Shown piece after piece: positions 1-64,000 of a stretch of DNA of 64,000 nucleotides; position 1 is the stretch's first letter, and the number at the start of each line of letters is the position of its first letter. Both the position numbers and the translations under genes were made by a program. The notes under the pieces are model-generated. The model was not told where the DNA came from and did not search any database. It worked only from the letters and a program-made list of their open reading frames with translations. Origin of the DNA: Streptomyces sp. NBC_00442 (GTDB taxonomy: Bacteria; Actinomycetota; Actinomycetes; Streptomycetales; Streptomycetaceae); the NCBI RefSeq assembly GCF_036014195.1, contig NZ_CP107918.1:1550001-1614000 (forward strand), read 5' to 3'.

Positions 1-558
1 AGCGGGCGGCCCATCGGGCGCGGCGGCCAGCGCCGAGGCCGCCGCGACGGCCATGGCCCCCACGACGGCCTCGCGGTGCTGGTGCGTCGTATAGGAGGAG
101 ATCTCCGCCTGGTGGGTGGCCTGCTCGGGGTCGCCCGCGTACCAGGCGCCGAGCGGCGCGATGCGCATGGCGGAGCCGTTGCCCCAAGAGCCCTGGCCCT
201 TGAAGAGCGCGGAGGCCAACTCCCGCCAGTCGCCGCCCTCTCGGACGAGGCGCAGCATCCGGTTGACCGCGGGACCGTAGCCCCGGTCGAAGTCGTGATG
301 CCGGGCGAAGGACTGTGCGAGCGCGTCCTGGTCTATGCGGTCGTGCGAGGCGAGCACGGCCAGCACCGAGCAGGCCATCTCGGTGTCGTCGGTCCACTGC
401 CACGGGCCTTCGGGCAGTTCCCGGCGCTTGAGGCGGGGGTAGTTGACGGGAACGAAGAACTGGGAGCCCAGTGCGTCGCCGACGGACAGCCCGCGCAGGC
501 TGCCCAGCGCGCGGACGAGGCGCGGGTCGAATGCTTCGGTGGAGGAGTCAGCGGTCAT
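1..558 (-). CDS. ADP-ribosylglycohydrolase family protein (3' end outside window)
   Basis: The first 186 codons are present and the C-terminus is cut by the window edge. The start is ATG at 558 (MTADSSTEAFDPRL). The N-terminal half shows the family signatures: LRGLSVGDALGSQF near residue 21 and WQWTDDTEM near residue 53, whose T-D-D residues bind one of the two magnesium ions in ADP-ribosylglycohydrolases. WGNGSAMRIAPLGAWY lies further on. The family removes ADP-ribose from protein side chains or small molecules in the cytosol. The gene starts 12 nt after the stop of the upstream histidine phosphatase, so the two are probably co-transcribed. The true substrate cannot be told from sequence. 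The second metal-binding Asp motif lies beyond the window and could not be checked. Confidence 0.9.
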   Translation of the reverse strand, partial: MTADSSTEAFDPRLVRALGSLRGLSVGDALGSQFFVPVNYPRLKRRELPEGPWQWTDDTEMACSVLAVLASHDRIDQDALAQSFARHHDFDRGYGPAVNRMLRLVREGGDWRELASALFKGQGSWGNGSAMRIAPLGAWYAGDPEQATHQAEISSYTTHQHREAVVGAMAVAAASALAAAPDGPPA

Positions 559-570
559 CGCGCAGCCACT

Positions 571-1230
571 CTATCCGGTGATGCCGTACGGCTCGGGTGC
601 ACGCCAGCGCTGGAACGGCCGGTCCAGCGAGTACCGCCCGTCGGCGCCCAGCAGCAGTGTTCTGGTCTCCGCGTTTCCGGGGTTGGACAGCGACTCGAAG
701 TCCGCCACGCTCCAGTGGAACCAGCGCATGCAGAACAGCCGCATGGTGAGCCCGTGCGTCACGAGAAGCACGTTGGGCGGGTGGTCCGGCGCTTCGAAGC
801 TCCGGTAGAGGCTCTCCAGGAATGCACCCACCCGGTCGTAGACATCGGCCCCCGACTCGCCTTGCGCGAACCGGTAGAAGAAGTGGCCGTACGCGTCCCG
901 GTACGCCTTCTGGAGCTTGACGTCGTCCCGGTCCTGCCAGTTCCCCCAGTCCTGTTCGCGCAGCCGTGGCTCCTCCCTGATGCGCACCTGCTCCGGGGCG
1001 AGACCGAACGCCCGGAACGTCTCGTGGGTGCGGCGGTACGGCGACACGTACACGCTGACCTTTTCCTCGCCGAACAGCGCACGCAGCCGCTCGCCCGTCG
1101 CCTCGGCCTGCCGCAGGCCGCTCTCGGTGAGCCTCAGCGCATGGTCGGGCTCGCGCTCGTACACGGTGTCGTCGGCATTGCCCTCCGACTCGCCATGCCG
1201 GACGAGGACGATGCGCCGTGGTCTTGCCAT
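571..1230 (-). CDS. histidine phosphatase (phosphoglycerate mutase-like) family protein
   Basis: A 219-residue protein of the histidine phosphatase superfamily. The catalytic RHG motif is in IVLVRHGESEGNADD at the N-terminus. The expected downstream elements are also present: SGLRQAEATGERL, an acidic centre (LREQDWGNWQ) and the second catalytic histidine in LLVTHGLTMRLF. The start is taken at ATG 1230 (MARPRR), with AGGG about 8 nt upstream. A TTG two codons earlier is possible but has no better support. Such proteins dephosphorylate small metabolites or act as cofactor-dependent mutases. This short form, without the full dPGM insertions, is more likely a phosphatase. It lies just upstream of the ADP-ribosylglycohydrolase gene, which suggests a joint role in nucleotide or ADP-ribose metabolism, but that is inference. 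Confidence 0.88.
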   Translation of the reverse strand: MARPRRIVLVRHGESEGNADDTVYEREPDHALRLTESGLRQAEATGERLRALFGEEKVSVYVSPYRRTHETFRAFGLAPEQVRIREEPRLREQDWGNWQDRDDVKLQKAYRDAYGHFFYRFAQGESGADVYDRVGAFLESLYRSFEAPDHPPNVLLVTHGLTMRLFCMRWFHWSVADFESLSNPGNAETRTLLLGADGRYSLDRPFQRWRAPEPYGITG

Positions 1231-1434
1231 GCACAAACCCTAGATCGCCCGCGCCCCGATCGAGCGACTGTGCGACCTCCATCCGGCGTAGGCGCGCGCC
1301 GGCCCCTACCGGGCACCCCTCGTCGCGGGTGTTCGCCCGGTGTCGCGGGCAGGCCTGGATGAGCGTGAACAACATGAGCGTCTCCCGTTTTCCTTCGCCG
1401 GCCGGGCATCCCGGAGCGGCCCCCACCCATCCAT

Positions 1435-1458
1435 GTAACGCAACTTTTGTGGCGTTAC
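1435..1458. promoter_or_regulatory. inverted repeat, probable TetR operator
   Basis: Perfect 7-bp arms GTAACGC and GCGTTAC are separated by 10 bp. The half-site TAACGCAAC is repeated directly at about 1485-1493, just before the ribosome binding site of the TetR gene. The arrangement fits an autoregulatory operator overlapping the promoter of the TetR gene that begins at 1511. No protein-DNA data are available, so the assignment is by position and symmetry only. Confidence 0.6.
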
Positions 1459-1510
1459 TGCGAGTGTGGCAGACTACGGCCCACTAACGCAACAGGAGTC
1501 GCAATTGAAT

Positions 1511-2221
1511 ATGACGCCCGACCCGCAGGCCGCCCACGCCCCGACCCCGCAGGAGCCGACACCGAAGAAGGCCGCGGCACCCCCGGACTCCACCGCCCCA
1601 TCGGCGACACCCGGCAGCAGACGTCCGGGCGGACGCACGGCGCGCACCCGGGCCGCGGTGCGCGAGGCCGTGCTCACCGGGCTGTCCGAGCAGGGCTATC
1701 CGGGCCTCACCGTCGAGTACGTGGCCGAACACTCGGGCGTGCACAAGACGACCCTGTACCGGCGCTGGGGCGGCCTCGAAGGGCTCGTCGCCGATGCGCT
1801 CGACCCGGCCGGCGAGGAAGACTGGAGCCCGCCGGACACCGGGAGCCTTGCGGGGGATCTGCGCGCGCTGGCCCGCGAGATGGCCCAGTCGTTCGGCGCC
1901 GGGTCCGGGGGCGCCGGCCCCACTGCGCTCATCGCGGCGGCGTTCACATCGGCGCGCGCAGCGGATGCGCTGCGCGCGCTGTACACCGAGCGGTTCGAGC
2001 GGGGCGAAGCGGTCGTGCGACGCGGCGTGGAGCGGGGAGAGGTCCCGGCCGACACCGATGCGGGCGCCCTGGTGCGGGCCGTCGCGGCGCCCCTGTTCCT
2101 GCGGCTGTTCGTCACCCGCGAACCCGTCGACACACGGCTGGCCGACCAGTCGGCCTCGGCCGCTTTCGCAGCGGCGCGCGCGGGCGCCTTCGCCAACCAC
2201 CCGAGCGCAAGCCCCGGTTGA
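1511..2221 (+). CDS. TetR/AcrR family transcriptional regulator
   Basis: A 236-residue regulator. The start is ATG 1511 (MTPDPQAAHAP), chosen because CAGGAG lies 12 nt upstream. The frame is open to 1466 but has no better signal there. A disordered Pro/Ala-rich N-terminus of about 45 residues precedes a canonical TetR helix-turn-helix: RTRAAVREAVLTGLSEQGY, then YVAEHSGVHKTTLYRRWGGL. The C-terminal domain ends with a dimerisation segment typical of the TetR_C family. The gene is divergent from the phosphatase gene and convergent with the DUF4937 gene. The inverted repeat at 1435-1458 suggests autoregulation. The ligand and any further targets are unknown. Confidence 0.9.
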   Translation: MTPDPQAAHAPTPQEPTPKKAAAPPDSTAPSATPGSRRPGGRTARTRAAVREAVLTGLSEQGYPGLTVEYVAEHSGVHKTTLYRRWGGLEGLVADALDPAGEEDWSPPDTGSLAGDLRALAREMAQSFGAGSGGAGPTALIAAAFTSARAADALRALYTERFERGEAVVRRGVERGEVPADTDAGALVRAVAAPLFLRLFVTREPVDTRLADQSASAAFAAARAGAFANHPSASPG

Positions 2222-2242
2222 GCTCCCCGAAAGCCCGCTCGA

Positions 2243-2848
2243 TCAGACCGTCCAGCCCTGGTCGAGCTGCACGACGTCCCCGCTCAGAGCGGCGACGTCG
2301 GTCTCGGTCTGCGCCTGGAGCGAGAGCCGTTCCAGCCGGTCCGCGCGGTACTTTCCGCGTTCGGCGGCCGACTGCCACATCGAGAGCACCAGGAACTCGT
2401 GGCCGGGCGCCTCGGCGAACACGCCCCGCACCATGCCGGGGGACCCCGCCATCGCGGGGTTCCACACCCTGCGCTGCATCAGCGCGAAGTGCTCGACCCG
2501 CTCCTCATGCACCTCGCAGTGCGCGACGCGCACCACGTCGGCGTCCGTGAAGCCGGGCTCGAAGCCGGTCTTCACGTCGAAACGGTGCACGAAGAGTTTC
2601 GTCTCGATGTCCTTGTACGTGCCCGACTGGGAGGCCGCGACGCGGTCGTGTTCCCGCGCCATGAAGGAGTCGTAGAACGCCCGGCTCTCCCAGAAGCCGA
2701 AGACATGGGCCACCTCCGGCCGTCTCCGGCTCCAGCCGCCGCCCTGCCCGCGGAAACCGGGCTCGCCCAGTAACCCCGCCCACTTCCGCTGCCCCCGCTC
2801 GAAACCGCGGCGGTCCACCACGGTGCAGCGAGTCCACTTGACCAGCAC
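2243..2848 (-). CDS. YdbC/DUF4937 family protein
   Basis: A 201-residue protein starting at GTG 2848 (MLVKWTRCTVVDRRGFERGQ). It consists of two tandem ferredoxin-like alpha/beta barrel halves of the antibiotic-biosynthesis-monooxygenase or DUF4937 type: WAGLLGEPGFRGQGGGW with FGFWESRAFYDSFM, and a second half containing FLVLSMWQSAAERGKY. The family is known only from sequence. Its fold resembles small cofactor-free oxygenases, but no catalytic residue can be named here. It is convergent with the TetR gene and lies 91 bp downstream of the arylamine N-acetyltransferase gene on the same strand, so it may be in the same transcript. Confidence 0.75.
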   Translation of the reverse strand: MLVKWTRCTVVDRRGFERGQRKWAGLLGEPGFRGQGGGWSRRRPEVAHVFGFWESRAFYDSFMAREHDRVAASQSGTYKDIETKLFVHRFDVKTGFEPGFTDADVVRVAHCEVHEERVEHFALMQRRVWNPAMAGSPGMVRGVFAEAPGHEFLVLSMWQSAAERGKYRADRLERLSLQAQTETDVAALSGDVVQLDQGWTV

Positions 2849-2939
2849 CGCGCCATCGTACGGCGCGCCACCATGCCCCGGTCATGCTCCGGGTGAGTAC
2901 GTCCGCAGCAATATGCCGCACGGCCCGAAGTCCAGTTCA

Positions 2940-3788
2940 CTACCGAACACGAGCACGAGGCGCCTGCCCCTTCGGCCCACCGGCCAGAGCGCCCAGTTGG
3001 GCGAGATCATCCTGTTCCATCACGATGTCGAAGGTCTCCGACAGCAGCCGTCCCAGCTCATCGGCGGACACGCTGCGCCAGTCCATCGTGCCGTCGGTAC
3101 GAGAGGTGGTGAACTCGTCCCTGACCAGCGCGCGGCGCACGCCGGGCGCGGCTCGCTGCACCACCACCTGCCCCACGAAACGGGACCGGGGGTGTGAGGA
3201 GCTGTAGTGGTTCATGACGGTGAAGTCGACGGGATAGAGGGGCTGCGGCGCGAAGGCGTAGAGATCGGTCCATCCTCCGGGCCGCCCCGTGCGCAGGACC
3301 TGGATCCCGTCGTTCTCGGTCTTGATCCCGAAGGTCCATCCGCCCTGTTCCACGACCGCGCCGCCCCGCAGGGGCACCGGCTCCAGCGGCCCCTGGTGGC
3401 CGAACCCCGTGTCGCACAGCCAGGGTTGACCGTCCACGGTCGCGATGAGCAGGGCGTGGGTCACCGGCGTCAGCGACGACACGTCCCGCCTCCTGACCCG
3501 TGCCCCGCGCGCCGCGAACGTGAAGCCCAGCCGTTCCAGTACGGCGGCGAACAACGAGTTCTGCTCGTAGCAGTAGCCTCCTCGCGCCTGCCCGACGAGT
3601 TTGCCCATGAGGCTCTTGACATCCAGGGGCACAGGGCGGCCCAGGGCGGCGTTCAGGTTCTCGAAGGGGATCGCCGCCACGTGCGCCCGGTGCAGCGCTC
3701 GCAGGGTGTCGAGCGTGGGCGACGCGTCACCGTCGTAGCCGATCCGCGCGAAGTACGCGTCCAGGTCGACGTCTTGGCCGTTCCACAT
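2940..3788 (-). CDS. nat: arylamine N-acetyltransferase
   Basis: A 282-residue NAT-family enzyme that moves an acetyl group from acetyl-CoA to arylamines or hydrazines through a Cys-His-Asp triad. The Cys is in RGGYCYEQNSLFAAVL, the His in TPVTHALLIATV and the Asp in QPWLCDTGFGHQGP, all in the expected order and spacing. The start is ATG 3788 (MWNGQDVDLDAYF). AGGGGGAT lies 7 nt upstream, and residues encoded before it are not conserved in character. In actinomycetes, NATs also act as amide synthases in antibiotic clusters, but the neighbours here give no sign of that, so a detoxification role is more likely. Confidence 0.92.
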   Translation of the reverse strand: MWNGQDVDLDAYFARIGYDGDASPTLDTLRALHRAHVAAIPFENLNAALGRPVPLDVKSLMGKLVGQARGGYCYEQNSLFAAVLERLGFTFAARGARVRRRDVSSLTPVTHALLIATVDGQPWLCDTGFGHQGPLEPVPLRGGAVVEQGGWTFGIKTENDGIQVLRTGRPGGWTDLYAFAPQPLYPVDFTVMNHYSSSHPRSRFVGQVVVQRAAPGVRRALVRDEFTTSRTDGTMDWRSVSADELGRLLSETFDIVMEQDDLAQLGALAGGPKGQAPRARVR

Positions 3789-3945
3789 CGCGATCCCCCT
3801 GCTGCAACCCCGGAGCCCCTGCGGCCCCTCCCTGCGCAATGATCACCGATCGGCCGCCGCCGAGCCAACTGGCTCTGCCCATGGGCCACATGGAGCGTGA
3901 CAGCATGGAGGCAGGCGGGGTGGCGGATTCGGGGAGGGGTCTGAC

Positions 3946-4488
3946 ATGAGCGGCATCAGCAAGGGGCTCGGCACGGTCGAGGTGGCACTGCGCTGGGACC
4001 CGAGCCCACTGGGCTCACCCGCGCACGACCTGGATGTGGTCGCGGCCGTCTACGCGGCGCGCGCACCGTACGGGCCGCCCGACTACCGGGTGTACTTCGA
4101 CAGCCGGTCCCCCGACGGCACCATCCACTTGGATCGCGACAGCCGCACCGGCCAGGGGCTCGGGTACGACGAGGTCATGACCCTGGAGTTCGCCCGTATG
4201 CCGGCCGAGCACACGCGCGTGGTGGTCGGCGTGGTCATCCAGCAGGGGGCCGGACATCGTGTCTTCGGCGATGTGGCCAACCCGGGCGTGCGCATCCGCG
4301 AGGGATACGCCGAACTGTCCAGCCATGCGTTGTCCAGCGTGGCGGGCGCCACCGCGGCCACCGTCGCGGAGTTCGTCCGCGGCGAGTCGGGCGCCTGGGA
4401 GTTTCATGAGGACATTCGCGGATTCACCCTTGACCCGGATGCCTTCATCGCCGCCATGGGCTCACCGCCCGCCCGTCCCCTCCCGTAG
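3946..4488 (+). CDS. TerD family protein
   Basis: A 180-residue protein with a TerD-like calcium-binding beta-sandwich. The usual 'calcium loop' region is recognisable around DLDVVAAVYA and the acidic stretch with LDRDSRTGQGLGYDEVMTLE. It ends with VAEFVRGESGAWEFHEDIRG, similar to other streptomycete TerD paralogues. The ribosome binding site GGGGAGGGG is 6 nt before ATG 3946. TerD proteins are linked to tellurite and stress resistance and to calcium-dependent membrane complexes. Here the gene is alone, without terB/C/E neighbours, so the role cannot be narrowed. The stop codon lies inside a tandem repeat, and a strong hairpin follows. Confidence 0.8.
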   Translation: MSGISKGLGTVEVALRWDPSPLGSPAHDLDVVAAVYAARAPYGPPDYRVYFDSRSPDGTIHLDRDSRTGQGLGYDEVMTLEFARMPAEHTRVVVGVVIQQGAGHRVFGDVANPGVRIREGYAELSSHALSSVAGATAATVAEFVRGESGAWEFHEDIRGFTLDPDAFIAAMGSPPARPLP

Positions 4489-4536
4489 GGGCGGCGTCCG
4501 TAGGGGCGGCGTCCGACGCCCCTAGAGGCGGCGTCC
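4485..4536. repeat. 15-bp tandem repeat at the 3' end of the TerD gene
   Basis: The unit GTAGGGGCGGCGTCC occurs at 4485-4499 and 4500-4514. A degenerate third copy is at 4523-4536. The TerD stop codon (TAG, 4486-4488) sits in the first unit. The unit length is a multiple of three, so the second copy holds a duplicate in-frame stop. Confidence 0.75.
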
Positions 4537-4560
4537 AACGGCGCGACGACAGACGACAGC

Positions 4561-4592
4561 AGAAGGGGACCGGCCGAGACCGGTCCCCTTCT
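4561..4592. terminator. bidirectional terminator between TerD gene and nrdJ
   Basis: A perfect 13-bp stem (arms 4561-4573 and 4580-4592) with a 6-nt loop lies between two convergent genes. AGAAGGGGACCGG pairs with CCGGTCCCCTTCT. There is no U-tract, as is usual in Streptomyces. Confidence 0.85.
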
Positions 4593-4684
4593 GCGAGCTA
4601 CTTCATGAAGAGCTCTTCACGAACTCCGCTCAGCCAGGCGCGCGGGACGCGTCGGACGGTACGCCCGACGCGACCCGCCACCTG

Positions 4685-7588
<2,904 letters not shown>

Positions 7589-7743
7589 TGCCGCCTCCCA
7601 TACGCGGGCAAAAACGCCCAAAAGTGCCTGAATGTTCCCAGAGCACGGTGTTTGTCTGGTGCCACGGGCGCAGCAGAAGCTCACCCCTGGCAGGTTCTGG
7701 ATGCCGCCGATCGGCGACCGCGGGCCCGCGCGGGGCCTCTCGG

Positions 7744-8265
7744 TCAGTCGGCAGCGGTGGCGGGGACGGGGACCTCGGGGGTCACGCCGTCCACGCACTC
7801 GTCTGATTGATCTGCGGGGGGCCGCTGCTCGCGGAGTTCCACGATGGCGGCCTCGAAGTCTTCGAGCGTGTCGAAAGCCCGGTATACGGACGCGAAGCGC
7901 AGGTACGCGACGAGGTCGAGCTCCTGCAACGGGCCGAGTATGGCAAGACCCACGTCGTGGGTGGTCAGCTCGGCGCTGCCGGTGGCGCGCACCGCCTCTT
8001 CGACCCGTTGGCCGAGCTTGGCGAGGGCGTCCTCCGTGACGGGCCTTCCCTGGCATGCCTTGCGGACGCCGGAGATGACCTTGGTGCGGCTGAAGGGCTC
8101 GGTCACGCCCGACCGCTTGATGACCATCAGCGAGGCCGTCTCCACCGTCGTGAAGCGACGGGAGCAGTCGGGGCACTGGCGGCGCCGGCGGATCGACGTG
8201 CCGTCGTCGGTCGTACGACTGTCGACGACACGACTGTCGGGGTGCCTGCAGAAGGGGCAGTGCAT
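7744..8265 (-). CDS. nrdR: transcriptional repressor NrdR
   Basis: A 173-residue repressor of ribonucleotide reductase genes. It starts at ATG 8265 ([17 protein letters not shown]), preceded by GGAGG 9 nt upstream. The N-terminal zinc ribbon has CxxC pairs (CPFC, then CPDC at [10 protein letters not shown]). It is followed by the ATP-cone with [20 protein letters not shown], which senses ATP/dATP. The acidic C-terminal tail is variable. It heads the nrdRJ operon. Two NrdR-box-like elements lie 112-160 bp upstream, which fits repression of its own operon. It is divergent from lexA. Confidence 0.97.
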
Positions 8266-8376
8266 GGTTCCCAAGCCTCCTTCACAGCACGACTGAATAG
8301 CCTCGGCGGGCCCGGAATCCGCCCCGCGAAGCGAGCACCAGCATAGGCGATGGCCAGGGTCTTGATGGACCAGGGA

Positions 8377-8424
8377 CCACAACTTCTGGGCGGCTGCACC
8401 AATCCAACCACTAGATCTAGTAGA
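8377..8424. promoter_or_regulatory. paired NrdR boxes upstream of nrdRJ
   Basis: Two 16-bp elements, ACCACAACTTCTGGGC (8377-8392) and CCACTAGATCTAGTAG (8409-8424), start 32 bp apart, which is three helical turns. Both fit the family consensus acaCwAtATaTwGtgt loosely. The second has a perfect 12-bp palindrome, ACTAGATCTAGT. Paired boxes at this spacing are the known operator layout for NrdR. They sit in the 572-bp nrdR-lexA spacer. Apart from these and the lexA promoter with its SOS box, I see no other clear element in the spacer. Confidence 0.8.
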
Positions 8425-8755
8425 TCTCGGGCTTTGGCGCTTATCCGGCGCTACCGCGTGTCGCGTCAACGCGGTGGCGCGGCCGACGATTTCCGGCCGC
8501 GAACGAGGTTACGGGAAGCGCGTCGCAGCGGCGGATCGCGGGGTGCCGGATGTCAGACTGTGCGCCGGCGCTCCGGCGTCGCGGGCGACGCGCGGCAGGG
8601 GCCCGCACCGGTCCCCCGAGGGGAGGTCGCGCAGCGTCCATCCCGGCCGTGAAGGGTACCGTAATCGACCGAATTGCCGTTCGACGGGCCTCCGGTCGGA
8701 GGCTCGCACATACACCCACACCCAAGGCCACGTAGCTCGTTCTGCGATTTTTCAC

Positions 8756-8797
8756 TCGAACGTGTGTTTGGCGCAACCTTTCGAAAGCCACTACCGT
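8756..8797 (+). promoter_or_regulatory. lexA promoter with LexA (SOS) box
   Basis: TCGAACGTGTGTTTGG (8756-8771) matches the actinobacterial LexA box TCGAACNNNNGTTCGA at most positions. It covers the -35 element of a likely promoter: TTGGCG at 8768-8773, an 18-bp spacer, and TACCGT at 8792-8797. LexA would therefore block its own transcription. Confidence 0.8.
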
Positions 8798-8837
8798 TGT
8801 CCAGCTAGGGAGACCACATTCGAGAGGGGCCGCCGAC

Positions 8838-9629
8838 GTGACCACGACCGCAGACACTGCCACCATCACTGCCCAGGACCGCTCCCAGACCCGACTTGAG
8901 CCGGTGCATGCCATGAATGACGCAGTCACGAACCAGGGGGGGGAAGCCGCACGACCGGCCCGCTCCCTGCCCGGCCGGCCTCCAGGCATCCGGGCGGACA
9001 GCTCCGGGCTCACGGACCGGCAGCGACGAGTCATCGAAGTCATCCGGGACTCCGTGCAGCGGCGTGGCTACCCGCCGTCGATGCGCGAGATCGGTCAGGC
9101 CGTCGGTCTCTCCAGCACCTCGTCCGTCGCCCATCAGCTGATGGCCCTGGAGCGCAAGGGCTTCCTGCGCCGCGACCCGCATCGCCCGCGCGCCTACGAG
9201 GTACGGGGCTCCGACCAGCCGAGCAGCCAGCCCACCGACACGGCGGGCAAGCCGGCCGCCTCGTACGTGCCGCTGGTCGGCCGGATCGCCGCCGGTGGGC
9301 CGATCCTCGCCGAGGAGTCGGTGGAGGACGTCTTCCCCCTCCCCCGCCAGCTGGTCGGCGACGGTGAGCTGTTCGTCCTGAAGGTCGTCGGCGACTCGAT
9401 GATCGAAGCCGCCATCTGTGACGGCGACTGGGTCACGGTCCGCCGCCAGCCCGTCGCCGAGAACGGCGACATCGTCGCCGCGATGCTGGACGGCGAGGCC
9501 ACGGTCAAACGCTTCAAGCGCGAGGACAACCACATCTGGCTGCTCCCTCACAACGCCGCATATCAGCCGATTCCCGGCGACGACGCGACCATCCTGGGCA
9601 AGGTCGTGGCGGTCCTCCGGCGGGTCTGA
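8838..9629 (+). CDS. lexA: LexA repressor / SOS response regulator
   Basis: A 263-residue SOS repressor starting at GTG 8838 ([14 protein letters not shown]). The winged-helix DNA-binding domain occupies residues 58-122 ([33 protein letters not shown]). The self-cleavage site is Ala152-Gly153 in [14 protein letters not shown]. The catalytic dyad is Ser187 (VVGDSMIEA) and Lys224 ([10 protein letters not shown]). The N-terminus is about 50 residues longer than in E. coli, as is usual for Streptomyces. RecA bound to single-stranded DNA triggers autoproteolysis and derepression. The LexA box in its own promoter shows autoregulation. It is divergent from nrdRJ, and a hairpin terminator follows. 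Confidence 0.98.
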
Positions 9630-9650
9630 CCCCTCCGCCGGCTCTGAACC

Positions 9651-9685
9651 GGGCCCCGGGACCTCCTGCGCCGGTCCCGGGGCCC
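9651..9685. terminator. terminator between lexA and the helicase gene
   Basis: A perfect 13-bp stem, GGGCCCCGGGACC (9651-9663) pairing with 9673-9685, with a 9-nt loop. It sits 21 bp after the lexA stop and 89 bp from the 3' end of the convergent helicase gene, so it can serve both. Confidence 0.8.
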
Positions 9686-9774
9686 CGCTGTGCCCCCCGA
9701 ACTCCCCGCCCTTCCAGGCGGGACAGCTCGGGGCGGGACAGCTCCGGGCGCCACAGCTCCTGGGTCGCTCGGCC

Positions 9775-11745
9775 CTACGCGCCGTCCGCCGTGGCCGCCG
9801 CGTCGATGGCCGCGAGCGAGCGACGTGCCTGGTTACGGTCCGTGGTGTACCAGAAGTCGGGCAGCGAGGCCCGCAGATAGCTGCCGTAGCGGGCGTTGGC
9901 CAGCCGCGGATCGAGCACCGCGACCACACCCCGGTCGCCGGTCGCCCGTACGAGACGGCCCGCGCCCTGGGCCATCAAAAGCGCCGCGTGCGTGGCCGCG
10001 ACGGCCATGAAACCGTTGCCACCGCCCTCCTCCACCGCCTTCTGGCGGGCGCTCATCAGCGGGTCGTCGGGGCGCGGGAACGGGATGCGGTCCATGACCA
10101 CCAGCTGGCAGCTCGGACCCGGCACATCGACGCCCTGCCACAGGGACAGCGTGCCGAAGAGACACGTCTTGGGGTCGGCCGCGAACGCCTTGATCAGCTC
10201 GCCCAGCGTCTCCTCGCCCTGGAGCAGGATCGGATGGTCGAGGCGGCCCCGCAGCTCCTCGGCCGCCGCCTGGGCGGCCCGCATCGAGGAGAACAGGCCG
10301 AGGGTGCGGCCACCGGCCGCCTCCACCAGCTCGGCCAGCTCGTCCATCATGTCGCCGCGCGAGCCCTCGCGGCCGGGCGTCGCCAGGTGCTTCGCGACAT
10401 ACAGGATGCCCTGCTTGGGGTAGTCGAACGGCGAGCCGACGTCGAGGCCCTTCCACTGCGGCACGTCCTCGCCGGCGGTGCCTTCCGCGGAGAGCCCGAG
10501 CGAGGTGCCCACTCCGTTGAAGTCACCGCCCAGCTTGAGGGTCGCGGAGGTCAGGACGACCGAGCGGTCCGCGAAAAGCTTCTCCCTGAGCAGCCCCGAC
10601 ACCGAGAGCGGAGCGACCCGCACGGAGGCGCCGAAGCGGTCGTGGCGCTCGTACCAGACGACGTCCCACTCGGAGCCGTTGGTGATGCGCTCGGCCACGC
10701 CATGCACCGTCTCCAGCATCGCCAGGGCCTGCTTGCGCACCGCGTCCTCGTCCTGGACCGACTTGTCGCGCGTCGAACCGAGCGCCGAGATCACCTCGCG
10801 GGCCGCGTCGCGCAACGCCATCAGCGCATAGCCGAGATCCTCCGGGACCTCTTCCAGCCGGCCCGGCAGCGCCAGCTCCAGGACCCGCTCGAAGCCCTCG
10901 GCCGCGGTCTGGAGCTGGTCGGCCACCTTCTCGTTGACGAGCTTGGCGCTGCGCCGCACGGCCCTGTTGACCTGCCCGGGGGTGAGCTCACCAGTGGCGA
11001 CGCCGGTCACCCGGGAGACCAGCTCGTGGGCCTCGTCGACGATCAAGACCTCGTGCTGCGGCAGTACCGGCGCGCCCTCGATGGCGTCGATGGCCAGCAG
11101 CGCGTGATTGGTGACCACGACGTCGGAGAGCTTGGCGCGCTCGCGTGCCATCTCGGCGAAGCACTCCGCACCGTACGCACACTTCGTGGCGCCCAGGCAC
11201 TCCCGGGACGACACCGAGACCTGCCCCCAGGCCTTGTCCGAGACGCCCGGGGTCAGGGCGTCACGGTCGCCGGTCTCCGTCTCGTCCGCCCAGTCCCGCA
11301 TCCTCAGGAGGTCCTGGCCGAGCTTGCTGGTGGGCGCGGCCGACTCGAACTGGTCGAAGAGCCCCTCGTCCTCGTCCTGCGGCGCGCCCTCGTGGAGGCG
11401 GTGCAGGCACAGATAGTTCGAGCGGCCCTTCAGCATGGCGAACTGCGGACGCCGCCGGAGCAGCGGATGCAGCGCGTCCACGGTGCGTGGCAGATCGCGC
11501 TCCACGAGCTGGCGCTGGAGGGCCAGTGTCGCGGTGGCGATCACGACGCGCTCCCCGTGCGCCAGTGCCGGCACCAGATAGCCGAGGGACTTTCCGGTGC
11601 CCGTCCCGGCCTGGACCAGCAGGTGGGAGGCGTCGTCGACCGCATCGGCGACAGCGGTGGCCATGGCGACCTGGCCAGGCCGCTCCACACCGCCGACGGC
11701 GGTGACGGCGGCGTGCAGGAGCTCGGGAAGTGAAGGCTTTGTCAT
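9775..11745 (-). CDS. DinG/YoaA-like ATP-dependent DNA helicase (iron-sulfur, XPD type)
   Basis: A 656-residue superfamily 2 helicase. Walker A is LLVQAGTGTGKSLGYLVPAL near residue 43. Four cysteines for a 4Fe-4S cluster are seen in NYLCLHRLH and SSRECLGATKCAYGAECF. The Walker B box is LIVDEAHELVSR. C-terminal helicase motifs include LFGTLSLWQGVDVPGPSC and QGAGRLVRATGDRGVV. DinG-type enzymes unwind DNA 5' to 3' and help with damaged forks, R-loops or G-quadruplexes. The gene is monocistronic, convergent with lexA, and starts at ATG 11745. Directly upstream is a sequence that fits the RecA-NDp (PafBC) damage promoter, which puts the start of the message within a few bases of the ATG. Confidence 0.93.
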   Translation of the reverse strand: MTKPSLPELLHAAVTAVGGVERPGQVAMATAVADAVDDASHLLVQAGTGTGKSLGYLVPALAHGERVVIATATLALQRQLVERDLPRTVDALHPLLRRRPQFAMLKGRSNYLCLHRLHEGAPQDEDEGLFDQFESAAPTSKLGQDLLRMRDWADETETGDRDALTPGVSDKAWGQVSVSSRECLGATKCAYGAECFAEMARERAKLSDVVVTNHALLAIDAIEGAPVLPQHEVLIVDEAHELVSRVTGVATGELTPGQVNRAVRRSAKLVNEKVADQLQTAAEGFERVLELALPGRLEEVPEDLGYALMALRDAAREVISALGSTRDKSVQDEDAVRKQALAMLETVHGVAERITNGSEWDVVWYERHDRFGASVRVAPLSVSGLLREKLFADRSVVLTSATLKLGGDFNGVGTSLGLSAEGTAGEDVPQWKGLDVGSPFDYPKQGILYVAKHLATPGREGSRGDMMDELAELVEAAGGRTLGLFSSMRAAQAAAEELRGRLDHPILLQGEETLGELIKAFAADPKTCLFGTLSLWQGVDVPGPSCQLVVMDRIPFPRPDDPLMSARQKAVEEGGGNGFMAVAATHAALLMAQGAGRLVRATGDRGVVAVLDPRLANARYGSYLRASLPDFWYTTDRNQARRSLAAIDAAATADGA

Positions 11746-11754
11746 AGCCGCACC

Positions 11755-11777
11755 AGCCTAAGGCTCGCCACTGACAG
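11755..11777 (-). promoter_or_regulatory. RecA-NDp/PafBC-type damage promoter of the DinG-like helicase
   Basis: Read on the minus strand the sequence is CTGTCAGTG, 8 bp, TAGGCT. It matches the mycobacterial LexA-independent damage promoter TTGTCRGTG-N8-TANNNT at all but the first base. The -10 ends 9 nt before the ATG at 11745, so the transcript would be leaderless or nearly so. This agrees with the absence of a ribosome binding site. Confidence 0.72.
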
Positions 11778-11782
11778 TCGGA

Positions 11783-13822
11783 TCACTCCGCCGGCGCCAG
11801 AGGGTTCGCCACGGTTCCGTACACCGTGGCGTGGGGCCGCTCGGAGCGGTCCCGGTAGCCGTCGGTGTGCAGCCGGTTCCGGTTCAGACAGAGCCGGTCG
11901 ATCCGGGGCGTGAGCAGGTCGAACGTCTCGTAGCGGTCCTTGTCGTCGGGGAAGCGGGCCTGGTATCGCAGGATCTCTTCGCGCACCAGCGCCCAGAAGT
12001 CGTCCTCGGCGACGCCCAGTTGTTCCTCGCACAGCGGGGCGAGGAACCGGAACACTCCCACGAAGAGGCCCGAATGAATGAACTGCGTGAGGAAGTCGGG
12101 TGCCTCGGTGAGCAGGATGTTCCGCACGTCGTCGGGCATCGAGTCGTGCTCCGGGAGGTGCTCGGCGCTCACGTTGATGTCGTCGACGAAGTCCTTGATC
12201 GCAAGGCGTACGGGGACGTCCTGGTCGTCGAAGACGACGATGGCGTTCTCTCCGTGCGGCGAGAAGACGGTTCCGTAGCGGTAGAGGAAGCGCAGCAGCG
12301 GCGGCAGCAGGGCGCCGAACAGGCGGCGCAGCCACACCTGGGGCGCGAGCCCAGAGCGGGCGACGAGCTCGGCCGTGAAGGCGCGCCCGTCGGGATCCGT
12401 GTGGAGCAGCGCGGCCAGGGTGCGGGCCCGTTCTCCCGCCGCGAGCCTGGGCGGCAGCGGCTCCCGCCAGATCGCCCCGAGCAACTCCTTGTACTGGTAA
12501 GGCACTTCGCCGGTCCGGTCGTAGATCGGGTGCTCGACGGCGACCGAGGCGACCTCGCCGAGAAGGATCACCCGGCAGTCCTCCCGCAGGAAGGCGTCCC
12601 GGTCGCACAGGCCCTGCACCCAGGAGGTGACCGCGGGCGCGGCCACCGTGCGCTCCGTCGGCAGACCCCGCCACACCAGGGTGTTGAGGATGGACAGCGG
12701 AAGCTTCACGGTGTGGCGTTCGGGCCGCGACAGGTTGAGGAAGGTGCGGATGGACTGCTGGGGAAGACGCACGTCACCGTCGGTGGGGAGCGGCACGATG
12801 GCCTGGCCGGCGACCGCGGGGGCGAAGAGCGGAAGGATCATCTCCGTCCACTGCCAGGGGTGGACGGGCAGGTAGAGGTAGCGGGCGGGGTCGAGGCCGC
12901 GCGCGCGGAGCGCCGCGGCGAACGAGGCGCGGACCGGGGCGTCGAGCTCGCGGGCGTAGAGGCGCTCCGGCGTGGCCAGCGCTTCGGTGCCCCGGTAGCC
13001 GGCCAGGTCCGTGCGGACCGCGATCCAGGGCAGCCTGGCCGGAGTACGGGCTTCCGGGCTCCACCGCGCGGCGTCGTCGGCGGAGAAGCCGAGCCGTCCC
13101 TTGTTGAGCACGAGCCAGGGGTGACCACCCTGGTGGCCCTCCAGCTCCGCGTAGCCGAGGTCGGCGAGCTGGGCGACGGGCAGCGCGGTGCTGTGCAGAC
13201 GGGTGTCGGCGGCCAGGGTGGCGGAGAGCTCCCGTACGAGGTGGCCGAAGGTCGCGCCGTCGACGCCGAGGGTCCGTCGGGCCAGCGCGAGGAAGCGCAG
13301 CGGGTCCGTGAGGGGCCGGCCCTCGGGGGGCGCGGGCGGACGGCTGGAGGCGTCCGCGCCGGCGGGCCCCTGCGCGGTCCCGGCGCCCGTGGCGCTCTCG
13401 GCGCTCCGCCCGGTCTCCGCGGTCTCGGCGCTCCGCCCGGTCTCCGCGGTCTCGGCGCTCCGTCCGGTCTCCGCGGTCTCGGCGCTCCGCACGTTCGGTT
13501 CGATCCGTCGTACGGATTCGGGGTCGACCTGCCAGCCGCCGTACGCGCCGCGCCGTGCGGCGAAGGTCAGCGTGCTGCCGTCGTCGAGGGCGAATCGGTA
13601 CTGACCTGCGGATTTCCCAGCCGGACCGGCGTTGTCAGTGGTGGGCCCTACCGTTGGCTGCACGATTTCCTCGTACGCGAAGGCGCCGATCATCTTCGCG
13701 AGGAGGAGGCGTCCCGCGCGGTCCCAGGCCGCGGGGTTCAGCTCGGGCGGGGCCAGCAGTCGGGGCGGGGCTTCGGGGTCGAGGAGGCCGCGGGAGTCAT
13801 GGGGGGAAGGAGGGTTCGGCAC
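11783..13822 (-). CDS. IucA/IucC family siderophore synthetase (second NIS synthetase)
   Basis: A 679-residue NRPS-independent siderophore (NIS) synthetase. These enzymes activate a carboxylate as its adenylate and condense it with an amine or alcohol. The start is GTG 13822 with GAGGAG nearby. Family landmarks are LPVHPWQWTEMILPLF, the KLPLSILNTLVWRGLPTE segment, EHPIYDRTGEVPYQYKELLG and the C-terminal HGENAIVVFDD / IKDFVDDINVSAEHLPEHD. Near residues 110-150 there is an insertion made of a repeated 9-residue unit (TAETGRSAE) encoded by 27-bp tandem repeats. This is absent from typical family members and probably forms a disordered loop. It is the last gene of a leftward four-gene cluster, 70 bp after the acyltransferase gene. 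The substrate type (A, B or C) is not assigned. Confidence 0.92.
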   Translation of the reverse strand: MPNPPSPHDSRGLLDPEAPPRLLAPPELNPAAWDRAGRLLLAKMIGAFAYEEIVQPTVGPTTDNAGPAGKSAGQYRFALDDGSTLTFAARRGAYGGWQVDPESVRRIEPNVRSAETAETGRSAETAETGRSAETAETGRSAESATGAGTAQGPAGADASSRPPAPPEGRPLTDPLRFLALARRTLGVDGATFGHLVRELSATLAADTRLHSTALPVAQLADLGYAELEGHQGGHPWLVLNKGRLGFSADDAARWSPEARTPARLPWIAVRTDLAGYRGTEALATPERLYARELDAPVRASFAAALRARGLDPARYLYLPVHPWQWTEMILPLFAPAVAGQAIVPLPTDGDVRLPQQSIRTFLNLSRPERHTVKLPLSILNTLVWRGLPTERTVAAPAVTSWVQGLCDRDAFLREDCRVILLGEVASVAVEHPIYDRTGEVPYQYKELLGAIWREPLPPRLAAGERARTLAALLHTDPDGRAFTAELVARSGLAPQVWLRRLFGALLPPLLRFLYRYGTVFSPHGENAIVVFDDQDVPVRLAIKDFVDDINVSAEHLPEHDSMPDDVRNILLTEAPDFLTQFIHSGLFVGVFRFLAPLCEEQLGVAEDDFWALVREEILRYQARFPDDKDRYETFDLLTPRIDRLCLNRNRLHTDGYRDRSERPHATVYGTVANPLAPAE
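13401..13490. repeat. 27-bp in-frame tandem repeat within the siderophore synthetase gene
   Basis: Three nearly identical 27-bp units lie at 13401-13427, 13428-13454 and 13455-13481, followed by a 9-bp partial unit. They encode a 9-residue Ser/Ala/Glu/Thr/Gly/Arg repeat in the reading frame of the synthetase on the minus strand. Copy number can change by slippage without breaking the frame. Confidence 0.85.
13632..13654 (+). promoter_or_regulatory. antisense perfect match to the RecA-NDp/PafBC promoter consensus
   Basis: TTGTCAGTG (13632-13640), 8 bp, TACCGT (13649-13654) fits TTGTCRGTG-N8-TANNNT at every specified position. It lies on the + strand, antisense to the 5' part of the siderophore synthetase gene. 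No credible + strand gene follows. It may be a chance match or an antisense promoter. Confidence 0.35.
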
Positions 13823-13892
13823 GGAGACTCCTCGGGGTGGGACCGATTCGGCTGGGTGTGTATCTGGGTGTGTGTACGGAGCGGCGGGGCGT

Positions 13893-14963
13893 TCACAGCA
13901 GGTTCCTGAGCGCGCGGTCGCGGACCATGAGAGCGGCGCGCTTGTCGGGAAGGTCGACCTCCGCGTGGAAGCGGAAGCCGGCGCTGAGGAACGCGGCGAC
14001 GGAGGGGGTGTTGCGCAGGTCGGGTTCGGCGATCACGCGGGTGCAGTGCGGACGGTTGTCGAGGACGAGGTCGGCGACGGCCCTGAGCAGGGTGGTCCCG
14101 ACGCGCCGGCCGCGGTCGGCGACGCCGCCGATGAGCAGATGGATGCCGGTGTCGTGGGGACGGGCCGGATAGTGGCGGGCCAGGGGGTCGAGATCGGCCC
14201 GGTAGATCTCCCAGTAGCTCATGGGGGTGGTGTCGAGGACGCCCAGGCAGGGCACGCTGCGGCCGTCGCCGTCGAGCTGGCCGCGCAGGTGGTCGGCGGT
14301 GACGGAGTCGGCTCCCGCCAACTCCCAGAAGGCGGCCACGGCAGGGTCGTTCATCCACTGGGTGAGGAGAGGGAGGTCGCGCTCGATGCGTACGGGGAGG
14401 AGGCGGAACGCACCGAGAGGGGTGGTGGCCGGCGCCCAGTCGCCCGGGGAATCGAGGAGGTCCTCGGCGACGGGGTGAGCCCGCCGGACACCGCTGCCCG
14501 GCCCCGGCCTCGGTCCTGGCCCCGGGCCCAGCCCGGGTCCCGGCCCCGACCCGGGTCCCGGTCCCGGCCTCAGGTCCGGCCCCGGCAGCCCGCCGACGGC
14601 GCGGAACCGCTGGGCGGCGTCGGCCGGGCCGGCCGGCGCGCCCGGGGGCGAGGCGGGCGCGGGGCGGGCTGTCGCCGGCTCGGTGGTGCCGTCCGGACCG
14701 GAACGGGCAGGACCACCGCCCGGGGCGGACGCACGGGGCCGGTCCGGGGCCGAGCGGGGACCGCCCGAACCGCCGGGCCCGGCAGGCCCGCTGGAGCCGT
14801 CGGGCCCGCCGGAGCCGTCCGAGCCGGCCCGTCCGTCCGCCGCCTGGTCGAACAGAGTGACCAGCTCGTCGGGCAGGTGCAGGTCCAGGGTGTCCTCGGC
14901 CGTCCCCGCCGGCCGGGGGGCCGGGCCGGTGTCCGCGTCGGTGCTCGCATCGGTGGGAGGCAC
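13893..14963 (-). CDS. siderophore GNAT acyltransferase (IucB/AlcB/RhbD-like) with long disordered N-terminus
   Basis: 356 residues, start GTG 14963 with AGGAG 8 nt upstream. The C-terminal 190 residues are a clear IucB/AlcB-type N-acyltransferase: LPLLTQWMNDPAVAAFWELAG, MSYWEIYRADLDPLARHY, DTGIHLLIGGVADRGRRVG and EPDLRNTPSVAAFLSAGFRF. Such enzymes acylate a hydroxylated or free amine during siderophore assembly. Residues 40-165 are an unusual linker, first Gly/Ser/Pro-rich and then GPGPGSGPGPGLGPGPGPRP-like. The short N-terminal piece LDLHLPDELVTLFDQAADG may be a docking helix. The gene lies between the two synthetase genes, 47 bp after one and 70 bp before the other. Confidence 0.88.
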   Translation of the reverse strand: MPPTDASTDADTGPAPRPAGTAEDTLDLHLPDELVTLFDQAADGRAGSDGSGGPDGSSGPAGPGGSGGPRSAPDRPRASAPGGGPARSGPDGTTEPATARPAPASPPGAPAGPADAAQRFRAVGGLPGPDLRPGPGPGSGPGPGLGPGPGPRPGPGSGVRRAHPVAEDLLDSPGDWAPATTPLGAFRLLPVRIERDLPLLTQWMNDPAVAAFWELAGADSVTADHLRGQLDGDGRSVPCLGVLDTTPMSYWEIYRADLDPLARHYPARPHDTGIHLLIGGVADRGRRVGTTLLRAVADLVLDNRPHCTRVIAEPDLRNTPSVAAFLSAGFRFHAEVDLPDKRAALMVRDRALRNLL

Positions 14964-15010
14964 GGCGACGCTCCTCTCAGCAGTTCGTACGGGTCATGTG
15001 CTCGTACAGG

Positions 15011-16882
15011 TCAAGTGCCGTTGGTGTGAAGGGGGTTGGTGATGGTGACGTAGACGGACTGGGTGTCGACCGGGCCGACGAGCTCGTCGAGGCCGTGCAG
15101 CCGGGTCAGCAGGTTGGCCTTGCAGCGCAGCGTCGCCCTGTTCAGCAACTGGTCGGGCAGGGGCGAGCCGAGGCCGGTGGCCTTGGCGAGGAACTGGCGC
15201 AGCGCGGCCAGCAGGACGCGTTCGTCCGCGAGGTGCTGGGCTCCGAAGGCGCCGATGAGGCCGAGGACGTTGTTGATGCCGAGGTAGTAGGCGAAGCGCT
15301 CGTCGGTGACGGCGTCCGGCACGAAGGTGTCGCTTGCGGCCCCGATGCCCGGCAGTCTTCGCTGGAGGGCGTCCCGGTGGGATTCGCGGAAGTAGTAGCC
15401 CTGGTTGTCGCGGTAACGGCCGCCTACGGGCCAGCCGTTGGGGTCGAGCAGGACCAGCGTGTTCTGCTGGTGGGCTTCGAGAGCGATGCCCGCCGTGCCG
15501 TCGAGCCAGAGCAGCGGGCGCACCACGTGGTCGAGGTAGCGCAGGAACCACTCGGCGCCGACGGCCGTGGTGGGCCGGCCGGTGCGGGCGGCGAGCCGGC
15601 CCACCACGTCGGCGAGCCGCGAGTGCATGCCGGTGCGGCCCGGCATGGGACGCGGCGCGGTGAGCGCGGCGATGCAGACCGCGTCGTCGCTGAGCATGAA
15701 GGGGTTGTGGCGGATCACCACGTCGAGTCCCGCCAGCGGTTCGCCGTCCGGGGTGTCGACGGCGAGCCAGGCGGGGTCACGGACGATGTCGAAGCAGGGG
15801 TGGGCGGCCTGCCATTGCTCGCCGAGGCCGGCCCGCAGCAGGCGGTGGACCTCCACGCCCCGGTGGAGTTCCTTGCGGAGGTTCTCACGACGGGAGTTGG
15901 TGATGCGCACGCCGAGCGACAGCTTGAGCATGGCGTCGGCGCCGGGGCGGTGCACGGTGCGGACGGACGACGTGGGGTACCAGTCCTCGCCGTGGGCGCC
16001 CATGTCGTGCAGGAGCCCGGCGTCCAGGAGGGCGGCGACGGCGGGGCGCTGGATGACGTCGCGGGCCTGCCAGGGATGCAGGGGCAACGGGACGCTTCCG
16101 GACGGCAGTTGGAGGCCGGGGCCGGCGAGCCGGCGCGTCAGGTCGGCGGCGTTCACGGTGCGGCCGCTCTCGGTCCACGCCGAGTCGCCGGCGAGCACGG
16201 AGGGCTCGACGGCCAGCCAGTGCAGAGGGAAGGAGCCGTACAGCTCGGGCGAGTAGCGGCGCACTTCCGCCTCGGAGAGGCCCTCTCGGCTCTTCGGGGT
16301 GGGGTGCAGGGGGTGACCGAGGAGGAGGGACTGTTCGGCGGTGAGGAACAGATCGGCTGTCTCGCGGGGGCCGGGGCGGGTGCGCCGGTCGGCGATGAAG
16401 CACGCCGTGCGGCGCACGGAGTCGGCGACGCGCCCCACCAGATCGGCGCCTTCACCCCGCCCCGCCTCGCGGCCGATGAGGGCGGCGACCGTGACGGCGT
16501 CGGCGGGCGGGGCGTCCGGGGCGGCGCCCTGCAGAGCGGGCCGGCCGAACCGGTGCCAGCCGGTGGCCGACCAGTACGGCACGGGCACCAGCAGGGCGGT
16601 GCCGCTCGCGGGGAGCGGGATGCGCAGGAGCATGCCGTCCGGCGCGGCCAGGTCGTTCTCCCGTACCCAGCAGCGCAGCAGGTTCTCGACGGCGGCGGCA
16701 TCGGCCGCCACCCCCGCGTCGGCGTCGTCCAGCGGGTCGGGGTCGTCGTGGCCGGTCAGTCGTTCGCCGTGGATCCCGGCCTTCTGGCGCGGCACCGTCG
16801 TCGGCTCGGCCACCAGGGGGCCGCGGTGGGCGGTGGCAGAGCCGTCGGGCTCGTGCGCATCGGGGGCGGGAGTGGGGTTCAC
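15011..16882 (-). CDS. IucA/IucC family siderophore synthetase (first NIS synthetase)
   Basis: A 623-residue NIS synthetase. The start is GTG 16882 (VNPTPAPDAHEP) with AAGGAAG close upstream. The frame is open 112 codons further, but that part overlaps the aminotransferase gene and has no family features. Landmarks are LPLHPWQARDVIQRPAVAAL, the nucleotide-site segment MLKLSLGVRITNSRREN, LDVVIRHNPFMLSDDAVC, EAHQQNTLVLLDPNGWPV and RYRDNQGYYFRESH. It condenses an activated carboxylate with an amine. It follows the aminotransferase gene by 37 bp. The presence of two different synthetases in one operon suggests two successive condensations, as in aerobactin- or rhizobactin-type assembly. Confidence 0.93.
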   Translation of the reverse strand: MNPTPAPDAHEPDGSATAHRGPLVAEPTTVPRQKAGIHGERLTGHDDPDPLDDADAGVAADAAAVENLLRCWVRENDLAAPDGMLLRIPLPASGTALLVPVPYWSATGWHRFGRPALQGAAPDAPPADAVTVAALIGREAGRGEGADLVGRVADSVRRTACFIADRRTRPGPRETADLFLTAEQSLLLGHPLHPTPKSREGLSEAEVRRYSPELYGSFPLHWLAVEPSVLAGDSAWTESGRTVNAADLTRRLAGPGLQLPSGSVPLPLHPWQARDVIQRPAVAALLDAGLLHDMGAHGEDWYPTSSVRTVHRPGADAMLKLSLGVRITNSRRENLRKELHRGVEVHRLLRAGLGEQWQAAHPCFDIVRDPAWLAVDTPDGEPLAGLDVVIRHNPFMLSDDAVCIAALTAPRPMPGRTGMHSRLADVVGRLAARTGRPTTAVGAEWFLRYLDHVVRPLLWLDGTAGIALEAHQQNTLVLLDPNGWPVGGRYRDNQGYYFRESHRDALQRRLPGIGAASDTFVPDAVTDERFAYYLGINNVLGLIGAFGAQHLADERVLLAALRQFLAKATGLGSPLPDQLLNRATLRCKANLLTRLHGLDELVGPVDTQSVYVTITNPLHTNGT

Positions 16883-16919
16883 GGCGGTCTTCCTTGGCAG
16901 GTCGTGGGGTGATCCTGGG

Positions 16920-18329
16920 TCAGTGGGACGGTCCGGTCTGCGCCCCGTGGTGCGCTCCGGCGCCCGCGCCGGTGCGCGGGTGGCCGGCGCGCGCCGCGGC
17001 GGCCAGGGCGTCGGCGAGCCGGTCGAGGACGGCCACGGCCTGTTCGTCGGTGAGGGTGAGCGGAGGCAGCAGCCGTACGACGCTGGAGTGGCGGCCGCCC
17101 AGTTCGACGATGAGTCCGCGGCGCAGGCATTCCTCGCGTACGGCGGCGGCGAGGTCGGGTGCGGGCGGCGGGGGGTTGCCGGAGCTGAGGTCCTCACGCT
17201 CGGGGTCGACGAGTTCAATGCCGATCATCAGGCCACGGCCGCGCACGTCGCCGATGCAGGGGTGGTCGGCGGCGAGGCCCTGCAATTGGCCGAGCATGCG
17301 GGCTCCGAGGACGGCGGCGCGGTCGGCGAGCCGGTTCTCGCGGACGTACGCGAGCGTGGCGGCGCCGGCCGCCATGGCGAGCTGGTTGCCTCGGAAGGTA
17401 CCGGCGTGCGCGCCCGGTTTCCAGACGTCGAGGCTGTCGCGGTACACGATCACGGCGAGGGGCAGCGAGCCGCCGATGGCCTTGGAGAGCACCATCACGT
17501 CGGGCACCACCTGGCTGTGCTCGACGGCCCAGAAGGTGCCGGTGCGGCCGACGCCCGTCTGCACCTCGTCGGCGATCAGCGGGATGGAGCGGCTCTCGGT
17601 GATCTCGCGCATCCGGCGCAGCCAGGCGTCGGGGGCCGGGATGACGCCCCCTTCGCCCTGCACCGGTTCGACGATCATGCCGGCCGGCGCGGGGACGCCG
17701 GCCTTGGGGTCGTCGAGGAGGTTCTCGGTCCAGCGGGCGGCGAGTTCGGCCCCGCGTTCACCGCCGACGCCGTAGGGGCAGCGGTAGTCGTGCGGGTAGG
17801 GCAGCCGGGTCGCTCCCCCGTCGCGGGCGCCGCCGGAGACGGCGAGGGCGCCCGCGGTCATACCGTGGTAGGAGCCGGCGAAGGCGAGCATGCCGGTCCG
17901 TCCGGTCGCGGTGCGGACCAGGTTCAGGGCGGCTTCGACGGCGTCGGTGCCGGCCGGTCCGCAGAACTGGATCCGTCCGTGCTCGGCGAGTTGGCGCGGC
18001 AGCGTGGCGAACAGTTCCGTGGTGAAGGCGTCCTTGACCGGTGTGGCGAGGTCGAGGATGTGCAGCGGCGCCCCCGAATCGAGGACCCTGCGGATCGCTT
18101 CGAGCACGACGGGATGGTTGTGCCCGAGCGCCAGCGTGCCGGCGCCCGAGAGGCAGTCGAGGTAGCGCCGCCCGTCCGCGCCCTCGATCGTGAGCCCGCG
18201 CGCCCGCACCGGCACGATGGGCAATGAGCGGGCGTAGGTGCGGGCGGCCGACTCCCGGAGGGACTGCCTGCGCAGGATTGCCTCATGAGCGCCCGGCAGC
18301 GCCGTCGGGGCTGGTTCGGTCACGGCCAC
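16920..18329 (-). CDS. class III (diaminobutyrate-2-oxoglutarate type) aminotransferase of siderophore cluster
   Basis: A 469-residue PLP-dependent class III aminotransferase. The start is GTG 18329, with GGGAGGA about 10 nt upstream. The PLP lysine is in VVPDVMVLSKAIGGSLPLAV. The Asp that binds the pyridine ring is in IPLIADEVQTGVGRTGTFWA, and the phosphate-binding region is QFCGPAGTDAVEAALNLVR. It most resembles the EctB/RhbA/DABA-transaminase branch, which makes L-2,4-diaminobutyrate from aspartate semialdehyde. Here it is probably the first step in making the diamine building block of the siderophore. It heads the leftward cluster and is preceded by a candidate iron box. No ectoine genes are nearby. 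Confidence 0.9.
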   Translation of the reverse strand: MAVTEPAPTALPGAHEAILRRQSLRESAARTYARSLPIVPVRARGLTIEGADGRRYLDCLSGAGTLALGHNHPVVLEAIRRVLDSGAPLHILDLATPVKDAFTTELFATLPRQLAEHGRIQFCGPAGTDAVEAALNLVRTATGRTGMLAFAGSYHGMTAGALAVSGGARDGGATRLPYPHDYRCPYGVGGERGAELAARWTENLLDDPKAGVPAPAGMIVEPVQGEGGVIPAPDAWLRRMREITESRSIPLIADEVQTGVGRTGTFWAVEHSQVVPDVMVLSKAIGGSLPLAVIVYRDSLDVWKPGAHAGTFRGNQLAMAAGAATLAYVRENRLADRAAVLGARMLGQLQGLAADHPCIGDVRGRGLMIGIELVDPEREDLSSGNPPPPAPDLAAAVREECLRRGLIVELGGRHSSVVRLLPPLTLTDEQAVAVLDRLADALAAAARAGHPRTGAGAGAHHGAQTGPSH

Positions 18330-18480
18330 GACTGCTGGTCCTCCCGCTGTGACGGTTCCGTATCGCGTCCGTTGCGCGGTACGTACGCCCGCGCTGAACG
18401 CTGTGCTGGTGTCCCCCGTACGTACCAACGACGCCGACAGCGCCGGATCACGGCCTGCGGTGAAGTTCCTTGCCGCCGAA

Positions 18481-18499
18481 GAAGGTTCACCTAACTCGG
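18481..18499. promoter_or_regulatory. candidate iron box (IdeR/DmdR type) upstream of siderophore cluster
   Basis: On the minus strand the core GTTAGGTGAACCT matches the DtxR/IdeR consensus core GTTAGSCTAACCT at 11 of 13 positions. The outer arms of the 19-mer are poor. It lies about 150 bp before the aminotransferase start, in the 337-bp divergent spacer 18330-18666. The rest of that spacer shows no other clear element. Confidence 0.45.
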
Positions 18500-18666
18500 G
18501 GGGGGCCGGGCGGTGGCGCGGAGGCCCGACCTCGGCCCTGCCTCGAACCGCCGCGGCGGGCAACGGCATAGTGGGGGCCGCACTTCGGCGCCGCTTCACG
18601 GTGGCGTCGTCCACGAGTGCAGACGACGAAGACGCTTTGATGACGACGTTCCAGGGGGAATTCCAG

Positions 18667-19890
18667 ATGCGACCGACACGCCAGTCCAGCGCCGAGCGCA
18701 CGGGGAGGAGCGCGCGCCGCGGGGCCTCTCCCGTGCTGGCCGCGCTCGGCCTCACGGCCGCGCTCGCGCTGACCGCCACCGCGTGCGGACCCGGTGATTC
18801 CAGCGCCGACAGCAAGCCGACGGCTTCGGTGGCCCCGAGCGGCACCGACAAGTTCCAGATTCCCGCGGACGTCCAGGAGCAGCTCAAGAAGCACGGGATC
18901 GACCTGGACAAGTGGAAGAACGGCGAGTGGAGGAACTGGGACCGCGCCACCTGGCTGCGTGAGGCGAAGGACTACATCAACCCGATCATCCAGGGCCTGT
19001 GGGACCCGGACCGCATGCGCAAGGCGGACAAGCCTCCGGAGAAGGCCGTTCCCAACGACATCTCCGGTGACAAGGGCGTCACGGACCCGACGCCGGCGCC
19101 CGTCAAGGCGGCCGCGGTGAAGGCTCCGTACCACCAGAACCTGCCGGAGCTCGGCAAGCTGTTCTTCGACAGCCCCGAAGGTTCGATGGTGTGCTCGGCG
19201 ACCGTCGTGACGGACCCGGCGCACCCGGGCAAGTCCAACATGGTGTGGACCGCGGGCCACTGTGTGCACGCGGGCGCCAAGGGCGGCTGGTACCGCAACA
19301 TCGCCTTCGTCCCCTCCTACAACAACACCAACCTGCCGACTGCCCAGCTGCAGAAGGCCACCAAGCAGCAGATCGCCCCGTACGGCGTCTACTGGGCCGA
19401 CTGGGCCCAGACGTCGCAGCAGTGGATCGAGGGCGGCGGCCCGACCGGCGGACAGGGCGCTCCGTACGACTTCGCGGTGCTGCACGTGACGCCGGAGAAG
19501 GGCTCGAACGGCAAATCCCTCGAGGAGACCGTCGGCGGCGCGCTGCCGGTGGACTTCAACGCTCCGGCCGTGCCGAAGATCAGCTCCATGACGGCCAACG
19601 GCTACCCGGCCGCGCCTCCCTATGACGGCCAGAAGCTGTTCCAGTGCAAGGCCAAGCCGGGCCGGCTGTCGCTGGAGGCGAGCATGCCGACGATGTACCG
19701 CCTCGGCTGCACCATGACGGGCGGTTCCTCCGGCGGCGGCTGGATCGCGACGGGCTCGGACGGCAAGCCCTCGCTCGTGTCCAACACCTCCATCGGCCCG
19801 GTCACCGCCGGCTGGCTCGCCGGCCCGCGCCTGGGCAAGGAGGCCAAGGGTGTCTTCGACTCGGTGAGCACCAAGTACGCCGGACGGTGA
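18667..19890 (+). CDS. secreted trypsin-like serine peptidase lipoprotein (copy 1)
   Basis: 407 residues. The start is ATG 18667, chosen because AGGGGGA lies 7-12 nt upstream. A twin-arginine-like n-region and hydrophobic core lead to ALALTATAC, a streptomycete-type lipobox with Cys40 as the likely lipidated residue. The mature protein has a peptidase S1-like triad: His198 in VWTAGHCVH, Asp268 in GAPYDFAVLHV and Ser355 in TGGSSGGGW. The Cys residues flanking the His and Ser could form disulfides. The approximately 110 residues before the protease domain contain the WKNGEWRNWDRATWLREAKD segment shared with the next gene. It is probably attached to the outer membrane face and degrades extracellular protein. 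Substrates are unknown. Confidence 0.87.
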   Translation: MRPTRQSSAERTGRSARRGASPVLAALGLTAALALTATACGPGDSSADSKPTASVAPSGTDKFQIPADVQEQLKKHGIDLDKWKNGEWRNWDRATWLREAKDYINPIIQGLWDPDRMRKADKPPEKAVPNDISGDKGVTDPTPAPVKAAAVKAPYHQNLPELGKLFFDSPEGSMVCSATVVTDPAHPGKSNMVWTAGHCVHAGAKGGWYRNIAFVPSYNNTNLPTAQLQKATKQQIAPYGVYWADWAQTSQQWIEGGGPTGGQGAPYDFAVLHVTPEKGSNGKSLEETVGGALPVDFNAPAVPKISSMTANGYPAAPPYDGQKLFQCKAKPGRLSLEASMPTMYRLGCTMTGGSSGGGWIATGSDGKPSLVSNTSIGPVTAGWLAGPRLGKEAKGVFDSVSTKYAGR

Positions 19891-20093
19891 GCACTGTGGG
19901 GGTCCTGTGAATGGCCGGGGCCCCCTTTCGTCCCCCTCGTGCCCAGCGGGCATAGTAGGGGGCCGCACGGTGGGCGGAGGCGGACTCTCGCGCCCACCGC
20001 ACTGACAAGCACATGACAAGACTCAGTACCACGACCCAGTACATGGCAGAAGCCGCCCCTCGACGGGCGGGCTCATCAGGGGGAATCGTTTTC

Positions 20094-21263
20094 ATGCGAT
20101 CCATACGTCCGCTGCTGGCCGCTTCCGGTCTCGCGGCGGCTCTCGCACTGACCGCCACCGCGTGCGGTCCGGGCGGGGACGACGCCGACAGCAAGCCGTC
20201 CGCCTCCAGTTCCACCCCGGCCAAGGGCGGTGCGACCGCGCCCTCCGGCCTGGCCGACGCCCTCAAGAAGCACGGCGGCGACCTGGACAAGTGGAAGAAC
20301 GGCGGCTGGAAGAACTGGGACAAGGCCACCTGGCTGCGCGAGGCCAAGGACTTCGTCAACCCGGTGATCGACGGCCTGTGGAAGCCGGACCGGATGAAGT
20401 CCGCCCAGGACCCGCAGAAGACCATGGCGGCCGGCGACACCAACGGCGGCACGGGCATCTCCGACCCCGTGCCCGCGCCTGTCAAGGCCGTCCAGGAGAA
20501 GCTGCCCTACCACCAGTACGCGGCCCCGGTCGGCAAGGTGTTCTTCGACTCTCCCGAGGGCCCCATGGTGTGCTCGGGCACCGTCGTCAAGGACCCGGCC
20601 CACCCCGGCAGGTCCAACATGGTGTGGACCGCGGGCCACTGCGTCCACCGGGGCGGCTCCGGCGGCTGGTACCGCAACATCGCCTTCGTCCCCTCCTACA
20701 ACGACAAGGGGAAGTCGGCGTCGGCGCTGAACAACGCGCGGCCCGAGGAGATCGCCCCCTACGGCGTCTACTGGGCCGACTGGGTCTCCACCTCCAACGA
20801 GTGGATCAATGACGGCGGTCCGACCGGCGGCACCGGCGCCCCCTACGACTACGCGGTCCTCCACGTGCGGCCGGAGAAGGGCACCAAGTCCCTCGAAGAG
20901 ACCGTCGGCAACGCCCTGACGGTCAACTTCTCCGCCCCGCAGGCCAAGTCCGTCGCCTCGATGGGCGCGTGGGGCTACCCCGCCGCACCCCCCTACAACG
21001 GCCTCCAGATGTTCCGCTGCGTCGACCGCCCCGGTCAGCTCTCCATCAGTCCGGGCACTCCCCCGATGTACCGCATCGGCTGCACCATGACGGGCGGCTC
21101 CTCCGGCGGCGGCTGGTTCATGAACGGCCCCGACGGCAAGGCGCAGCTGGTCTCCAACACCTCGATCGGCCCGGTCACTTCGGGCTGGCTGGCCGGCCCC
21201 CAGCTCGGCGCGGGCGCCAAGGCGCTCTTCGACACGATGAGCGCGAAGTACGGCGGCCAGTAA
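20094..21263 (+). CDS. secreted trypsin-like serine peptidase lipoprotein (copy 2)
   Basis: 389 residues. The start is ATG 20094 (MRSIRPLLAASG) with AGGGGGA upstream. The signal ends in ALALTATAC, with Cys24 as the lipidation site. It is a clear paralogue of the preceding gene over its whole length, sharing the N-terminal WKNGGWKNWDKATWLREAKD element and the triad in VWTAGHCVH, GAPYDYAVLHV and TGGSSGGGW. Divergence is greatest in the linker after the lipobox and in the segment after residue 110. The 203 bp between the copies contains no strong terminator, so partial co-transcription is possible. A very strong hairpin follows. The pair looks like a local tandem duplication. Confidence 0.87.
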   Translation: MRSIRPLLAASGLAAALALTATACGPGGDDADSKPSASSSTPAKGGATAPSGLADALKKHGGDLDKWKNGGWKNWDKATWLREAKDFVNPVIDGLWKPDRMKSAQDPQKTMAAGDTNGGTGISDPVPAPVKAVQEKLPYHQYAAPVGKVFFDSPEGPMVCSGTVVKDPAHPGRSNMVWTAGHCVHRGGSGGWYRNIAFVPSYNDKGKSASALNNARPEEIAPYGVYWADWVSTSNEWINDGGPTGGTGAPYDYAVLHVRPEKGTKSLEETVGNALTVNFSAPQAKSVASMGAWGYPAAPPYNGLQMFRCVDRPGQLSISPGTPPMYRIGCTMTGGSSGGGWFMNGPDGKAQLVSNTSIGPVTSGWLAGPQLGAGAKALFDTMSAKYGGQ

Positions 21264-21302
21264 CCCCCCGGCCCCGCTACGACACAAGGCCCGGTACGAC
21301 AC

Positions 21303-21336
21303 AAGGCCCGCCCCCTCGCGTGAGGGGGCGGGCCTT
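21303..21336. terminator. strong bidirectional terminator
   Basis: A perfect 15-bp stem, AAGGCCCGCCCCCTC (21303-21317) pairing with 21322-21336, with a 4-nt loop. It lies between the peptidase gene and convergent hflX. Just before it, TACGACACAAGGCCCG is tandemly duplicated. Confidence 0.9.
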
Positions 21337-21351
21337 GCTCGTTGTCCCGAA

Positions 21352-21427
21352 GTCGCTCAACGCCCGTACGGACGCTCAACGCCCGTACGGACGCTCAGTG
21401 CGCGGCCGGACGCTCAGTGCGCGGCCG
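21352..21427. repeat. four 19-bp tandem units overlapping the hflX 3' end
   Basis: The units start at 21352, 21371, 21390 and 21409, each of the form GACGCTCA(A/G)... and 19 bp long. Units 1-2 end in CGCCCGTACG and units 3-4 end in TGCGCGGCCG. The hflX stop codon (minus strand TGA at 21414-21416) is inside unit 4, and unit 3 is an exact copy of that region. The array therefore appears to have grown out of the gene's terminal codons. Confidence 0.85.
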
Positions 21428-22916
21428 GCACATACGGGGCCAGCTCGGCGGCGAGCGCCTCGTGCACCCGGGCCTTGAGGACGGTGCCCTCCGCCACGTG
21501 CTCCTCGGAGATCACCTCGCCCTCGGCGTGCGCACGGGCGATCAACTGCCCGTGGGTGTACGGCACCAGCGCCTCGATCTCGATCTCGGGGCGCGGCAGT
21601 TCGGTGTCGATGAGCGCGAGCAGCTCCTCGATACCCGCACCGGTGCGGGCCGAGACCGCGATCGAGTGCCGCTCGATCCGCAGCAGCCGCTGCAGCACCA
21701 GCGGATCCGCCGCGTCCGCCTTGTTGATCACCACGATCTCCGGCACGTCGACCGCGCCCACGTCACGGATCACCTCACGCACGGCGGCCAACTGCTCCTC
21801 CGGCGCCGGGTGCGACCCGTCCACCACGTGCAGGATCAGGTCGGAGTCGCCGACCTCCTCCATCGTGGAGCGGAACGCCTCGACGAGGTGGTGCGGCAGA
21901 TGCCGGACGAAGCCGACGGTGTCGGCCAGCGTGTAGAGCCGCCCACTGGGCGTCTCCGCCCGGCGCACCGTCGGGTCGAGGGTGGCGAACAGCGAGTTCT
22001 CCACCAGCACGCCCGCGCCCGTGAGGCGGTTGAGCAGGGAGGACTTCCCGGCATTGGTGTAGCCGGCGATCGCCACCGAGGGCACCTTGTTGCGGCGCCG
22101 TTCCTGACGCTTGATCTCGCGGCCCGTCTTCATCTCCGCGATCTCACGGCGCATCTTCGCCATCTTCTCGCGGATCCGCCGACGGTCCGTCTCGATCTTG
22201 GTCTCACCGGGACCACGGGTGGCCATGCCGCCGCCACCGCTCGATCCGCCGCCGCCCATCTGACGCGACAGCGACTGACCCCAGCCGCGCAGCCTCGGCA
22301 GCATGTACTGCATCTGCGCGAGCGAGACCTGCGCCTTGCCCTCACGGGACTTGGCGTGCTGGGCGAAGATGTCGAGGATCAGCGCGGTCCTGTCGACCAC
22401 CTTGACCTTGACGACGTCTTCGAGGTGGATCAGCTGGCCGGGGCTCAGCTCACCGTCGCAGACCACCGTGTCCGCGCCGGTCTCAAGAACGATGTCGCGC
22501 AGCTCCTGCGCCTTGCCGGAACCGATGTAGGTGGCCGGGTCGGGCTTGTCACGGCGCTGGTAGACACCGTCGAGCACCAGGGCGCCCGCCGTCTCGGCGA
22601 GGGCCGCGAGCTCGGCGAGCGAGTTCTCCGCGTCCTGAAGCGTCCCCGTGGTCCATACACCGACCAGCACCACGCGCTCCAGGCGCAGCTGCCGGTACTC
22701 GACCTCGGTGACGTCCTCGAGCTCGGTGGAAAGGCCCGCCACGCGCCGCAGGGCGGCACGCTCGGAGCGGTCCAGCTGGGCGCCGTCGCGCGCTCCGTCG
22801 ATCTCGTGGCTCCAGGCGACGTCCTCTTCCATCAGGGCATCGGCCCGAAGGCTCTCGGTGCGGTGCGTGTCCGCGAAGCTCTGCTCGTCCTGGGAAGGGG
22901 ATGAAGAGGAGGTCAT
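21414..22916 (-). CDS. hflX: GTPase HflX
   Basis: A 500-residue ribosome-associated GTPase that splits or rescues stalled ribosomes. The N-terminal HflX domain carries the LSPGQLIHLEDVVKVKVVDR and ALILDIFAQHAKSREGKAQV signatures. It is followed by a Gly/Ser hinge, RQMGGGGSSGGGGMATRGPG, and a coiled helix rich in Lys/Arg. The G domain has G1 AGYTNAGKSSLLNRL, G3 LADTVGF, G4 VVINKAD and G5 HSIAVSARTG. The C-terminal subdomain ends in AELAPYVPAAH. About 90 acidic residues precede the domain, as in other actinobacterial HflX. In proteobacteria hflX often sits beside miaA and hfq. Here miaA is about 6 kb away. Confidence 0.96.
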   Translation of the reverse strand: MTSSSSPSQDEQSFADTHRTESLRADALMEEDVAWSHEIDGARDGAQLDRSERAALRRVAGLSTELEDVTEVEYRQLRLERVVLVGVWTTGTLQDAENSLAELAALAETAGALVLDGVYQRRDKPDPATYIGSGKAQELRDIVLETGADTVVCDGELSPGQLIHLEDVVKVKVVDRTALILDIFAQHAKSREGKAQVSLAQMQYMLPRLRGWGQSLSRQMGGGGSSGGGGMATRGPGETKIETDRRRIREKMAKMRREIAEMKTGREIKRQERRRNKVPSVAIAGYTNAGKSSLLNRLTGAGVLVENSLFATLDPTVRRAETPSGRLYTLADTVGFVRHLPHHLVEAFRSTMEEVGDSDLILHVVDGSHPAPEEQLAAVREVIRDVGAVDVPEIVVINKADAADPLVLQRLLRIERHSIAVSARTGAGIEELLALIDTELPRPEIEIEALVPYTHGQLIARAHAEGEVISEEHVAEGTVLKARVHEALAAELAPYVPAAH

Positions 22917-23112
22917 TGGATCCTTACGTCGTTGGAATTACGGACCGGAACCCCCGGGGGGAATTCCGGCTGTGTCGGTCACAACGCGTAATGGACCCGA
23001 ATGATTCCCGTACGGAATCCGGACCTGGCGACGTCGCCGACGTGAACGATGGTCGCACGGGCCCTTCGGGGCCGTCACCCCGGTTTTCCGGACCCGGCCG
23101 GCTCCGCCCCGG

Positions 23113-24576
23113 TCAGGCGTGCTTCGGCGCCTGGCTGTGCCAGTCGGGGTGGCCGGGCATCGGCGGGGTCTTCTCGCCGTACAGCCACGCCCGGAAGAAC
23201 CCGGTCAGGTCGCGACCGGCGATCCGCGAGGCCAGCGCGGCGAAGTCGGCGCTCGACGCCGTGGAGTCCCGGTGGTCCCGCACCCAGCGCCGCTCCAGCC
23301 GGTCGAAGGCGCGCTCCCCGATCTCCTGGCGCAGCGCGTACAGCACGAGGGCGCTGCCGTCGTAGACGACCGGACGGAAGATGCCGATCTTCTGCCCCGG
23401 CCCGGCCGCCCTCGGCGCGGCAGGCGGCCCGCCGGCCGTGCGCCAGCCGTCGGACAGGGCGTAGGCAGCACGCATCCTGCGCTCCATGGGCTGCTTGCCG
23501 AACTCCTCGGCGTACCGCGCCTCGTACCAGGTGGCGTGCCCCTCGTTCAGCCACAGGTCCGACCAGGCGTGGGGCGAGACGCTGTCCCCGAACCAGTGGT
23601 GTGCCAGTTCGTGCACCATGACGGAGTCGACGTACCACTCGGGGAATTCGGGCCGGACGAACAGTGACCGCTCGAACAGCGTCAGGGTCTGCGTCTCCAG
23701 CTCGAAACCGGTGTCGGCGCCGGCGATCAGCACCCCGTACGTCTCGAAGGGGTACGCCCCGACCTGTCGCTCCATCCACGCGATGTGGCCGGGCGTCTTC
23801 GCCAGCCACGGTTCGAGCGCATCCCGGTCCGCCGCCGGGACCACGTCACGGATCGGCAGTCCGTGCGGTCCCTCCCGGTGCAGCACGGCGGAGTGCCCGA
23901 TCGACACCTGGGCCAGCTCGGTCGCCATGGGGTGGCTGGTGCGGTACGTGGAGACGATCCGGCCGCCCCGGCGCTCCCGCGCGGCCGGCAGGCCATTGGC
24001 GACCACCGTCACATCGGCGGGTGCGGCCACGTGGAAGGTGAAGAACGCCTTGTCGGAGGGATGATCGTTGCAGGGGAACACCCGGTGGGCGGCGTCCGCC
24101 TGGTTGGCCATCACCAGGCCGTCGGTGGTCCGCACCCAGCCGCCGTCGCTCGCGGCGTCCGGAACGCTGGTGTGCCGCACGGTGATCCGCAGCGGTTCCC
24201 CGGCGGCGACGGGGTGCTCTGGAGTGATCACGAGATCCTCGTCGGCACTCGCGAACCGGGCCGGCCGCCCGTTCACCTCGGCGGCGTGGACCGCGCCCCG
24301 CGCGAAGTCCAGGTTGATCCGCTCCAGGGCGCCCGTCGCGACGGCGTCAATGGTCGTCACCGCCTCCAGCGGCTTCCTGTTGTCACCCACATAGGTGAGA
24401 CCGATGTCGTACGAGAGCACGTCGTAGCCGGGATTGCCAAGATGCGGGAAGAGCGGATCTCCGATACCGAGCGGCACCGGGGCGGGCAGGGCGGCGGCGA
24501 CTACGGAGGCCGCGGCGGCGGCGAGCAGCACGGCACGCAGATGGCGGGAGCGGGGACGGCGCGGGGTCAGCGGCAT
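23113..24576 (-). CDS. secreted M1 family metallopeptidase
   Basis: A 487-residue zinc aminopeptidase-like protein with an N-terminal signal or anchor (RRPRSRHLRAVLLAAAAASV). The HEXXH zinc site is VMVHELAHHWFGD, and the third ligand Glu lies in DLWLNEGHATWYE, the expected spacing for M1 peptidases. The N-terminal beta domain is short, and the large C-terminal helical domain of full-length PepN is missing. That is typical of the compact actinobacterial exported M1 members. It probably trims peptides at the cell surface. The gene is transcribed alone. A shift to degenerate repeats lies upstream toward the RSH gene. Confidence 0.9.
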   Translation of the reverse strand: MPLTPRRPRSRHLRAVLLAAAAASVVAAALPAPVPLGIGDPLFPHLGNPGYDVLSYDIGLTYVGDNRKPLEAVTTIDAVATGALERINLDFARGAVHAAEVNGRPARFASADEDLVITPEHPVAAGEPLRITVRHTSVPDAASDGGWVRTTDGLVMANQADAAHRVFPCNDHPSDKAFFTFHVAAPADVTVVANGLPAARERRGGRIVSTYRTSHPMATELAQVSIGHSAVLHREGPHGLPIRDVVPAADRDALEPWLAKTPGHIAWMERQVGAYPFETYGVLIAGADTGFELETQTLTLFERSLFVRPEFPEWYVDSVMVHELAHHWFGDSVSPHAWSDLWLNEGHATWYEARYAEEFGKQPMERRMRAAYALSDGWRTAGGPPAAPRAAGPGQKIGIFRPVVYDGSALVLYALRQEIGERAFDRLERRWVRDHRDSTASSADFAALASRIAGRDLTGFFRAWLYGEKTPPMPGHPDWHSQAPKHA

Positions 24577-24654
24577 GCCCTACCGCTACCAGCGCGAAGG
24601 GGCCCGCCGGTGCCGACTCGCATGGGGGCCACCCGAACGGGGGCGGCCACCGGG

Positions 24655-24790
24655 GCGATGACAGATGCCAGGTGTCAGATATCAATTGTCAAAAGTCAGA
24701 TGTCAGATGCCAAATGCCGGACATCGGATGGGCTGTTTCGGATCCCGGACATCGGATGTCGGATGTCGGATATCAGACGCTGATCATTGT
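24655..24790. repeat. degenerate TGTCAGATG/GACATCGGATG repeat spacer
   Basis: The spacer between the M1 peptidase start and the RSH stop is built from short, imperfectly repeated words: GTCAGATGTCAGATGCC, CCGGACATCGGATG (twice), GGATGTCGGATGTCGGATATC. Its A+T content is visibly higher than the surroundings. Similar words occur at 37255-37300 and 41843-41960. Confidence 0.65.
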
Positions 24791-24801
24791 CCGCCGACCT
24801 G

Positions 24802-26886
24802 TCACCCCGCGGCCGCCGGATGCTGCGCCCGGCTCACGTCGTACACCCCCGCTACGTCGCGCATGGTCCGCATGAGGGCCGGCAGCCCTGCCGCGTCCGG
24901 GAGTTGGAGCGTGTAGGTGTGCCGGACGCGCTGTTCGCTGGGGGGTTCCACGGTGGCCGAGACGATGGCCACGTCGGCGCCTGCGATGGCTTCGGTGAGA
25001 TCGGCGAGCAGGCGGGGGCGTCCGAAGGCCTCGGCGACCAGGGTGACCCTGCATTCCGCGGCGGCGCCCCAGCGCACCTCCACCGGCGCGCGCCCCACGG
25101 CCTGCATGCGGACGACGGCCGGACACTGCTGGCGGTGCACGGTCACGGCCGCGCCGCGTACCGAGAAGCCGGTGATCGCGTCGGGCGGTACGGGGGTGCA
25201 GCAGCCGGCGAGGCGTACGGTCACGCCCGGCAGGTCGGTCACCGCGTTGGCGGCCGCGCGCCGGTGGGCCGGGACGTTGACCTGGGGCCGGGGCGCCGCG
25301 GCGGGCACCGTGACGCCCTCCGGGTTGGCCGCGAGCCAGCCGGTGATCGCGATCCGGGCCCTCGGGGTCCTTGCGTGGTCGAGCCAGTCGGACGACGGGC
25401 CGGAGGTGGCGTCCTGGGCGAGCAGGAGCTGCACGGTGTCGCCGTCGTTCAGGACCGTACTGAGTGTTGCGAGGCGGCCGTTGACGCGGGCGCCGATGCA
25501 GCTGTGGGCGGCCGCCCCGTATTGCGCGTAGGCGGCGTCGACGCAGCTCGCTCCGGCCGGCAGGACCAGGGTGCGGTCGTCGGCGCAGAACACCGTGATC
25601 TCGCTGTCCCCCGCCAGTTCCTCGCGCAGGGAGGACCAGAAGGTGTCGGGGTCGGGGGCGTTCTGCTGCCAGTCCAGGAGGCGTGAGAGCCAGCCGGGGC
25701 GTGTGGGGTCCTCGCGTTCGTCCCCCGTCTGCTGCGGGCCGTCGCCGGGTCCTTGTGCGTAGGGGTTTCCGAGCGCGATGACCCCGGCTTCGGCGACTTT
25801 GTGCATCTGGCGTGTACGGATGAGGACTTCGGCGACTTCGCCGGACGGCCCGACGACCGCCGTGTGGAGCGACTGGTACAGGTTGAACTTGGGCGATGCG
25901 ATGAAGTCCTTGAACTCGGAGACGACCGGCGTGAAGCAGGTGTGGAGTTCGCCGAGGACGCCGTAGCAGTCGGCGTCCTCGGAGACGAGTACGAGCAGTC
26001 GCCCGAAGTCGCTTCCGCGCATTTCGCCGCGCTTGAGGCGGACCCGGTGCACGGAGACGAAGTGGCGTGGTCTGATGAGGACTTCGGCCTGGATGCCTGC
26101 CTCCCGCAGGACGGCCCGTACGCCGTCGGCGATGGCGGCGAGGGGGTCGACGGCGCCGGAGTTGGCCGCGATCAGGGCCCGGGTGTGCTCGTATTCCTCG
26201 GGGTGCAGGATCGCGAAGACGAGGTCTTCGAGTTCGGACTTGAGTGCCTGCACACCGAGGCGTTCGGCGAGCGGGATCAGTACGTCGCGGGTGACTTTGG
26301 CGATGCGGGCCTGTTTCTCGGGGCGCATCACGCCGAGGGTGCGCATGTTGTGCAGCCGGTCGGCGAGTTTGATCGACATCACGCGTACGTCGTCACCGGT
26401 GGCGACGAGCATTTTGCGGAACGTCTCGGGTTCGGCGGCGGCCCCGTAGTCGACCTTCTCCAACTTGGTGACGCCGTCCACCAGATAGGTGACTTCCGCG
26501 CCGAACTCGGCCCGTACCTGATCGAGCGTCACCTCGGTGTCCTCCACGGTGTCGTGGAGGAGGGAGGCGGTCAACGTGGTGGTTTCCGCGCCCAGTTCGG
26601 CGAGGATCAGCGTCACGGCGAGCGGGTGCGTGATGTACGGCTCGCCGCTCTTGCGGAACTGGCCGCGGTGGGAGGCTTCGGCGAGCACGTAGGCGCGGTG
26701 CAGTACGCCGAGGTCGGCGTCGGGGTGGTGGGCGCGGTGGGCGTCGGCCACATGGCCGATGGCGTCGGGCAGCCGGTCGCGTGGGACGGGCCCGAGCAGT
26801 GCCGCGCGGCCCAGCCGGCGCAGGTCGATCCTGGGGCGGCCGCGGCGGCGGCTCTGCGCACCAGGATTCGTGGCCTCTGCGCTCAT
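24802..26886 (-). CDS. rsh: RelA/SpoT homologue (RSH), likely ppGpp hydrolase with divergent synthetase domain
   Basis: 694 residues, start ATG 26886 with GGAGGTG 4 nt upstream. The HD hydrolase domain (about 55-210) keeps HD at 111-112 (SLLHDTVEDTEVT), Glu-Asp at 115-116, and IKLADRLHNMRTLG. The synthetase domain (about 260-375) is divergent. RPRHFVSVHRV replaces the usual RPKHxYSIYxK. DFGRLLVLV lacks the conserved Arg of the DxxAxRV strand, and NLYQSLHT replaces NGYQSLHT. The Glu of EVxIRT remains. A TGS domain (EITVFCADDRTLVLPAGAS) and a C-terminal ACT domain follow. It is probably the second streptomycete RSH, as distinct from the main RelA. Hydrolysis of (p)ppGpp is the safer prediction and synthesis is doubtful. 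Confidence 0.9.
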   Translation of the reverse strand: MSAEATNPGAQSRRRGRPRIDLRRLGRAALLGPVPRDRLPDAIGHVADAHRAHHPDADLGVLHRAYVLAEASHRGQFRKSGEPYITHPLAVTLILAELGAETTTLTASLLHDTVEDTEVTLDQVRAEFGAEVTYLVDGVTKLEKVDYGAAAEPETFRKMLVATGDDVRVMSIKLADRLHNMRTLGVMRPEKQARIAKVTRDVLIPLAERLGVQALKSELEDLVFAILHPEEYEHTRALIAANSGAVDPLAAIADGVRAVLREAGIQAEVLIRPRHFVSVHRVRLKRGEMRGSDFGRLLVLVSEDADCYGVLGELHTCFTPVVSEFKDFIASPKFNLYQSLHTAVVGPSGEVAEVLIRTRQMHKVAEAGVIALGNPYAQGPGDGPQQTGDEREDPTRPGWLSRLLDWQQNAPDPDTFWSSLREELAGDSEITVFCADDRTLVLPAGASCVDAAYAQYGAAAHSCIGARVNGRLATLSTVLNDGDTVQLLLAQDATSGPSSDWLDHARTPRARIAITGWLAANPEGVTVPAAAPRPQVNVPAHRRAAANAVTDLPGVTVRLAGCCTPVPPDAITGFSVRGAAVTVHRQQCPAVVRMQAVGRAPVEVRWGAAAECRVTLVAEAFGRPRLLADLTEAIAGADVAIVSATVEPPSEQRVRHTYTLQLPDAAGLPALMRTMRDVAGVYDVSRAQHPAAAG

Positions 26887-27120
26887 GGGGCACCTCCGGC
26901 AGCATCGACCGGCGGTGGAGGGACCGGCGTGCCCCTCCGGGCCGGTGCTTGATGCTACCGAGCCCACCACGTGGCGCAGTCCCGCTCTCGCTCAGCGTGA
27001 ACCGGATCACCCATTCGAGCGAAGGTTTCGGCCATGCCCGTTTCGTTGTCGGCCGGTGCGGTCAAGGGGCGGCAGGCGCCGAACCGACGCCGAACCGACG
27101 GCCCTGTGCCGACGGCGCAG

Positions 27121-27176
27121 AGCTGTCGATCCTGAGCCGTCGGTCCTGAGCTGTCGGTCTGGAGCCGGCAGTGCTC
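27121..27176. repeat. 14-bp tandem repeat downstream of dapF
   Basis: Four 14-bp units resembling AGCTGTCGGTCCTG start at 27121, 27135, 27149 and 27163, with a further CCGGCAGTGCTC duplication reaching the dapF stop at 27191. Just upstream GCCGAACCGAC is also duplicated (27078-27099). The whole 304-bp spacer 26887-27190 otherwise shows nothing I can name beyond the RSH upstream region. Confidence 0.75.
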
Positions 27177-27190
27177 TCGGCCGGCAGTGC

Positions 27191-28054
27191 TCAGCCCGCG
27201 AACAGCGCGGGGTCGATGACGCCTTCGGCGACGATCACCGCGGATCCGGTCATCTCGATCTCGCCGTCCGGGTACTCGGTGATGAGCAGCGTGCCGCCGG
27301 GGAGGTCGACGGTGTAGGTGGCCGGGGTGCCGGTGACCGCGGGGTCGGCGCCGTCCCTGCGGGCGGCGGCGACGGCCACGGCGCAGGCGCCGGTGCCGCA
27401 GGAGCGGGTTTCTCCGGCGCCGCGCTCGTGGACCCGCATGGCCACGTGGCGCGGGCCCCGGTCGGCGACGAACTCGATGTTCACGCCGTCGGGGTAGACC
27501 GCGGCGGGGCTGAAGGGGGGTACGGAGCGCAGGTCGCCCGCGTGGTCGAGGTCGGTCACGAAGGCGACGGCGTGGGGGTTGCCCATGTTGATGTTGCGGG
27601 CGGGCCAGCTGCGGCCGTCCACGGTGACGGTGACGCCGGCCTCGGGGAGCTGCGCGCGCCCCATGGAGACGGTGATGTCGCCGCCCTTGGCGATGTGCAC
27701 CTTCTTGATCCCGCCGCGGGTGGCGACGGCCAGGTCGCCCTCCGCCGTGAGGCCGGCGCGCTGCAGATAGCCGGCGAAGACGCGCACGCCGTTGCCGCAC
27801 ATCTCGGCGATCGAGCCGTCGCCGTTGCGGTAGTCCATGAACCATTCCGCCTCGTCGGCCATGGCCTTGGCCTCGGGGTGGGCGGCGCTGCGCACCACGT
27901 GGAGCAGGCCGTCGCCGCCGATTCCGGCCCGGCGGTCGCAGAGCCGGGCGACGGCGGACGCGGGCAGGTCGAGGGTGTTGTCCGGGTCGGGGACGATCAC
28001 GAAGTCGTTCTCGGTTCCGTGGCCCTTGAGGAAGGCGATCGGCGCAGTGTTCAC
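27191..28054 (-). CDS. dapF: diaminopimelate epimerase
   Basis: A 287-residue PLP-independent epimerase that converts LL- to meso-diaminopimelate in lysine and peptidoglycan synthesis. The start is GTG 28054 (MNTAPIAFLKGHGTEND). The two catalytic cysteines are in IAEMCGNGVRVFAGYLQ and ETRSCGTGACAVAVAAARRD. The substrate-binding NP motif (NMGNPHAVAFV) is also present. Two pseudo-symmetric alpha/beta domains fit the normal length. Streptomyces usually uses LL-DAP in its wall, so meso-DAP here feeds mainly lysine synthesis. The gene lies between the small membrane protein gene upstream and the RSH gene downstream. Confidence 0.96.
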   Translation of the reverse strand: MNTAPIAFLKGHGTENDFVIVPDPDNTLDLPASAVARLCDRRAGIGGDGLLHVVRSAAHPEAKAMADEAEWFMDYRNGDGSIAEMCGNGVRVFAGYLQRAGLTAEGDLAVATRGGIKKVHIAKGGDITVSMGRAQLPEAGVTVTVDGRSWPARNINMGNPHAVAFVTDLDHAGDLRSVPPFSPAAVYPDGVNIEFVADRGPRHVAMRVHERGAGETRSCGTGACAVAVAAARRDGADPAVTGTPATYTVDLPGGTLLITEYPDGEIEMTGSAVIVAEGVIDPALFAG

Positions 28055-28205
28055 GCGTCAATCGTACGGGGGCGCACCGACATCCGGCCGGGCGGGCGGG
28101 CCGTCCTGGGGCCGCGGGGACGGCCGGAGGCCGCGGGGACGGCGGGAGGCGGGGTCTGCGGAGCAGGGGTCGGTGGAGGGGGTCTCGGCGGGGGCCGGGG
28201 CGGGG

Positions 28206-28802
28206 TCAGCGGAGGCGGGCCACGCGCCATACGGCGAGCGCGACGAGGACGACGGCGACGCCCACGTAGAGGGCGAGGACGCGCCAGTCCGGGCGTTCTC
28301 GTGATCCCCGGCCGGGCAGTCCGGGCCAGGTGTGGCCGACGCGGCGGGCGGCCATCATGCCCCAGCCGGCGGCGCAGCAGCTGATGAGCAGGCCGAGCAT
28401 GGCCACGACGGGCCCGCCGTCGCCGAATTCGAAGGCGAGGGGGAAGGCGAACATGAGCGAGCCGAGCGCCGCGAGCATCACGATGGGGGCGAGCTGCCAG
28501 ATCCTGAGCCGGCGCTGGGGGCGTAGTTCGACCTCGACCTCACCGCCGTCGGAGACCGCTCCGACGGAGCCGTCCTCCGGCCCGTCGGGGCTCAGGCCCG
28601 AGGCGCCGAGCATCGCGGATCCGAGCGCCGGCGGTGTCGCAGCCGGGTCGTGGGCGGTTCCGGTGGCGTTCTCGGCGGAGGCTGCGGCGGCGTCCTCGGG
28701 GACGGGGCTCGTCAGCCCTGGCCCGTGGTCCGTCGAGCCGGGGGGCGCGGTGTCCTTCCGCGACCCTTGCTCTCTGTTGCGAGGGCCGGCCTCCATCGCC
28801 AC
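28206..28802 (-). CDS. hypothetical actinobacterial membrane protein
   Basis: 198 residues from GTG 28802 (GGAGGG 4 nt upstream). ATG 28796 is an equal alternative. The first 105 residues are hydrophilic, Pro/Ala/Glu-rich and probably cytosolic. Then come RRLRIWQLAPIVMLAALGSL, a second hydrophobic stretch (VVAMLGLLISCCAAGWGMMA) and a third near the C-terminus (LYVGVAVVLVALAVWRVARL), giving three transmembrane helices. I recognise no domain. It sits between miaA and dapF on the same strand. That position suggests co-transcription but no function. Confidence 0.65.
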   Translation of the reverse strand: MAMEAGPRNREQGSRKDTAPPGSTDHGPGLTSPVPEDAAAASAENATGTAHDPAATPPALGSAMLGASGLSPDGPEDGSVGAVSDGGEVEVELRPQRRLRIWQLAPIVMLAALGSLMFAFPLAFEFGDGGPVVAMLGLLISCCAAGWGMMAARRVGHTWPGLPGRGSRERPDWRVLALYVGVAVVLVALAVWRVARLR

Positions 28803-28903
28803 GCGCCCTCCCAACTCGGACTCCACTGGTGGATCGACGTTTGATGATGGCACGGGCTGCGGCGCCGCATTGACCCGCGGAGCGTCCCGATGCCATCACG
28901 TGA

Positions 28904-29848
28904 TCAGGCTGTAACCGCTCGTTCGACCAACGCCAGCGCCTGGCGCGGGAGTTCCGCCCGGTCCTGCGTCGCGCCGCTCAACCAGTGGACGCGGGGGTCA
29001 CGTCGAAACCAGGAGTCCTGGCGGCGTGCGAAGCGCTTGGTGGCGCGTACGGTTTCGGCGCGCGCCTCGTCCTCGGTGCACTCGCCTGCGAACGCCGTGA
29101 GGACCTGCTGGTAGCCAAGGGCCCGTGAGGCGGTGCGCCCTTCGCGCAGCCCGCGCTCCTCCAGGGTCCGCACCTCGTCGATCAGGCCCGCTTCCCACAT
29201 CCGGTCGACGCGCAGGGTGATCCGTTCGTCGAGTTCGGGGCGGCCCACGTCGACGCCGATCTGGACGGTGTCGTACACCGATGCGTGGGTGGGCAGGTGG
29301 GCGGTGAACGGCTGTCCGGTGATCTCGATCACTTCGAGGGCGCGGACGATCCGGCGGCCGTTGCTGGGCAGGATCGCGCGGGCGGCGTCGGGGTCGGCGG
29401 CGGCCAGTCGCCGGTGCAGGGCGCCGGGGCCCTGCTGGTCCAGTTCGCCCTCCAGGCGGGCGCGTACGCCGGGGTCGGTGCCGGGGAAGTCGAGCACGTC
29501 GATCGCCCCGCGTACGTAGAGGCCGGATCCGCCGACGAGGACGGGGGTGCGTCCTGCGGCGAGGAGCCGGTCGATCTCGGCGCGGGCGAGCTTCTGGTAG
29601 AGCGCGACGTTGGCCGGTTCGGTGACGTCCCAGATGTCGAGGAGGTGGTGCGGGACGCCGCCGCGCTCGTCGGGCGTCAGCTTGGCGGTGCCGATGTCCA
29701 TCCCTCGGTAGAGCTGCATGGAGTCGGCGTTGACGACCTCGCCGCCGAGCTGCTGGGCGAGGAAGACACCCAGATCGGACTTTCCGGCCGCTGTCGGACC
29801 GACGACGGCGATGACCCGCGGTGCGGGAGCTGCGCTTCTCACTGTCAC
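28904..29848 (-). CDS. miaA: tRNA dimethylallyltransferase
   Basis: A 314-residue enzyme that adds the dimethylallyl group to N6 of A37 in tRNAs reading UNN codons. This is the step before MiaB thiomethylation (miaB is encoded 1.5 kb upstream of this gene). The P-loop is VIAVVGPTAAGKSDLG. Family motifs are EVVNADSMQLYRGMDIGTAK, GVPHHLLDIWDV, PVLVGGSGLYVRG and RRIVRALEVIEITGQPF, with RATKRFARRQDSWFRRD in the C-terminal part. It starts at GTG 29848, and a second GTG is 6 nt downstream. There is no strong ribosome binding site. Confidence 0.96.
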   Translation of the reverse strand: MTVRSAAPAPRVIAVVGPTAAGKSDLGVFLAQQLGGEVVNADSMQLYRGMDIGTAKLTPDERGGVPHHLLDIWDVTEPANVALYQKLARAEIDRLLAAGRTPVLVGGSGLYVRGAIDVLDFPGTDPGVRARLEGELDQQGPGALHRRLAAADPDAARAILPSNGRRIVRALEVIEITGQPFTAHLPTHASVYDTVQIGVDVGRPELDERITLRVDRMWEAGLIDEVRTLEERGLREGRTASRALGYQQVLTAFAGECTEDEARAETVRATKRFARRQDSWFRRDPRVHWLSGATQDRAELPRQALALVERAVTA

Positions 29849-30024
29849 AGTCTGTCAAACCCCGGGGGTCCTCCTCGAACGAGCGACGTGACGAGGCGCG
29901 GTTGGGTTCGTTGCCTGTTGCGAGGTTCCGAACGCCGGTTTGTTGACCGGTGCCGCCGGGCGACGCAATGAGGCGCTCCGGTCGGCCCGGGATTTCGCCC
30001 ACACGAGTACGTTTTGGAGTAGAT

Positions 30025-30336
30025 ATGGGCGTTTTTTCGATGTTTCGCCGTAAGGCCGACGCGGTTGTCGCGGAGTCGAGCGAGGAGGCCTCGGCCGCCA
30101 CGCTGACGGCGGAGCCTGGGGCCGAGGGCGACGCCGCCGCGGCGGGCTGCTGCCCGGGGGCCGGCGTTCCCGCGGGGTCCGAGGCGTCCGAGGGGTCCGA
30201 GGAGGCCGCGGCCGCCACGGAGAGCGGAGCGGGCGAGGCGGCGGAGGGCGTGGCCGCCGAGGGGGTCGAGATCCCCAAGCAGCAGTCCGCCGAGGAAGCC
30301 GCGGACAACGAGGCCGGCGAAGGCGCCCGCAAGTAG
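30025..30336 (+). CDS. small acidic Ala/Glu-rich protein of unknown function
   Basis: 103 residues, start ATG 30025 with GGAG 6 nt upstream. The frame is open further 5' but lacks a signal. The N-terminus MGVFSMFRRKADAVV is basic and amphipathic, and may touch a membrane or partner. The remainder is low-complexity Ala/Glu/Gly/Ser with one GCCPGAG Cys pair and a final IPKQQSAEEAADNEAGEGAR. It looks disordered. Similar small acidic proteins are common beside miaA in Streptomyces as I recall, but the role is unknown. It is divergent from miaA and followed by a very strong hairpin. Confidence 0.65.
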   Translation: MGVFSMFRRKADAVVAESSEEASAATLTAEPGAEGDAAAAGCCPGAGVPAGSEASEGSEEAAAATESGAGEAAEGVAAEGVEIPKQQSAEEAADNEAGEGARK

Positions 30337-30455
30337 TCCCCCCGCACCACATGCTCCACGCACGACCTCACAGGTGCCCCACACATGTGACCCCCACCTG
30401 ACCCACGAGGACGTCGGCGGCGCACCGCCCGCGTCCGCGGGGTGAACCACGCGCG

Positions 30456-30494
30456 CCGGAGGGCCGTGGAGCTGCTCGCTCCACGGCCCTCCGG
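30456..30494. terminator. strong bidirectional terminator
   Basis: A perfect 17-bp stem, CCGGAGGGCCGTGGAGC (30456-30472) pairing with 30478-30494, with loop TGCTC. It sits between the small acidic protein gene and the convergent dioxygenase-like gene. Confidence 0.9.
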
Positions 30495-30526
30495 GGTGTC
30501 ATCGGCCTCGGAACCCGATCCGGGTT

Positions 30527-31228
30527 TCAGGACCAGACGCCGACGAAGTAGCCGACTCCGTACGGCGCGTCCTCGTAGAGGAGGCGTCCGGCGAGGCCGG
30601 CGTCGGCCGCCGCCCCTGCCAGTACCTGCCAGGGCGCGCGGCCCGCCGCCTTCAGCTCGTGCGCCAGCCGGTCGTCGAGGCCCTTCAGGGCGGCGATGTC
30701 GGCGGAGCCCAGAGCGGCCGCGGCGACGGCGTCGAAGGCCGTGGCGCGCTCGTCGAGGTAGCCGGGCGCCTTGAGGGTGCGGCAGGCGCTGCCGTCGCCC
30801 ATGACGAGCAGTGCGACCCGGCCGGCCCTGGAGGCGAGTTCCTCGCCTGCCTCCGCGCACGGCCCCGGCTCCAGCCGCTCGGCCACGGCGTGCCCCTGGA
30901 CCGGTGCGTCCGCCCAGCCGGCCCGCTCAAGGAGCCAGGCGCCGACCGCGAGCGAGGCGGGAAGGCGCTGCGCCCCGGGCTCACCGGCGCCCAGGCGTAC
31001 CGACACGTCCACCCCGAACCCGGCGAACGTGCCCACCGCGCCGTGCCGGAACGTGCCGCTCTCGTCCGCGGGGCCGACCACGACGAGGAGGTCGGGCCGG
31101 GACGCGGCGAGCACGCCGACCGCGTCGGCGCAGGCATCGCGCGCCGCGTCGAGTTCCGGCGCGGCGCCGGCGGCGACCTCGGGGACCAGGAGGGGCGGGC
31201 AGGGGCAGACAGCGGCGGCTACGAGCAT
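30527..31228 (-). CDS. class III extradiol dioxygenase subunit B-like protein
   Basis: 233 residues, start ATG 31228 (MLVAAAVCPCPPLLVPEVAA). It has the LigB-like fold signature with CPCPPLLVPE at the N-terminus, LLVVVGPADESGTFRH, RVALLVMGDGSACRTLKAPG and the C-terminal APYGVGYFVGVWS. In true class III extradiol enzymes iron is held by two His and a Glu. Here the usual N-terminal His pair is replaced by Cys/Pro, so catalysis of ring cleavage is doubtful. It lies 80 bp downstream of miaB on the same strand and is often found there in Streptomyces, which points to a housekeeping role not yet known. Confidence 0.75.
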   Translation of the reverse strand: MLVAAAVCPCPPLLVPEVAAGAAPELDAARDACADAVGVLAASRPDLLVVVGPADESGTFRHGAVGTFAGFGVDVSVRLGAGEPGAQRLPASLAVGAWLLERAGWADAPVQGHAVAERLEPGPCAEAGEELASRAGRVALLVMGDGSACRTLKAPGYLDERATAFDAVAAAALGSADIAALKGLDDRLAHELKAAGRAPWQVLAGAAADAGLAGRLLYEDAPYGVGYFVGVWS

Positions 31229-31308
31229 GATCCGCAGCCTAGCCCCGTTCCGCGGCCCCGGCCCCGCCGCGCGGAGCGGGCGGGCGCGCGGAGCGGGCGG
31301 CCCCGGAC

Positions 31309-32796
31309 TCACACGGCCGAGCAGCCCCCCGTGGGCTCCGGCAGCGGCGCCGGGGCGCCGATCGACGGGAGCCCGAGCAGCACTCCGGCGGGCTTGGCGG
31401 CGGGCGCCGCGGTGCGCTTCTCCCAGGCGTCTCCGGCACGGGTGCGGCGCACCGCGTCCGTCGGGCCTTCGGCGAGGAGGTGGTGCGGGGCGGCGTAGGT
31501 GATCTCGACGGTCACCACGTCGCCGGGGCGCACGTCCTGGTCCGGCTTGGTGAAGTGGACCAGGCGGTTGTCGGGGGCGCGGCCGGACAGGCGCTGCGTG
31601 GAGCCGTCCTTGCGGCCCTCGCCCTCGGCGACCATGACCTCAAGGACGCGGCCGACCTGCTTCTTGTTCTCCTCCCAGGAGATCTCCTCCTGGAGGGCGG
31701 ACAGGCGCATGTAGCGCTCCTGCACGACGTCCTTGGGGATCTGGCCCTCCATCGTCGCCGCGGGTGTGCCGGGGCGCTTGGAGTACTGGAAGGTGAAGGC
31801 GTTGGCGAAGCGGGCCTCGCGGACCGTGTGCATGGTCTGCTCGAAGTCCTCCTCGGTCTCTCCGGGGAAGCCCACGATGATGTCGGTCGAGATGGCGGCG
31901 TGCGGAATGGCCGCGCGTACCTTTTCGATGATCCCGAGGAAACGCTCCTGCCGGTAGGAGCGGCGCATCGCCTTGAGGACCGTGTCCGAACCGGACTGCA
32001 GCGGCATGTGCAGCTGCGGCATCACGTTCGGGGTCTCGGCCATGGCGGCGATCACGTCGTCCGTGAAGTCGCGCGGGTGCGGCGAGGTGAAGCGGACCCG
32101 CTCCAGGCCCTCGACGGCCCCGCAGGCGCGCAGCAGCTTGCTGAACGCCTCGCGGTCCCCGATGTCCGAACCGTAGGCGTTGACGTTCTGCCCGAGCAGC
32201 GTGATCTCCGAGACGCCCTCGCCGACCAGTGCCTCGATCTCGGCCAGGATGTCGCCGGGACGGCGGTCCTTCTCCTTGCCGCGCAGCGCCGGAACGATGC
32301 AGAAGGTGCAGGTGTTGTTGCAGCCCACCGAGATGGACACCCAGGCCGCGTACGCCGACTCGCGCCGCGTCGGCAGCGTGGAGGGGAACGCTTCCAGTGA
32401 CTCGGCGATCTCGACCTGCGCCTCCTCCTGGATGCGGGCGCGCTCCAGGAGCACCGGCAGCTTGCCGATGTTGTGCGTGCCGAAGACGACATCGACCCAG
32501 GGGGCGCGCTCCACGATGGTGTCGCGGTCCTTCTGGGCGAGGCAGCCGCCGACGGCGATCTGCATGCCTGGCCGCTTCGTCTTCATCGGGGCGAGGCGGC
32601 CGAGATTGCCGTACAGCTTGTTGTCGGCGTTCTCCCGCACCGCGCAGGTGTTGAAGACGACGACGTCGGCATCCCCGTCGGCGCCCTCGGGCGCGCGGAC
32701 GTAGCCGGCTCCCTCAAGGAGGCCGGACAGCCGCTCGGAGTCGTGGACGTTCATCTGGCACCCGTAGGTGCGCACCTCGTAGGTCTTCGCACTCAT
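31309..32796 (-). CDS. miaB: tRNA (N6-isopentenyladenosine-37-C2)-methylthiotransferase
   Basis: A 495-residue radical-SAM methylthiotransferase acting on i6A37 made by MiaA. The start is ATG 32796 ([16 protein letters not shown]). A GTG 9 nt upstream is possible. The N-terminal UPF0004 domain holds three cluster cysteines ([22 protein letters not shown]). The radical-SAM cluster is in [18 protein letters not shown], and a TRAM domain follows. The C-terminal 60 residues are an extension beyond TRAM, ending in [12 protein letters not shown]. It is divergent from the TAXI gene. Confidence 0.96.
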
Positions 32797-32865
32797 CTCG
32801 CACACCAGGGTACGGGGCCCGCCACCCCCTGGTCCTCACGGGCGATCAACTGGCAGGATCCAGCC

Positions 32866-33861
32866 ATGCTCCCCGCTCTGTCCCGGCCCCGTCGCAAGCG
32901 CGCCCTGCAAGGGGCAGCGGCCACCGTGGTGTCGATCGGGCTGCTCGTGTGGTGGCTGGTCCCGTTCGGCAGCCCGTCACCGGCCGGCACGATCGACATC
33001 AGTACGGGCGTGCGCACCGGGGTGTACCAGCGCTACGGCGAGCTGCTGCGGCAGGCGCTCGCCAGTGACCTGCCCGACGTCCGCGTCCAGCTGCGCACGA
33101 GCGAGGGCTCGCAGCAGAATCTGCAGCGGGTGGCCGACGGCGTATCCGACTTCACCATCGCGACGGCCGACTCCGTCGACAAGTTCCGCAAGGACGACAA
33201 GCCGGGCGCGGACGATCTGCGCGGCTGCGCGCGGCTGTACGACGACTACGTACAGCTGGTGGTGCCGAAGGACTCGCCCGTGCGGTCGGTCGCGGACCTG
33301 CGCGGCAAGAAGGTCGCCGTCGGCCAGGACGGTTCGGGGGTGCGCCTGCTGGCCGACCGGCTGCTGCCGGCCGCGGGCCTGGATCCGCAGAAGGACATCA
33401 CGCCCGTACCGGCGGGCATCGACACCATGCCTGAGCTGCTGCGCGGCCACCGGATCGACGCGTTCTTCTGGTCCGGTGGGCTGCCGACGACGGCCGTCCT
33501 CAAGTTGTCCGAGGCGTACCCGATCCGTCTCGTCCCGCTCGCCGACCTGGTGTCCGCGCTGCACAAGGCGGACGGCAGCACCGGGTACTACCGGGCTGCG
33601 ACCATGCCCGCCGACGCCTATCCGCGGGCGCAGCGGGGCGTGCCCGTGCCGACGATCGCCGTGGCGAACCTGCTCGTCACCACGGACCGCACCGGTGCCG
33701 CGCTGACGGAGGGCTTCACGCGCACGGTGATAAACAGCCGTGACCGCATCGGCCGCGAGGTGCACGCGGCGCAGCTCGTGGACCTGCGGACGGCGATCTA
33801 CACCAACCCGCTGCCGCTGCACGACGGGGCCCGCGACTACTACCGCTCGGTCAAGCCCTGA
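32866..33861 (+). CDS. TAXI family TRAP-type solute-binding protein
   Basis: 331 residues, start ATG 32866. The N-terminal basic region and hydrophobic segment (GAAATVVSIGLLVWWLVPF) act as signal or anchor. The periplasmic-binding fold of the TAXI class follows: IDISTGVRTGVYQRYGELL, VQLRTSEGSQQNLQRVADG, DYVQLVVPKDSPVRSVADLR and KKVAVGQDGSGVRLLADRLL. TAXI proteins normally deliver substrates such as glutamate or 2-oxoglutarate to DctM-like permeases. No TRAP permease gene is nearby. The gene ends convergently with gluK, so it may serve as an extracellular sensor subunit for the adjacent two-component system. That is inference. Confidence 0.88.
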   Translation: MLPALSRPRRKRALQGAAATVVSIGLLVWWLVPFGSPSPAGTIDISTGVRTGVYQRYGELLRQALASDLPDVRVQLRTSEGSQQNLQRVADGVSDFTIATADSVDKFRKDDKPGADDLRGCARLYDDYVQLVVPKDSPVRSVADLRGKKVAVGQDGSGVRLLADRLLPAAGLDPQKDITPVPAGIDTMPELLRGHRIDAFFWSGGLPTTAVLKLSEAYPIRLVPLADLVSALHKADGSTGYYRAATMPADAYPRAQRGVPVPTIAVANLLVTTDRTGAALTEGFTRTVINSRDRIGREVHAAQLVDLRTAIYTNPLPLHDGARDYYRSVKP

Positions 33862-33886
33862 GCGCGGCGCCGGGAGGGCGCCGCGC
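33862..33886. terminator. terminator between TAXI gene and gluK
   Basis: A 10-bp perfect stem, GCGCGGCGCC (33862-33871) pairing with GGCGCCGCGC (33877-33886), with a 5-nt loop. It starts one base after the TAXI stop and 28 bp from the gluK stop. Confidence 0.75.
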
Positions 33887-33913
33887 CACGGGCAGCACCC
33901 GCTCGCCCCGGGT

Positions 33914-35317
33914 TCACTCCTCGGGCTGTGTGCGCGGCACGGTGACCGTCACCCGCAGACCGTGCGGCTCGTGGTGGGCGTAGGCGATGGTGCCGCCGCC
34001 GGCCGCGAGCAGAGCGCGGGAGATGGACAGGCCGAGGCCCGAGCCCTTCACGTTCTGGTGGCGGCCCGCACGCCAGAAGCGGTCGCCGATGCGGCCGAGC
34101 TCCTCGTCGGACAGGCCCGGCCCCCGGTCGCTGACCGTGACGGTGACCCGCGGTCCTTCGACTGTGACGGTGGCCCGCACCTCCTGGCCGGCGGGGGTGA
34201 ACTTCAGGGCGTTGTCGATGACGGCGTCCAGGGCGCTGGAGAGTGCCACCGAGTCCGCCCAGCCGGTGGCCGCGGCCGAGCCGTCCGCGATCAGCCGTAC
34301 GCCCTTGTCCTCGGCGAGCGGGCGCCATGCCGCCACTCGCTCCCCCGCGAGCGCACCGATGTCGGTGAGCTGGAGGTCGGCGGCGGCGTGTTCGGCGAGC
34401 GCCAGGCCCAGCAGGTCGTCGAGGACCTGCGCCAGGCGCTTGCCCTCGGTGCGGACCGAGGCGATCTCCTCGTTGCCTTCGGGGAGTTCGAGGGCGAGCA
34501 GCTCGATGCGCAGGAGCAGCGCGGACAGCGGGTTGCGCAGTTGGTGCGAGGCGTCGGCGACGAAGGCGCGCTGCTGTTCGAGGACCTCCTCGACGTTGTC
34601 GGCCATCTCGTTGAACGAGTGGGCGAGCCTTCTGAGTTCGGGGGGTCCGCCGGCGGCCGCGACACGGGAGTTCATGCGGCCGGTGGCGATGTCGTGGGTG
34701 ACGGCGTCCAGGACGCGTACGGGTCTGAGCACCCATCCGGTCAGGCGGAACGCCGCGCCGACCGCGAGGAGCATGGCCGCGAGCTCGCCGGCCGCGATGA
34801 GGAGCCAGCCGTGCAGGGTGCTGGAACGCATGCTTCCGGTGGGCGAGTCGGTGACGACGACCGCGATGACGTCGCCCTCGCGCACCACGGGCGACGCGAC
34901 CACGAGGCGGCCCTCCTGCCACGGCCACACCTGGGCCGGGTCGTGGCTGCGGCGGCCCGCAAGGGCCTCGTGGAAGGCGACGTAGCCCTGGCCCTTGGCG
35001 GGGACCTGCCAGCCGGCGGGGGCGCTCGCCATGGCGCTGCCGTTGCGGAAGAAGACGCCCGCCTTGATGCCGTACAGGGTCGAGTAGCGGGTGAGTTCCT
35101 CCTCCAGGGTGGTCAGCCGTTCCGCGCTGTTGGCGTCGTTGCCGTCGGGCGCCGTGACGAACTGCGCGAGCGCGGCGAAGCGCGCGGTGTCGTCGATCCG
35201 GTCGACGACGACCCGCTGCTGCGCCGCGTGGGCCACGCTGAGGGCCAGCGGAAAGCCGAACGCGACCAGGACGAGCGCGAGCAGGAAGATGAGGAGCGGC
35301 AGCAGGCGGGTACGCAC
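33914..35317 (-). CDS. gluK: two-component sensor histidine kinase GluK-like
   Basis: A 467-residue membrane kinase. The first helix LLIFLLALVLVAFGFPLALS, an extracytoplasmic sensor region of about 120 residues, and a second helix around AGELAAMLLAVGAAF lead into HAMP (LRPVRVLDAVTHDIATGRM). The phospho-acceptor His is in FVADASHQLRNPLSALLLR. ATPase boxes are N (ALDAVIDNALKFTP), G1 (VSDRGPGLSDEE) and G2 (NVKGSGLGLSISR). It starts at GTG 35317, 16 nt after the gluR stop. The name rests on position beside gluABCD and my recall of the S. coelicolor GluR-GluK glutamate-sensing system. Confidence 0.9.
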   Translation of the reverse strand: MRTRLLPLLIFLLALVLVAFGFPLALSVAHAAQQRVVVDRIDDTARFAALAQFVTAPDGNDANSAERLTTLEEELTRYSTLYGIKAGVFFRNGSAMASAPAGWQVPAKGQGYVAFHEALAGRRSHDPAQVWPWQEGRLVVASPVVREGDVIAVVVTDSPTGSMRSSTLHGWLLIAAGELAAMLLAVGAAFRLTGWVLRPVRVLDAVTHDIATGRMNSRVAAAGGPPELRRLAHSFNEMADNVEEVLEQQRAFVADASHQLRNPLSALLLRIELLALELPEGNEEIASVRTEGKRLAQVLDDLLGLALAEHAAADLQLTDIGALAGERVAAWRPLAEDKGVRLIADGSAAATGWADSVALSSALDAVIDNALKFTPAGQEVRATVTVEGPRVTVTVSDRGPGLSDEELGRIGDRFWRAGRHQNVKGSGLGLSISRALLAAGGGTIAYAHHEPHGLRVTVTVPRTQPEE

Positions 35318-35333
35318 CGGTCTGCTCGGGGTC

Positions 35334-36035
35334 TCAGCGGGCGGCCGGCGCGACGAGCCGGTAGCCCACGCCGCGCACGGTCTCGATCAGCGCGGGCATG
35401 CGCAGTTTGGAGCGCAGGGAGGCGACGTGCACTTCGAGGGTGCGGCCGGTCCCTTCCCAACTGGTGCGCCACACCTCGCTGATGATCTGTTCCCGGCGGA
35501 AGACGACACCCGGGCGCTGGGCGAGCAGCGCGAGCAGATCGAACTCCTTGCGGGTCAGCTGCACGCTCTCGCCGTCGACGCTGACGCGGCGGGTGGGGAG
35601 CTCGATCTGGACGCGGCCCAGGCGCAGTTCGGCGTCGTCCGGCTCGGGCGCGGCGCCCGGCGGCGGACGTCTGATGACCGCGTGGATGCGGGCGATGAGC
35701 TCGCCGGTGTCGTACGGCTTGACCACGTAGTCGTCGGCGCCCAGGTTGAGTCCGTGGATGCGCGACCGGACGTCGGCACGGGCCGTCACCATGATCACCG
35801 GGGTGGCGGTGCGCTTGCGGATCTTGCCGCAGACCTCGTAGCCGTCCTGGTCGGGCAGGCCGAGGTCGAGCAGGACCACACCGAAGGGTGGTTTGGCGCT
35901 GTGCTCGTCCGGCAGGAGGGCCTGCAGTGCCTCTTCGCCGTTGCGCGCGTGCTTCACCTCGAAGCCATGCTTGGCGAGCACCGCGGACAGGGCCGCGGCG
36001 ACATGGTCGTCGTCCTCGACGAGCAGCAGTCTCAT
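35334..36035 (-). CDS. gluR: OmpR-family response regulator GluR-like
   Basis: 233 residues, start ATG 36035 with GAGGGGGG upstream. The receiver domain has the acidic pocket MRLLLVEDDDHV, phospho-acceptor Asp in VVLLDLGLPDQDGYEV, Thr/Ser switch VIMVTARADV and Lys in DDYVVKPYDTGEL. The winged-helix output domain has QLTRKEFDLLALLAQRPG and TGRTLEVHVASLRSKL. It is co-transcribed with gluK and divergent from gluA across a 351-bp spacer that holds an array of direct repeats. In S. coelicolor the homologous pair is reported, as I recall, to control gluABCD. Confidence 0.92.
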   Translation of the reverse strand: MRLLLVEDDDHVAAALSAVLAKHGFEVKHARNGEEALQALLPDEHSAKPPFGVVLLDLGLPDQDGYEVCGKIRKRTATPVIMVTARADVRSRIHGLNLGADDYVVKPYDTGELIARIHAVIRRPPPGAAPEPDDAELRLGRVQIELPTRRVSVDGESVQLTRKEFDLLALLAQRPGVVFRREQIISEVWRTSWEGTGRTLEVHVASLRSKLRMPALIETVRGVGYRLVAPAAR

Positions 36036-36086
36036 GGCCCCCCTCACCGGTCCCTCTGATCCCTGGATGCGCGCCGGATCCGCAGA

Positions 36087-36138
36087 TGCGTCTTCACTGT
36101 GTCTGCTTCTGCGTCTTCGCTGTGTCTGCTTCGTCTTC
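36087..36138. promoter_or_regulatory. direct-repeat array upstream of gluR (candidate GluR operator)
   Basis: GTCTTC/GTCTGC hexamers start at 36090, 36101, 36113, 36124 and 36133, roughly every 11 bp. The region is a 23-bp direct repeat (36087-36109 and 36110-36132, one mismatch). OmpR-family regulators bind direct repeats with 10-11 bp spacing. The array lies 52 bp before the gluR start in the 351-bp gluR-gluA spacer. The rest of the spacer shows no repeats. Confidence 0.5.
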
Positions 36139-36386
36139 GCGTGTTCACCGACCGCGCCTCGACATGTACTCCCGAATCCATGCTTATGGTCACCGCTTCG
36201 GTCAAGGGGGCGCCCGCCCCTTCGCACCATCCGTTACGGAGCCGGTACTCCCCGGGGGTGCGCGCTCACCGAGAGTGCCGCCACGCGACCGGATCGTTAT
36301 GCTCAAGTTCCGCTCAGATGTAATGACGCTGGTCACAACTCACTACTACGTTCCTCCCCAACCGAGGAGGACGGAGCAAGAAGCCG

Positions 36387-37172
36387 ATGAGCGGAGTATC
36401 AGTGGCCAAGGGGACCGAGGACGCCGTACCCGCGTCGGGTGACCTGGTCGTGCTGAGCAACGTCAACAAGCACTTCGGCGCGCTGCATGTGCTCCAGGAC
36501 ATCGACCTGACCATCGCCCGTGGCGAGGTCGTCGTCGTCATCGGGCCCTCAGGGTCCGGGAAGTCCACGCTGTGCCGCACCATCAACCGCCTGGAGACGA
36601 TCGATTCCGGGGCGATCTCGATCGACGGCAAACCGCTGCCCCAGGAGGGCAAGGAGCTGGCGCGGTTGCGTGCCGATGTCGGCATGGTCTTCCAGTCGTT
36701 CAACCTCTTCGCGCACAAGACGGTGCTGGAGAACGTGATGCTGGGCCAGGTCAAGGTCCGCAAGACCGACAAGGGGGCCGCGGAGCAGAAGGCGCGCGCC
36801 CTGCTCGACCGGGTCGGCGTCGGCACCCAGGCCGACAAGTATCCGGCGCAGCTCTCGGGCGGTCAGCAGCAACGCGTGGCGATCGCGCGGGCGTTGGCGA
36901 TGGACCCCAAGGTGATGCTCTTCGACGAGCCCACCTCGGCACTGGACCCGGAGATGATCAACGAGGTCCTGGAAGTCATGCAGCAGCTGGCGCGGGACGG
37001 CATGACGATGGTCGTCGTCACGCACGAGATGGGCTTCGCCCGCTCGGCGGCCAACCGGGTCGTGTTCATGGCCGACGGGAAGATCGTGGAAGAGGCCGTG
37101 CCCGACCAGTTCTTCAGCAACCCGCGCAGCGACCGGGCCAAGGACTTCCTGTCGAAGATCCTGCACCACTGA
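36387..37172 (+). CDS. gluA: glutamate ABC transporter ATP-binding protein
   Basis: A 261-residue ABC ATPase of the polar amino-acid (PAAT) family. Walker A is [18 protein letters not shown], the Q-loop [13 protein letters not shown], the signature [18 protein letters not shown], Walker [16 protein letters not shown] and the H-loop [12 protein letters not shown]. An N-terminal extension of about 18 residues precedes the domain. Start ATG 36387 has GGAGGACGGAG upstream. It is the first gene of gluABCD and energises uptake of glutamate through GluC/GluD. Confidence 0.95.
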
Positions 37173-37254
37173 CGCGCACCACCGGCACCGCCGGCACCAG
37201 CCGGCACCGTCGGCGGCAGTCGGCCGCAAGACGGCTGCAAGACCGGCCACGAGC

Positions 37255-37300
37255 AGGTGGCGGACAGCCGACGACAGATGACAGATGGCAAAGATCCATT
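37255..37300. repeat. degenerate GACAGATG repeats between gluA and gluB
   Basis: GACAGCCGACGACAGATGAC, then CAGATGGC, then TTGTCAACTGTCC. These words resemble those at 24655-24790 and 41843-41960. They occupy part of the 206-bp gluA-gluB spacer. Confidence 0.5.
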
Positions 37301-37378
37301 GTCAACTGTCCATCGCCGCCGCGCACTTGACGGCCGACCGATGACGATCAACGACCAACGACGCAAGGAATGTTCGCC

Positions 37379-38299
37379 ATGATGCTCCGCAAGTACGCCG
37401 CCGTCGCGGCGATCGCCGCGCTCGCTCTGACCGCGACCGCCTGTGGCGGGAAGTCCGGCTCCGCCGGTGACAAGCAGTCCGCACAGCCGGGCGCCAGCGA
37501 CGCGCCGAAGCTTCCGACGTACACCGTGGCCTCCAACGTCACCCTCGACTCGCCGACCTTCAAGGCGGCCAAGTCCCGCGGCAAGCTCATCATCGGCTCC
37601 AAGGCCGACCAGCCCTACCTCGGCTTCGAGGACCAGTCGACGCGGGTGCGTTCCGGCTTCGACGTCGAGATCGCCAAGATGATCGCCGCCGACCTGGGCT
37701 TCAAGGACGACCAGATCGAGTGGAAGACCGTCGACTCCGGAGTGCGCGAGACCGCGATCTCCAAGGGCCAGGTCGACTACTACGTCGGCACCTACACGAT
37801 CAACGACAAGCGTAAGCAGCAGGTCGGCTTCGCCGGACCGTACTACAAGGCCGGCGCCGACCTGCTCGTCCGCCAGGACGACACCTCCATCACCGGCAAG
37901 ACCTCCGTCAAGGGCAAGAAGGTCTGCTCGATCGTCGGCTCCACGCCGCTGCAGGAGATCAAGAAGCCCGAGTACGGCGCCTCCGTCGTCGAGCTGTCCA
38001 AGTACTCGGACTGCGTGCAGCAGCTCCTGACCAAGCAGGTCGACGCGGTGACCACCGACGACGCGATCCTCAAGGGCTACGCCGCCAAGAACTCGGGCAA
38101 GCTCCGCGTGGTCGGCAAGCCGTTCACCGAGGAGCCGTACGGCATCGGCATGAACAAGGACGACAAGGCGCTGCGCGACTTCGTCGACTCCTCGCTGGAG
38201 AAGCACGAGCAGGACGGCACGTACAAGAAGATCTACGACGCGACGCTCGGCCTGTCCGGCTCCACCTTCCAGGCCCCGCCGGCCGTCGTCCGTTACTGA
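37379..38299 (+). CDS. gluB: glutamate ABC transporter substrate-binding lipoprotein
   Basis: 306 residues. The start is taken at ATG 37379 (AAGGA 9 nt upstream). ATG 37370 and 37382 also fit the frame. The signal peptide ends in ALALTATACGGK, so a lipidated Cys anchors it to the membrane. The type 2 periplasmic-binding fold of the PAAT family is clear: GKLIIGSKADQPYLGFEDQ, GFDVEIAKMIAADLGF, VDYYVGTYTINDKRKQQV and GFAGPYYKAGADLLV. It captures glutamate (and perhaps aspartate) for GluCD. Confidence 0.94.
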   Translation: MMLRKYAAVAAIAALALTATACGGKSGSAGDKQSAQPGASDAPKLPTYTVASNVTLDSPTFKAAKSRGKLIIGSKADQPYLGFEDQSTRVRSGFDVEIAKMIAADLGFKDDQIEWKTVDSGVRETAISKGQVDYYVGTYTINDKRKQQVGFAGPYYKAGADLLVRQDDTSITGKTSVKGKKVCSIVGSTPLQEIKKPEYGASVVELSKYSDCVQQLLTKQVDAVTTDDAILKGYAAKNSGKLRVVGKPFTEEPYGIGMNKDDKALRDFVDSSLEKHEQDGTYKKIYDATLGLSGSTFQAPPAVVRY

Positions 38300-38428
38300 C
38301 GGCAGCCGCACCGACGACAACCGCTCAACCCGCTCAACCCCTCAGCCGTTTGACGCGCCCCGTACCCGGTACGGGGCGCCCCGGCCCTGTCCGACGACCC
38401 AGCCGCTGCCCGCCGACGCGGAGACCTC

Positions 38429-39076
38429 ATGAACGTACTGCTCGACCATTTCGCGGATTTCCGTGACGGCTTCATAGGCACGGTGGAGATCACCGTCGTC
38501 AGCTCGGTCATCGCGCTGGTGCTCGGACTGCTGCTCGCCGGTTTCCGGGTCTCCCCGGTGCCGCCGTTGCGCTTCTTCGGCACCGCCTGGGTGACGCTGT
38601 TGCGCAACACCCCTTTGACGCTGCTCTTCCTGGTCTCCTTCTTCGTCGTGCCGGAGATCTTCTTCCCCGGGATGAGCCCGTTCCTTCTCGGTTCGCTCGC
38701 GCTCGGTTTCTACACGGCGTCGTTCGTGTGCGAGGCCGTCAGGTCGGGTATCAGCACGGTGCCGTTGGGCCAGGCGGAGGCCGCCCGCTCGATCGGCATG
38801 AGCTTCCCGCAGACGCTGGGCCTGATCGTGCTGCCGCAGGCCACCCGGACGGTGATCCCGCCGCTGAGTTCCATCTTCATCGCGCTCACGAAGAACTCGG
38901 CGATCGCCGGTGCCTTCAGTGTGACCGAGCTGTTCGGCTGGCAGAAACTGATGAGCGAGGACGGGTACGACATCGTGCCGGTCTTCATCTGGGTCGCCCT
39001 CGGCTATCTGATCGTCACCTTCGCGATGAGTGGCCTCTTCCGTCTCCTTGAGCGCCGCATGGAGGTCGCCCGATGA
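38429..39076 (+). CDS. gluC: glutamate ABC transporter permease
   Basis: A 215-residue PAAT permease with about five membrane helices. It shows the LLRNTPLTLLFLVSF helix, and the EAA coupling loop appears as EAARSIGMSFPQTLGLIVLP. The N-terminal helix VEITVVSSVIALVLGLLLA is typical. Its last codons overlap the gluD start by 4 nt (ATGA), which indicates translational coupling. It forms a heterodimer with GluD. Confidence 0.94.
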   Translation: MNVLLDHFADFRDGFIGTVEITVVSSVIALVLGLLLAGFRVSPVPPLRFFGTAWVTLLRNTPLTLLFLVSFFVVPEIFFPGMSPFLLGSLALGFYTASFVCEAVRSGISTVPLGQAEAARSIGMSFPQTLGLIVLPQATRTVIPPLSSIFIALTKNSAIAGAFSVTELFGWQKLMSEDGYDIVPVFIWVALGYLIVTFAMSGLFRLLERRMEVAR

Positions 39077-40011
39077 GTGCCAGCGTTCTCTATGACGCCC
39101 CCGGCCCCAAGGCCGTCGTCCGCAACCGGATCTATGCCGTCGTCGGCACGGTCGTCCTGCTCGGTCTGGCCGTCGTCGCCGTCGTCCGGCTCTCGGACAA
39201 GGGCGACCTCGACTACGGCATGTGGGACATCTTCAATTACGAGGGCATCCGGCAGAACATCGCCGACGCGGTGCTCGCCACGTTGAAGGCGTTCGGTCTC
39301 GCGGCCGTCGGCTCGCTGGTGCTGGGCGTGGTCCTGGCCGTCGCCCGGCTGTCCGACCACAAGCCGGTGCGGTGGGCTGCGACGGCGTTCATCGAGCTGT
39401 TCCGTTCCATCCCGCTGCTCATCACGATCTACGGGGTGTGGGTGGGTTTCCTCACCGACTACTCGATGTGGGCGCTGGCGCTCGGCCTGTCGATCTACAA
39501 CGGCTGTGTCCAGGCGGAAGTACTGCGGGCCGGCGTCAACTCGGTGCCCAAGGGGCAGCGGGAGGCGGCGTACGCCCTGGGGATGAGCAAGACGCAGGTG
39601 ATGGCCAGTGTTCTCATGCCGCAGGCGGTCCGTGCGATGCTGCCGACGATCATCAGCCAGCTCGTCGTCACGCTCAAGGACACGTCGCTCGGTTTCATCA
39701 TCCTGTATCCGGAGCTGCTCCAGACGGCCCGGCTGATCGCGAGCAACACGCAGGTCAACGGCGCGTACCCGTATGTGTCGACCATTGTGGTCATCGGCAC
39801 CATCTATGTGGCGATGTGTCTGCTGCTCGCGGCGCTCGCCACGTGGATCGAGAAGCGCGGGCGACGGGCGAAGACGGGGATCTCCGTGGGCGCGGCCGCC
39901 GCTCCGCTCGCCGGTGCCGGTACCGCAGCCGGTCCTGCCGTTGGTCCTGGCGCCGCGGTGGCGGCCGAGGGGCCCGTGGGGGCCGATGGGGTGCCTGACG
40001 CGACGAACTGA
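39073..40011 (+). CDS. gluD: glutamate ABC transporter permease
   Basis: A 312-residue PAAT permease. Helices include AVVGTVVLLGLAVVAVVRL and TLKAFGLAAVGSLVLGVVLA, and the EAA loop is EAAYALGMSKTQVMASVLMP. Compared with GluC it has an N-terminal extension with an extra helix and a 45-residue Ala/Gly/Pro-rich cytosolic tail after RRAKTGISVG. It starts inside the gluC stop (ATGA). A hairpin terminator follows. Confidence 0.94.
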   Translation: MSASVLYDAPGPKAVVRNRIYAVVGTVVLLGLAVVAVVRLSDKGDLDYGMWDIFNYEGIRQNIADAVLATLKAFGLAAVGSLVLGVVLAVARLSDHKPVRWAATAFIELFRSIPLLITIYGVWVGFLTDYSMWALALGLSIYNGCVQAEVLRAGVNSVPKGQREAAYALGMSKTQVMASVLMPQAVRAMLPTIISQLVVTLKDTSLGFIILYPELLQTARLIASNTQVNGAYPYVSTIVVIGTIYVAMCLLLAALATWIEKRGRRAKTGISVGAAAAPLAGAGTAAGPAVGPGAAVAAEGPVGADGVPDATN

Positions 40012-40019
40012 CGGCATAT

Positions 40020-40047
40020 GAGGCAGTGACGCCCGCGTCGCTGCCTC
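40020..40047 (+). terminator. terminator after gluD
   Basis: GAGGCAGTGACGC (40020-40032) pairs with GCGTCGCTGCCTC (40035-40047) with one G-U wobble. It lies 8 bp after the gluD stop. Confidence 0.65.
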
Positions 40048-40154
40048 CGTCACTTGACGCAAGCACGCGCAGTGGGTTGCATACGTTCTGTGATCGTGCA
40101 CCGGGTTCCCCGCGCCACCTGCAAGCCGTTCCGACGTTCCTCGGGAGTCACGCC

Positions 40155-41840
40155 GTGGACCCGGTGATCATTGTCGGCGCCGGTCCGGTGGGCCTGGTGC
40201 TGGCGCTCTCCCTCGCGGCGCAGGGTGTGCCGTCCGTGGTTCTGGACGAGGGCTCGGGACCGGAGGAGCCGCGTCCGGTCCGTACGGTCGTGCTGCGCCC
40301 GGATGTCGCCGCGTTCGTGGCGGGGCTGGGGTGTCCGGCCGTGGTGGGCGACGGTGTCGGCTGGGTGGCCTGGCGGTCGATGAGGCGCGGTCACCTACTG
40401 CGCCGTGTGGAGTTCGGTGAGGGCCGGGACGGGGGGCCGTCGCCGGTGCATGTGCCGCAGCACGAGTTGGTGCGGGGGCTGCGTGCGGCCCTTGCGGCGT
40501 CCGGGCTGGTCCGTCTGGTCACGCACAGCCGTCTGGACCGGTTGGAGCAGGACGCGCAGGGGGTGTCCGCGCACACGTCGGGGCCGGGTGCGACGTGGTG
40601 GCGGGGCAGCTATGCGGTCGGCTGCGACGGTGCCCGCTCCACGGTCCGCAAGCTGCTCGATGTCCGTTTCGCGGGCCGTACGGCGGTGGAGCGTCAGGCG
40701 GTGGTGGCTCTGCGGGCCGAACTGCCGTGGCCCGGTGAGGCGTTGCTGCACCGGCTGCCGCCGTGGCGGGCGGGTGGCGAGGAGGTGACGGCCCGTCCTT
40801 TGCCGGGCGGGATCTGGCGGCTGGACTGGCTGCTTCCGCCGCGTGCCGACCTGGTCACGCCGGACGCCCTGGTGGGGCGGGTGCGGGACACGCTCGGCGG
40901 CTGGTGCGGTGGGACGCCGCAGTACGAGCTGCTGGACACGGGGGTCCACACGGTGCATCACCGGCTCGCGCGGCGCTGGCGGGTGCGGCGCGCGTTCCTG
41001 GCCGGGGACGCCGCGCATCTGCTGGGCGCTCTGGGGACGCAGGGCCTCGACGAGGGGCTGCGGGACGCGCGGAACCTCGCGTGGAAGCTGGCCCGTGCCT
41101 GGCACCACGGCCCGTGCGAGGCGCTCCTGGACAGTTATCAGGCGGAGCGGCGGACGGCGGTGGCGGCACGGCTGCGGGCGGCCGACCAGTCGTTGCCGGT
41201 GCTGCGGGGCGGGGCGGGGCTGCGCGGGTGGATTCCGGGTACCGCGCGGGCTCACGACGCGCTGGTGGCCGACGGGCATCTGGGGCGCGGTCCGCTCGGG
41301 GCGCCGGACGGCCATCCGGATTCGCCTCTCGCGCCCGCGCCTGCCGAGTCGCACATCGCGGTGGGTACGGCGGCGGGTTCGCCGGTCTCGGACGTGCCGG
41401 TGACGGCGCCGGACGGTGGTGTGGTCGCGCTGCGGGACCGGTTGGGCAGGGGCAGGCTTCTGGTGGTTCTGGTCGCGCCGGGCACCGCGGTCTGGGACCG
41501 TCGGCACTGGCTCACGGCGGGGGTCATGCCCCGTTTGACGGCGGCGGTGGCCGAGCTGCCGCTCGATGCCGAGCTGTTGGTCGCCGAGGCCTATCCGGGT
41601 GCGCCCGCTCATGCCGTCCTTCTGGTGCGTCCCGATGGCCACCTGGTCGCGGCCTTCAACGGCGTGCACCCGGTGGATCTGTACGCTGCCGCCGAGGCGG
41701 TACGGGGTGGGGTGGGGCGGGGCGAGGGGGACCCTGCCGGGTCTGGGTCTGGGTCTGGGGCCGACCGTGTTGGTGGTGGCGGGGTTGAGGGTGCTGGTGC
41801 CGCGCAGGTGGGGCAGGTGGTGGGGCGGAGGGCGGAGTGA
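40155..41840 (+). CDS. FAD-dependent monooxygenase (PHBH/phenol-hydroxylase type)
   Basis: 561 residues, start GTG 40155 with GGGAG upstream. The open frame before it has no domain. The Rossmann GXGXXG is VIIVGAGPVGLVLALSLA. The middle fingerprint (DG) is YAVGCDGARSTVRKLLDV, and the GD motif is FLAGDAAHLLGALGTQGLDE, followed by GLRDARNLAWKLA. The C-terminal thioredoxin-like domain (VVALRDRLGRGRLLVVLVAP) is that of aromatic hydroxylases. The last 40 residues are Gly-rich low complexity (GSGSGSGADRVGGGGVEG). It hydroxylates an aromatic or polyketide substrate using NAD(P)H and O2. It stands alone, so the substrate is unknown. Confidence 0.88.
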   Translation: MDPVIIVGAGPVGLVLALSLAAQGVPSVVLDEGSGPEEPRPVRTVVLRPDVAAFVAGLGCPAVVGDGVGWVAWRSMRRGHLLRRVEFGEGRDGGPSPVHVPQHELVRGLRAALAASGLVRLVTHSRLDRLEQDAQGVSAHTSGPGATWWRGSYAVGCDGARSTVRKLLDVRFAGRTAVERQAVVALRAELPWPGEALLHRLPPWRAGGEEVTARPLPGGIWRLDWLLPPRADLVTPDALVGRVRDTLGGWCGGTPQYELLDTGVHTVHHRLARRWRVRRAFLAGDAAHLLGALGTQGLDEGLRDARNLAWKLARAWHHGPCEALLDSYQAERRTAVAARLRAADQSLPVLRGGAGLRGWIPGTARAHDALVADGHLGRGPLGAPDGHPDSPLAPAPAESHIAVGTAAGSPVSDVPVTAPDGGVVALRDRLGRGRLLVVLVAPGTAVWDRRHWLTAGVMPRLTAAVAELPLDAELLVAEAYPGAPAHAVLLVRPDGHLVAAFNGVHPVDLYAAAEAVRGGVGRGEGDPAGSGSGSGADRVGGGGVEGAGAAQVGQVVGRRAE

Positions 41841-41842
41841 CA

Positions 41843-41960
41843 CGTGACGTGCTGGCCGATGTCTGATGGCCGGTGCTTGATGGGCGATGTCTGACCGTCG
41901 CTGCCTGGCTGCCGGTGCCGTACGTTCGACGTCTGACGGTCGATGTGCGTCATCTGATAT
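41843..41960. repeat. degenerate GATGTCTGA/GACGTCTGACGG repeat spacer
   Basis: Words such as CCGATGTCTGATGGCCGG, GGCGATGTCTGACCGTCG and CGACGTCTGACGGTCGATG recur. They fill the first part of the 351-bp spacer before the cysteine dioxygenase operon. They resemble, on the opposite strand, the spacer at 24655-24790. Confidence 0.55.
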
Positions 41961-42053
41961 CCGTCATCCGGACGCCGATTGACCGGCACGGCCGCTCATG
42001 GTCTACTCCCGAGCGTGACCGACACCGATGTGCGCCTGTGGCGGAGGGTCCAT

Positions 42054-42101
42054 ATGGACCTCGTCCGCTATGCGGGCTGCGTGTGTCGCCCGTCCTGCTG
42101 A
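42054..42101 (+). CDS. cysteine-rich leader peptide (candidate attenuator)
   Basis: A 15-codon frame MDLVRYAGCVCRPSC, stop TGA 42099-42101, with GGAGGG 5 nt upstream of ATG 42054. Three of the last seven residues are cysteine. The frame is open to GTG 42030 and GTG 42015. The longer form adds RRVH before MDLVR, which recalls the RHVDL-type putative leader peptides found upstream of sulfur genes in Streptomyces. It lies 90 bp before the cysteine dioxygenase gene. Ribosome stalling at Cys codons when charged tRNA-Cys is low could control the operon. I see no strong terminator hairpin between the peptide and the gene, so a Rho-dependent or translational mechanism is more likely. Inference only. 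Confidence 0.6.
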   Translation: MDLVRYAGCVCRPSC

Positions 42102-42191
42102 TTCGCCTTTCCTTCGCGCCGTGCCGCAGCGCCCTTGTGCCGCTGATCGGCCGTACGCGCGCCTTCGCGAACTCCCTCAGGACGGTCTGCT

Positions 42192-42725
42192 GTGTCGCTC
42201 CTCGTACCCACACCTGTCAGTACATCGGTGCCCGCCCCCACTGAGGCGGCACTGCTCGACTTCGCCCAACGCACGGCTGCGGATGCCGCGTTGGTCGCCT
42301 CGCTCCCCCTCGACGAAGAGGGACGCACCTGGATTCGTCTCGACGGGCCGGGCGGCAGTGAGGCGTGGCTGATCGGCTGGCCGCCCGGTACCGGTACGGG
42401 CTGGCACGATCACGGTGGCTCTCACGGTGCCTTCGCGACGGCGGCGGGCGCGCTGCGTGAGGACTCGCTGGCGGCCCGGCTGCCCACGGAGGGCTGGAAG
42501 ACGCTGGAGCTGGCCGAAGGGGTGGACCGTTCAAGGGAGTTGGGGGCCGGCAGCGGCCGGGCGTTCGGGCCGCATCATGTGCATCAGGTGCGGAACGAGT
42601 CGGGGACCGGGCATGCGATTTCGGTGCACGCCTACTATCCGCCGCTGCCGCTGATCCGGCGGTACAGCCGGACGGGCGCGGTGCTGAGGGTCGAGCAGGT
42701 CGAGCGTCCGGAGGACTGGAGTTGA
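42192..42725 (+). CDS. cysteine dioxygenase
   Basis: A 177-residue cupin-fold thiol dioxygenase that oxidises L-cysteine to cysteine sulfinate with iron and O2. The start is GTG 42192 with AGGACGG upstream. The iron-binding histidines are in GTGWHDHGGSHGAF and the third in PHHVHQVRNESG. VHAYYPPLPLIRRYS is the typical C-terminal signature. The length is near that of bacterial CDO. Its stop overlaps the start of the rhodanese gene. The upstream Cys-rich leader suggests regulation by cysteine supply. Confidence 0.9.
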   Translation: MSLLVPTPVSTSVPAPTEAALLDFAQRTAADAALVASLPLDEEGRTWIRLDGPGGSEAWLIGWPPGTGTGWHDHGGSHGAFATAAGALREDSLAARLPTEGWKTLELAEGVDRSRELGAGSGRAFGPHHVHQVRNESGTGHAISVHAYYPPLPLIRRYSRTGAVLRVEQVERPEDWS

Positions 42726-43129
42726 GTGCGGAACGTGGCCGGCCGGTGGGAATCGATGAGCTTCTCGAACGGGCCAGATCGGGTCTTGACCGGTTGTCTC
42801 CGCAGGAGGCGTTTGCCGAGGCCGCGAGGGGGGCCCTTGTGGTGGACATCCGGTATGCGGCGCTGCGGGAGCGGGACGGTCTGATTCCGGGGGCCCTGGT
42901 GGTCGAGCGCAATGAGTTGGAGTGGCGGCTCGATCCGCAGGGCAGTCATCGCGCCGCGGAGGCCACGAGCCATGCGTTGCGGGTGGTGGTGGTCTGCAAT
43001 GAGGGGTATGCGTCGTCTCTCGCGGCGGTGTCTTTGCGGGAGTTGGGGCTGTATCGGGCGACCGATCTGATCGGTGGTTTCCAGGCGTGGCGTGCGGCGG
43101 GTTTGCCGGTGACGGGACCGGTTGGCTGA
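42722..43129 (+). CDS. rhodanese-like domain protein
   Basis: A 135-residue single-domain rhodanese. It starts at TTG 42722, which overlaps the TGA of the cysteine dioxygenase gene (TTGA), so translation is coupled. The domain shows ALVVDIRYAALRERDGLIPG and the active-site loop VVVCNEGYASSLAAVSLREL, with the sulfur-carrying Cys in CNEGYAS, followed by TDLIGGFQAWRAAGLPV. It transfers sulfane sulfur, perhaps handling sulfur released during cysteine breakdown. The pairing with cysteine dioxygenase supports that. Confidence 0.88.
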   Translation: MSAERGRPVGIDELLERARSGLDRLSPQEAFAEAARGALVVDIRYAALRERDGLIPGALVVERNELEWRLDPQGSHRAAEATSHALRVVVVCNEGYASSLAAVSLRELGLYRATDLIGGFQAWRAAGLPVTGPVG

Positions 43130-43202
43130 CCTGCGGCGGGGTGTGGGCCTCGCTCGTTCTGCGAGGTGCTCCGGCTGGTGCGGTTGGGTGGGCTGGTGTG
43201 GC

Positions 43203-43230
43203 GTCCCTGGCCGGGTGAGTGGCCAGGGAC
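43203..43230. terminator. bidirectional terminator between rhodanese gene and recX
   Basis: A 10-bp perfect stem, GTCCCTGGCC (43203-43212) pairing with GGCCAGGGAC (43221-43230), with an 8-nt loop, between convergent genes. Confidence 0.75.
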
Positions 43231-43273
43231 GGGATGCCCGGGGTGCCGGCGGTTGCCGGGCGGCCTGTGCGGG

Positions 43274-43897
43274 TCAGGCTTCGTACAGGTCGTCGGCGTC
43301 TTCGCCTTCTTGCTGGAGTGCCTGCCGGACGACGCGCAGGGCCATGCCTTCCGGGTAGCCCTTGCGGGCGAGCATGCCGGCGAGGCGGCGCAGGCGGCGG
43401 TCTCGGTCGAGGCCGCGGGTGGAGCGCAGTTTGCGTGCGACGAGGGCGCGGGCGGTTTCCTCCTCGCGGTCGGAGTCGAGTTGGGCGATTGCTTCGTCGA
43501 CGACGGTGGCGTCGACGCCCTTGGTGCGCAGTTCGCGTGCCAGGGCGCGGCGGGCGAGTCCGCGGCCGTGGTGGCGGGATTCCACCCAGGCGTCGGCGAA
43601 GGCGGCGTCGTTGATCAGGCCGACCTCTTCGAAGCGGGAGAGGACGTCTTCGGAGATGTCGTCGGGGATTTCCCGTTTCTTCAGGGCGTCGGCGAGTTGT
43701 TTGCGGGTGCGGGGGGTCCCGGTGAGCAGGCGCAGGCAGATTGCCCGCGCCCGCTCGGCCGGGTCCTGGGGCGGCGGTTGTTTCTCGGCTCTCGTCGAGG
43801 TGGTGCCGTCGCCCGTTCCGTCCGGGCCGCCCCGTCGGGATCGGGCCCGCTGGGGGCTCGGTTCCTCGGGGTCGGCCCACTCGGTCCTGCGGGTCAT
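43274..43897 (-). CDS. recX: regulatory protein RecX
   Basis: A 207-residue modulator that limits RecA filament growth. Tandem three-helix repeats are clear: AICLRLLTGTPRTRKQLADA, VLSRFEEVGLINDAAFADAW, GRGLARRALARELRTKGVDA and RLAGMLARKGYPEGMALRVV. The N-terminal 45 residues are charged and disordered. The ATG at 43897 lies 2 nt after the recA stop, so it is co-transcribed and probably translated by re-initiation. Confidence 0.95.
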   Translation of the reverse strand: MTRRTEWADPEEPSPQRARSRRGGPDGTGDGTTSTRAEKQPPPQDPAERARAICLRLLTGTPRTRKQLADALKKREIPDDISEDVLSRFEEVGLINDAAFADAWVESRHHGRGLARRALARELRTKGVDATVVDEAIAQLDSDREEETARALVARKLRSTRGLDRDRRLRRLAGMLARKGYPEGMALRVVRQALQQEGEDADDLYEA

Positions 43898-43899
43898 CG

Positions 43900-45033
43900 C
43901 TAGCTCTTGGCAGCGGCGGCCTTGGCCGTCTTGGCCTTGGGGGCGGGCACGGCTGCCGTGTCCGTCGCCGGGGCGGTTTCGGCGGTGGCGTCCTTGGTGG
44001 TGGCGTCCTTGGTGGTTTCGGTGGCCGGGGCTTCCGGCCGGACACCGACGCCGAGCTTTTCGAGGATCTTCTTCTCGATCTCGTTGGCGAGGTCCGGGTT
44101 GTCCTTGAGGAAGTTGCGGGCGTTCTCCTTGCCCTGGCCGAGCTGGTCGCCCTCGTAGGTGTACCAGGCGCCGGCCTTGCGGACGAAGCCGTGCTCGACG
44201 CCCATGTCGATCAGGCCGCCCTCGCGGCTGATGCCCTGGCCGTAGAGGATGTCGAACTCGGCCTGCTTGAAGGGGGGCGCGACCTTGTTCTTGACGACCT
44301 TGACGCGGGTGCGGTTGCCGACCGCGTCGGTGCCGTCCTTGAGCGTTTCGATGCGGCGGATGTCGAGGCGTACGGAGGCGTAGAACTTCAGGGCCCGGCC
44401 ACCGGTGGTGGTCTCCGGGGAGCCGAACATGACGCCGATCTTCTCGCGGAGCTGGTTGATGAAGATCGCGGTGGTCTTCGACTGGTTGAGCGCGCTGGTG
44501 ATCTTCCGGAGGGCCTGGCTCATGAGGCGGGCCTGGAGGCCCACGTGGGAGTCGCCCATTTCGCCTTCGATTTCCGCGCGCGGCACCAGGGCCGCCACGG
44601 AGTCGATGACGATCAGGTCGAGGGCGCCGGAGCGGACCAGCATGTCGACGATTTCCAGTGCCTGCTCGCCGTTGTCCGGCTGCGACAGGATGAGGTTGTC
44701 GATGTCGACGCCGAGCTTCTTGGCGTACTCGGGGTCGAGGGCGTGTTCGGCGTCGATGAAGGCCACCGAGCCGCCGAGCTTCTGTGCGTTGGCCACCGCG
44801 TGCAGGGTCAGGGTCGTCTTGCCGGAGGATTCCGGGCCGTACACCTCCACGACGCGGCCGCGCGGCAGGCCGCCGACGCCGAGTGCGACGTCGAGCGCGG
44901 TCGACCCGGTGGGGATGACCTCGATGGGCTCGTTCGGCCGCTCGCCCAGGCGCATCACCGCGCCCTTGCCGAATTGCCGTTCAATCTGTGCGAGCGCGGC
45001 GTCGAGCGCCTTCTCGCGGTCGGTTCCTGCCAT
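43900..45033 (-). CDS. recA: recombinase RecA
   Basis: A 377-residue DNA recombinase. It drives homologous recombination and triggers LexA cleavage. The start is ATG 45033 ([20 protein letters not shown]). The frame is open 22 codons further, but conservation begins here. Walker A is [19 protein letters not shown]. Other motifs are the L1/L2 region [37 protein letters not shown] and [17 protein letters not shown]. The Ala/Lys/Thr-rich tail of about 45 residues is longer than in E. coli, as in other streptomycetes. Upstream there is both a PafBC-type promoter and a LexA box. Confidence 0.98.
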
Positions 45034-45076
45034 GGGTTCCACCCGATTTGCTTGAGTCGATCGCTTCACGTCAATG

Positions 45077-45099
45077 ACGCTAACCCCTGCCACTGACAA
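45077..45099 (-). promoter_or_regulatory. RecA-NDp/PafBC-type damage promoter of recA
   Basis: On the minus strand: TTGTCAGTG (45091-45099), 8 bp, TAGCGT (45077-45082). It matches TTGTCRGTG-N8-TANNNT at every specified position. It predicts a leader of about 35-40 nt before ATG 45033. In mycobacteria the same element (recA P1) is LexA-independent and needs PafBC. Confidence 0.8.
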
Positions 45100-45182
45100 T
45101 GGGCCCCGGCGTCCTTCCAGCCTGTGGATAACTCCACCGGAAACACGGTGGAACCCGTGTGATCACAGGGCCGGAACCCCAT

Positions 45183-45198
45183 GAGAATGGATGTTCGA
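45183..45198. promoter_or_regulatory. LexA (SOS) box upstream of recA
   Basis: On the minus strand TCGAACATCCATTCTC. The left half (TCGAAC) is perfect and the right half is degraded. It lies about 85 bp upstream of the PafBC-type -35. The 354-bp spacer 45034-45387 holds these two control elements and a tandem repeat at its far end. Confidence 0.7.
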
Positions 45199-45325
45199 TT
45201 TTCGTGTCAAGCGCACCACGCGGGAGGGGGCACCTCGCCCTGCAGCATCCGCCGCCGCACTCCCCCATCATGACAAACAGCGCTTTTCGCCCAGCCGGGC
45301 CCAGCGGGACAGGGCCGGGTCGAGC

Positions 45326-45385
45326 CCGTCCGGGCCGTTCCCGTCCGGGCCGTTCCCGTCCGAGCCGTTCCCGTCCGGGAACGGG
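45326..45385. repeat. four 15-bp tandem units after the AI-2E-type gene; last unit forms a hairpin
   Basis: CCGTCCGGGCCGTTC-like units start at 45326, 45341, 45356 and 45371. The junction of the last two makes CCGTTCCCG-TC-CGGGAACGG (45365-45384), a 9-bp stem just past the stop (45388) of the leftward gene. It could act as its terminator. Confidence 0.75.
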
Positions 45386-45387
45386 GG

Positions 45388-46746
45388 TCAGGAACGGTCG
45401 GGGTCCGCGCCGGGCGGCACCGCGGCGCCCTGGCCGCGGGTCTGGTGCCGGCCGTGGACCCGCGGGTCGTCCGTGACGTCGTAACGCTTCACATAGGCGC
45501 CGAGGAACGCCTGGAGGGTCGCCACCGCGGGGATCGCGATGAGGGCGCCGACCGCACCCATGAGCGCGGTGCCCGCGATCACCGAGCCGAAGGCGACCGC
45601 GGGGTGGATGTCCACGGTCTTGGCCGTGAGCTTGGGCTGCAGCACGTAGTTCTCGAATTGCTGGTAGATCACCACGAACCCGAGCACCCACACCGCGTAC
45701 CAGGGGTTGACGGTGAAGGCGAGCAGCATCGGCAGGGCCCCGGCCAGGTAGGTGCCGATGGTGGGGATGAACTGCGAGACCAGGCCCACCCAGACGGCCA
45801 GGGCCGGGGCGTAGGGGACGCCCAGGATCTGCAGCAGGACGTAGTGCGCGACGCCGGAGACGAGCGCCATGAGGCCGCGCGAATAGAGGTAGCCGCCGGT
45901 CTTGTCGACCGCGATTTCCCAGGCGCGCAGCACCTCGGCCTGGCGGGCCGGGGGCAGTACGGAGCAGACCGTCCGGCGCAGCCGGGGGCCGTCGGCGGCG
46001 AAGTAGAACGAGAACAGGAAGATCGTCAGCAGCCGGAACAGGCCGCCGAGGACGGTGGCGGAGACGTCGAGGACGCCGGTCGCGCTGTTCTGGACGTATT
46101 TCTGCAGCCAGTCGGAGTGCAGGAGGCTGTCCTGCACCTCGACGCGCGAGAGCTCCGTGTGGAACGTGTGGTTGACCCAGTTGATCACCGAGTCGAGGTA
46201 TTTGGGGAACTGCTCGACCATGTCGACGATCTGGCCCGCGAGCATGGAGCCGAGGAGTACGACGAAGCCGATCGTGGCGATCAGGAGGGCGAGGAAGACC
46301 AGGAAGGTCGCCAGGCCGCGGCGCATGCCGCGGGCCGCCATTCTGCCGACGGCGGGCTCCATGGCGAGCGCCACGAAGAACGCGATCAGGATGTTGATCA
46401 ACAGGCCGATGAGCTGGTGGAAGGCCCAGCTGCCCAGTTGGAAGCAGGCGTAGAGGGCGAGCACGAGGACCACGGCGCGCGGCAGCCAGCGGGGCATGCG
46501 CGCGGGGCCGCCGGACCCGAGGAGCCCCCGTGGGGGTGCGCCGGGGGCGGGTGCGTCGTCGCCGCGTGGACCCGGCGGGCGGCCGGCGCCACGGCTGGTG
46601 TCGGCGTGGACCTCGCGGTCGGGTGCGGCCTCGCGGTCGGATTCTGTCCTGCGGTGGGCGTCGGCCTCGCGGTCGGCTTCTGCGTCGGCTTCGCGTTCGT
46701 CGGTGTTGATCTCGTCAGTCGGTGCCACGGGGCAAGTCTCGCGCAT
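45388..46746 (-). CDS. AI-2E (PerM) family membrane transporter
   Basis: A 452-residue membrane protein with about eight helices. ATG 46746 opens the frame, but GTG 46728 (VAPTDEINTD) is an alternative start. The first 110 residues are charged and low complexity. Helices such as AVVLVLALYACFQLGSWAFH, FVALAMEPAVGRMAARG, FLVFLALLIATIGFVVLLG and the conserved GLVSQFIPTIGTYLAGALPM identify the PerM/AI-2E exporter family. Substrates range from autoinducer-2 to ions, and none can be inferred here. The gene lies between DUF3046 and recA on the same strand. Confidence 0.88.
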   Translation of the reverse strand: MRETCPVAPTDEINTDEREADAEADREADAHRRTESDREAAPDREVHADTSRGAGRPPGPRGDDAPAPGAPPRGLLGSGGPARMPRWLPRAVVLVLALYACFQLGSWAFHQLIGLLINILIAFFVALAMEPAVGRMAARGMRRGLATFLVFLALLIATIGFVVLLGSMLAGQIVDMVEQFPKYLDSVINWVNHTFHTELSRVEVQDSLLHSDWLQKYVQNSATGVLDVSATVLGGLFRLLTIFLFSFYFAADGPRLRRTVCSVLPPARQAEVLRAWEIAVDKTGGYLYSRGLMALVSGVAHYVLLQILGVPYAPALAVWVGLVSQFIPTIGTYLAGALPMLLAFTVNPWYAVWVLGFVVIYQQFENYVLQPKLTAKTVDIHPAVAFGSVIAGTALMGAVGALIAIPAVATLQAFLGAYVKRYDVTDDPRVHGRHQTRGQGAAVPPGADPDRS

Positions 46747-46840
46747 ACATCCGACAGCGGGTCACCACGTCGGGCGCCGCCCGGTGCCCGGGGGCGGTTC
46801 GTCAGCCGGGGCCGTGCGCGTCACTCGAAGGCGTCCTGCT

Positions 46841-47035
46841 TCACCGTCTGTCCGCGGGGACGTCGACGGCGGCGCAGACCGCGCGCCACACGTCCTTGGC
46901 CTCCCAGCCCGCGTCGAGCGCCTCGTGCACGGTGCGTCCGCCCAGCTCGGTCATCACATGGTCGCGTGCGAAGGAGTCCGCGTATCCGGCGCCGAAGTGG
47001 TCGGCCATCCGCTCCCAGAAAATCGTCAACCGCAT
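46841..47035 (-). CDS. DUF3046 domain protein
   Basis: 64 residues, MRLTIFWERMADHFGAGYAD then HVMTELGGRTVHEALDAG and WRAVCAAVDVPADRR. It is a short actinobacterial family found almost always upstream of recA-recX. Function is unknown. The ATG (47035) has no good ribosome binding site. A GATACT element about 8 nt upstream suggests a leaderless message. One Cys, no transmembrane segment, probably cytosolic. Confidence 0.85.
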   Translation of the reverse strand: MRLTIFWERMADHFGAGYADSFARDHVMTELGGRTVHEALDAGWEAKDVWRAVCAAVDVPADRR

Positions 47036-47080
47036 GACATCAGTATCCCGCCCCTGAGAGTGCAGCCCGGTCCGTAGGGC

Positions 47081-47108
47081 TTGTCCGTCGCTCTGCGGGC
47101 CCTACCGT
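47081..47108 (+). promoter_or_regulatory. promoter for a leaderless message
   Basis: TTGTCC (47081-47086), 16-bp spacer, TACCGT (47103-47108), then 7 nt to ATG 47116. No ribosome binding site is seen. This fits transcription starting at the ATG. Confidence 0.55.
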
Positions 47109-47115
47109 CTCAAAC

Positions 47116-48048
47116 ATGGCTGGTTCCGGAGCATCCCCGCACTCCCCCGACTCCCCGCAGGCGCGCGCCGAGCACTTCATCTGGCTGACGGCCAGGGTGC
47201 TCGAGCAGCGCCGGTTCGCCTTCCACTTCCTCGGCGGGAACGCCGACGCGGTGGAAGCGGCGCTCTCCGCCTACGAGGGCGCCGACGGCGGCTACGGCCA
47301 CGCGCTCGAACCCGATCTGCGCGGCCCCGTCAGCCAGCCCCTGCACACCGCGCACGCGCTGCGGGTCCTGGACTCGGTGGGCCGGCTCGGCGGGCGGCGT
47401 GTGGAGCGGGTGTGCCGTTATCTGACGGACGTGTCCACCAGGGACGGGGCGCTGCCCGCGCTTCACCCTTCCCAGCGCGGCTACCCGGCGGCGCCGTTCG
47501 TTCCCGTCGTCGACGATCCGCCCAGCGCCCTGCTGGCGACCGGACCCGTGGTGGGGCTGCTCCACCGCAACCAGGTGTGGCACGCGTGGCTCTTCCGGGC
47601 GACCGACTTCTGCTGGGCCGCCGTGGACGCGCTGGAGACGTCGCATCCGTACGAGGTGGAGGCCGCGGTCGCCTTCCTGGACGGCGCGCCCGACCGTGCG
47701 CGGGCCGAGGCGGCCGCGGACCGGCTCGGCCGTCTCGTCAGGGATCAGGGGCTGGCGGTGCTCGATCCGGCGCGGCTCGACCAGTGGCCGCTGTCGCCGG
47801 GGTACGCCCCGGGCGAGCACCATTTTCCGCACGACTACGCGCGCGTGCCCGGGTCGCTGGCCCGGCGCTGGTTCACCGACGAGGAGATGGGGCGCTCGCT
47901 GGATCATCTGGAGGCGGAGCAGCGGGAGGACGGCGGCTGGCCGATCCGTTGGCGGGCGTGGGCGCCGGGTACGGCTCTGGAGTGCCGTCCCATGGTGACG
48001 ATCGAGGCGTTGCGTACGCTGCGCGCCTACGGCCGCGGTGTCGGCTGA
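47116..48048 (+). CDS. terpenoid cyclase/prenyltransferase-like alpha-toroid protein
   Basis: 310 residues. It has repeated helical hairpins of the squalene-hopene cyclase/prenyltransferase toroid: GADGGYGHALEPDLRGPVSQ near residue 56 and EQREDGGWPIRWRAWAPGTA near residue 275, the latter a QW-like motif. The DXDD catalytic acid motif of true cyclases is not present, and the protein is about half the length of squalene-hopene cyclase. A cyclase activity is therefore unlikely and a substrate-binding or unknown enzymatic role is open. The ATG at 47116 appears leaderless. It is convergent with azlD. Confidence 0.65.
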   Translation: MAGSGASPHSPDSPQARAEHFIWLTARVLEQRRFAFHFLGGNADAVEAALSAYEGADGGYGHALEPDLRGPVSQPLHTAHALRVLDSVGRLGGRRVERVCRYLTDVSTRDGALPALHPSQRGYPAAPFVPVVDDPPSALLATGPVVGLLHRNQVWHAWLFRATDFCWAAVDALETSHPYEVEAAVAFLDGAPDRARAEAAADRLGRLVRDQGLAVLDPARLDQWPLSPGYAPGEHHFPHDYARVPGSLARRWFTDEEMGRSLDHLEAEQREDGGWPIRWRAWAPGTALECRPMVTIEALRTLRAYGRGVG

Positions 48049-48075
48049 CCGGGGCCGGGCCGCGGCCGGTGGGGG

Positions 48076-48384
48076 TCATCCGCCCAGGGCCCGTACGCCC
48101 GCGGTGACGAGTACGGCGGCGCCGACGATCACGAGGAACGGGGCGCGGATCACGAGGGCGACGGCGGCCGCCGCGAGTCCGGCGGCGCGGGCGTCGAGCT
48201 GGACGTGGTGGCCGGTGCTGAAGGTCTGCTGGGCGGTGAGCGCGGCGAGCAGTGCCACGGGCAGCAGCGCGGCGAGTCGTTTGACCAGCGGGCGTTCCAG
48301 GGTGCCCGCGGGGATGAGCAGGCCGAGGAGTTTGACGAGGTAGCAGCCGACGGCGGTGGCCGTGATGGCGATCCAGATGGTCAA
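48076..48384 (-). CDS. azlD: AzlD-like branched-chain amino acid export subunit
   Basis: A 102-residue protein with four hydrophobic segments: TIWIAITATAVGCYLVKLLG, LAALLPVALLAALTAQQTF, RAAGLAAAAVALVIRAPFLV and a last VIVGAAVLVTAGVRALGG. It starts at TTG 48384, which overlaps the azlC stop (TTGA). That is a translational-coupling signal and the only fitting start. AzlD is the small partner of AzlC in export of branched-chain or related amino acids. Confidence 0.88.
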   Translation of the reverse strand: MTIWIAITATAVGCYLVKLLGLLIPAGTLERPLVKRLAALLPVALLAALTAQQTFSTGHHVQLDARAAGLAAAAVALVIRAPFLVIVGAAVLVTAGVRALGG

Positions 48385-49262
48385 CGTGTGTCTCCCTTGG
48401 GCGAGTTCCCGTCCGTGGGGTGGGGGCGCCGGTCGTCGGCGGTGTCCTGGGGTGCGGGGCGGGGGCCGGTCGCGGCTCGGGCGGCGCGGCCTTTGAGGAA
48501 GAGCACGGCGGGTGCGGCGAGCGCGGCGGCCAGGACGGGCACTCCGGCGGGCAGCACCGGCACGAGGCCCAGGACGAGGGCGACGGCGAGGGCGGCCGTG
48601 ACGCGTTCGGTGGTGGTCTTGAGCATGGGTGCGAGCAGGGCGAGGAAGACGGCGGGGCTCGCGGCGTCGAGTCCCCAGGCGCCGGTGTCGCCGAGGGCCC
48701 GGGTGCCGAGGGCGCCGGCGAACGTGGTGAGGTTCCACAGCGCGTAGAGGCTGAGGCCGGTGACGGTGAAGCCGATCCGTGCGGCTCTGCGGGTCGGCTG
48801 GGCGAGGGTGACCGCGGTGGTTTCGTCGATCACCCATTGGGCGGCGAGGGGGCGCACCATGGGGGGCAGGTTGAGCAGTTGCGACAGGCGCAGTCCGTAG
48901 AAGGCGTTGCGTACGCCGAGGAAGAAGGCGCCGGCTGCCGCGGTGTAGGGGTTTCCGCCGGCGGCGAGGGCGCCGACGAGCGCGAACTGGGATGCGCCGG
49001 TGAAGACGAGCAGGCTGAGCGCGCACGTCTGGAGGAGGCTGATGCCCGATCCGGCGGAGGTCACGCCGAAGGCGAAGCCGGAGAGGCCGACGGCCACGCC
49101 GACGCCGAGGGCGTCGCGGACGACGGCCGCGTCGGGCCGGCCGGCGCTCTCGCCGGCCGCTGCGGTCCCGCCGCTCTCGGCGGTCCCGCCCGCCTCCAGA
49201 GGCTCTGCGGCCTCTGCGGTCTCTGCGGATATGTCCGGGGGTGCTGTCTGTTCTGCTGCCAC
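48381..49262 (-). CDS. azlC: AzlC family amino acid exporter, large subunit
   Basis: 293 residues, start GTG 49262, 10 nt after the stop of the AraC gene. Landmarks are GVGVAVGLSGFAFGVTSAGS, LLVFTGASQFALVGALAAGG, FFLGVRNAFYGLRLSQLL and QWVIDETTAVTLAQPTRRAA, all typical of AzlC. A 40-residue Ala/Glu-rich N-terminus and a charged tail of about 35 residues flank the membrane domain. With AzlD it should export branched-chain amino acids or analogues. The upstream AraC regulator is in the same transcript. Confidence 0.9.
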   Translation of the reverse strand: MAAEQTAPPDISAETAEAAEPLEAGGTAESGGTAAAGESAGRPDAAVVRDALGVGVAVGLSGFAFGVTSAGSGISLLQTCALSLLVFTGASQFALVGALAAGGNPYTAAAGAFFLGVRNAFYGLRLSQLLNLPPMVRPLAAQWVIDETTAVTLAQPTRRAARIGFTVTGLSLYALWNLTTFAGALGTRALGDTGAWGLDAASPAVFLALLAPMLKTTTERVTAALAVALVLGLVPVLPAGVPVLAAALAAPAVLFLKGRAARAATGPRPAPQDTADDRRPHPTDGNSPKGDTR

Positions 49263-49272
49263 GACGTGGACG

Positions 49273-50163
49273 TTAGAAGAAGGCGGTGTCGTCGTTCTTG
49301 TACGTTCTTGCGCGCTCGCGGCGGTAGGCGCCGGGTGTGACGCCGACGATGCGGGTGAAGTGGCGGTTGAGGTGGGGCTGGTCGCTGAAGCCCACGGCGA
49401 CGGCGGTCTCGGCGGGCGCGGTCCCGGCGTCCAGGAGGAGCCGGGCGCGGCGTACGCGTTCGCCGGTGAGCCAGGCGTGCGGCGGGAGTCCATACTCCGC
49501 TTTGAAGGCGCGCAGCAGCGCGAAGGGGCTCGTGCCGAGTTCGTTGGCGAGTTGTTCGAGGGAGGGCGGGGCGGCGAGGCGCTGCTCCAGGAGGAGTCTG
49601 GCCGTGGCGGCCGCGGCGGCGCCCGCCGACCGGGCGGTCCGTTCGGGCAGGGCGCGGCCGTGGCGGCGCAGCAGCCGGGCGACGGCGATGCGGAACACGC
49701 TGTCGGCGGCCAGGGCGTTGCCGTGTTCGGCGGCGCGGTGCACTTCCTGGATGAGCAGGGCGGTGTCGGGGTCCTCGACGATGGTCTCGGCGAATCCCGG
49801 GGTGCCGCGCAGGGTGGTGGTCTCGGCGGCGATGTCGGTGATCAGCTGGGCCGAGGGGTAGAGCGTGGCGTACGTCCAGCCTTCGGGGGTTCCGGCGTGG
49901 GCGGCGTGCGGGACCTCGGGGTTGATCATGACGACGGTGCCGGGTTGTGCCCTGATCGTTTCGCCGGGCAGGACCACGTCCTCGATGCCGGTGCGTACGG
50001 CGCCGAAGACGAATCCTTCGTGGGAGTGGCGGGGGAAGGCGTGGCGCACGTATCTGGCGCGGAGCAGGTCGAGGCCGGGCAGCTCGGCGTGCTGCCAGTG
50101 CCGTGCCCACTCCTCGATTGCGTCCACACCGTCCACACGTTCATTTTCGCAGCTCCGGGCCAT
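49273..50163 (-). CDS. AraC family transcriptional regulator with N-terminal cupin
   Basis: About 296 residues. ATG 50163 is used, but GTG 50136 or GTG 50127 fit the usual N-terminus (IEEWARHWQHAELPG) equally well. The cupin-like sensor domain has HAFPRHSHEGFVFGAVRTG and PGTVVMINPEVPHAAHAG. The double helix-turn-helix is SLEQLANELGTSPFALLRAF and TAVAVGFSDQPHLNRHFTRI, with GVTPGAYRRERAR. It is followed after 10 nt by azlC, so it very likely controls the exporter. This layout is common for AzlCD-linked AraC proteins. Confidence 0.9.
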   Translation of the reverse strand: MARSCENERVDGVDAIEEWARHWQHAELPGLDLLRARYVRHAFPRHSHEGFVFGAVRTGIEDVVLPGETIRAQPGTVVMINPEVPHAAHAGTPEGWTYATLYPSAQLITDIAAETTTLRGTPGFAETIVEDPDTALLIQEVHRAAEHGNALAADSVFRIAVARLLRRHGRALPERTARSAGAAAAATARLLLEQRLAAPPSLEQLANELGTSPFALLRAFKAEYGLPPHAWLTGERVRRARLLLDAGTAPAETAVAVGFSDQPHLNRHFTRIVGVTPGAYRRERARTYKNDDTAFF

Positions 50164-50185
50164 TGTCAGTGGGTGGGTGCACGAT
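50163..50185 (+). promoter_or_regulatory. RecA-NDp/PafBC-type damage promoter of lhr
   Basis: TTGTCAGTG (50163-50171), 8 bp, CACGAT (50180-50185). The -35 part is perfect, and the -10 differs from TANNNT at its first base. Transcription would start near 50193, exactly at the lhr ATG. The 13-mer CCATTGTCAGTGG is identical to that in the recA promoter. Confidence 0.65.
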
Positions 50186-50192
50186 GGGGACC

Positions 50193-53100
50193 ATGGCACG
50201 GACAGCGCTGGACTCCTTCTCGCCCGCGACGCGCGGCTGGTTCACGGGGGCTTTCACCGCGCCCACCGCGGCTCAGGAGGGGGCCTGGAGGGCGATCGCG
50301 GAGGGTTCCGACGTCCTGGTGGTCGCTCCGACGGGCTCCGGCAAGACGCTCGCTGCTTTTCTCGCCGCGCTCGACCGGCTGGCCGCGGTTCCCGCGCCCG
50401 CGGAGGCGAAGAAGCGGTGCCGGGTGCTGTATGTGTCTCCGCTGAAGGCTCTCGCGGTCGATGTGGAGCGCAATCTGCGGTCGCCACTGACGGGGATCCG
50501 TCAGGAGTCGGTGCGTCTGGGGCTGCCTGAGCCGGAGGTCCGGGTCGGTATCCGCTCGGGTGACACGCCGCCCGCGGAGCGGCGTGCGCTGTCCACGCGG
50601 CCGCCGGACATTTTGATCACCACGCCCGAGTCGCTGTTCTTGATGCTGACGTCGGCCGCGCGTGAGGCGCTGGCGGGTGTCGAGACGGTGATCCTGGACG
50701 AGGTGCACGCGGTGGCCGGCACCAAGCGGGGCGCTCATCTGGCGCTGTCCTTGGAGCGGTTGGACGAGTTGCTTGCCCGGCCGGCGCGCCGGATCGGGCT
50801 GTCGGCGACGGTGCGTCCGGTGGACGAGGTGGCGCGGTATCTCTCTCCGCAGCGCAAGGTCGAGATCGTGCAGCCGCCGTCGGCGAAGGAGTTCGACCTG
50901 TCGGTGGTGGTGCCGGTGGAGGACTTGGGTGAGCTGGCCGGTTCTCCGGCGGCCGACGCCGGTGAGGGGGCGGAGAAGCCGTCGATCTGGCCCCATGTCG
51001 AGGAGCGCATCGTCGACTTGGTGCAGGCGCACCGCTCCACGATCGTGTTCGCCAACTCGCGTCGTCTCGCGGAGCGTCTGTGCAACCGGCTCAATGAGAT
51101 CGCCTATGAACGTGCGATGGGCGTGCCGCTGCCCCAGGAGCATTCGCCGGCGGATCTGATGGGTGGTTCGGGTGCGGCGGCCGGGGCGCCCGCGCTGCTC
51201 GCCAAGGCGCACCACGGTTCGGTGTCCAAGGAGCAGCGGGCCGTCGTCGAGGAGGATTTGAAGGCGGGCCGCATTCCGGCGGTGGTGGCCACGTCCAGTC
51301 TTGAGCTGGGTATCGACATGGGTGCGGTCGATCTGGTGGTGCAGGTCGAGTCGCCGCCGTCGGTGGCCTCCGGGCTGCAGCGGGTGGGGCGGGCGGGCCA
51401 TCAGGTGGGTGCGGTGTCCACCGGTGTGGTGTTTCCCAAGTACCGGGGGGATCTGGTCCAGTCGGCGGTGGTGACGGAGCGGATGCGGTCGGGGGCGATC
51501 GAGTCGTTGCGCGTTCCGTCCAATCCGCTGGATGTGCTGGCTCAGCAGCTGGTCGCGATGACCGCGCTCGACACGTGGCAGGTGGACGATCTGCTGGCGC
51601 TGGTGCGGCGGGCCGCGCCGTTCGCCTCGCTTCCCGAGTCGGCGTTCACGGCGGTTCTGGACATGCTGGCGGGCCGCTATCCCTCCGACGCGTTCGCGGA
51701 GCTGCGTCCGCGGGTGGTGTGGGACCGGGTGGGGGGCACGGTGACCGGCCGTCCCGGGGCCCAGCGGCTCGCCGTCACGTCGGGCGGCACCATTCCCGAC
51801 CGTGGCCTGTTCGGCGTGTTCCTGGCGGGGGCGGACCCGAAGAAGGGCGGCGGCCGGGTCGGGGAGCTCGATGAGGAGATGGTGTACGAGTCGCGGGTGG
51901 GCGACGTCTTCACGCTGGGCACCACGTCGTGGCGGATCGAGGACATCACCCGTGACCGGGTCCTGGTGTCGCCGGCGCCCGGGGTGCCGGGCCGGCTGCC
52001 GTTCTGGAAGGGCGACCAGCTGGGGCGGCCTTTGGAGCTGGGCCGGGCGCTGGGTGCGTTCTTGCGGGAGGTCGGTTCGATGGCTCCCGACGATGCGAGG
52101 CTGCGTCTGTCGAGCGCGGGCCTCGACGCGTGGGCGGCGGACAATGTGATCGGCTATCTCGACGAGCAGCGCCGTGCCTGCGGTCACATTCCCGACGACC
52201 GGACGATCCTGGTCGAGCGGTTCCGTGACGAGCTCGGTGACTGGCGCGTCGTCATCCACTCCCCTTTCGGGGCGCAGGTGCACGCCCCTTGGGCGCTGGC
52301 TCTGGGCGCCCGGCTGGCGGAGCGGTACGGCATGGACGCGCAGGTGATGCACGCGGACGACGGCATCGTGCTGCGGTTGCCGGACGCCGACATGATGGGC
52401 CTCGACCTCCTCGATCGCGATCCGGCGCACCTCGATTCCACGTATGACGGCGAGCAGGCCCCGGTGGGGGCCGCGGACACGGTCTTCGACAAGGGGGAGA
52501 TCGAGCAGATCGTCACCGATCAGGTGGGCAGTTCCGCGTTGTTCGCCTCCCGGTTCCGTGAGTGTGCCGCTCGGGCGCTGCTGTTGCCGCGGCGCAGTCC
52601 GGGCAAGCGGACCCCGTTGTGGCAGCAGCGGCAGCGGGCGGCTCAACTGCTGCAGGTGGCGAGCGAGTTCGGGTCGTTCCCGATTGTTCTGGAGGCGGTG
52701 CGCGAGTGCCTTCAGGACGTCTTCGACGTGCCTGGTCTGACCGAGCTGATGGGTGATCTGGAGGCGCGCAGGGTGCGCCTGGTGGAGGTCACCACGCCGG
52801 AGCCGTCGCCGTTCGCGCGTTCTCTGCTGTTCGGTTATGTCGCGCAGTTCCTGTACGAGGGTGATTCGCCGCTGGCCGAGCGGCGGGCCGCCGCGCTGTC
52901 CCTGGACTCGCGTCTGCTGGCCGAGCTGCTCGGCCGGGCGGAGCTGCGTGAGCTGCTGGACGCCGATGTCCTGTCCGAGCTGGAGCGGGAGCTTCAGTGG
53001 CTCACCGAGGATCGTCGCATCAAGGACGGTGAGGGTGTCGCCGATCTGCTGCGGGTGCTGGGGCCGCTCACGGACGCCGAGTTGGCGGCCCGTGGCGCCG

Positions 53101-54818
53101 AGCCGGGCTGGGCGCCCGAGCTGGAGGCCGCGCGCCGCGCGTTGCGGGTGCGGATCGCCGGCTCCGACCACTGGGCGGCGATCGAGGACGCGGGCCGGCT
53201 GAGGGACGCGCTCGGCACGGCTCTGCCGGTCGGTGTCCCGGAGGCGTTCACCGAGCCGGTGAAGGATCCGCTGGGCGATCTGCTGTCGCGCCATGCGCGC
53301 ACGCACGGCCCGTTCACGTCGGCGGACGCCGCGGCCCGGTTCGGCCTCGGCGCGGCGGTCACGGACGGCGCTCTGCAGCGTCTCGCGGCGTCGGGGCGGG
53401 TCGTGCAGGGCGAGTTCCATCCGGCGGGCATCGGGCAGGAGTGGTGCGACGCGACGATCCTGCGCAGGCTGCGCCGGCGTTCTCTGGCGGCGCTTCGTCA
53501 GGAGCTGGAACCGGTGCCGCCCGCGGCGCTCGCCAGTTTCCTGCCTTCCTGGCAGCACGTGGGCGGCAGTGCGCTGCGTGGCATCGACGGGTTGGCGCGC
53601 GCCGTGGAGCAGTTGCAGGGTGCCGCCGTGCCGGCGTCGGCGCTGGAGAAGCTGATCCTGCCGTCGCGGGTGTCCAACTACGGTGCGGCGCTCTTGGACG
53701 AGCTCACCACGACGGGCGAGGTCGTGTGGGCGGGGGCGGGCGCGCTGCCCGGCAAGGACGGCTGGATCTCCCTCTACCTCGCCGACACGGCCCCGCTTCT
53801 GCTGCCGCCCGCTCATCCGCTGGAACTGACCGCGCTCCACGAGTCGGTGCTGGCCGCGCTGGCGCCCGGTTACGGCCTGTTCTTCCGTCAGCTCGCCGAC
53901 CAGGTCCGCGCCACCACCCACCCGGAGGCGAGTGATCCTCAACTCGCCGACGCGATCTGGGACTTGACGTGGTCGGGCCGGCTCACCAACGACACGTTGG
54001 CGCCGCTGCGCTCGGTGCTGGGGTCCGGACGCACCGCGGGGTCCACCGCGCACCGCGCCAGGCGGCCCGTGCCGCGCGGCCGTTACGGCACTCTGGCGTC
54101 CGCGGCCCGCACGGCTTCGCGTAGCGGGCCGCCGACCGTGTCGGGCCGCTGGTCGCTGCTCCCGTCCCGCGAACCCGATCCGACGCACCGCGCCCATGCC
54201 CTGGCCCGAGCCCTTCTGGACCGGCACGGTGTGGTCACCCGGGGCGCCGTGCAGGCCGAGGGGGTGGAGGGCGGTTTCTCGGCGACGTACCGGATCCTCG
54301 CCGCGTTCGAGGACAGCGGTCAGGCTCGGCGGGGCTATGTGGTCGAGGGGCTCGGCGCCGCCCAGTTCGCGATGGACGGTGCGGTCGACCGGCTGAGGGC
54401 GGCCGCCGCCGCGCGGGACCGCGGCAGCGACGCGCAGACCGCTCCGCAGGCGATCGTCCTGGCGGCCGCCGACCCGGCCAATGCGTACGGTGCGGCGCTG
54501 CCCTGGCCCGAGCCGCCGGGGGGCGCCGGGCACAAGCCGGGCCGCAAGGCGGGTTCCATGGTCGTTCTCGTCGACGGCGAGCTCGTGCTGTATCTGGAGC
54601 GGGGCGGCAAGTCGCTGCTCGCCTGGGCGAGCGAGCCGGACGATCCGGCGCTGACCGCCGCGGCGCAGTCCCTCGCGGGGTCGGCGCGGGCGGGGCGGCT
54701 GGGCACCGTCACCGTGGAGCGGGCCAATGGGGATCCCGCGCTGACGTCGCCGATCGCCCGCACCCTGGAGGCGGCCGGCTTCGTCGCGACCCCGAAGGGG
54801 CTGCGCCTGCGCCCTTGA
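50193..54818 (+). CDS. lhr: Lhr-type ATP-dependent DNA helicase
   Basis: A 1541-residue superfamily 2 helicase. The start ATG 50193 (MARTALDSFSPATRGWFTGA) agrees with the predicted transcription start. ATG 50184 is in frame but less likely. Walker A is VLVVAPTGSGKTLAAFLAAL, the DEVH box VILDEVHAVAGTKRGAHLAL and motif VI LQRVGRAGHQVGAVSTGVVF. The Lhr-core winged helix and beta-sheet bundle follow up to about residue 870. A long Lhr-CTD runs to the end (RLRAAAAARDRGSDAQ, then GKSLLAWASEPDDPALTAAA). Lhr unwinds RNA:DNA hybrids 3' to 5' and is induced by DNA damage in mycobacteria. It is followed by the Nei2 glycosylase gene on the same strand. Confidence 0.96.
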   Translation: MARTALDSFSPATRGWFTGAFTAPTAAQEGAWRAIAEGSDVLVVAPTGSGKTLAAFLAALDRLAAVPAPAEAKKRCRVLYVSPLKALAVDVERNLRSPLTGIRQESVRLGLPEPEVRVGIRSGDTPPAERRALSTRPPDILITTPESLFLMLTSAAREALAGVETVILDEVHAVAGTKRGAHLALSLERLDELLARPARRIGLSATVRPVDEVARYLSPQRKVEIVQPPSAKEFDLSVVVPVEDLGELAGSPAADAGEGAEKPSIWPHVEERIVDLVQAHRSTIVFANSRRLAERLCNRLNEIAYERAMGVPLPQEHSPADLMGGSGAAAGAPALLAKAHHGSVSKEQRAVVEEDLKAGRIPAVVATSSLELGIDMGAVDLVVQVESPPSVASGLQRVGRAGHQVGAVSTGVVFPKYRGDLVQSAVVTERMRSGAIESLRVPSNPLDVLAQQLVAMTALDTWQVDDLLALVRRAAPFASLPESAFTAVLDMLAGRYPSDAFAELRPRVVWDRVGGTVTGRPGAQRLAVTSGGTIPDRGLFGVFLAGADPKKGGGRVGELDEEMVYESRVGDVFTLGTTSWRIEDITRDRVLVSPAPGVPGRLPFWKGDQLGRPLELGRALGAFLREVGSMAPDDARLRLSSAGLDAWAADNVIGYLDEQRRACGHIPDDRTILVERFRDELGDWRVVIHSPFGAQVHAPWALALGARLAERYGMDAQVMHADDGIVLRLPDADMMGLDLLDRDPAHLDSTYDGEQAPVGAADTVFDKGEIEQIVTDQVGSSALFASRFRECAARALLLPRRSPGKRTPLWQQRQRAAQLLQVASEFGSFPIVLEAVRECLQDVFDVPGLTELMGDLEARRVRLVEVTTPEPSPFARSLLFGYVAQFLYEGDSPLAERRAAALSLDSRLLAELLGRAELRELLDADVLSELERELQWLTEDRRIKDGEGVADLLRVLGPLTDAELAARGAEPGWAPELEAARRALRVRIAGSDHWAAIEDAGRLRDALGTALPVGVPEAFTEPVKDPLGDLLSRHARTHGPFTSADAAARFGLGAAVTDGALQRLAASGRVVQGEFHPAGIGQEWCDATILRRLRRRSLAALRQELEPVPPAALASFLPSWQHVGGSALRGIDGLARAVEQLQGAAVPASALEKLILPSRVSNYGAALLDELTTTGEVVWAGAGALPGKDGWISLYLADTAPLLLPPAHPLELTALHESVLAALAPGYGLFFRQLADQVRATTHPEASDPQLADAIWDLTWSGRLTNDTLAPLRSVLGSGRTAGSTAHRARRPVPRGRYGTLASAARTASRSGPPTVSGRWSLLPSREPDPTHRAHALARALLDRHGVVTRGAVQAEGVEGGFSATYRILAAFEDSGQARRGYVVEGLGAAQFAMDGAVDRLRAAAAARDRGSDAQTAPQAIVLAAADPANAYGAALPWPEPPGGAGHKPGRKAGSMVVLVDGELVLYLERGGKSLLAWASEPDDPALTAAAQSLAGSARAGRLGTVTVERANGDPALTSPIARTLEAAGFVATPKGLRLRP

Positions 54819-54850
54819 GCCCACCGGGCACCGGCCCGCCCGGCGCAGGC

Positions 54851-54906
54851 ACCGGCCACCGGCCACCGGCCACCGGCACCCGCACCCGCACCCGCACCCG
54901 CACCCG
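54851..54906. repeat. compound short tandem repeat between lhr and nei2
   Basis: Three ACCGGCC units and a partial one (54851-54877) run into five hexamers of the type ACCCGC (54878-54906). Both can vary by slippage. The 140-bp lhr-nei2 spacer has little else. Confidence 0.8.
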
Positions 54907-54958
54907 ACATCCCCGGCACAGGCGAGCCCCCCGCCGTCATTCCCGGCACAATTGACCC

Positions 54959-55726
54959 ATGCCCGAAGGCGACACCGTTCATCAGGCCGCGGGGCGACTG
55001 CACGCCGCGTTGGCCGGCCAGGTCCTCACCCGCTCCGACCTGCGGGTGCCGCGATTCGCCACGGCGGATCTGACCGGGCGCGGCGTGCTGGACGTGACGC
55101 CGCGAGGAAAGCATCTCCTGGCGCGGATCGAGGGCGGTCTCACCCTGCACTCCCACCTCCGGATGGACGGGTCCTGGCGGATCTTCACGCCCGGCGAGCG
55201 GTGGAACGGGGGGCCCGCGCACCAGATCCGGGCGATCCTGGGGAACACCGGGCACACCGCGGTCGGCTACCGGCTGCCCGTGCTCGAACTGCTCCGCACC
55301 AGGGACGAGGCCAGGGCGGTCGGCCACCTGGGTCCCGATCTGCTCGGCCCCGACTGGGACGCGGACGTCGCCCTGCGCAACCTCCTCCAGGACCCCGCCC
55401 GCCCCGTGGGTGAGGCCCTGCTCGACCAGCGCAATCTGGCCGGCGTCGGCAATGTGTTCAAGTCGGAGATCTGTTTCGCGCTGCGGGTGGTGCCGTGGCT
55501 GGCGGTCGGCGCGGTCCCCTGCCCCGAGCGCCTGGTGGCGACCGCGAAACAGCTCCTGGAGGCCAACAAGGACCGGCCGGTGCGTCAGACGTACATCTAC
55601 GGCCGGGCCGGCCGGTCGTGTCCGCGCTGCCGCACCCCGATCCGTACCGCCGCGCAGCGCGACCCGGCCGGCCGCGAACGCCCCACCTACTGGTGCCCCA
55701 AGTGCCAGCCCGCGCCCGCCCTTTGA
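54959..55726 (+). CDS. Fpg/Nei family DNA glycosylase (Nei2-like)
   Basis: A 255-residue base-excision repair enzyme that removes oxidised bases and nicks the strand. The N-terminal catalytic Pro2-Glu3 is in MPEGDTVHQAAGRL, and MPEGDT marks the Nei rather than Fpg branch. The H2TH region is VGEALLDQRNLAGVGNVFKS. The zinc finger has two Cys pairs, GRSCPRCRTPIRT and YWCPKCQPAPAL. The length is normal for actinobacterial Nei2. It follows lhr, suggesting a DNA repair unit. Confidence 0.94.
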   Translation: MPEGDTVHQAAGRLHAALAGQVLTRSDLRVPRFATADLTGRGVLDVTPRGKHLLARIEGGLTLHSHLRMDGSWRIFTPGERWNGGPAHQIRAILGNTGHTAVGYRLPVLELLRTRDEARAVGHLGPDLLGPDWDADVALRNLLQDPARPVGEALLDQRNLAGVGNVFKSEICFALRVVPWLAVGAVPCPERLVATAKQLLEANKDRPVRQTYIYGRAGRSCPRCRTPIRTAAQRDPAGRERPTYWCPKCQPAPAL

Positions 55727-55812
55727 CGGTCCGCCGTCGCCGCGGACCCGCGGTGCTCCTCCGCTGCCCCGCCGGCGTCCCGGGCGGCCCCGGGGAGAGC
55801 CCCGCACACTTA

Positions 55813-55842
55813 TTGACGGCCCGTCAGATCCGGTCGTACCGT
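55813..55842 (+). promoter_or_regulatory. leaderless promoter with overlapping palindrome
   Basis: TTGACG (55813-55818), 18-bp spacer, TACCGT (55837-55842), then 6 nt to ATG 55849, which has no ribosome binding site. TGACGGCCCGTCA (55814-55826) is a perfect palindrome overlapping the -35, probably the operator of a TetR-type repressor encoded elsewhere. Confidence 0.6.
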
Positions 55843-55848
55843 CCCGGC

Positions 55849-56613
55849 ATGGCTCTCACGGCGTACGACCTCAGCGACCGCACGGCCTTCGTCACGGGCG
55901 CGGCCAGCGGGATAGGGCGCGCGAGCGCGGTGCTCCTGGCGGAGGCCGGCGCCCGGGTGCACTGTGCGGACCGCGACGAGGTGGGCCTGGCCGAGACCCG
56001 CGCCCTGATCGCCAAGGCGGGCGGCACCGCCTACGTCCACCCGCTCGACGTCGCCGACCGCGCCCAGGTCAGGGCCGCCGTGGAGGCGGCCGGCCCGGTC
56101 CATGTCCTGGCCGCGATCGCGGGCGTCATGCACACGAGCACGGTCCTCGACACCGAGGACGACGACCTGGACCGGGTGCTCGCCGTCAACTTCCGCGGGG
56201 TGCTCCACGCCTGCCAGGAGGCGGCCCGCACGATGATCGCCCACGGTGTCCGGGGCTCCATCGTCACCATGGCCTCGGGAGCCATGGACTCCGCGCGGCC
56301 CGGCCTGTTCTGCTACAGCGTCTCCAAGGCAGCGGTGGTGCAGCTGACCAAGACCCTCGCCTCGGAGCTCGGCCCGCACGGGATCCGCGTCAATGCCGTG
56401 GCCCCCGGCTGGGTCCGCACCCCGATGACCGACCAGCACGCGGCCGCGCAGCAGGAGCGGGTCGAGTCGATGATGGTGCGCCTCTCCCCGCTCGGCACGC
56501 TCGGCCGTCCCGAGGACGTCGCCCACGCCGTGCTGCACCTCGCGGCGGACGCGTCGGCGTTCACGACGGGGCAGATTCTGCGTCCGAACGGCGGCGTCGC
56601 GATGCCCTGGTAG
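55849..56613 (+). CDS. short-chain dehydrogenase/reductase
   Basis: A 254-residue classical SDR using NAD(P)H. The cofactor motif is AFVTGAASGIGRASAVLLAE. The acidic residue in VHCADRDEVGL after strand 2 points to NAD(H). AAIAGVMHTSTV replaces the usual NNAG. The active site is VTMASGAMDS (Ser) with FCYSVSKAAVVQLTKTLASE (Tyr-x-x-x-Lys), and the C-terminal ILRPNGGVAMPW is typical. The start ATG 55849 is supported by the leaderless promoter. Its 3' end overlaps the convergent small membrane protein gene by 53 nt. The substrate is unknown. Confidence 0.9.
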   Translation: MALTAYDLSDRTAFVTGAASGIGRASAVLLAEAGARVHCADRDEVGLAETRALIAKAGGTAYVHPLDVADRAQVRAAVEAAGPVHVLAAIAGVMHTSTVLDTEDDDLDRVLAVNFRGVLHACQEAARTMIAHGVRGSIVTMASGAMDSARPGLFCYSVSKAAVVQLTKTLASELGPHGIRVNAVAPGWVRTPMTDQHAAAQQERVESMMVRLSPLGTLGRPEDVAHAVLHLAADASAFTTGQILRPNGGVAMPW

Positions 56614-56797
56614 GGCGCGGCCGCGTGGCCGGCAGGGCCGCCACATGCACCGGCAGCAGGCTCAGCCCCCATCCGCCGGCGACCATCGCCCCTTCGGCGA
56701 ATCCGGTCTGGCCGGGCACGAGGACGAGCCGCAGCGCGGCCCACCACCACAGCGCCGCGACCACCAGCGCGGGCACCCAACGCACCACCACCGTCAT
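56561..56797 (-). CDS. small hypothetical membrane protein
   Basis: 78 residues, start ATG 56797 with GGAGGCGG upstream, a strong ribosome binding site. There are two hydrophobic helices, RWVPALVVAALWWWAALRLV and GAMVAGGWGLSLLPVHVAAL, then a basic tail (RPTRASRRRRSDAE). It is probably an inner-membrane protein of unknown function. It overlaps the SDR 3' end convergently. The good ribosome binding site and two helices argue that it is real. Confidence 0.6.
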   Translation of the reverse strand: MTVVVRWVPALVVAALWWWAALRLVLVPGQTGFAEGAMVAGGWGLSLLPVHVAALPATRPRPTRASRRRRSDAESAPS

Positions 56798-56959
56798 GGG
56801 CCGCCTCCTCGGGCCGACGCTAGACCGCCGGGCAACGCGCCGGGAGGGCGCACCGGGTGCAGGCCCGGCGCGCTCCATGTCCCCTCACGCTTCACTGCGG
56901 ACGTCCCCGCCCTTGTGCGGTGCGGCCGCCTGCGGCACCGCACGGCCGCGTCCCGCGGC

Positions 56960-57430
56960 TCAGACGGTCTCGGCCTGGAACATCCAGGCGTGCTTCTCCA
57001 GGTCGGCGGTGAGGCCGATGAGGATGTCCTGGGTGATCGGGTCGGGCTCGTCGGTCGCCGCGATGCGTTCGCGCATCCGGCCGATCACCACGCCGAGGGC
57101 GTCCACGAGGACCTTCACGGCCTGGGTGTCCTTGGTCCAGCCTTCCGGCACGGTGGTGATCGCGGTCGACTTGGCGACCGTCCCCGACCGTCCGTCGGGG
57201 CTGACGCCGATCGCGGAGGCGCGCTCGGCCACGGTGTCCGAGTGGAGCCGCGCGGTGGTGACGACCTCGTCGAGCTGGAGGTGGACGGAGCGGAAACGCG
57301 GACCGACCACGTTCCAGTGCACTTGCTTGGCCACCAGCGAGAGGTCGACGAGATCCACCAGCGCACCCTGCAGAGCGTCGCCGACCACCTTGAGGTCGGC
57401 GTCGGACAGCGGGCTCTTGATGTAGGACAT
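56960..57430 (-). CDS. dps: Dps family DNA-binding/ferritin-like protein
   Basis: A 156-residue Dps protein, start ATG 57430 with GAGGAAAAG upstream. The ferroxidase site spans LVAKQVHWNVVGPRFRSVHL (His-Trp) and LQLDEVVTTARLHSDTVAER (Asp/Glu). ITQDILIGLTADLEKHAWMF is the conserved C-terminal helix. Dps dodecamers store iron and protect DNA. There is no long Lys-rich tail, so DNA binding may be weak. By position it corresponds to the S. coelicolor dpsB as I remember. It lies downstream of clgR, beyond a strong terminator. Confidence 0.93.
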   Translation of the reverse strand: MSYIKSPLSDADLKVVGDALQGALVDLVDLSLVAKQVHWNVVGPRFRSVHLQLDEVVTTARLHSDTVAERASAIGVSPDGRSGTVAKSTAITTVPEGWTKDTQAVKVLVDALGVVIGRMRERIAATDEPDPITQDILIGLTADLEKHAWMFQAETV

Positions 57431-57611
57431 GCTTTTCCTCCACGTGGACGGGACGCACTCGGACGGAACGCCCGCGACCCCCGCACGAGGGGAAACACCC
57501 GTACGGGACATCCGGACGTATGCGCGATCTCCTACCACCCTGCCACAGAAGCCCCGAATCGGGCGCGGCGGGAAGACGACGGGACAGGGGCGGGGAAGGG
57601 GCGGGAAAGGG

Positions 57612-57650
57612 CTGAGCCCCGGCCGGTCACATGGACCGGCCGGGGCTCAG
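57612..57650. terminator. strong terminator after clgR
   Basis: A perfect 17-bp stem, CTGAGCCCCGGCCGGTC (57612-57628) pairing with 57634-57650, with loop ACATG. It lies 26 bp past the clgR stop and separates clgR from dps. Confidence 0.9.
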
Positions 57651-57676
57651 TGCAAGCCTGTGCGCGAACCCGAAGG

Positions 57677-58066
57677 TCAGGCCGCGACGACGTCCACCGC
57701 TTCCGCGGGCGCCTTGATCGTCACCCGCTCGGTCGGCACACCGGTCACCGACGTCACGGAAATCGAATTGAGCATCGGACGTACCGGCGCACGCACCGGC
57801 ATCGGATCACTCGCTGCCGCAGAGGCAGCGAGCTCGGCGAGTGCCAGCTCGTCGCTCACTTCCCGCATGAGCTCGGACATCCGTACGTCAAGCGCGTCGC
57901 AGATCGCGGAGAGCAGCTCGGAGGATGCCTCCTTCTGCCCCCGCTCCACCTCGGAGAGATAGCCGAGTGAGACTCGGGCGGACGAGGAGACTTCGCGCAG
58001 AGTACGGCCCTGGCGCTGGCGCTGCCGACGCAGCACGTCACCCAGCAGGCGACGGAGCAGAATCAT
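57677..58066 (-). CDS. clgR: Clp gene regulator ClgR
   Basis: A 129-residue Xre-type activator. It starts at ATG 58066 ([20 protein letters not shown]), with GGAGGGAG upstream. The helix-turn-helix is [20 protein letters not shown], followed by [18 protein letters not shown]. In Streptomyces and corynebacteria ClgR switches on clp protease and lon genes and is itself a Clp substrate. The final residues, VDVVAA, end in two alanines, the type of degron recognised by ClpP in S. lividans ClgR as I recall. It lies 109 bp after cinA on the same strand. Confidence 0.92.
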
Positions 58067-58175
58067 CGGTGGCTCCCTCCTCGGACCGCGTAGCCGCATC
58101 CTTCACGCCCCACCGTACCGCCTCGCGCCGCGGCCGTGCGGGGAGCGATGTCGTGTTCACTCAGGGCTGCAAACA

Positions 58176-58685
58176 TCAAATCCCCCCGTTCTGTTCCGTA
58201 TCCTGTGCCCGCCCAGCCTTGCGGAGTTCACTGGAGAGCAGTTCGAGCACGCTGCGTACACTCTCTCTACGAATTTCCGCCCGGTCGCCGTTCAACCTCA
58301 ATGGGACGGTTTTCTTGGCCCCCGCCGGGCCAACGGCCGAAACGTATACCGTCCCGACCGGCTTGCCGTCCTGCGGTTCGGGCCCGGCGACGCCCGTGGT
58401 CGCGATGCCCCAGTCCGCGCCGAGCGCCTCGCGCACCCCCGCCGCCATCTGCAGCGCAACGTCGGGATCGACCGCCCCGCGCTCGTCGAGCAGGGCCGCG
58501 TGCACGCCCAGGACGTTCGCCTTGAGCTCGGTGGCGTACGCCGTCACGGACCCGCGGAAGGCGCGCGAGGCGCCGGGCACCGAGGTGAGCTCGGCCGCCA
58601 CGAGGCCGCCCGTGAGGGACTCCGCGACCGCCAGCGTCTGGTCACGCTCCGTGAGCAGTCGCAGGATCCGGGGCGCTTCGCTCAC
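58176..58685 (-). CDS. CinA C-terminal domain protein (nicotinamide-nucleotide amidohydrolase, PncC type)
   Basis: 169 residues, start GTG 58685, which overlaps the pgsA stop by 4 nt (GTGA). It consists only of the amidohydrolase domain: TLAVAESLTGGLVAAELTSV with the catalytic Ser region, FRGSVTAYATELKANVLGV, DWGIATTGVAGPEPQDGKPV and GTVYVSAVGPAG. The N-terminal MoCF-like domain of full CinA is missing. The enzyme deamidates NMN to nicotinate mononucleotide in NAD salvage. It is coupled to pgsA and rimO. Confidence 0.92.
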   Translation of the reverse strand: MSEAPRILRLLTERDQTLAVAESLTGGLVAAELTSVPGASRAFRGSVTAYATELKANVLGVHAALLDERGAVDPDVALQMAAGVREALGADWGIATTGVAGPEPQDGKPVGTVYVSAVGPAGAKKTVPLRLNGDRAEIRRESVRSVLELLSSELRKAGRAQDTEQNGGI

Positions 58686-59350
58686 GACGCCGGTCCTCCG
58701 TCGGCGCGCTGCGCGGCGAGCCCCTGGCGCCTCAGGACGATCGCCTGGCGCACGTAGTCGAGCCCCGTGACGACCGTGAGGACCACGGCGAGGGCCATCA
58801 CCCAGAACCGGAGGGTGGCCAGGGGGCCGGTCAGGGCGAGGACGTACATGCCGGTCGCGGTGCCCTGGGCCAGGGTCTTGAGCTTGCCGCCGCGGCTGGC
58901 CGGAATCACACCGTGCCGAATGACCCAGAAACGCATGAGCGTGATGCCCAGTTCCCGGAAGAGGATGATGCCGGTGACCCACCAGGGCAGGTCGCCGAGG
59001 AGGGAGAGGCAGATCAACGCGGCGCCCATGATCGCCTTGTCGGCGATCGGGTCGGCGATCTTCCCGAAGTCGGTGACCAGGTTGTACGTGCGCGCCAGGT
59101 GTCCGTCGAAGATGTCCGTGATCATGGCGACGGCGAAGGCCGCCCAGGCCCAGGCCCGCATCCCCGGGTCGTATCCGCCGTCCGCGAGGAGCAGCATCAC
59201 GAAGCCGGGCACCAGGACGAGCCGGATCATGGTGAGGATGTTGGCGATGTTCCAGAGGCTGGCCTGGTTGACGGCCGCAGCACCCAGCTTGCCGCCGGGC
59301 GCCGGCGCACGGCCGGTACCGCCCGCCGTCGACGCCGGGACTCCGGTCAT
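58682..59350 (-). CDS. pgsA: CDP-diacylglycerol-glycerol-3-phosphate 3-phosphatidyltransferase
   Basis: A 222-residue membrane enzyme of the CDP-alcohol phosphotransferase family. The motif D-G-x2-A-R-x8-G-x3-D-x3-D is present from [10 protein letters not shown] through [11 protein letters not shown]. Helices include [20 protein letters not shown] and [20 protein letters not shown]. It makes phosphatidylglycerophosphate. A 25-residue Gly/Ala N-terminus precedes the first helix. Its ATG overlaps the rimO stop (ATGA), and its stop overlaps the cinA start. Confidence 0.93.
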
Positions 59351-60816
59351 CTGCCCGCCTCCTCAGCCCCGTCAAGCAACTCGACCACGAGGTCGACACC
59401 TTCGGTAGCGACCACCTTGGCCTCGACGATACGGCCGGGTGCAAGTCCCGCGCTCCCGGTGAAGATCACTTGGCCGTCGGTCTCGGGTGCCTGGTGCTCG
59501 GCGCGGCCGACCGCACCGTCCTCGTCGTCGATGCTTTCGACCAGGACGCGCACGGTGTCGCCGATGCGTTCCTCGGCGCGCTGCGCGGTGAGCTCCTCGG
59601 CCAGGCGCGACAGGTGGGCGAGTCGCTCGGCGATGGTGTCCTCGTCGAGCTTGTCGTCGTAACCGAGCGCTTCGGTGCCCTCTTCGTCGGAATAGCCGAA
59701 GACGCCGATCGCGTCGAGGCGGGCCGAGGTGAGGAAGCGTTCCAGCTCCTTGAAGTCCTCCTCGGTCTCTCCGGGGAAGCCGACGATGAAGTTGGAGCGC
59801 ACGCCGGCGGTGGGGGCCTTGGCGCGGATCGTGTCGAGCAGTTCGAGGAACCGCTCGGTGTCGCCGAAGCGGCGCATCGCGCGCAGCACGGCGGGCGCCG
59901 AGTGCTGGAAGGAGAGGTCGAAGTAGGGCACGACCTTGTCGGTGGAGGTCAGCACGTCGATGAGGCCGGGCCGCATTTCGGCGGGCTGGAGGTAGCTGAC
60001 CCGTACACGCTCGATGCCGTCGACGGCGGCGAGCTCGGGCAGCAGGGTCTCCAGGAGCCGGATGTCGCCGAGGTCCTTGCCGTAGGAGGTGTTGTTCTCG
60101 GAGACCAGCATGACCTCCTTGACGCCCTGCTCGGCCAGCCAGCGGGTCTCGCCGAGCACGTCGCTGGGGCGGCGCGAAATGAACGAGCCGCGGAAGGAGG
60201 GGATCGCGCAGAACGAGCAGCGGCGGTCGCAGCCGGAGGCGAGCTTCACGGAGGCGACGGGGCTGGTGTCGAGCCTGCGGCGCAGCGGGGCGCGCGGCCC
60301 GGAGGCGGGTGCGAGGCCTTCGGGGAGGTCCTCGGGCGGGGTGTCCTGCGCGTGTCCGGGCAGCGCCACGTCGGGGGCGCTCTGGCGGTCGGCGGGGCTG
60401 ATGGGGAGCAGTTTGCGCCGGTCGCGCGGGGTGTGCGAGGCGTGGATGCCGCCGTTGAGGATGGTCTGGAGGCGGTCGGAGATGTCGGCGTAGTCGTCGA
60501 AGCCGAGGATGGCGTCGGCCTCGGGGAGCGCCTCGGCGAGGTCCTTGCCGTAGCGCTCGGCCATGCAGCCGACGGCGACGACGGCCTGGGTCTTGCCGTG
60601 ATCCTTCAGATCGTTGGCTTCGAGGAGGGCGTCGACGGAGTCCTTCTTGGCGGCTTCGACGAATCCACAGGTGTTGACGACGGCGACGTCCGCGTCCGAT
60701 GCGTCCTCGACGAGCTCCCAGCCGTCCGCTGCCAAGCGGCCTGCGAGCTCCTCCGAGTCCACCTCGTTACGGGCGCAGCCAAGAGTGACAAGGGCGACGG
60801 TGCGGCGTTCGGGCAT
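59347..60816 (-). CDS. rimO: ribosomal protein S12 methylthiotransferase RimO
   Basis: A 489-residue radical-SAM enzyme that methylthiolates Asp of ribosomal protein S12. The N-terminal cluster cysteines are in [33 protein letters not shown] and [14 protein letters not shown]. The radical-SAM motif is [20 protein letters not shown], followed by [18 protein letters not shown], with a TRAM domain at the C-terminus. It carries an insertion of about 60 residues (Pro-rich) before the radical-SAM domain, normal for actinobacteria. It overlaps pgsA by 4 nt. Confidence 0.95.
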
Positions 60817-60876
60817 GGACTCAAGACTACTTTGTCCTGGCCCACGCCCCCGCCGCGAGGGTCGTGGGCCCGTGGA

Positions 60877-61731
60877 TCAGCCGGCCTGGGGGTCGCCCTT
60901 GGTGTAGCTGAGGCGCTCGACCTGGCCGTCGTCGAACTTGCTGTCGATCTTCTTGCCGTTGACGTAGAGCTCGATCGCTCCGGCGTTGCCGAGGATCAGG
61001 TCGACCTTGTCGGCGTCCTGGAACGTCTGGGCCTCGCCCTTCTGGAGCAGGCCGTCGAAGAGCATCTTGCCGGTGTGGTCCTTGGCGGAGATCCAGCTCT
61101 TGTCGTTGACCGCGGTGACCTTGACGGTGACCTTGTCGGCGGGGACGGCTGCGATCGCGCTGTCGGAGGGGGTCGGGGAGGGCGGGGGGACGGCGGGCTT
61201 GGAGGGGGTGGCGGCCGCCGATTTGCTGGGCTTTTGCTGGGCGGGGCCTTCGGCGACCGAGGGGTGGCCCTTGCCGTGGTCGTTGCCGCTGAACATGGTG
61301 AAGCCGACGAAGCCGACGACCACGACGATCGCGGCGACCATGGCGGCGGTCCAGTTGGGCCGCCGGGCCTCGGGGCGGATCCGCTCCGCCTCGAACAGGG
61401 GCGCGGCGGGGGTGGGCTCGGGCCGGCCGCCGTGTTCGTCGTCGTACTGGGCGACGAGGGGGGCGGGGTCGAGGCCGACGGCCTGGGCGAACGTGCGGAT
61501 GTGGCCGCGCGCGTACACATCACCGCCGCACCGCGAGAAATCGTCCTGTTCGATCCCGTGCACGATGGGGATGCGCACCCGGGTGGAGGAGCTGACCTCG
61601 TCGACCGTCAGTCCCGCGGCGATGCGGGCCTGCTGGAGTACACGACCGATCGAGGGCCCGTCGTTGGCGATCGCCGGCCCGTCGTCTTCGATCGGAGGCC
61701 GGTCGTCTTCGGGAGAGTTGCCGATGGACAC
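60877..61731 (-). CDS. RodZ-like helix-turn-helix membrane protein
   Basis: 284 residues, start GTG 61731. An acidic N-terminus precedes an HTH_25 domain (SIGRVLQQARIAAGLTVDEV, YARGHIRTFAQAVGLD). One transmembrane helix follows (NWTAAMVAAIVVVVGFVGFT), then a Pro/Ala-rich linker. An extracytoplasmic DUF4115 beta-domain comes last (KVTAVNDKSWISAKDHTGKM, LFDGLLQKGEAQTFQDADKV). This is the RodZ layout. Its place beside ftsK fits a cell-envelope or division role. It lies 60 bp before rimO. No MreB gene is in the window. Confidence 0.85.
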   Translation of the reverse strand: MSIGNSPEDDRPPIEDDGPAIANDGPSIGRVLQQARIAAGLTVDEVSSSTRVRIPIVHGIEQDDFSRCGGDVYARGHIRTFAQAVGLDPAPLVAQYDDEHGGRPEPTPAAPLFEAERIRPEARRPNWTAAMVAAIVVVVGFVGFTMFSGNDHGKGHPSVAEGPAQQKPSKSAAATPSKPAVPPPSPTPSDSAIAAVPADKVTVKVTAVNDKSWISAKDHTGKMLFDGLLQKGEAQTFQDADKVDLILGNAGAIELYVNGKKIDSKFDDGQVERLSYTKGDPQAG

Positions 61732-61947
61732 GGGGGCGCCTTTCGAGCGTGAGCCACCTGCTGGGTGTTCAGTCTAGGGGGGGTACGAAAGAGTGGGGCA
61801 ACCGGGAGCGCGGACTTTGTACGCCATCGGTATGGCCGGTGCCCCTGACAGCGGGGCGTCGGCCGCACGTGCTTCCACGTCTCCCTCAACTTGACGTACG
61901 GCCAGGGGAAACGGTTGCTCGGTCATCCCGTACGAGTGCTGTTTGGG

Positions 61948-61970
61948 CCGGCCGGCCCACAGCCGGCCGG
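61948..61970. terminator. hairpin after ftsK
   Basis: A 9-bp perfect stem, CCGGCCGGC (61948-61956) pairing with GCCGGCCGG (61962-61970), with a 5-nt loop. It lies in the 317-bp spacer 61732-62048. The rest of that spacer is the upstream region of the RodZ-like gene and shows no gene of its own. Confidence 0.65.
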
Positions 61971-62048
61971 GTCGGTGCGGCTGCGGCCCGCGCGTCGGGG
62001 CCGTCCGCCGGCCGGTCCGCTCCACCGCTGGGTCTTCGCCGCACACAC

Positions 62049-64000
62049 TCAGGGAGTCTCCCCGCGGATCACGGCGAGCACTCCGTCGAGTTCGTCCGGC
62101 TTGACCAGGACGTCGCGGGCCTTGGAGCCCTCGCTGGGCCCGACGATGCCGCGCGACTCCATCAGGTCCATCAGCCGGCCCGCCTTGGCGAAGCCGACGC
62201 GGAGTTTGCGCTGGAGCATCGACGTCGAGCCGAACTGGGTGGACACCACCAGTTCGGCGGCCTGGCACAGCAGGTCCAGGTCGTCGCCGATCTCCTCGTC
62301 GATCTCCTTCTTCTGTTTGGTGCCGACGGTGACGTCGTCCCGGAAGACCGGGGCCATCTGGTCCTTGCAGTGCTGGACGACGGCCTGGATCTCGGCCTCG
62401 GTGACGAAGGCGCCCTGCAGGCGGGTCGGCTTGTTCGCGCCCATCGGCAGGAAAAGACCGTCGCCCTTGCCGATGAGTTTCTCGGCGCCCGGCTGGTCGA
62501 GGATGACGCGGCTGTCGGCGAGCGAGGACGTCGCGAACGCGAGCCGCGAGGGCACGTTCGCCTTGATGAGGCCGGTGACGACGTCGACCGAGGGCCGCTG
62601 GGTGGCGAGCACGAGGTGGATGCCGGCGGCGCGGGCCAGCTGGGTGATGCGGACGATGGCGTCCTCGACGTCGCGCGGCGCGACCATCATGAGGTCGGCG
62701 AGCTCGTCGACGATCACCAGGAGGTACGGATACGGCGTCAGTTCGCGCTCGCTGCCCTCGGGCAGTTTCACCTTGCCGTTGCGGATGGCCTCGTTGAAGT
62801 CGTCGATGTGGCGGAAGCCGAACGCCGCCAGGTCGTCGTAGCGCAGGTCCATCTCGCGCACGACCCACTGGAGGGCTTCGGCGGCCCGCTTCGGGTTGGT
62901 GATGATCGGCGTGATGAGGTGCGGGATGCCCTCGTAGGCGGTGAGTTCCACCCGCTTGGGGTCGACGAGCACCATGCGGACGTCCTCGGGCGTGGCCCGC
63001 ACCATGACCGAGGTGATGAGGCAGTTGATGCAGGAGGACTTTCCGGAGCCGGTGGCTCCGGCGACCAGGACGTGGGGCATCTTGGCGAGGTTGGCCATCA
63101 CGTAGCCGCCCTCGACGTCCTTGCCGAGCGCCACCAGCATCGGGTGGTCGTCCTCGGCGGCGTCCGCGAGGCGCAGCACATCACCGAGGTTGACCATTTC
63201 GCGGTCGGTGTTGGGGATCTCGATGCCGACCGCGGACTTTCCGGGGATCGGCGAGATGATCCGCACGTCGGGGCTGGCGACGGCGTACGCGATGTTCTTG
63301 GCGAGGGCGGTGATCCGCTCGACCTTGACGGCCGGGCCGAGCTCGACCTCGTAGCGCGTGACCGTCGGGCCGCGGGTGAAGCCGGTGACGTTGGCGTCGA
63401 CCTTGAACTCCATGAAGACGTTCTGCAGCGAGGCGACGACGGCGTCGTTGGCGGCGCTGCGCGTCTTGCCGGGTCCGCCCTTCTCCAGGAGGTCGAGCGA
63501 GGGCAGCGCGTACGTGATGTCGCCGGCGAGCTGGAGCTGTTCGGCGCGCGGCGGGAGCGCTTCGGTGGCCTCGCGCGGGGGCTTCGTCAGGTCGGGTACG
63601 ACGGGGGGCGCGCCCGGTGTGGCCTTGGGCGCCGCCGGGCTCTGGGCCCTGGCCCCGGCCTGGGGGGCCTGGGCGGTGCGGGCGGTCGGCAGCGGGGTGG
63701 CCGGGGTCTGTTCGGGTTCCCGGTCGGTGGAGACGCCCTGGGTGAGGTCGGCGACGACGGGCGAGGGGGGCAGCCCGTTCATGACGGCGCCGTCGAGGGC
63801 GGCTGCCGCCGCTGCGGCCACGTCGACCGGGTCGAGCCCGTTGTCGAAGGCCGGCTGCACGGAGCCGCGCCGGGGCCGCCGGCGCCGCGTCAGGGCCTCG
63901 TGCTCGGCGCTCTCGGGGTCCTGCTCGAACGCGGTGGCGGGGCGGCGCCGCGAGCGCGGGGCGGGCTCGGCCTCGCGCCATTCGTCGTCGTAGGGCTCCT
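62049..64000 (-). CDS. ftsK: FtsK/SpoIIIE DNA translocase (5' end outside window)
   Basis: The C-terminal 649 codons of a septal DNA translocase that pumps chromosomes during sporulation septation. The frame is open to the window edge. The M proposed at 63860 is an internal GTG, because upstream codons ([20 protein letters not shown]) continue the same low-complexity linker. The motor has [20 protein letters not shown], Walker [21 protein letters not shown], Walker [21 protein letters not shown], and [20 protein letters not shown]. The gamma winged-helix domain, which reads orienting sequences, is [20 protein letters not shown] with [20 protein letters not shown]. The N-terminal membrane domain lies beyond the window. 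Confidence 0.97.

Follow-up and report, generated by a model that had tools for sequence, protein, structure and literature searches.

The cysteine dioxygenase gene (CDO1) of Streptomyces sp. NBC_00442 is preceded by a 28-codon open reading frame (ORF) with three Cys codons, the closing codons of which (CCGUCCUG) match the ribosome-binding site (RBS) of the dioxygenase gene (CAGGACGG) as an exact reverse complement, and we think it likely on balance, from sequence comparison and computed RNA folding, that this frame serves as a leaderless translational attenuator that would turn the dioxygenase on when charged Cys-tRNA is scarce. The complementarity between leader end and CDO RBS is new here. 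The DNA analysed (the window) is a stretch of 64,000 nucleotides from a genome of 7.73 Mb in a single contig, and the closest relatives of the locus, 80 of 80 named CDO loci among the matches listed, are from Streptomyces. An initial annotation, made from the letters of the window, had called a cysteine dioxygenase-rhodanese gene pair here, and Pfam agrees, with a PF05995 gene overlapped by a PF00581 gene (Table 1). The encoded dioxygenase has no Cys residue, and we considered this as a sign that the gene is expressed during Cys starvation and dropped it: 146 of 161 close relatives lack Cys, yet so do 21 of 31 distant CDOs. Elsewhere in the window, an nrdJ RNA (Rfam RF03034, 66.2 bits) lies at 7613-7695 on the minus strand and is the only Rfam match at the gathering threshold in the 64 kb.

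Table 1. Features of the CDO1 locus (window coordinates)
Feature	Position	Strand	Basis
-35-like element TTGACC	41979..41984	+	sequence; TTGAC box ending 30-31 nt upstream of the leader start at 124 of the 136 loci with a box
-10-like element TCTACT, 17 nt after the -35-like element, 7 nt before GTG	42002..42007	+	sequence; table of 136 loci
leader ORF, 28 codons and TGA, MTDTDVRLWRRVHMDLVRYAGCVCRPSC, probably leaderless	42015..42101	+	NF042934, 37.1 bits; 142 of 146 places; alternation of GTG and ATG at the start; synonymous and non-synonymous counts
inner ATG frame (C-terminal half of leader)	42054..42101	+	ATG in only 85 of 142
Cys22 codon TGC	42078..42080	+	Cys in 108 of 109 distinct leaders; ribosome here predicted to leave CDO RBS mostly closed
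Cys24 codon TGT	42084..42086	+	always TGT (109 distinct leaders); TGT is 15 of 133 Cys codons in the background
putative anti-Shine-Dalgarno CCGUCCUG (codons Pro26-Ser27-Cys28)	42090..42097	+	pairs with 42178-42185, probability 0.99-1.00
Cys28 codon TGC	42096..42098	+	Cys in 92 of 109 distinct leaders
CDO RBS CAGGACGG, complementary to 42090-42097	42178..42185	+	folding; octamer comparison; window count
cysteine dioxygenase (CDO1), GTG start, no Cys residue	42192..42725	+	PF05995, E 2.4e-44; translation
rhodanese-domain protein, TTG start overlapping CDO stop	42722..43129	+	PF00581, E 1.8e-11; ORF list

The initial annotation had described a 15-codon leader opened by ATG 42054 (MDLVRYAGCVCRPSC), with GGAGGG 5 nt upstream as its RBS and a TGA stop (42099-42101) 90 nt before the CDO start at GTG 42192. 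These landmarks are all in the sequence, and it is the choice of start and the role of GGAGGG that the alignment corrects. Among 142 aligned leaders the same codon is ATG in 85, GTG in 7 and CTG or CTC in 50, which rules out the inner ATG as the start, and the GGAGGG is part of two Arg codons (CGG AGG) that are kept even at loci where the ATG is lost, so that its service as an RBS is unsupported. Every one of the 142 leaders has an in-frame GTG (105) or ATG (37) 8 or 9 codons upstream of the conserved place of Trp (Trp9 here), and in the window this conserved start is GTG 42015; a purine-rich Shine-Dalgarno match precedes the conserved start in just one of the 142. Where a TTGAC box was found (136 loci), it ends 30-31 nt upstream of the leader start in 124, and in 11 of the other 12 the box picked by the script seems to be the -10-like box itself. 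The -10-like box occurs as TGTACT (50), TTCACT (28) or TCTACT (19) among the 136 loci tabulated. A strict consensus promoter scan of the window called no promoter at the leader. From the promoter-like boxes and the near-absence of Shine-Dalgarno sequences, the leader mRNA is probably leaderless.

The leader is found before CDO at 142 of 146 places (145 loci and the window; the places come from two locus collections, and some species are probably in both). Of the four places without it, three are contig ends, and at the fourth, L068, the scanned stretch truly lacks the leader; this leaves 142 of 143 CDO1 places with upstream DNA. Counted over CDO loci from named genomes, it is present in 77 of 80, two of the misses being contig ends and one L068. 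The 142 leaders comprise 109 distinct sequences; two of the leaders, L138 and L142, come from different genera within the same family. Over Arg10-Cys28 the deviations among the 109 distinct leaders are 265 synonymous and 151 non-synonymous, compared with 43:128 for random single changes, and for this reason the peptide itself, as judged from codon substitutions, is under selection; by its conservation the frame is more than a chance occurrence. Cys24 is encoded by TGT in all 109 distinct leaders, although the 28 gene-like ORFs of the window use TGT for 15 of their 133 Cys codons; of the other two Cys positions, 22 is conserved in 108 leaders and 28 in 92. The pattern that the initial annotation had proposed to seek in an alignment of such loci, a frame conserved through synonymous substitutions with fixed Cys codons, is thus what the alignment contains. 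Strong conservation at the DNA level is also seen at 42042-42053 (Arg10-His13, CGG AGG GTC CAT), where the counts among the 109 are CGG 109, AGG 101, GTC 107 and CAT 90; Arg11 is AGG or AGA in 107, and AGG and CAT are minority codons in the window.

The peptide belongs to a described family. It passes the curated cut-off of the NCBIfam model NF042934 'putative leader peptide' (27 bits), scoring 38.4 bits when read from GTG 42030 and 37.1 bits in the 28-residue form, so that the RHVDL-type Cys-codon leader suspected before CDO turns out to be a conserved member of this family. The cut-off of NF042933 (Ms5788A, 45 bits) is not reached by the CDO leader (19.2 and 18.3 bits). Seven places in the genome, the CDO leader included, pass the NF042934 cut-off, and there are at least 15 further matches below it among the matches listed. 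Family-like leaders of this genome precede what we take, from names read by eye, to be cysO-cysM, sulfite reductase and a CysA2/SseC-like pair, and others presumably stand before LLM-type monooxygenases, a dicarboxylate-type symporter, a flavin reductase and further genes, likewise named by eye. The leader on the CysA2 side passes the Ms5788A cut-off (46.5 against 45 bits), which ties the Streptomyces leader set to the mycobacterial one. The CDO leader shares with NF042934, NF042933 and NF042936 (Ms4527A) the RxHxDLxR...C core, the leaderless appearance and the UGU at the conserved Cys. It differs from them in the extra Cys residues at 22 and 28 and in that the gene downstream destroys cysteine; the other family-like leaders here that have the conserved Cys, ten in all, carry Ala (8) or Met (2) in place of Cys22, as read by eye.

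In the folded mRNA of the window the leader end and the CDO RBS pair with a probability of 0.99-1.00. At least six of the eight octamer pairs can form in 138 of 142 leaders (8 pairs in 109, 7 in 23 and 6 in 6), with a mean of 7.75 pairs in register versus 2.1-4.0 after sliding by 1-3 nt, the 138 leaders having been picked because a GGAYGG site stands in register ahead of the CDO start, a requirement that biases the RBS side of the count. The distance from leader stop to RBS ranges from 45 to 252 nt across loci. Counting both strands, the 64-kb window holds nine copies of CAGGACGG, including the two at issue, and from this count the arithmetic chance of such a match within an 84-nt leader is about 0.4-0.5%. 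Variants that keep the pairing through G-U are seen in five loci (L142, L031, L071, L089 and L157). By eye, two loci (L134 and L136) have leader CCUUCCUG with RBS CAGGAACGG, a matching change on both sides that leaves six contiguous pairs, and a locus from another family (L147) has leader CCCGUCCG with RBS CGGACGGG, a shifted match. Six CCUUCCUG leaders retain the CAGGACGG RBS and so a mismatch, and, with these included, 29 of the 138 leaders have one or two mismatches; true covariation is thin because both pairing partners are nearly invariant. The CDO gene that lacks the leader (L068) has a plain AAGGAG as its RBS, which costs 4.3 kcal/mol to open.

The anti-RBS seems to be specific to CDO1 leaders, as far as folding can tell. 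For 11 leaders of this genome (the CDO leader, nine other family-like leaders and the leader of a second CDO gene described below; L008 and L015 were left out, their downstream start being unclear), cognate and non-cognate duplex energies did not differ significantly (p = 0.28), and a ribosome scan of the ten leaders other than that of CDO1, one of which has no UGU, gave no opening at the UGU codon, unlike the CDO leader with its anti-RBS. A family-wide anti-RBS rule is therefore unsupported, and short matches found by eye in three leaders (L006, L013 and L007) are not claimed in view of these failed tests. In the same scan a ribosome at the stop codon ranked 1 of 65 positions in L011 and 2 in L012 and L013. 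No anti-RBS was established by eye in L138 or in a further genus (g2, 14 genomes), in which the leaders have diverged.

The effect of ribosome position was computed at 78 loci by blocking a ribosome footprint (-15 to +12 around the A site, the standard value) and refolding the RNA. The median cost of opening the CDO RBS is 13.0 kcal/mol with no ribosome, 12.2 with a ribosome further upstream, 11.2 with the A site at Cys22, 6.2 at Cys24, 5.7 at Cys28 and 5.7 at the stop codon. The cost falls by more than 1 kcal/mol at 58 of 78 loci for Cys22, 74 for Cys24 and all 78 for Cys28, and the Cys22 ribosome is not without effect (median drop 1.9 kcal/mol). When 42 ribosome positions in the window are ranked by opening, Cys28 is first, the stop codon second, Cys24 eleventh and Cys22 thirty-fifth. 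A ribosome at Cys24, Cys28 or the stop codon is thus predicted to free the CDO RBS, and one at Cys22 far less so. The earlier idea that ribosome passage frees the dioxygenase start gains a concrete partner in the pairing of leader end and RBS, the release itself being a prediction from folding.

Since ribosomes near the end of the leader are predicted to hold the CDO RBS open, the leader would be a translational attenuator. According to sequence and folding, CCGUCCUG would pair with CAGGACGG and close the RBS; the computation predicts that the helix melts when the A site of a ribosome holds Cys24 (UGU), Cys28 or the stop codon, and that a ribosome at Cys22 ends just before it. When charged Cys-tRNA is scarce, the ribosome may dwell on the UGU codon, perhaps with help from the nascent peptide, conserved as RRVHxDLxRYAGC, and this would let CDO and the coupled rhodanese be translated; with fast Cys decoding the helix would re-form and CDO would stay low. 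CDO would in that case take part in the response to cysteine or sulfur limitation, together with sulfur genes that bear the same leader family, and its role might be to make sulfite, beyond simple cysteine disposal. The initial annotation had reasoned that a cysteine-degrading operon must read Cys-tRNA charging with opposite sign. In the computed geometry slow Cys decoding lengthens the dwell at Cys24 and Cys28, from which the plain prediction is that CDO is on when Cys-tRNA is scarce; this ordinary sign is the simplest reading of the model, and it is the reverse of simple catabolic logic and surprising for a cysteine-destroying enzyme.

The opposite sign, with CDO on when cysteine is plentiful, is possible with the same helix, because a ribosome stalled at Cys22 would halt just before the helix and one that has arrived at the stop codon would open it, and we consider this sign a serious candidate though an unlikely one. 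Scarcity would then hold ribosomes at Cys22 with the RBS closed, the median opening cost falling only from 13.0 to 11.2 kcal/mol there as against 5.7 at the stop codon, and this would account for a Cys22 that is nearly invariant in CDO leaders but replaced by Ala or Met in the ten family-like leaders mentioned above. In a variant of this reading, free cysteine or a relative might make the nascent peptide arrest at ...PSC-stop, in the manner of TnaC (see below), a proposal that the conservation of the whole peptide would suit. A switch on cysteine excess would also suit catabolic logic and the published expression data discussed below. However, slow Cys decoding at steady state lengthens the dwell at Cys24 and Cys28 as well, both of which open the helix in the computation, and the same peptide family precedes biosynthetic genes. 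It is a rather doubtful suggestion that the leader is an attenuator run in reverse, in which a sulfur-leader peptide was kept and an upstream brake codon, Cys22, was gained, so that scarcity would turn CDO off and arrival at the stop codon would turn it on.

Attenuation of transcription by Rho, in which translation or stalling on the leader would cover or expose a pyrimidine-rich stretch just after the stop codon, appears improbable: many loci seem, by eye, rich in pyrimidines over the 20-40 nt that follow the stop, and a scan of the window found no intrinsic-terminator-like site between leader and CDO, but the complementarity of leader and RBS would be left unexplained. That the leader is an ordinary family member whose match to the RBS is an accident kept by shared ancestry, as its family membership, the little covariation and the lack of visible pairing in other members (duplex test and ribosome scan) would allow, is very improbable, given that the match is kept over 109 distinct leaders and such variable distances and is rarely expected by chance.

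Published expression data leave the sign unsettled, and the accessible parts of the two papers concerned do not state whether the CDO genes have leaders. In the feather-degrading Streptomyces shaoguanensis, according to the available part of the report, two CDO transcripts are low from 0 to 48 h and up at 96 h, sulfate-assimilation genes are down at 24-48 h and up at 96 h, cysM does not change, and cystine in the medium peaks only at 144 h, after the rise of CDO (PMC12763843). The joint rise of CDO and sulfate-assimilation genes at 96 h hints at a shared signal; the peak at 144 h means that cystine may already have been rising at 96 h. In another feather-degrading Streptomyces, CDO mRNA is reported, in the portion of the text at hand, to be up 50.2- and 8.3-fold in Cys-rich feather medium versus LB (PMC7181669), a rise that fits either sign. 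The late cystine peak and the rise in feather medium could both reflect induction by cysteine.

A second CDO gene (CDO2, G000:C1:4677235-4677690; L002, L233) has a Cys-rich leader ORF of its own, MSVTAAHRAPHIRGFRSAVQARCCCSSC, which matched no NCBIfam model. CDO2 is present in 98 of 101 genomes of the genus searched, and a poly-Cys leader precedes it at 32 of 33 loci read (the 30 best-scoring of the search plus L214, L216 and L219), with 131 TGT and 35 TGC among the Cys codons. When ribosomes were placed at the Cys codons of 32 CDO2 loci, no more than 2 loci showed a fall in opening cost above 1 kcal/mol. A pairing of an upstream GGGUUCC with the RBS GGAACC seemed compensatory in L214 and was dropped, as loci with GGGUCC mostly keep GGAACC (by eye). 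The poly-Cys leader of CDO2 being unrelated to the leader of CDO1, CDO genes seem, on sequence grounds, to have become linked to Cys codons on more than one occasion. Upstream of the CDO-type genes L208 (G041) and L153 (G123) there are RHVDL-type leaders with other sequences, and a further one stands before a CDO-like gene of a distant family (L190, G366). The diverged CDO leaders of genus g2 (L144, L145 and L221-L232) include some with extra Cys codons, e.g., HLCCTSFCASFCTQG in L227, and 12 of 14 end in UGU-x-x-Gly-stop (by eye). Remnants of CDO1 were also met in L148 (G183), L149/L154 (G160) and L150 (G018); two have lost their 5' end and showed no leader, and one is interrupted by stops. 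Cys-rich ORFs precede 13 of 40 distant CDOs versus 5 of 40 on the reverse strand, where a slightly longer stretch was scanned, and only some of them look convincing.

The closest parallels are the polycysteine attenuators of mycobacteria, leaderless short ORFs with Cys codons before sulfur genes (Canestrari et al. 2020, doi 10.1111/mmi.14498), which, as cited in the accessible parts of PMC9031893, PMC9094748 and PMC13236596, attenuate translation through the speed of the ribosome on Cys codons. The CDO leader resembles them in being a Cys-codon ORF that looks leaderless by its promoter-like boxes and lack of a Shine-Dalgarno sequence; it differs in its three dispersed Cys codons (C-V-C-R-P-S-C), which form no contiguous run of the kind that the CDO2 leader has, and in that the gene it would regulate degrades cysteine. 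Stalled ribosomes in the mycobacterial system are said to block structures that hide the RBS, and folding predicts a like arrangement for the CDO leader, with a structure that hides the RBS and a stalled ribosome that frees it. Cys-rich upstream ORFs were proposed as attenuator candidates in 2015, as stated in the available part of PMC4633059. TnaC, the leader of tryptophanase in E. coli, acts through free Trp, according to the section available (PMC8429421). It differs from the CDO leader, in which the visible switch is the anti-RBS helix. The output of TnaC is Rho-dependent termination, and TnaC has a Pro near its end; the CDO leader is like it in preceding a catabolic amino-acid gene and in having a conserved peptide with Pro near the end. 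Among the eight leaders named in the accessible part of PMC8079986 there is no cysteine leader; the S. lividans 'methionine' leader before metNIQ (metL) given there, MSTTSDRTPATEATTTPGARCMCRRMCAF, carries three Cys residues close to the end and is possibly a leader of the Cys type. No paper on a cysteine dioxygenase leader was found in the open-access literature, judged by titles and abstract beginnings among the matches listed.

The case is a broad one, the leader standing at nearly every CDO1 locus with upstream DNA and CDO2 having a poly-Cys leader of its own. Here a gene for cysteine destruction carries a leader from the family that precedes cysteine-making and sulfur genes, and this forces a choice between two readings. 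If CDO is on when Cys-tRNA is scarce, as we favor, the enzyme would belong to the response to cysteine limitation and the view of its role would change, for example to that of a sulfite producer; if the sign is reversed, a Cys-codon attenuator would be reversible by the placement of the anti-RBS relative to its Cys codons.
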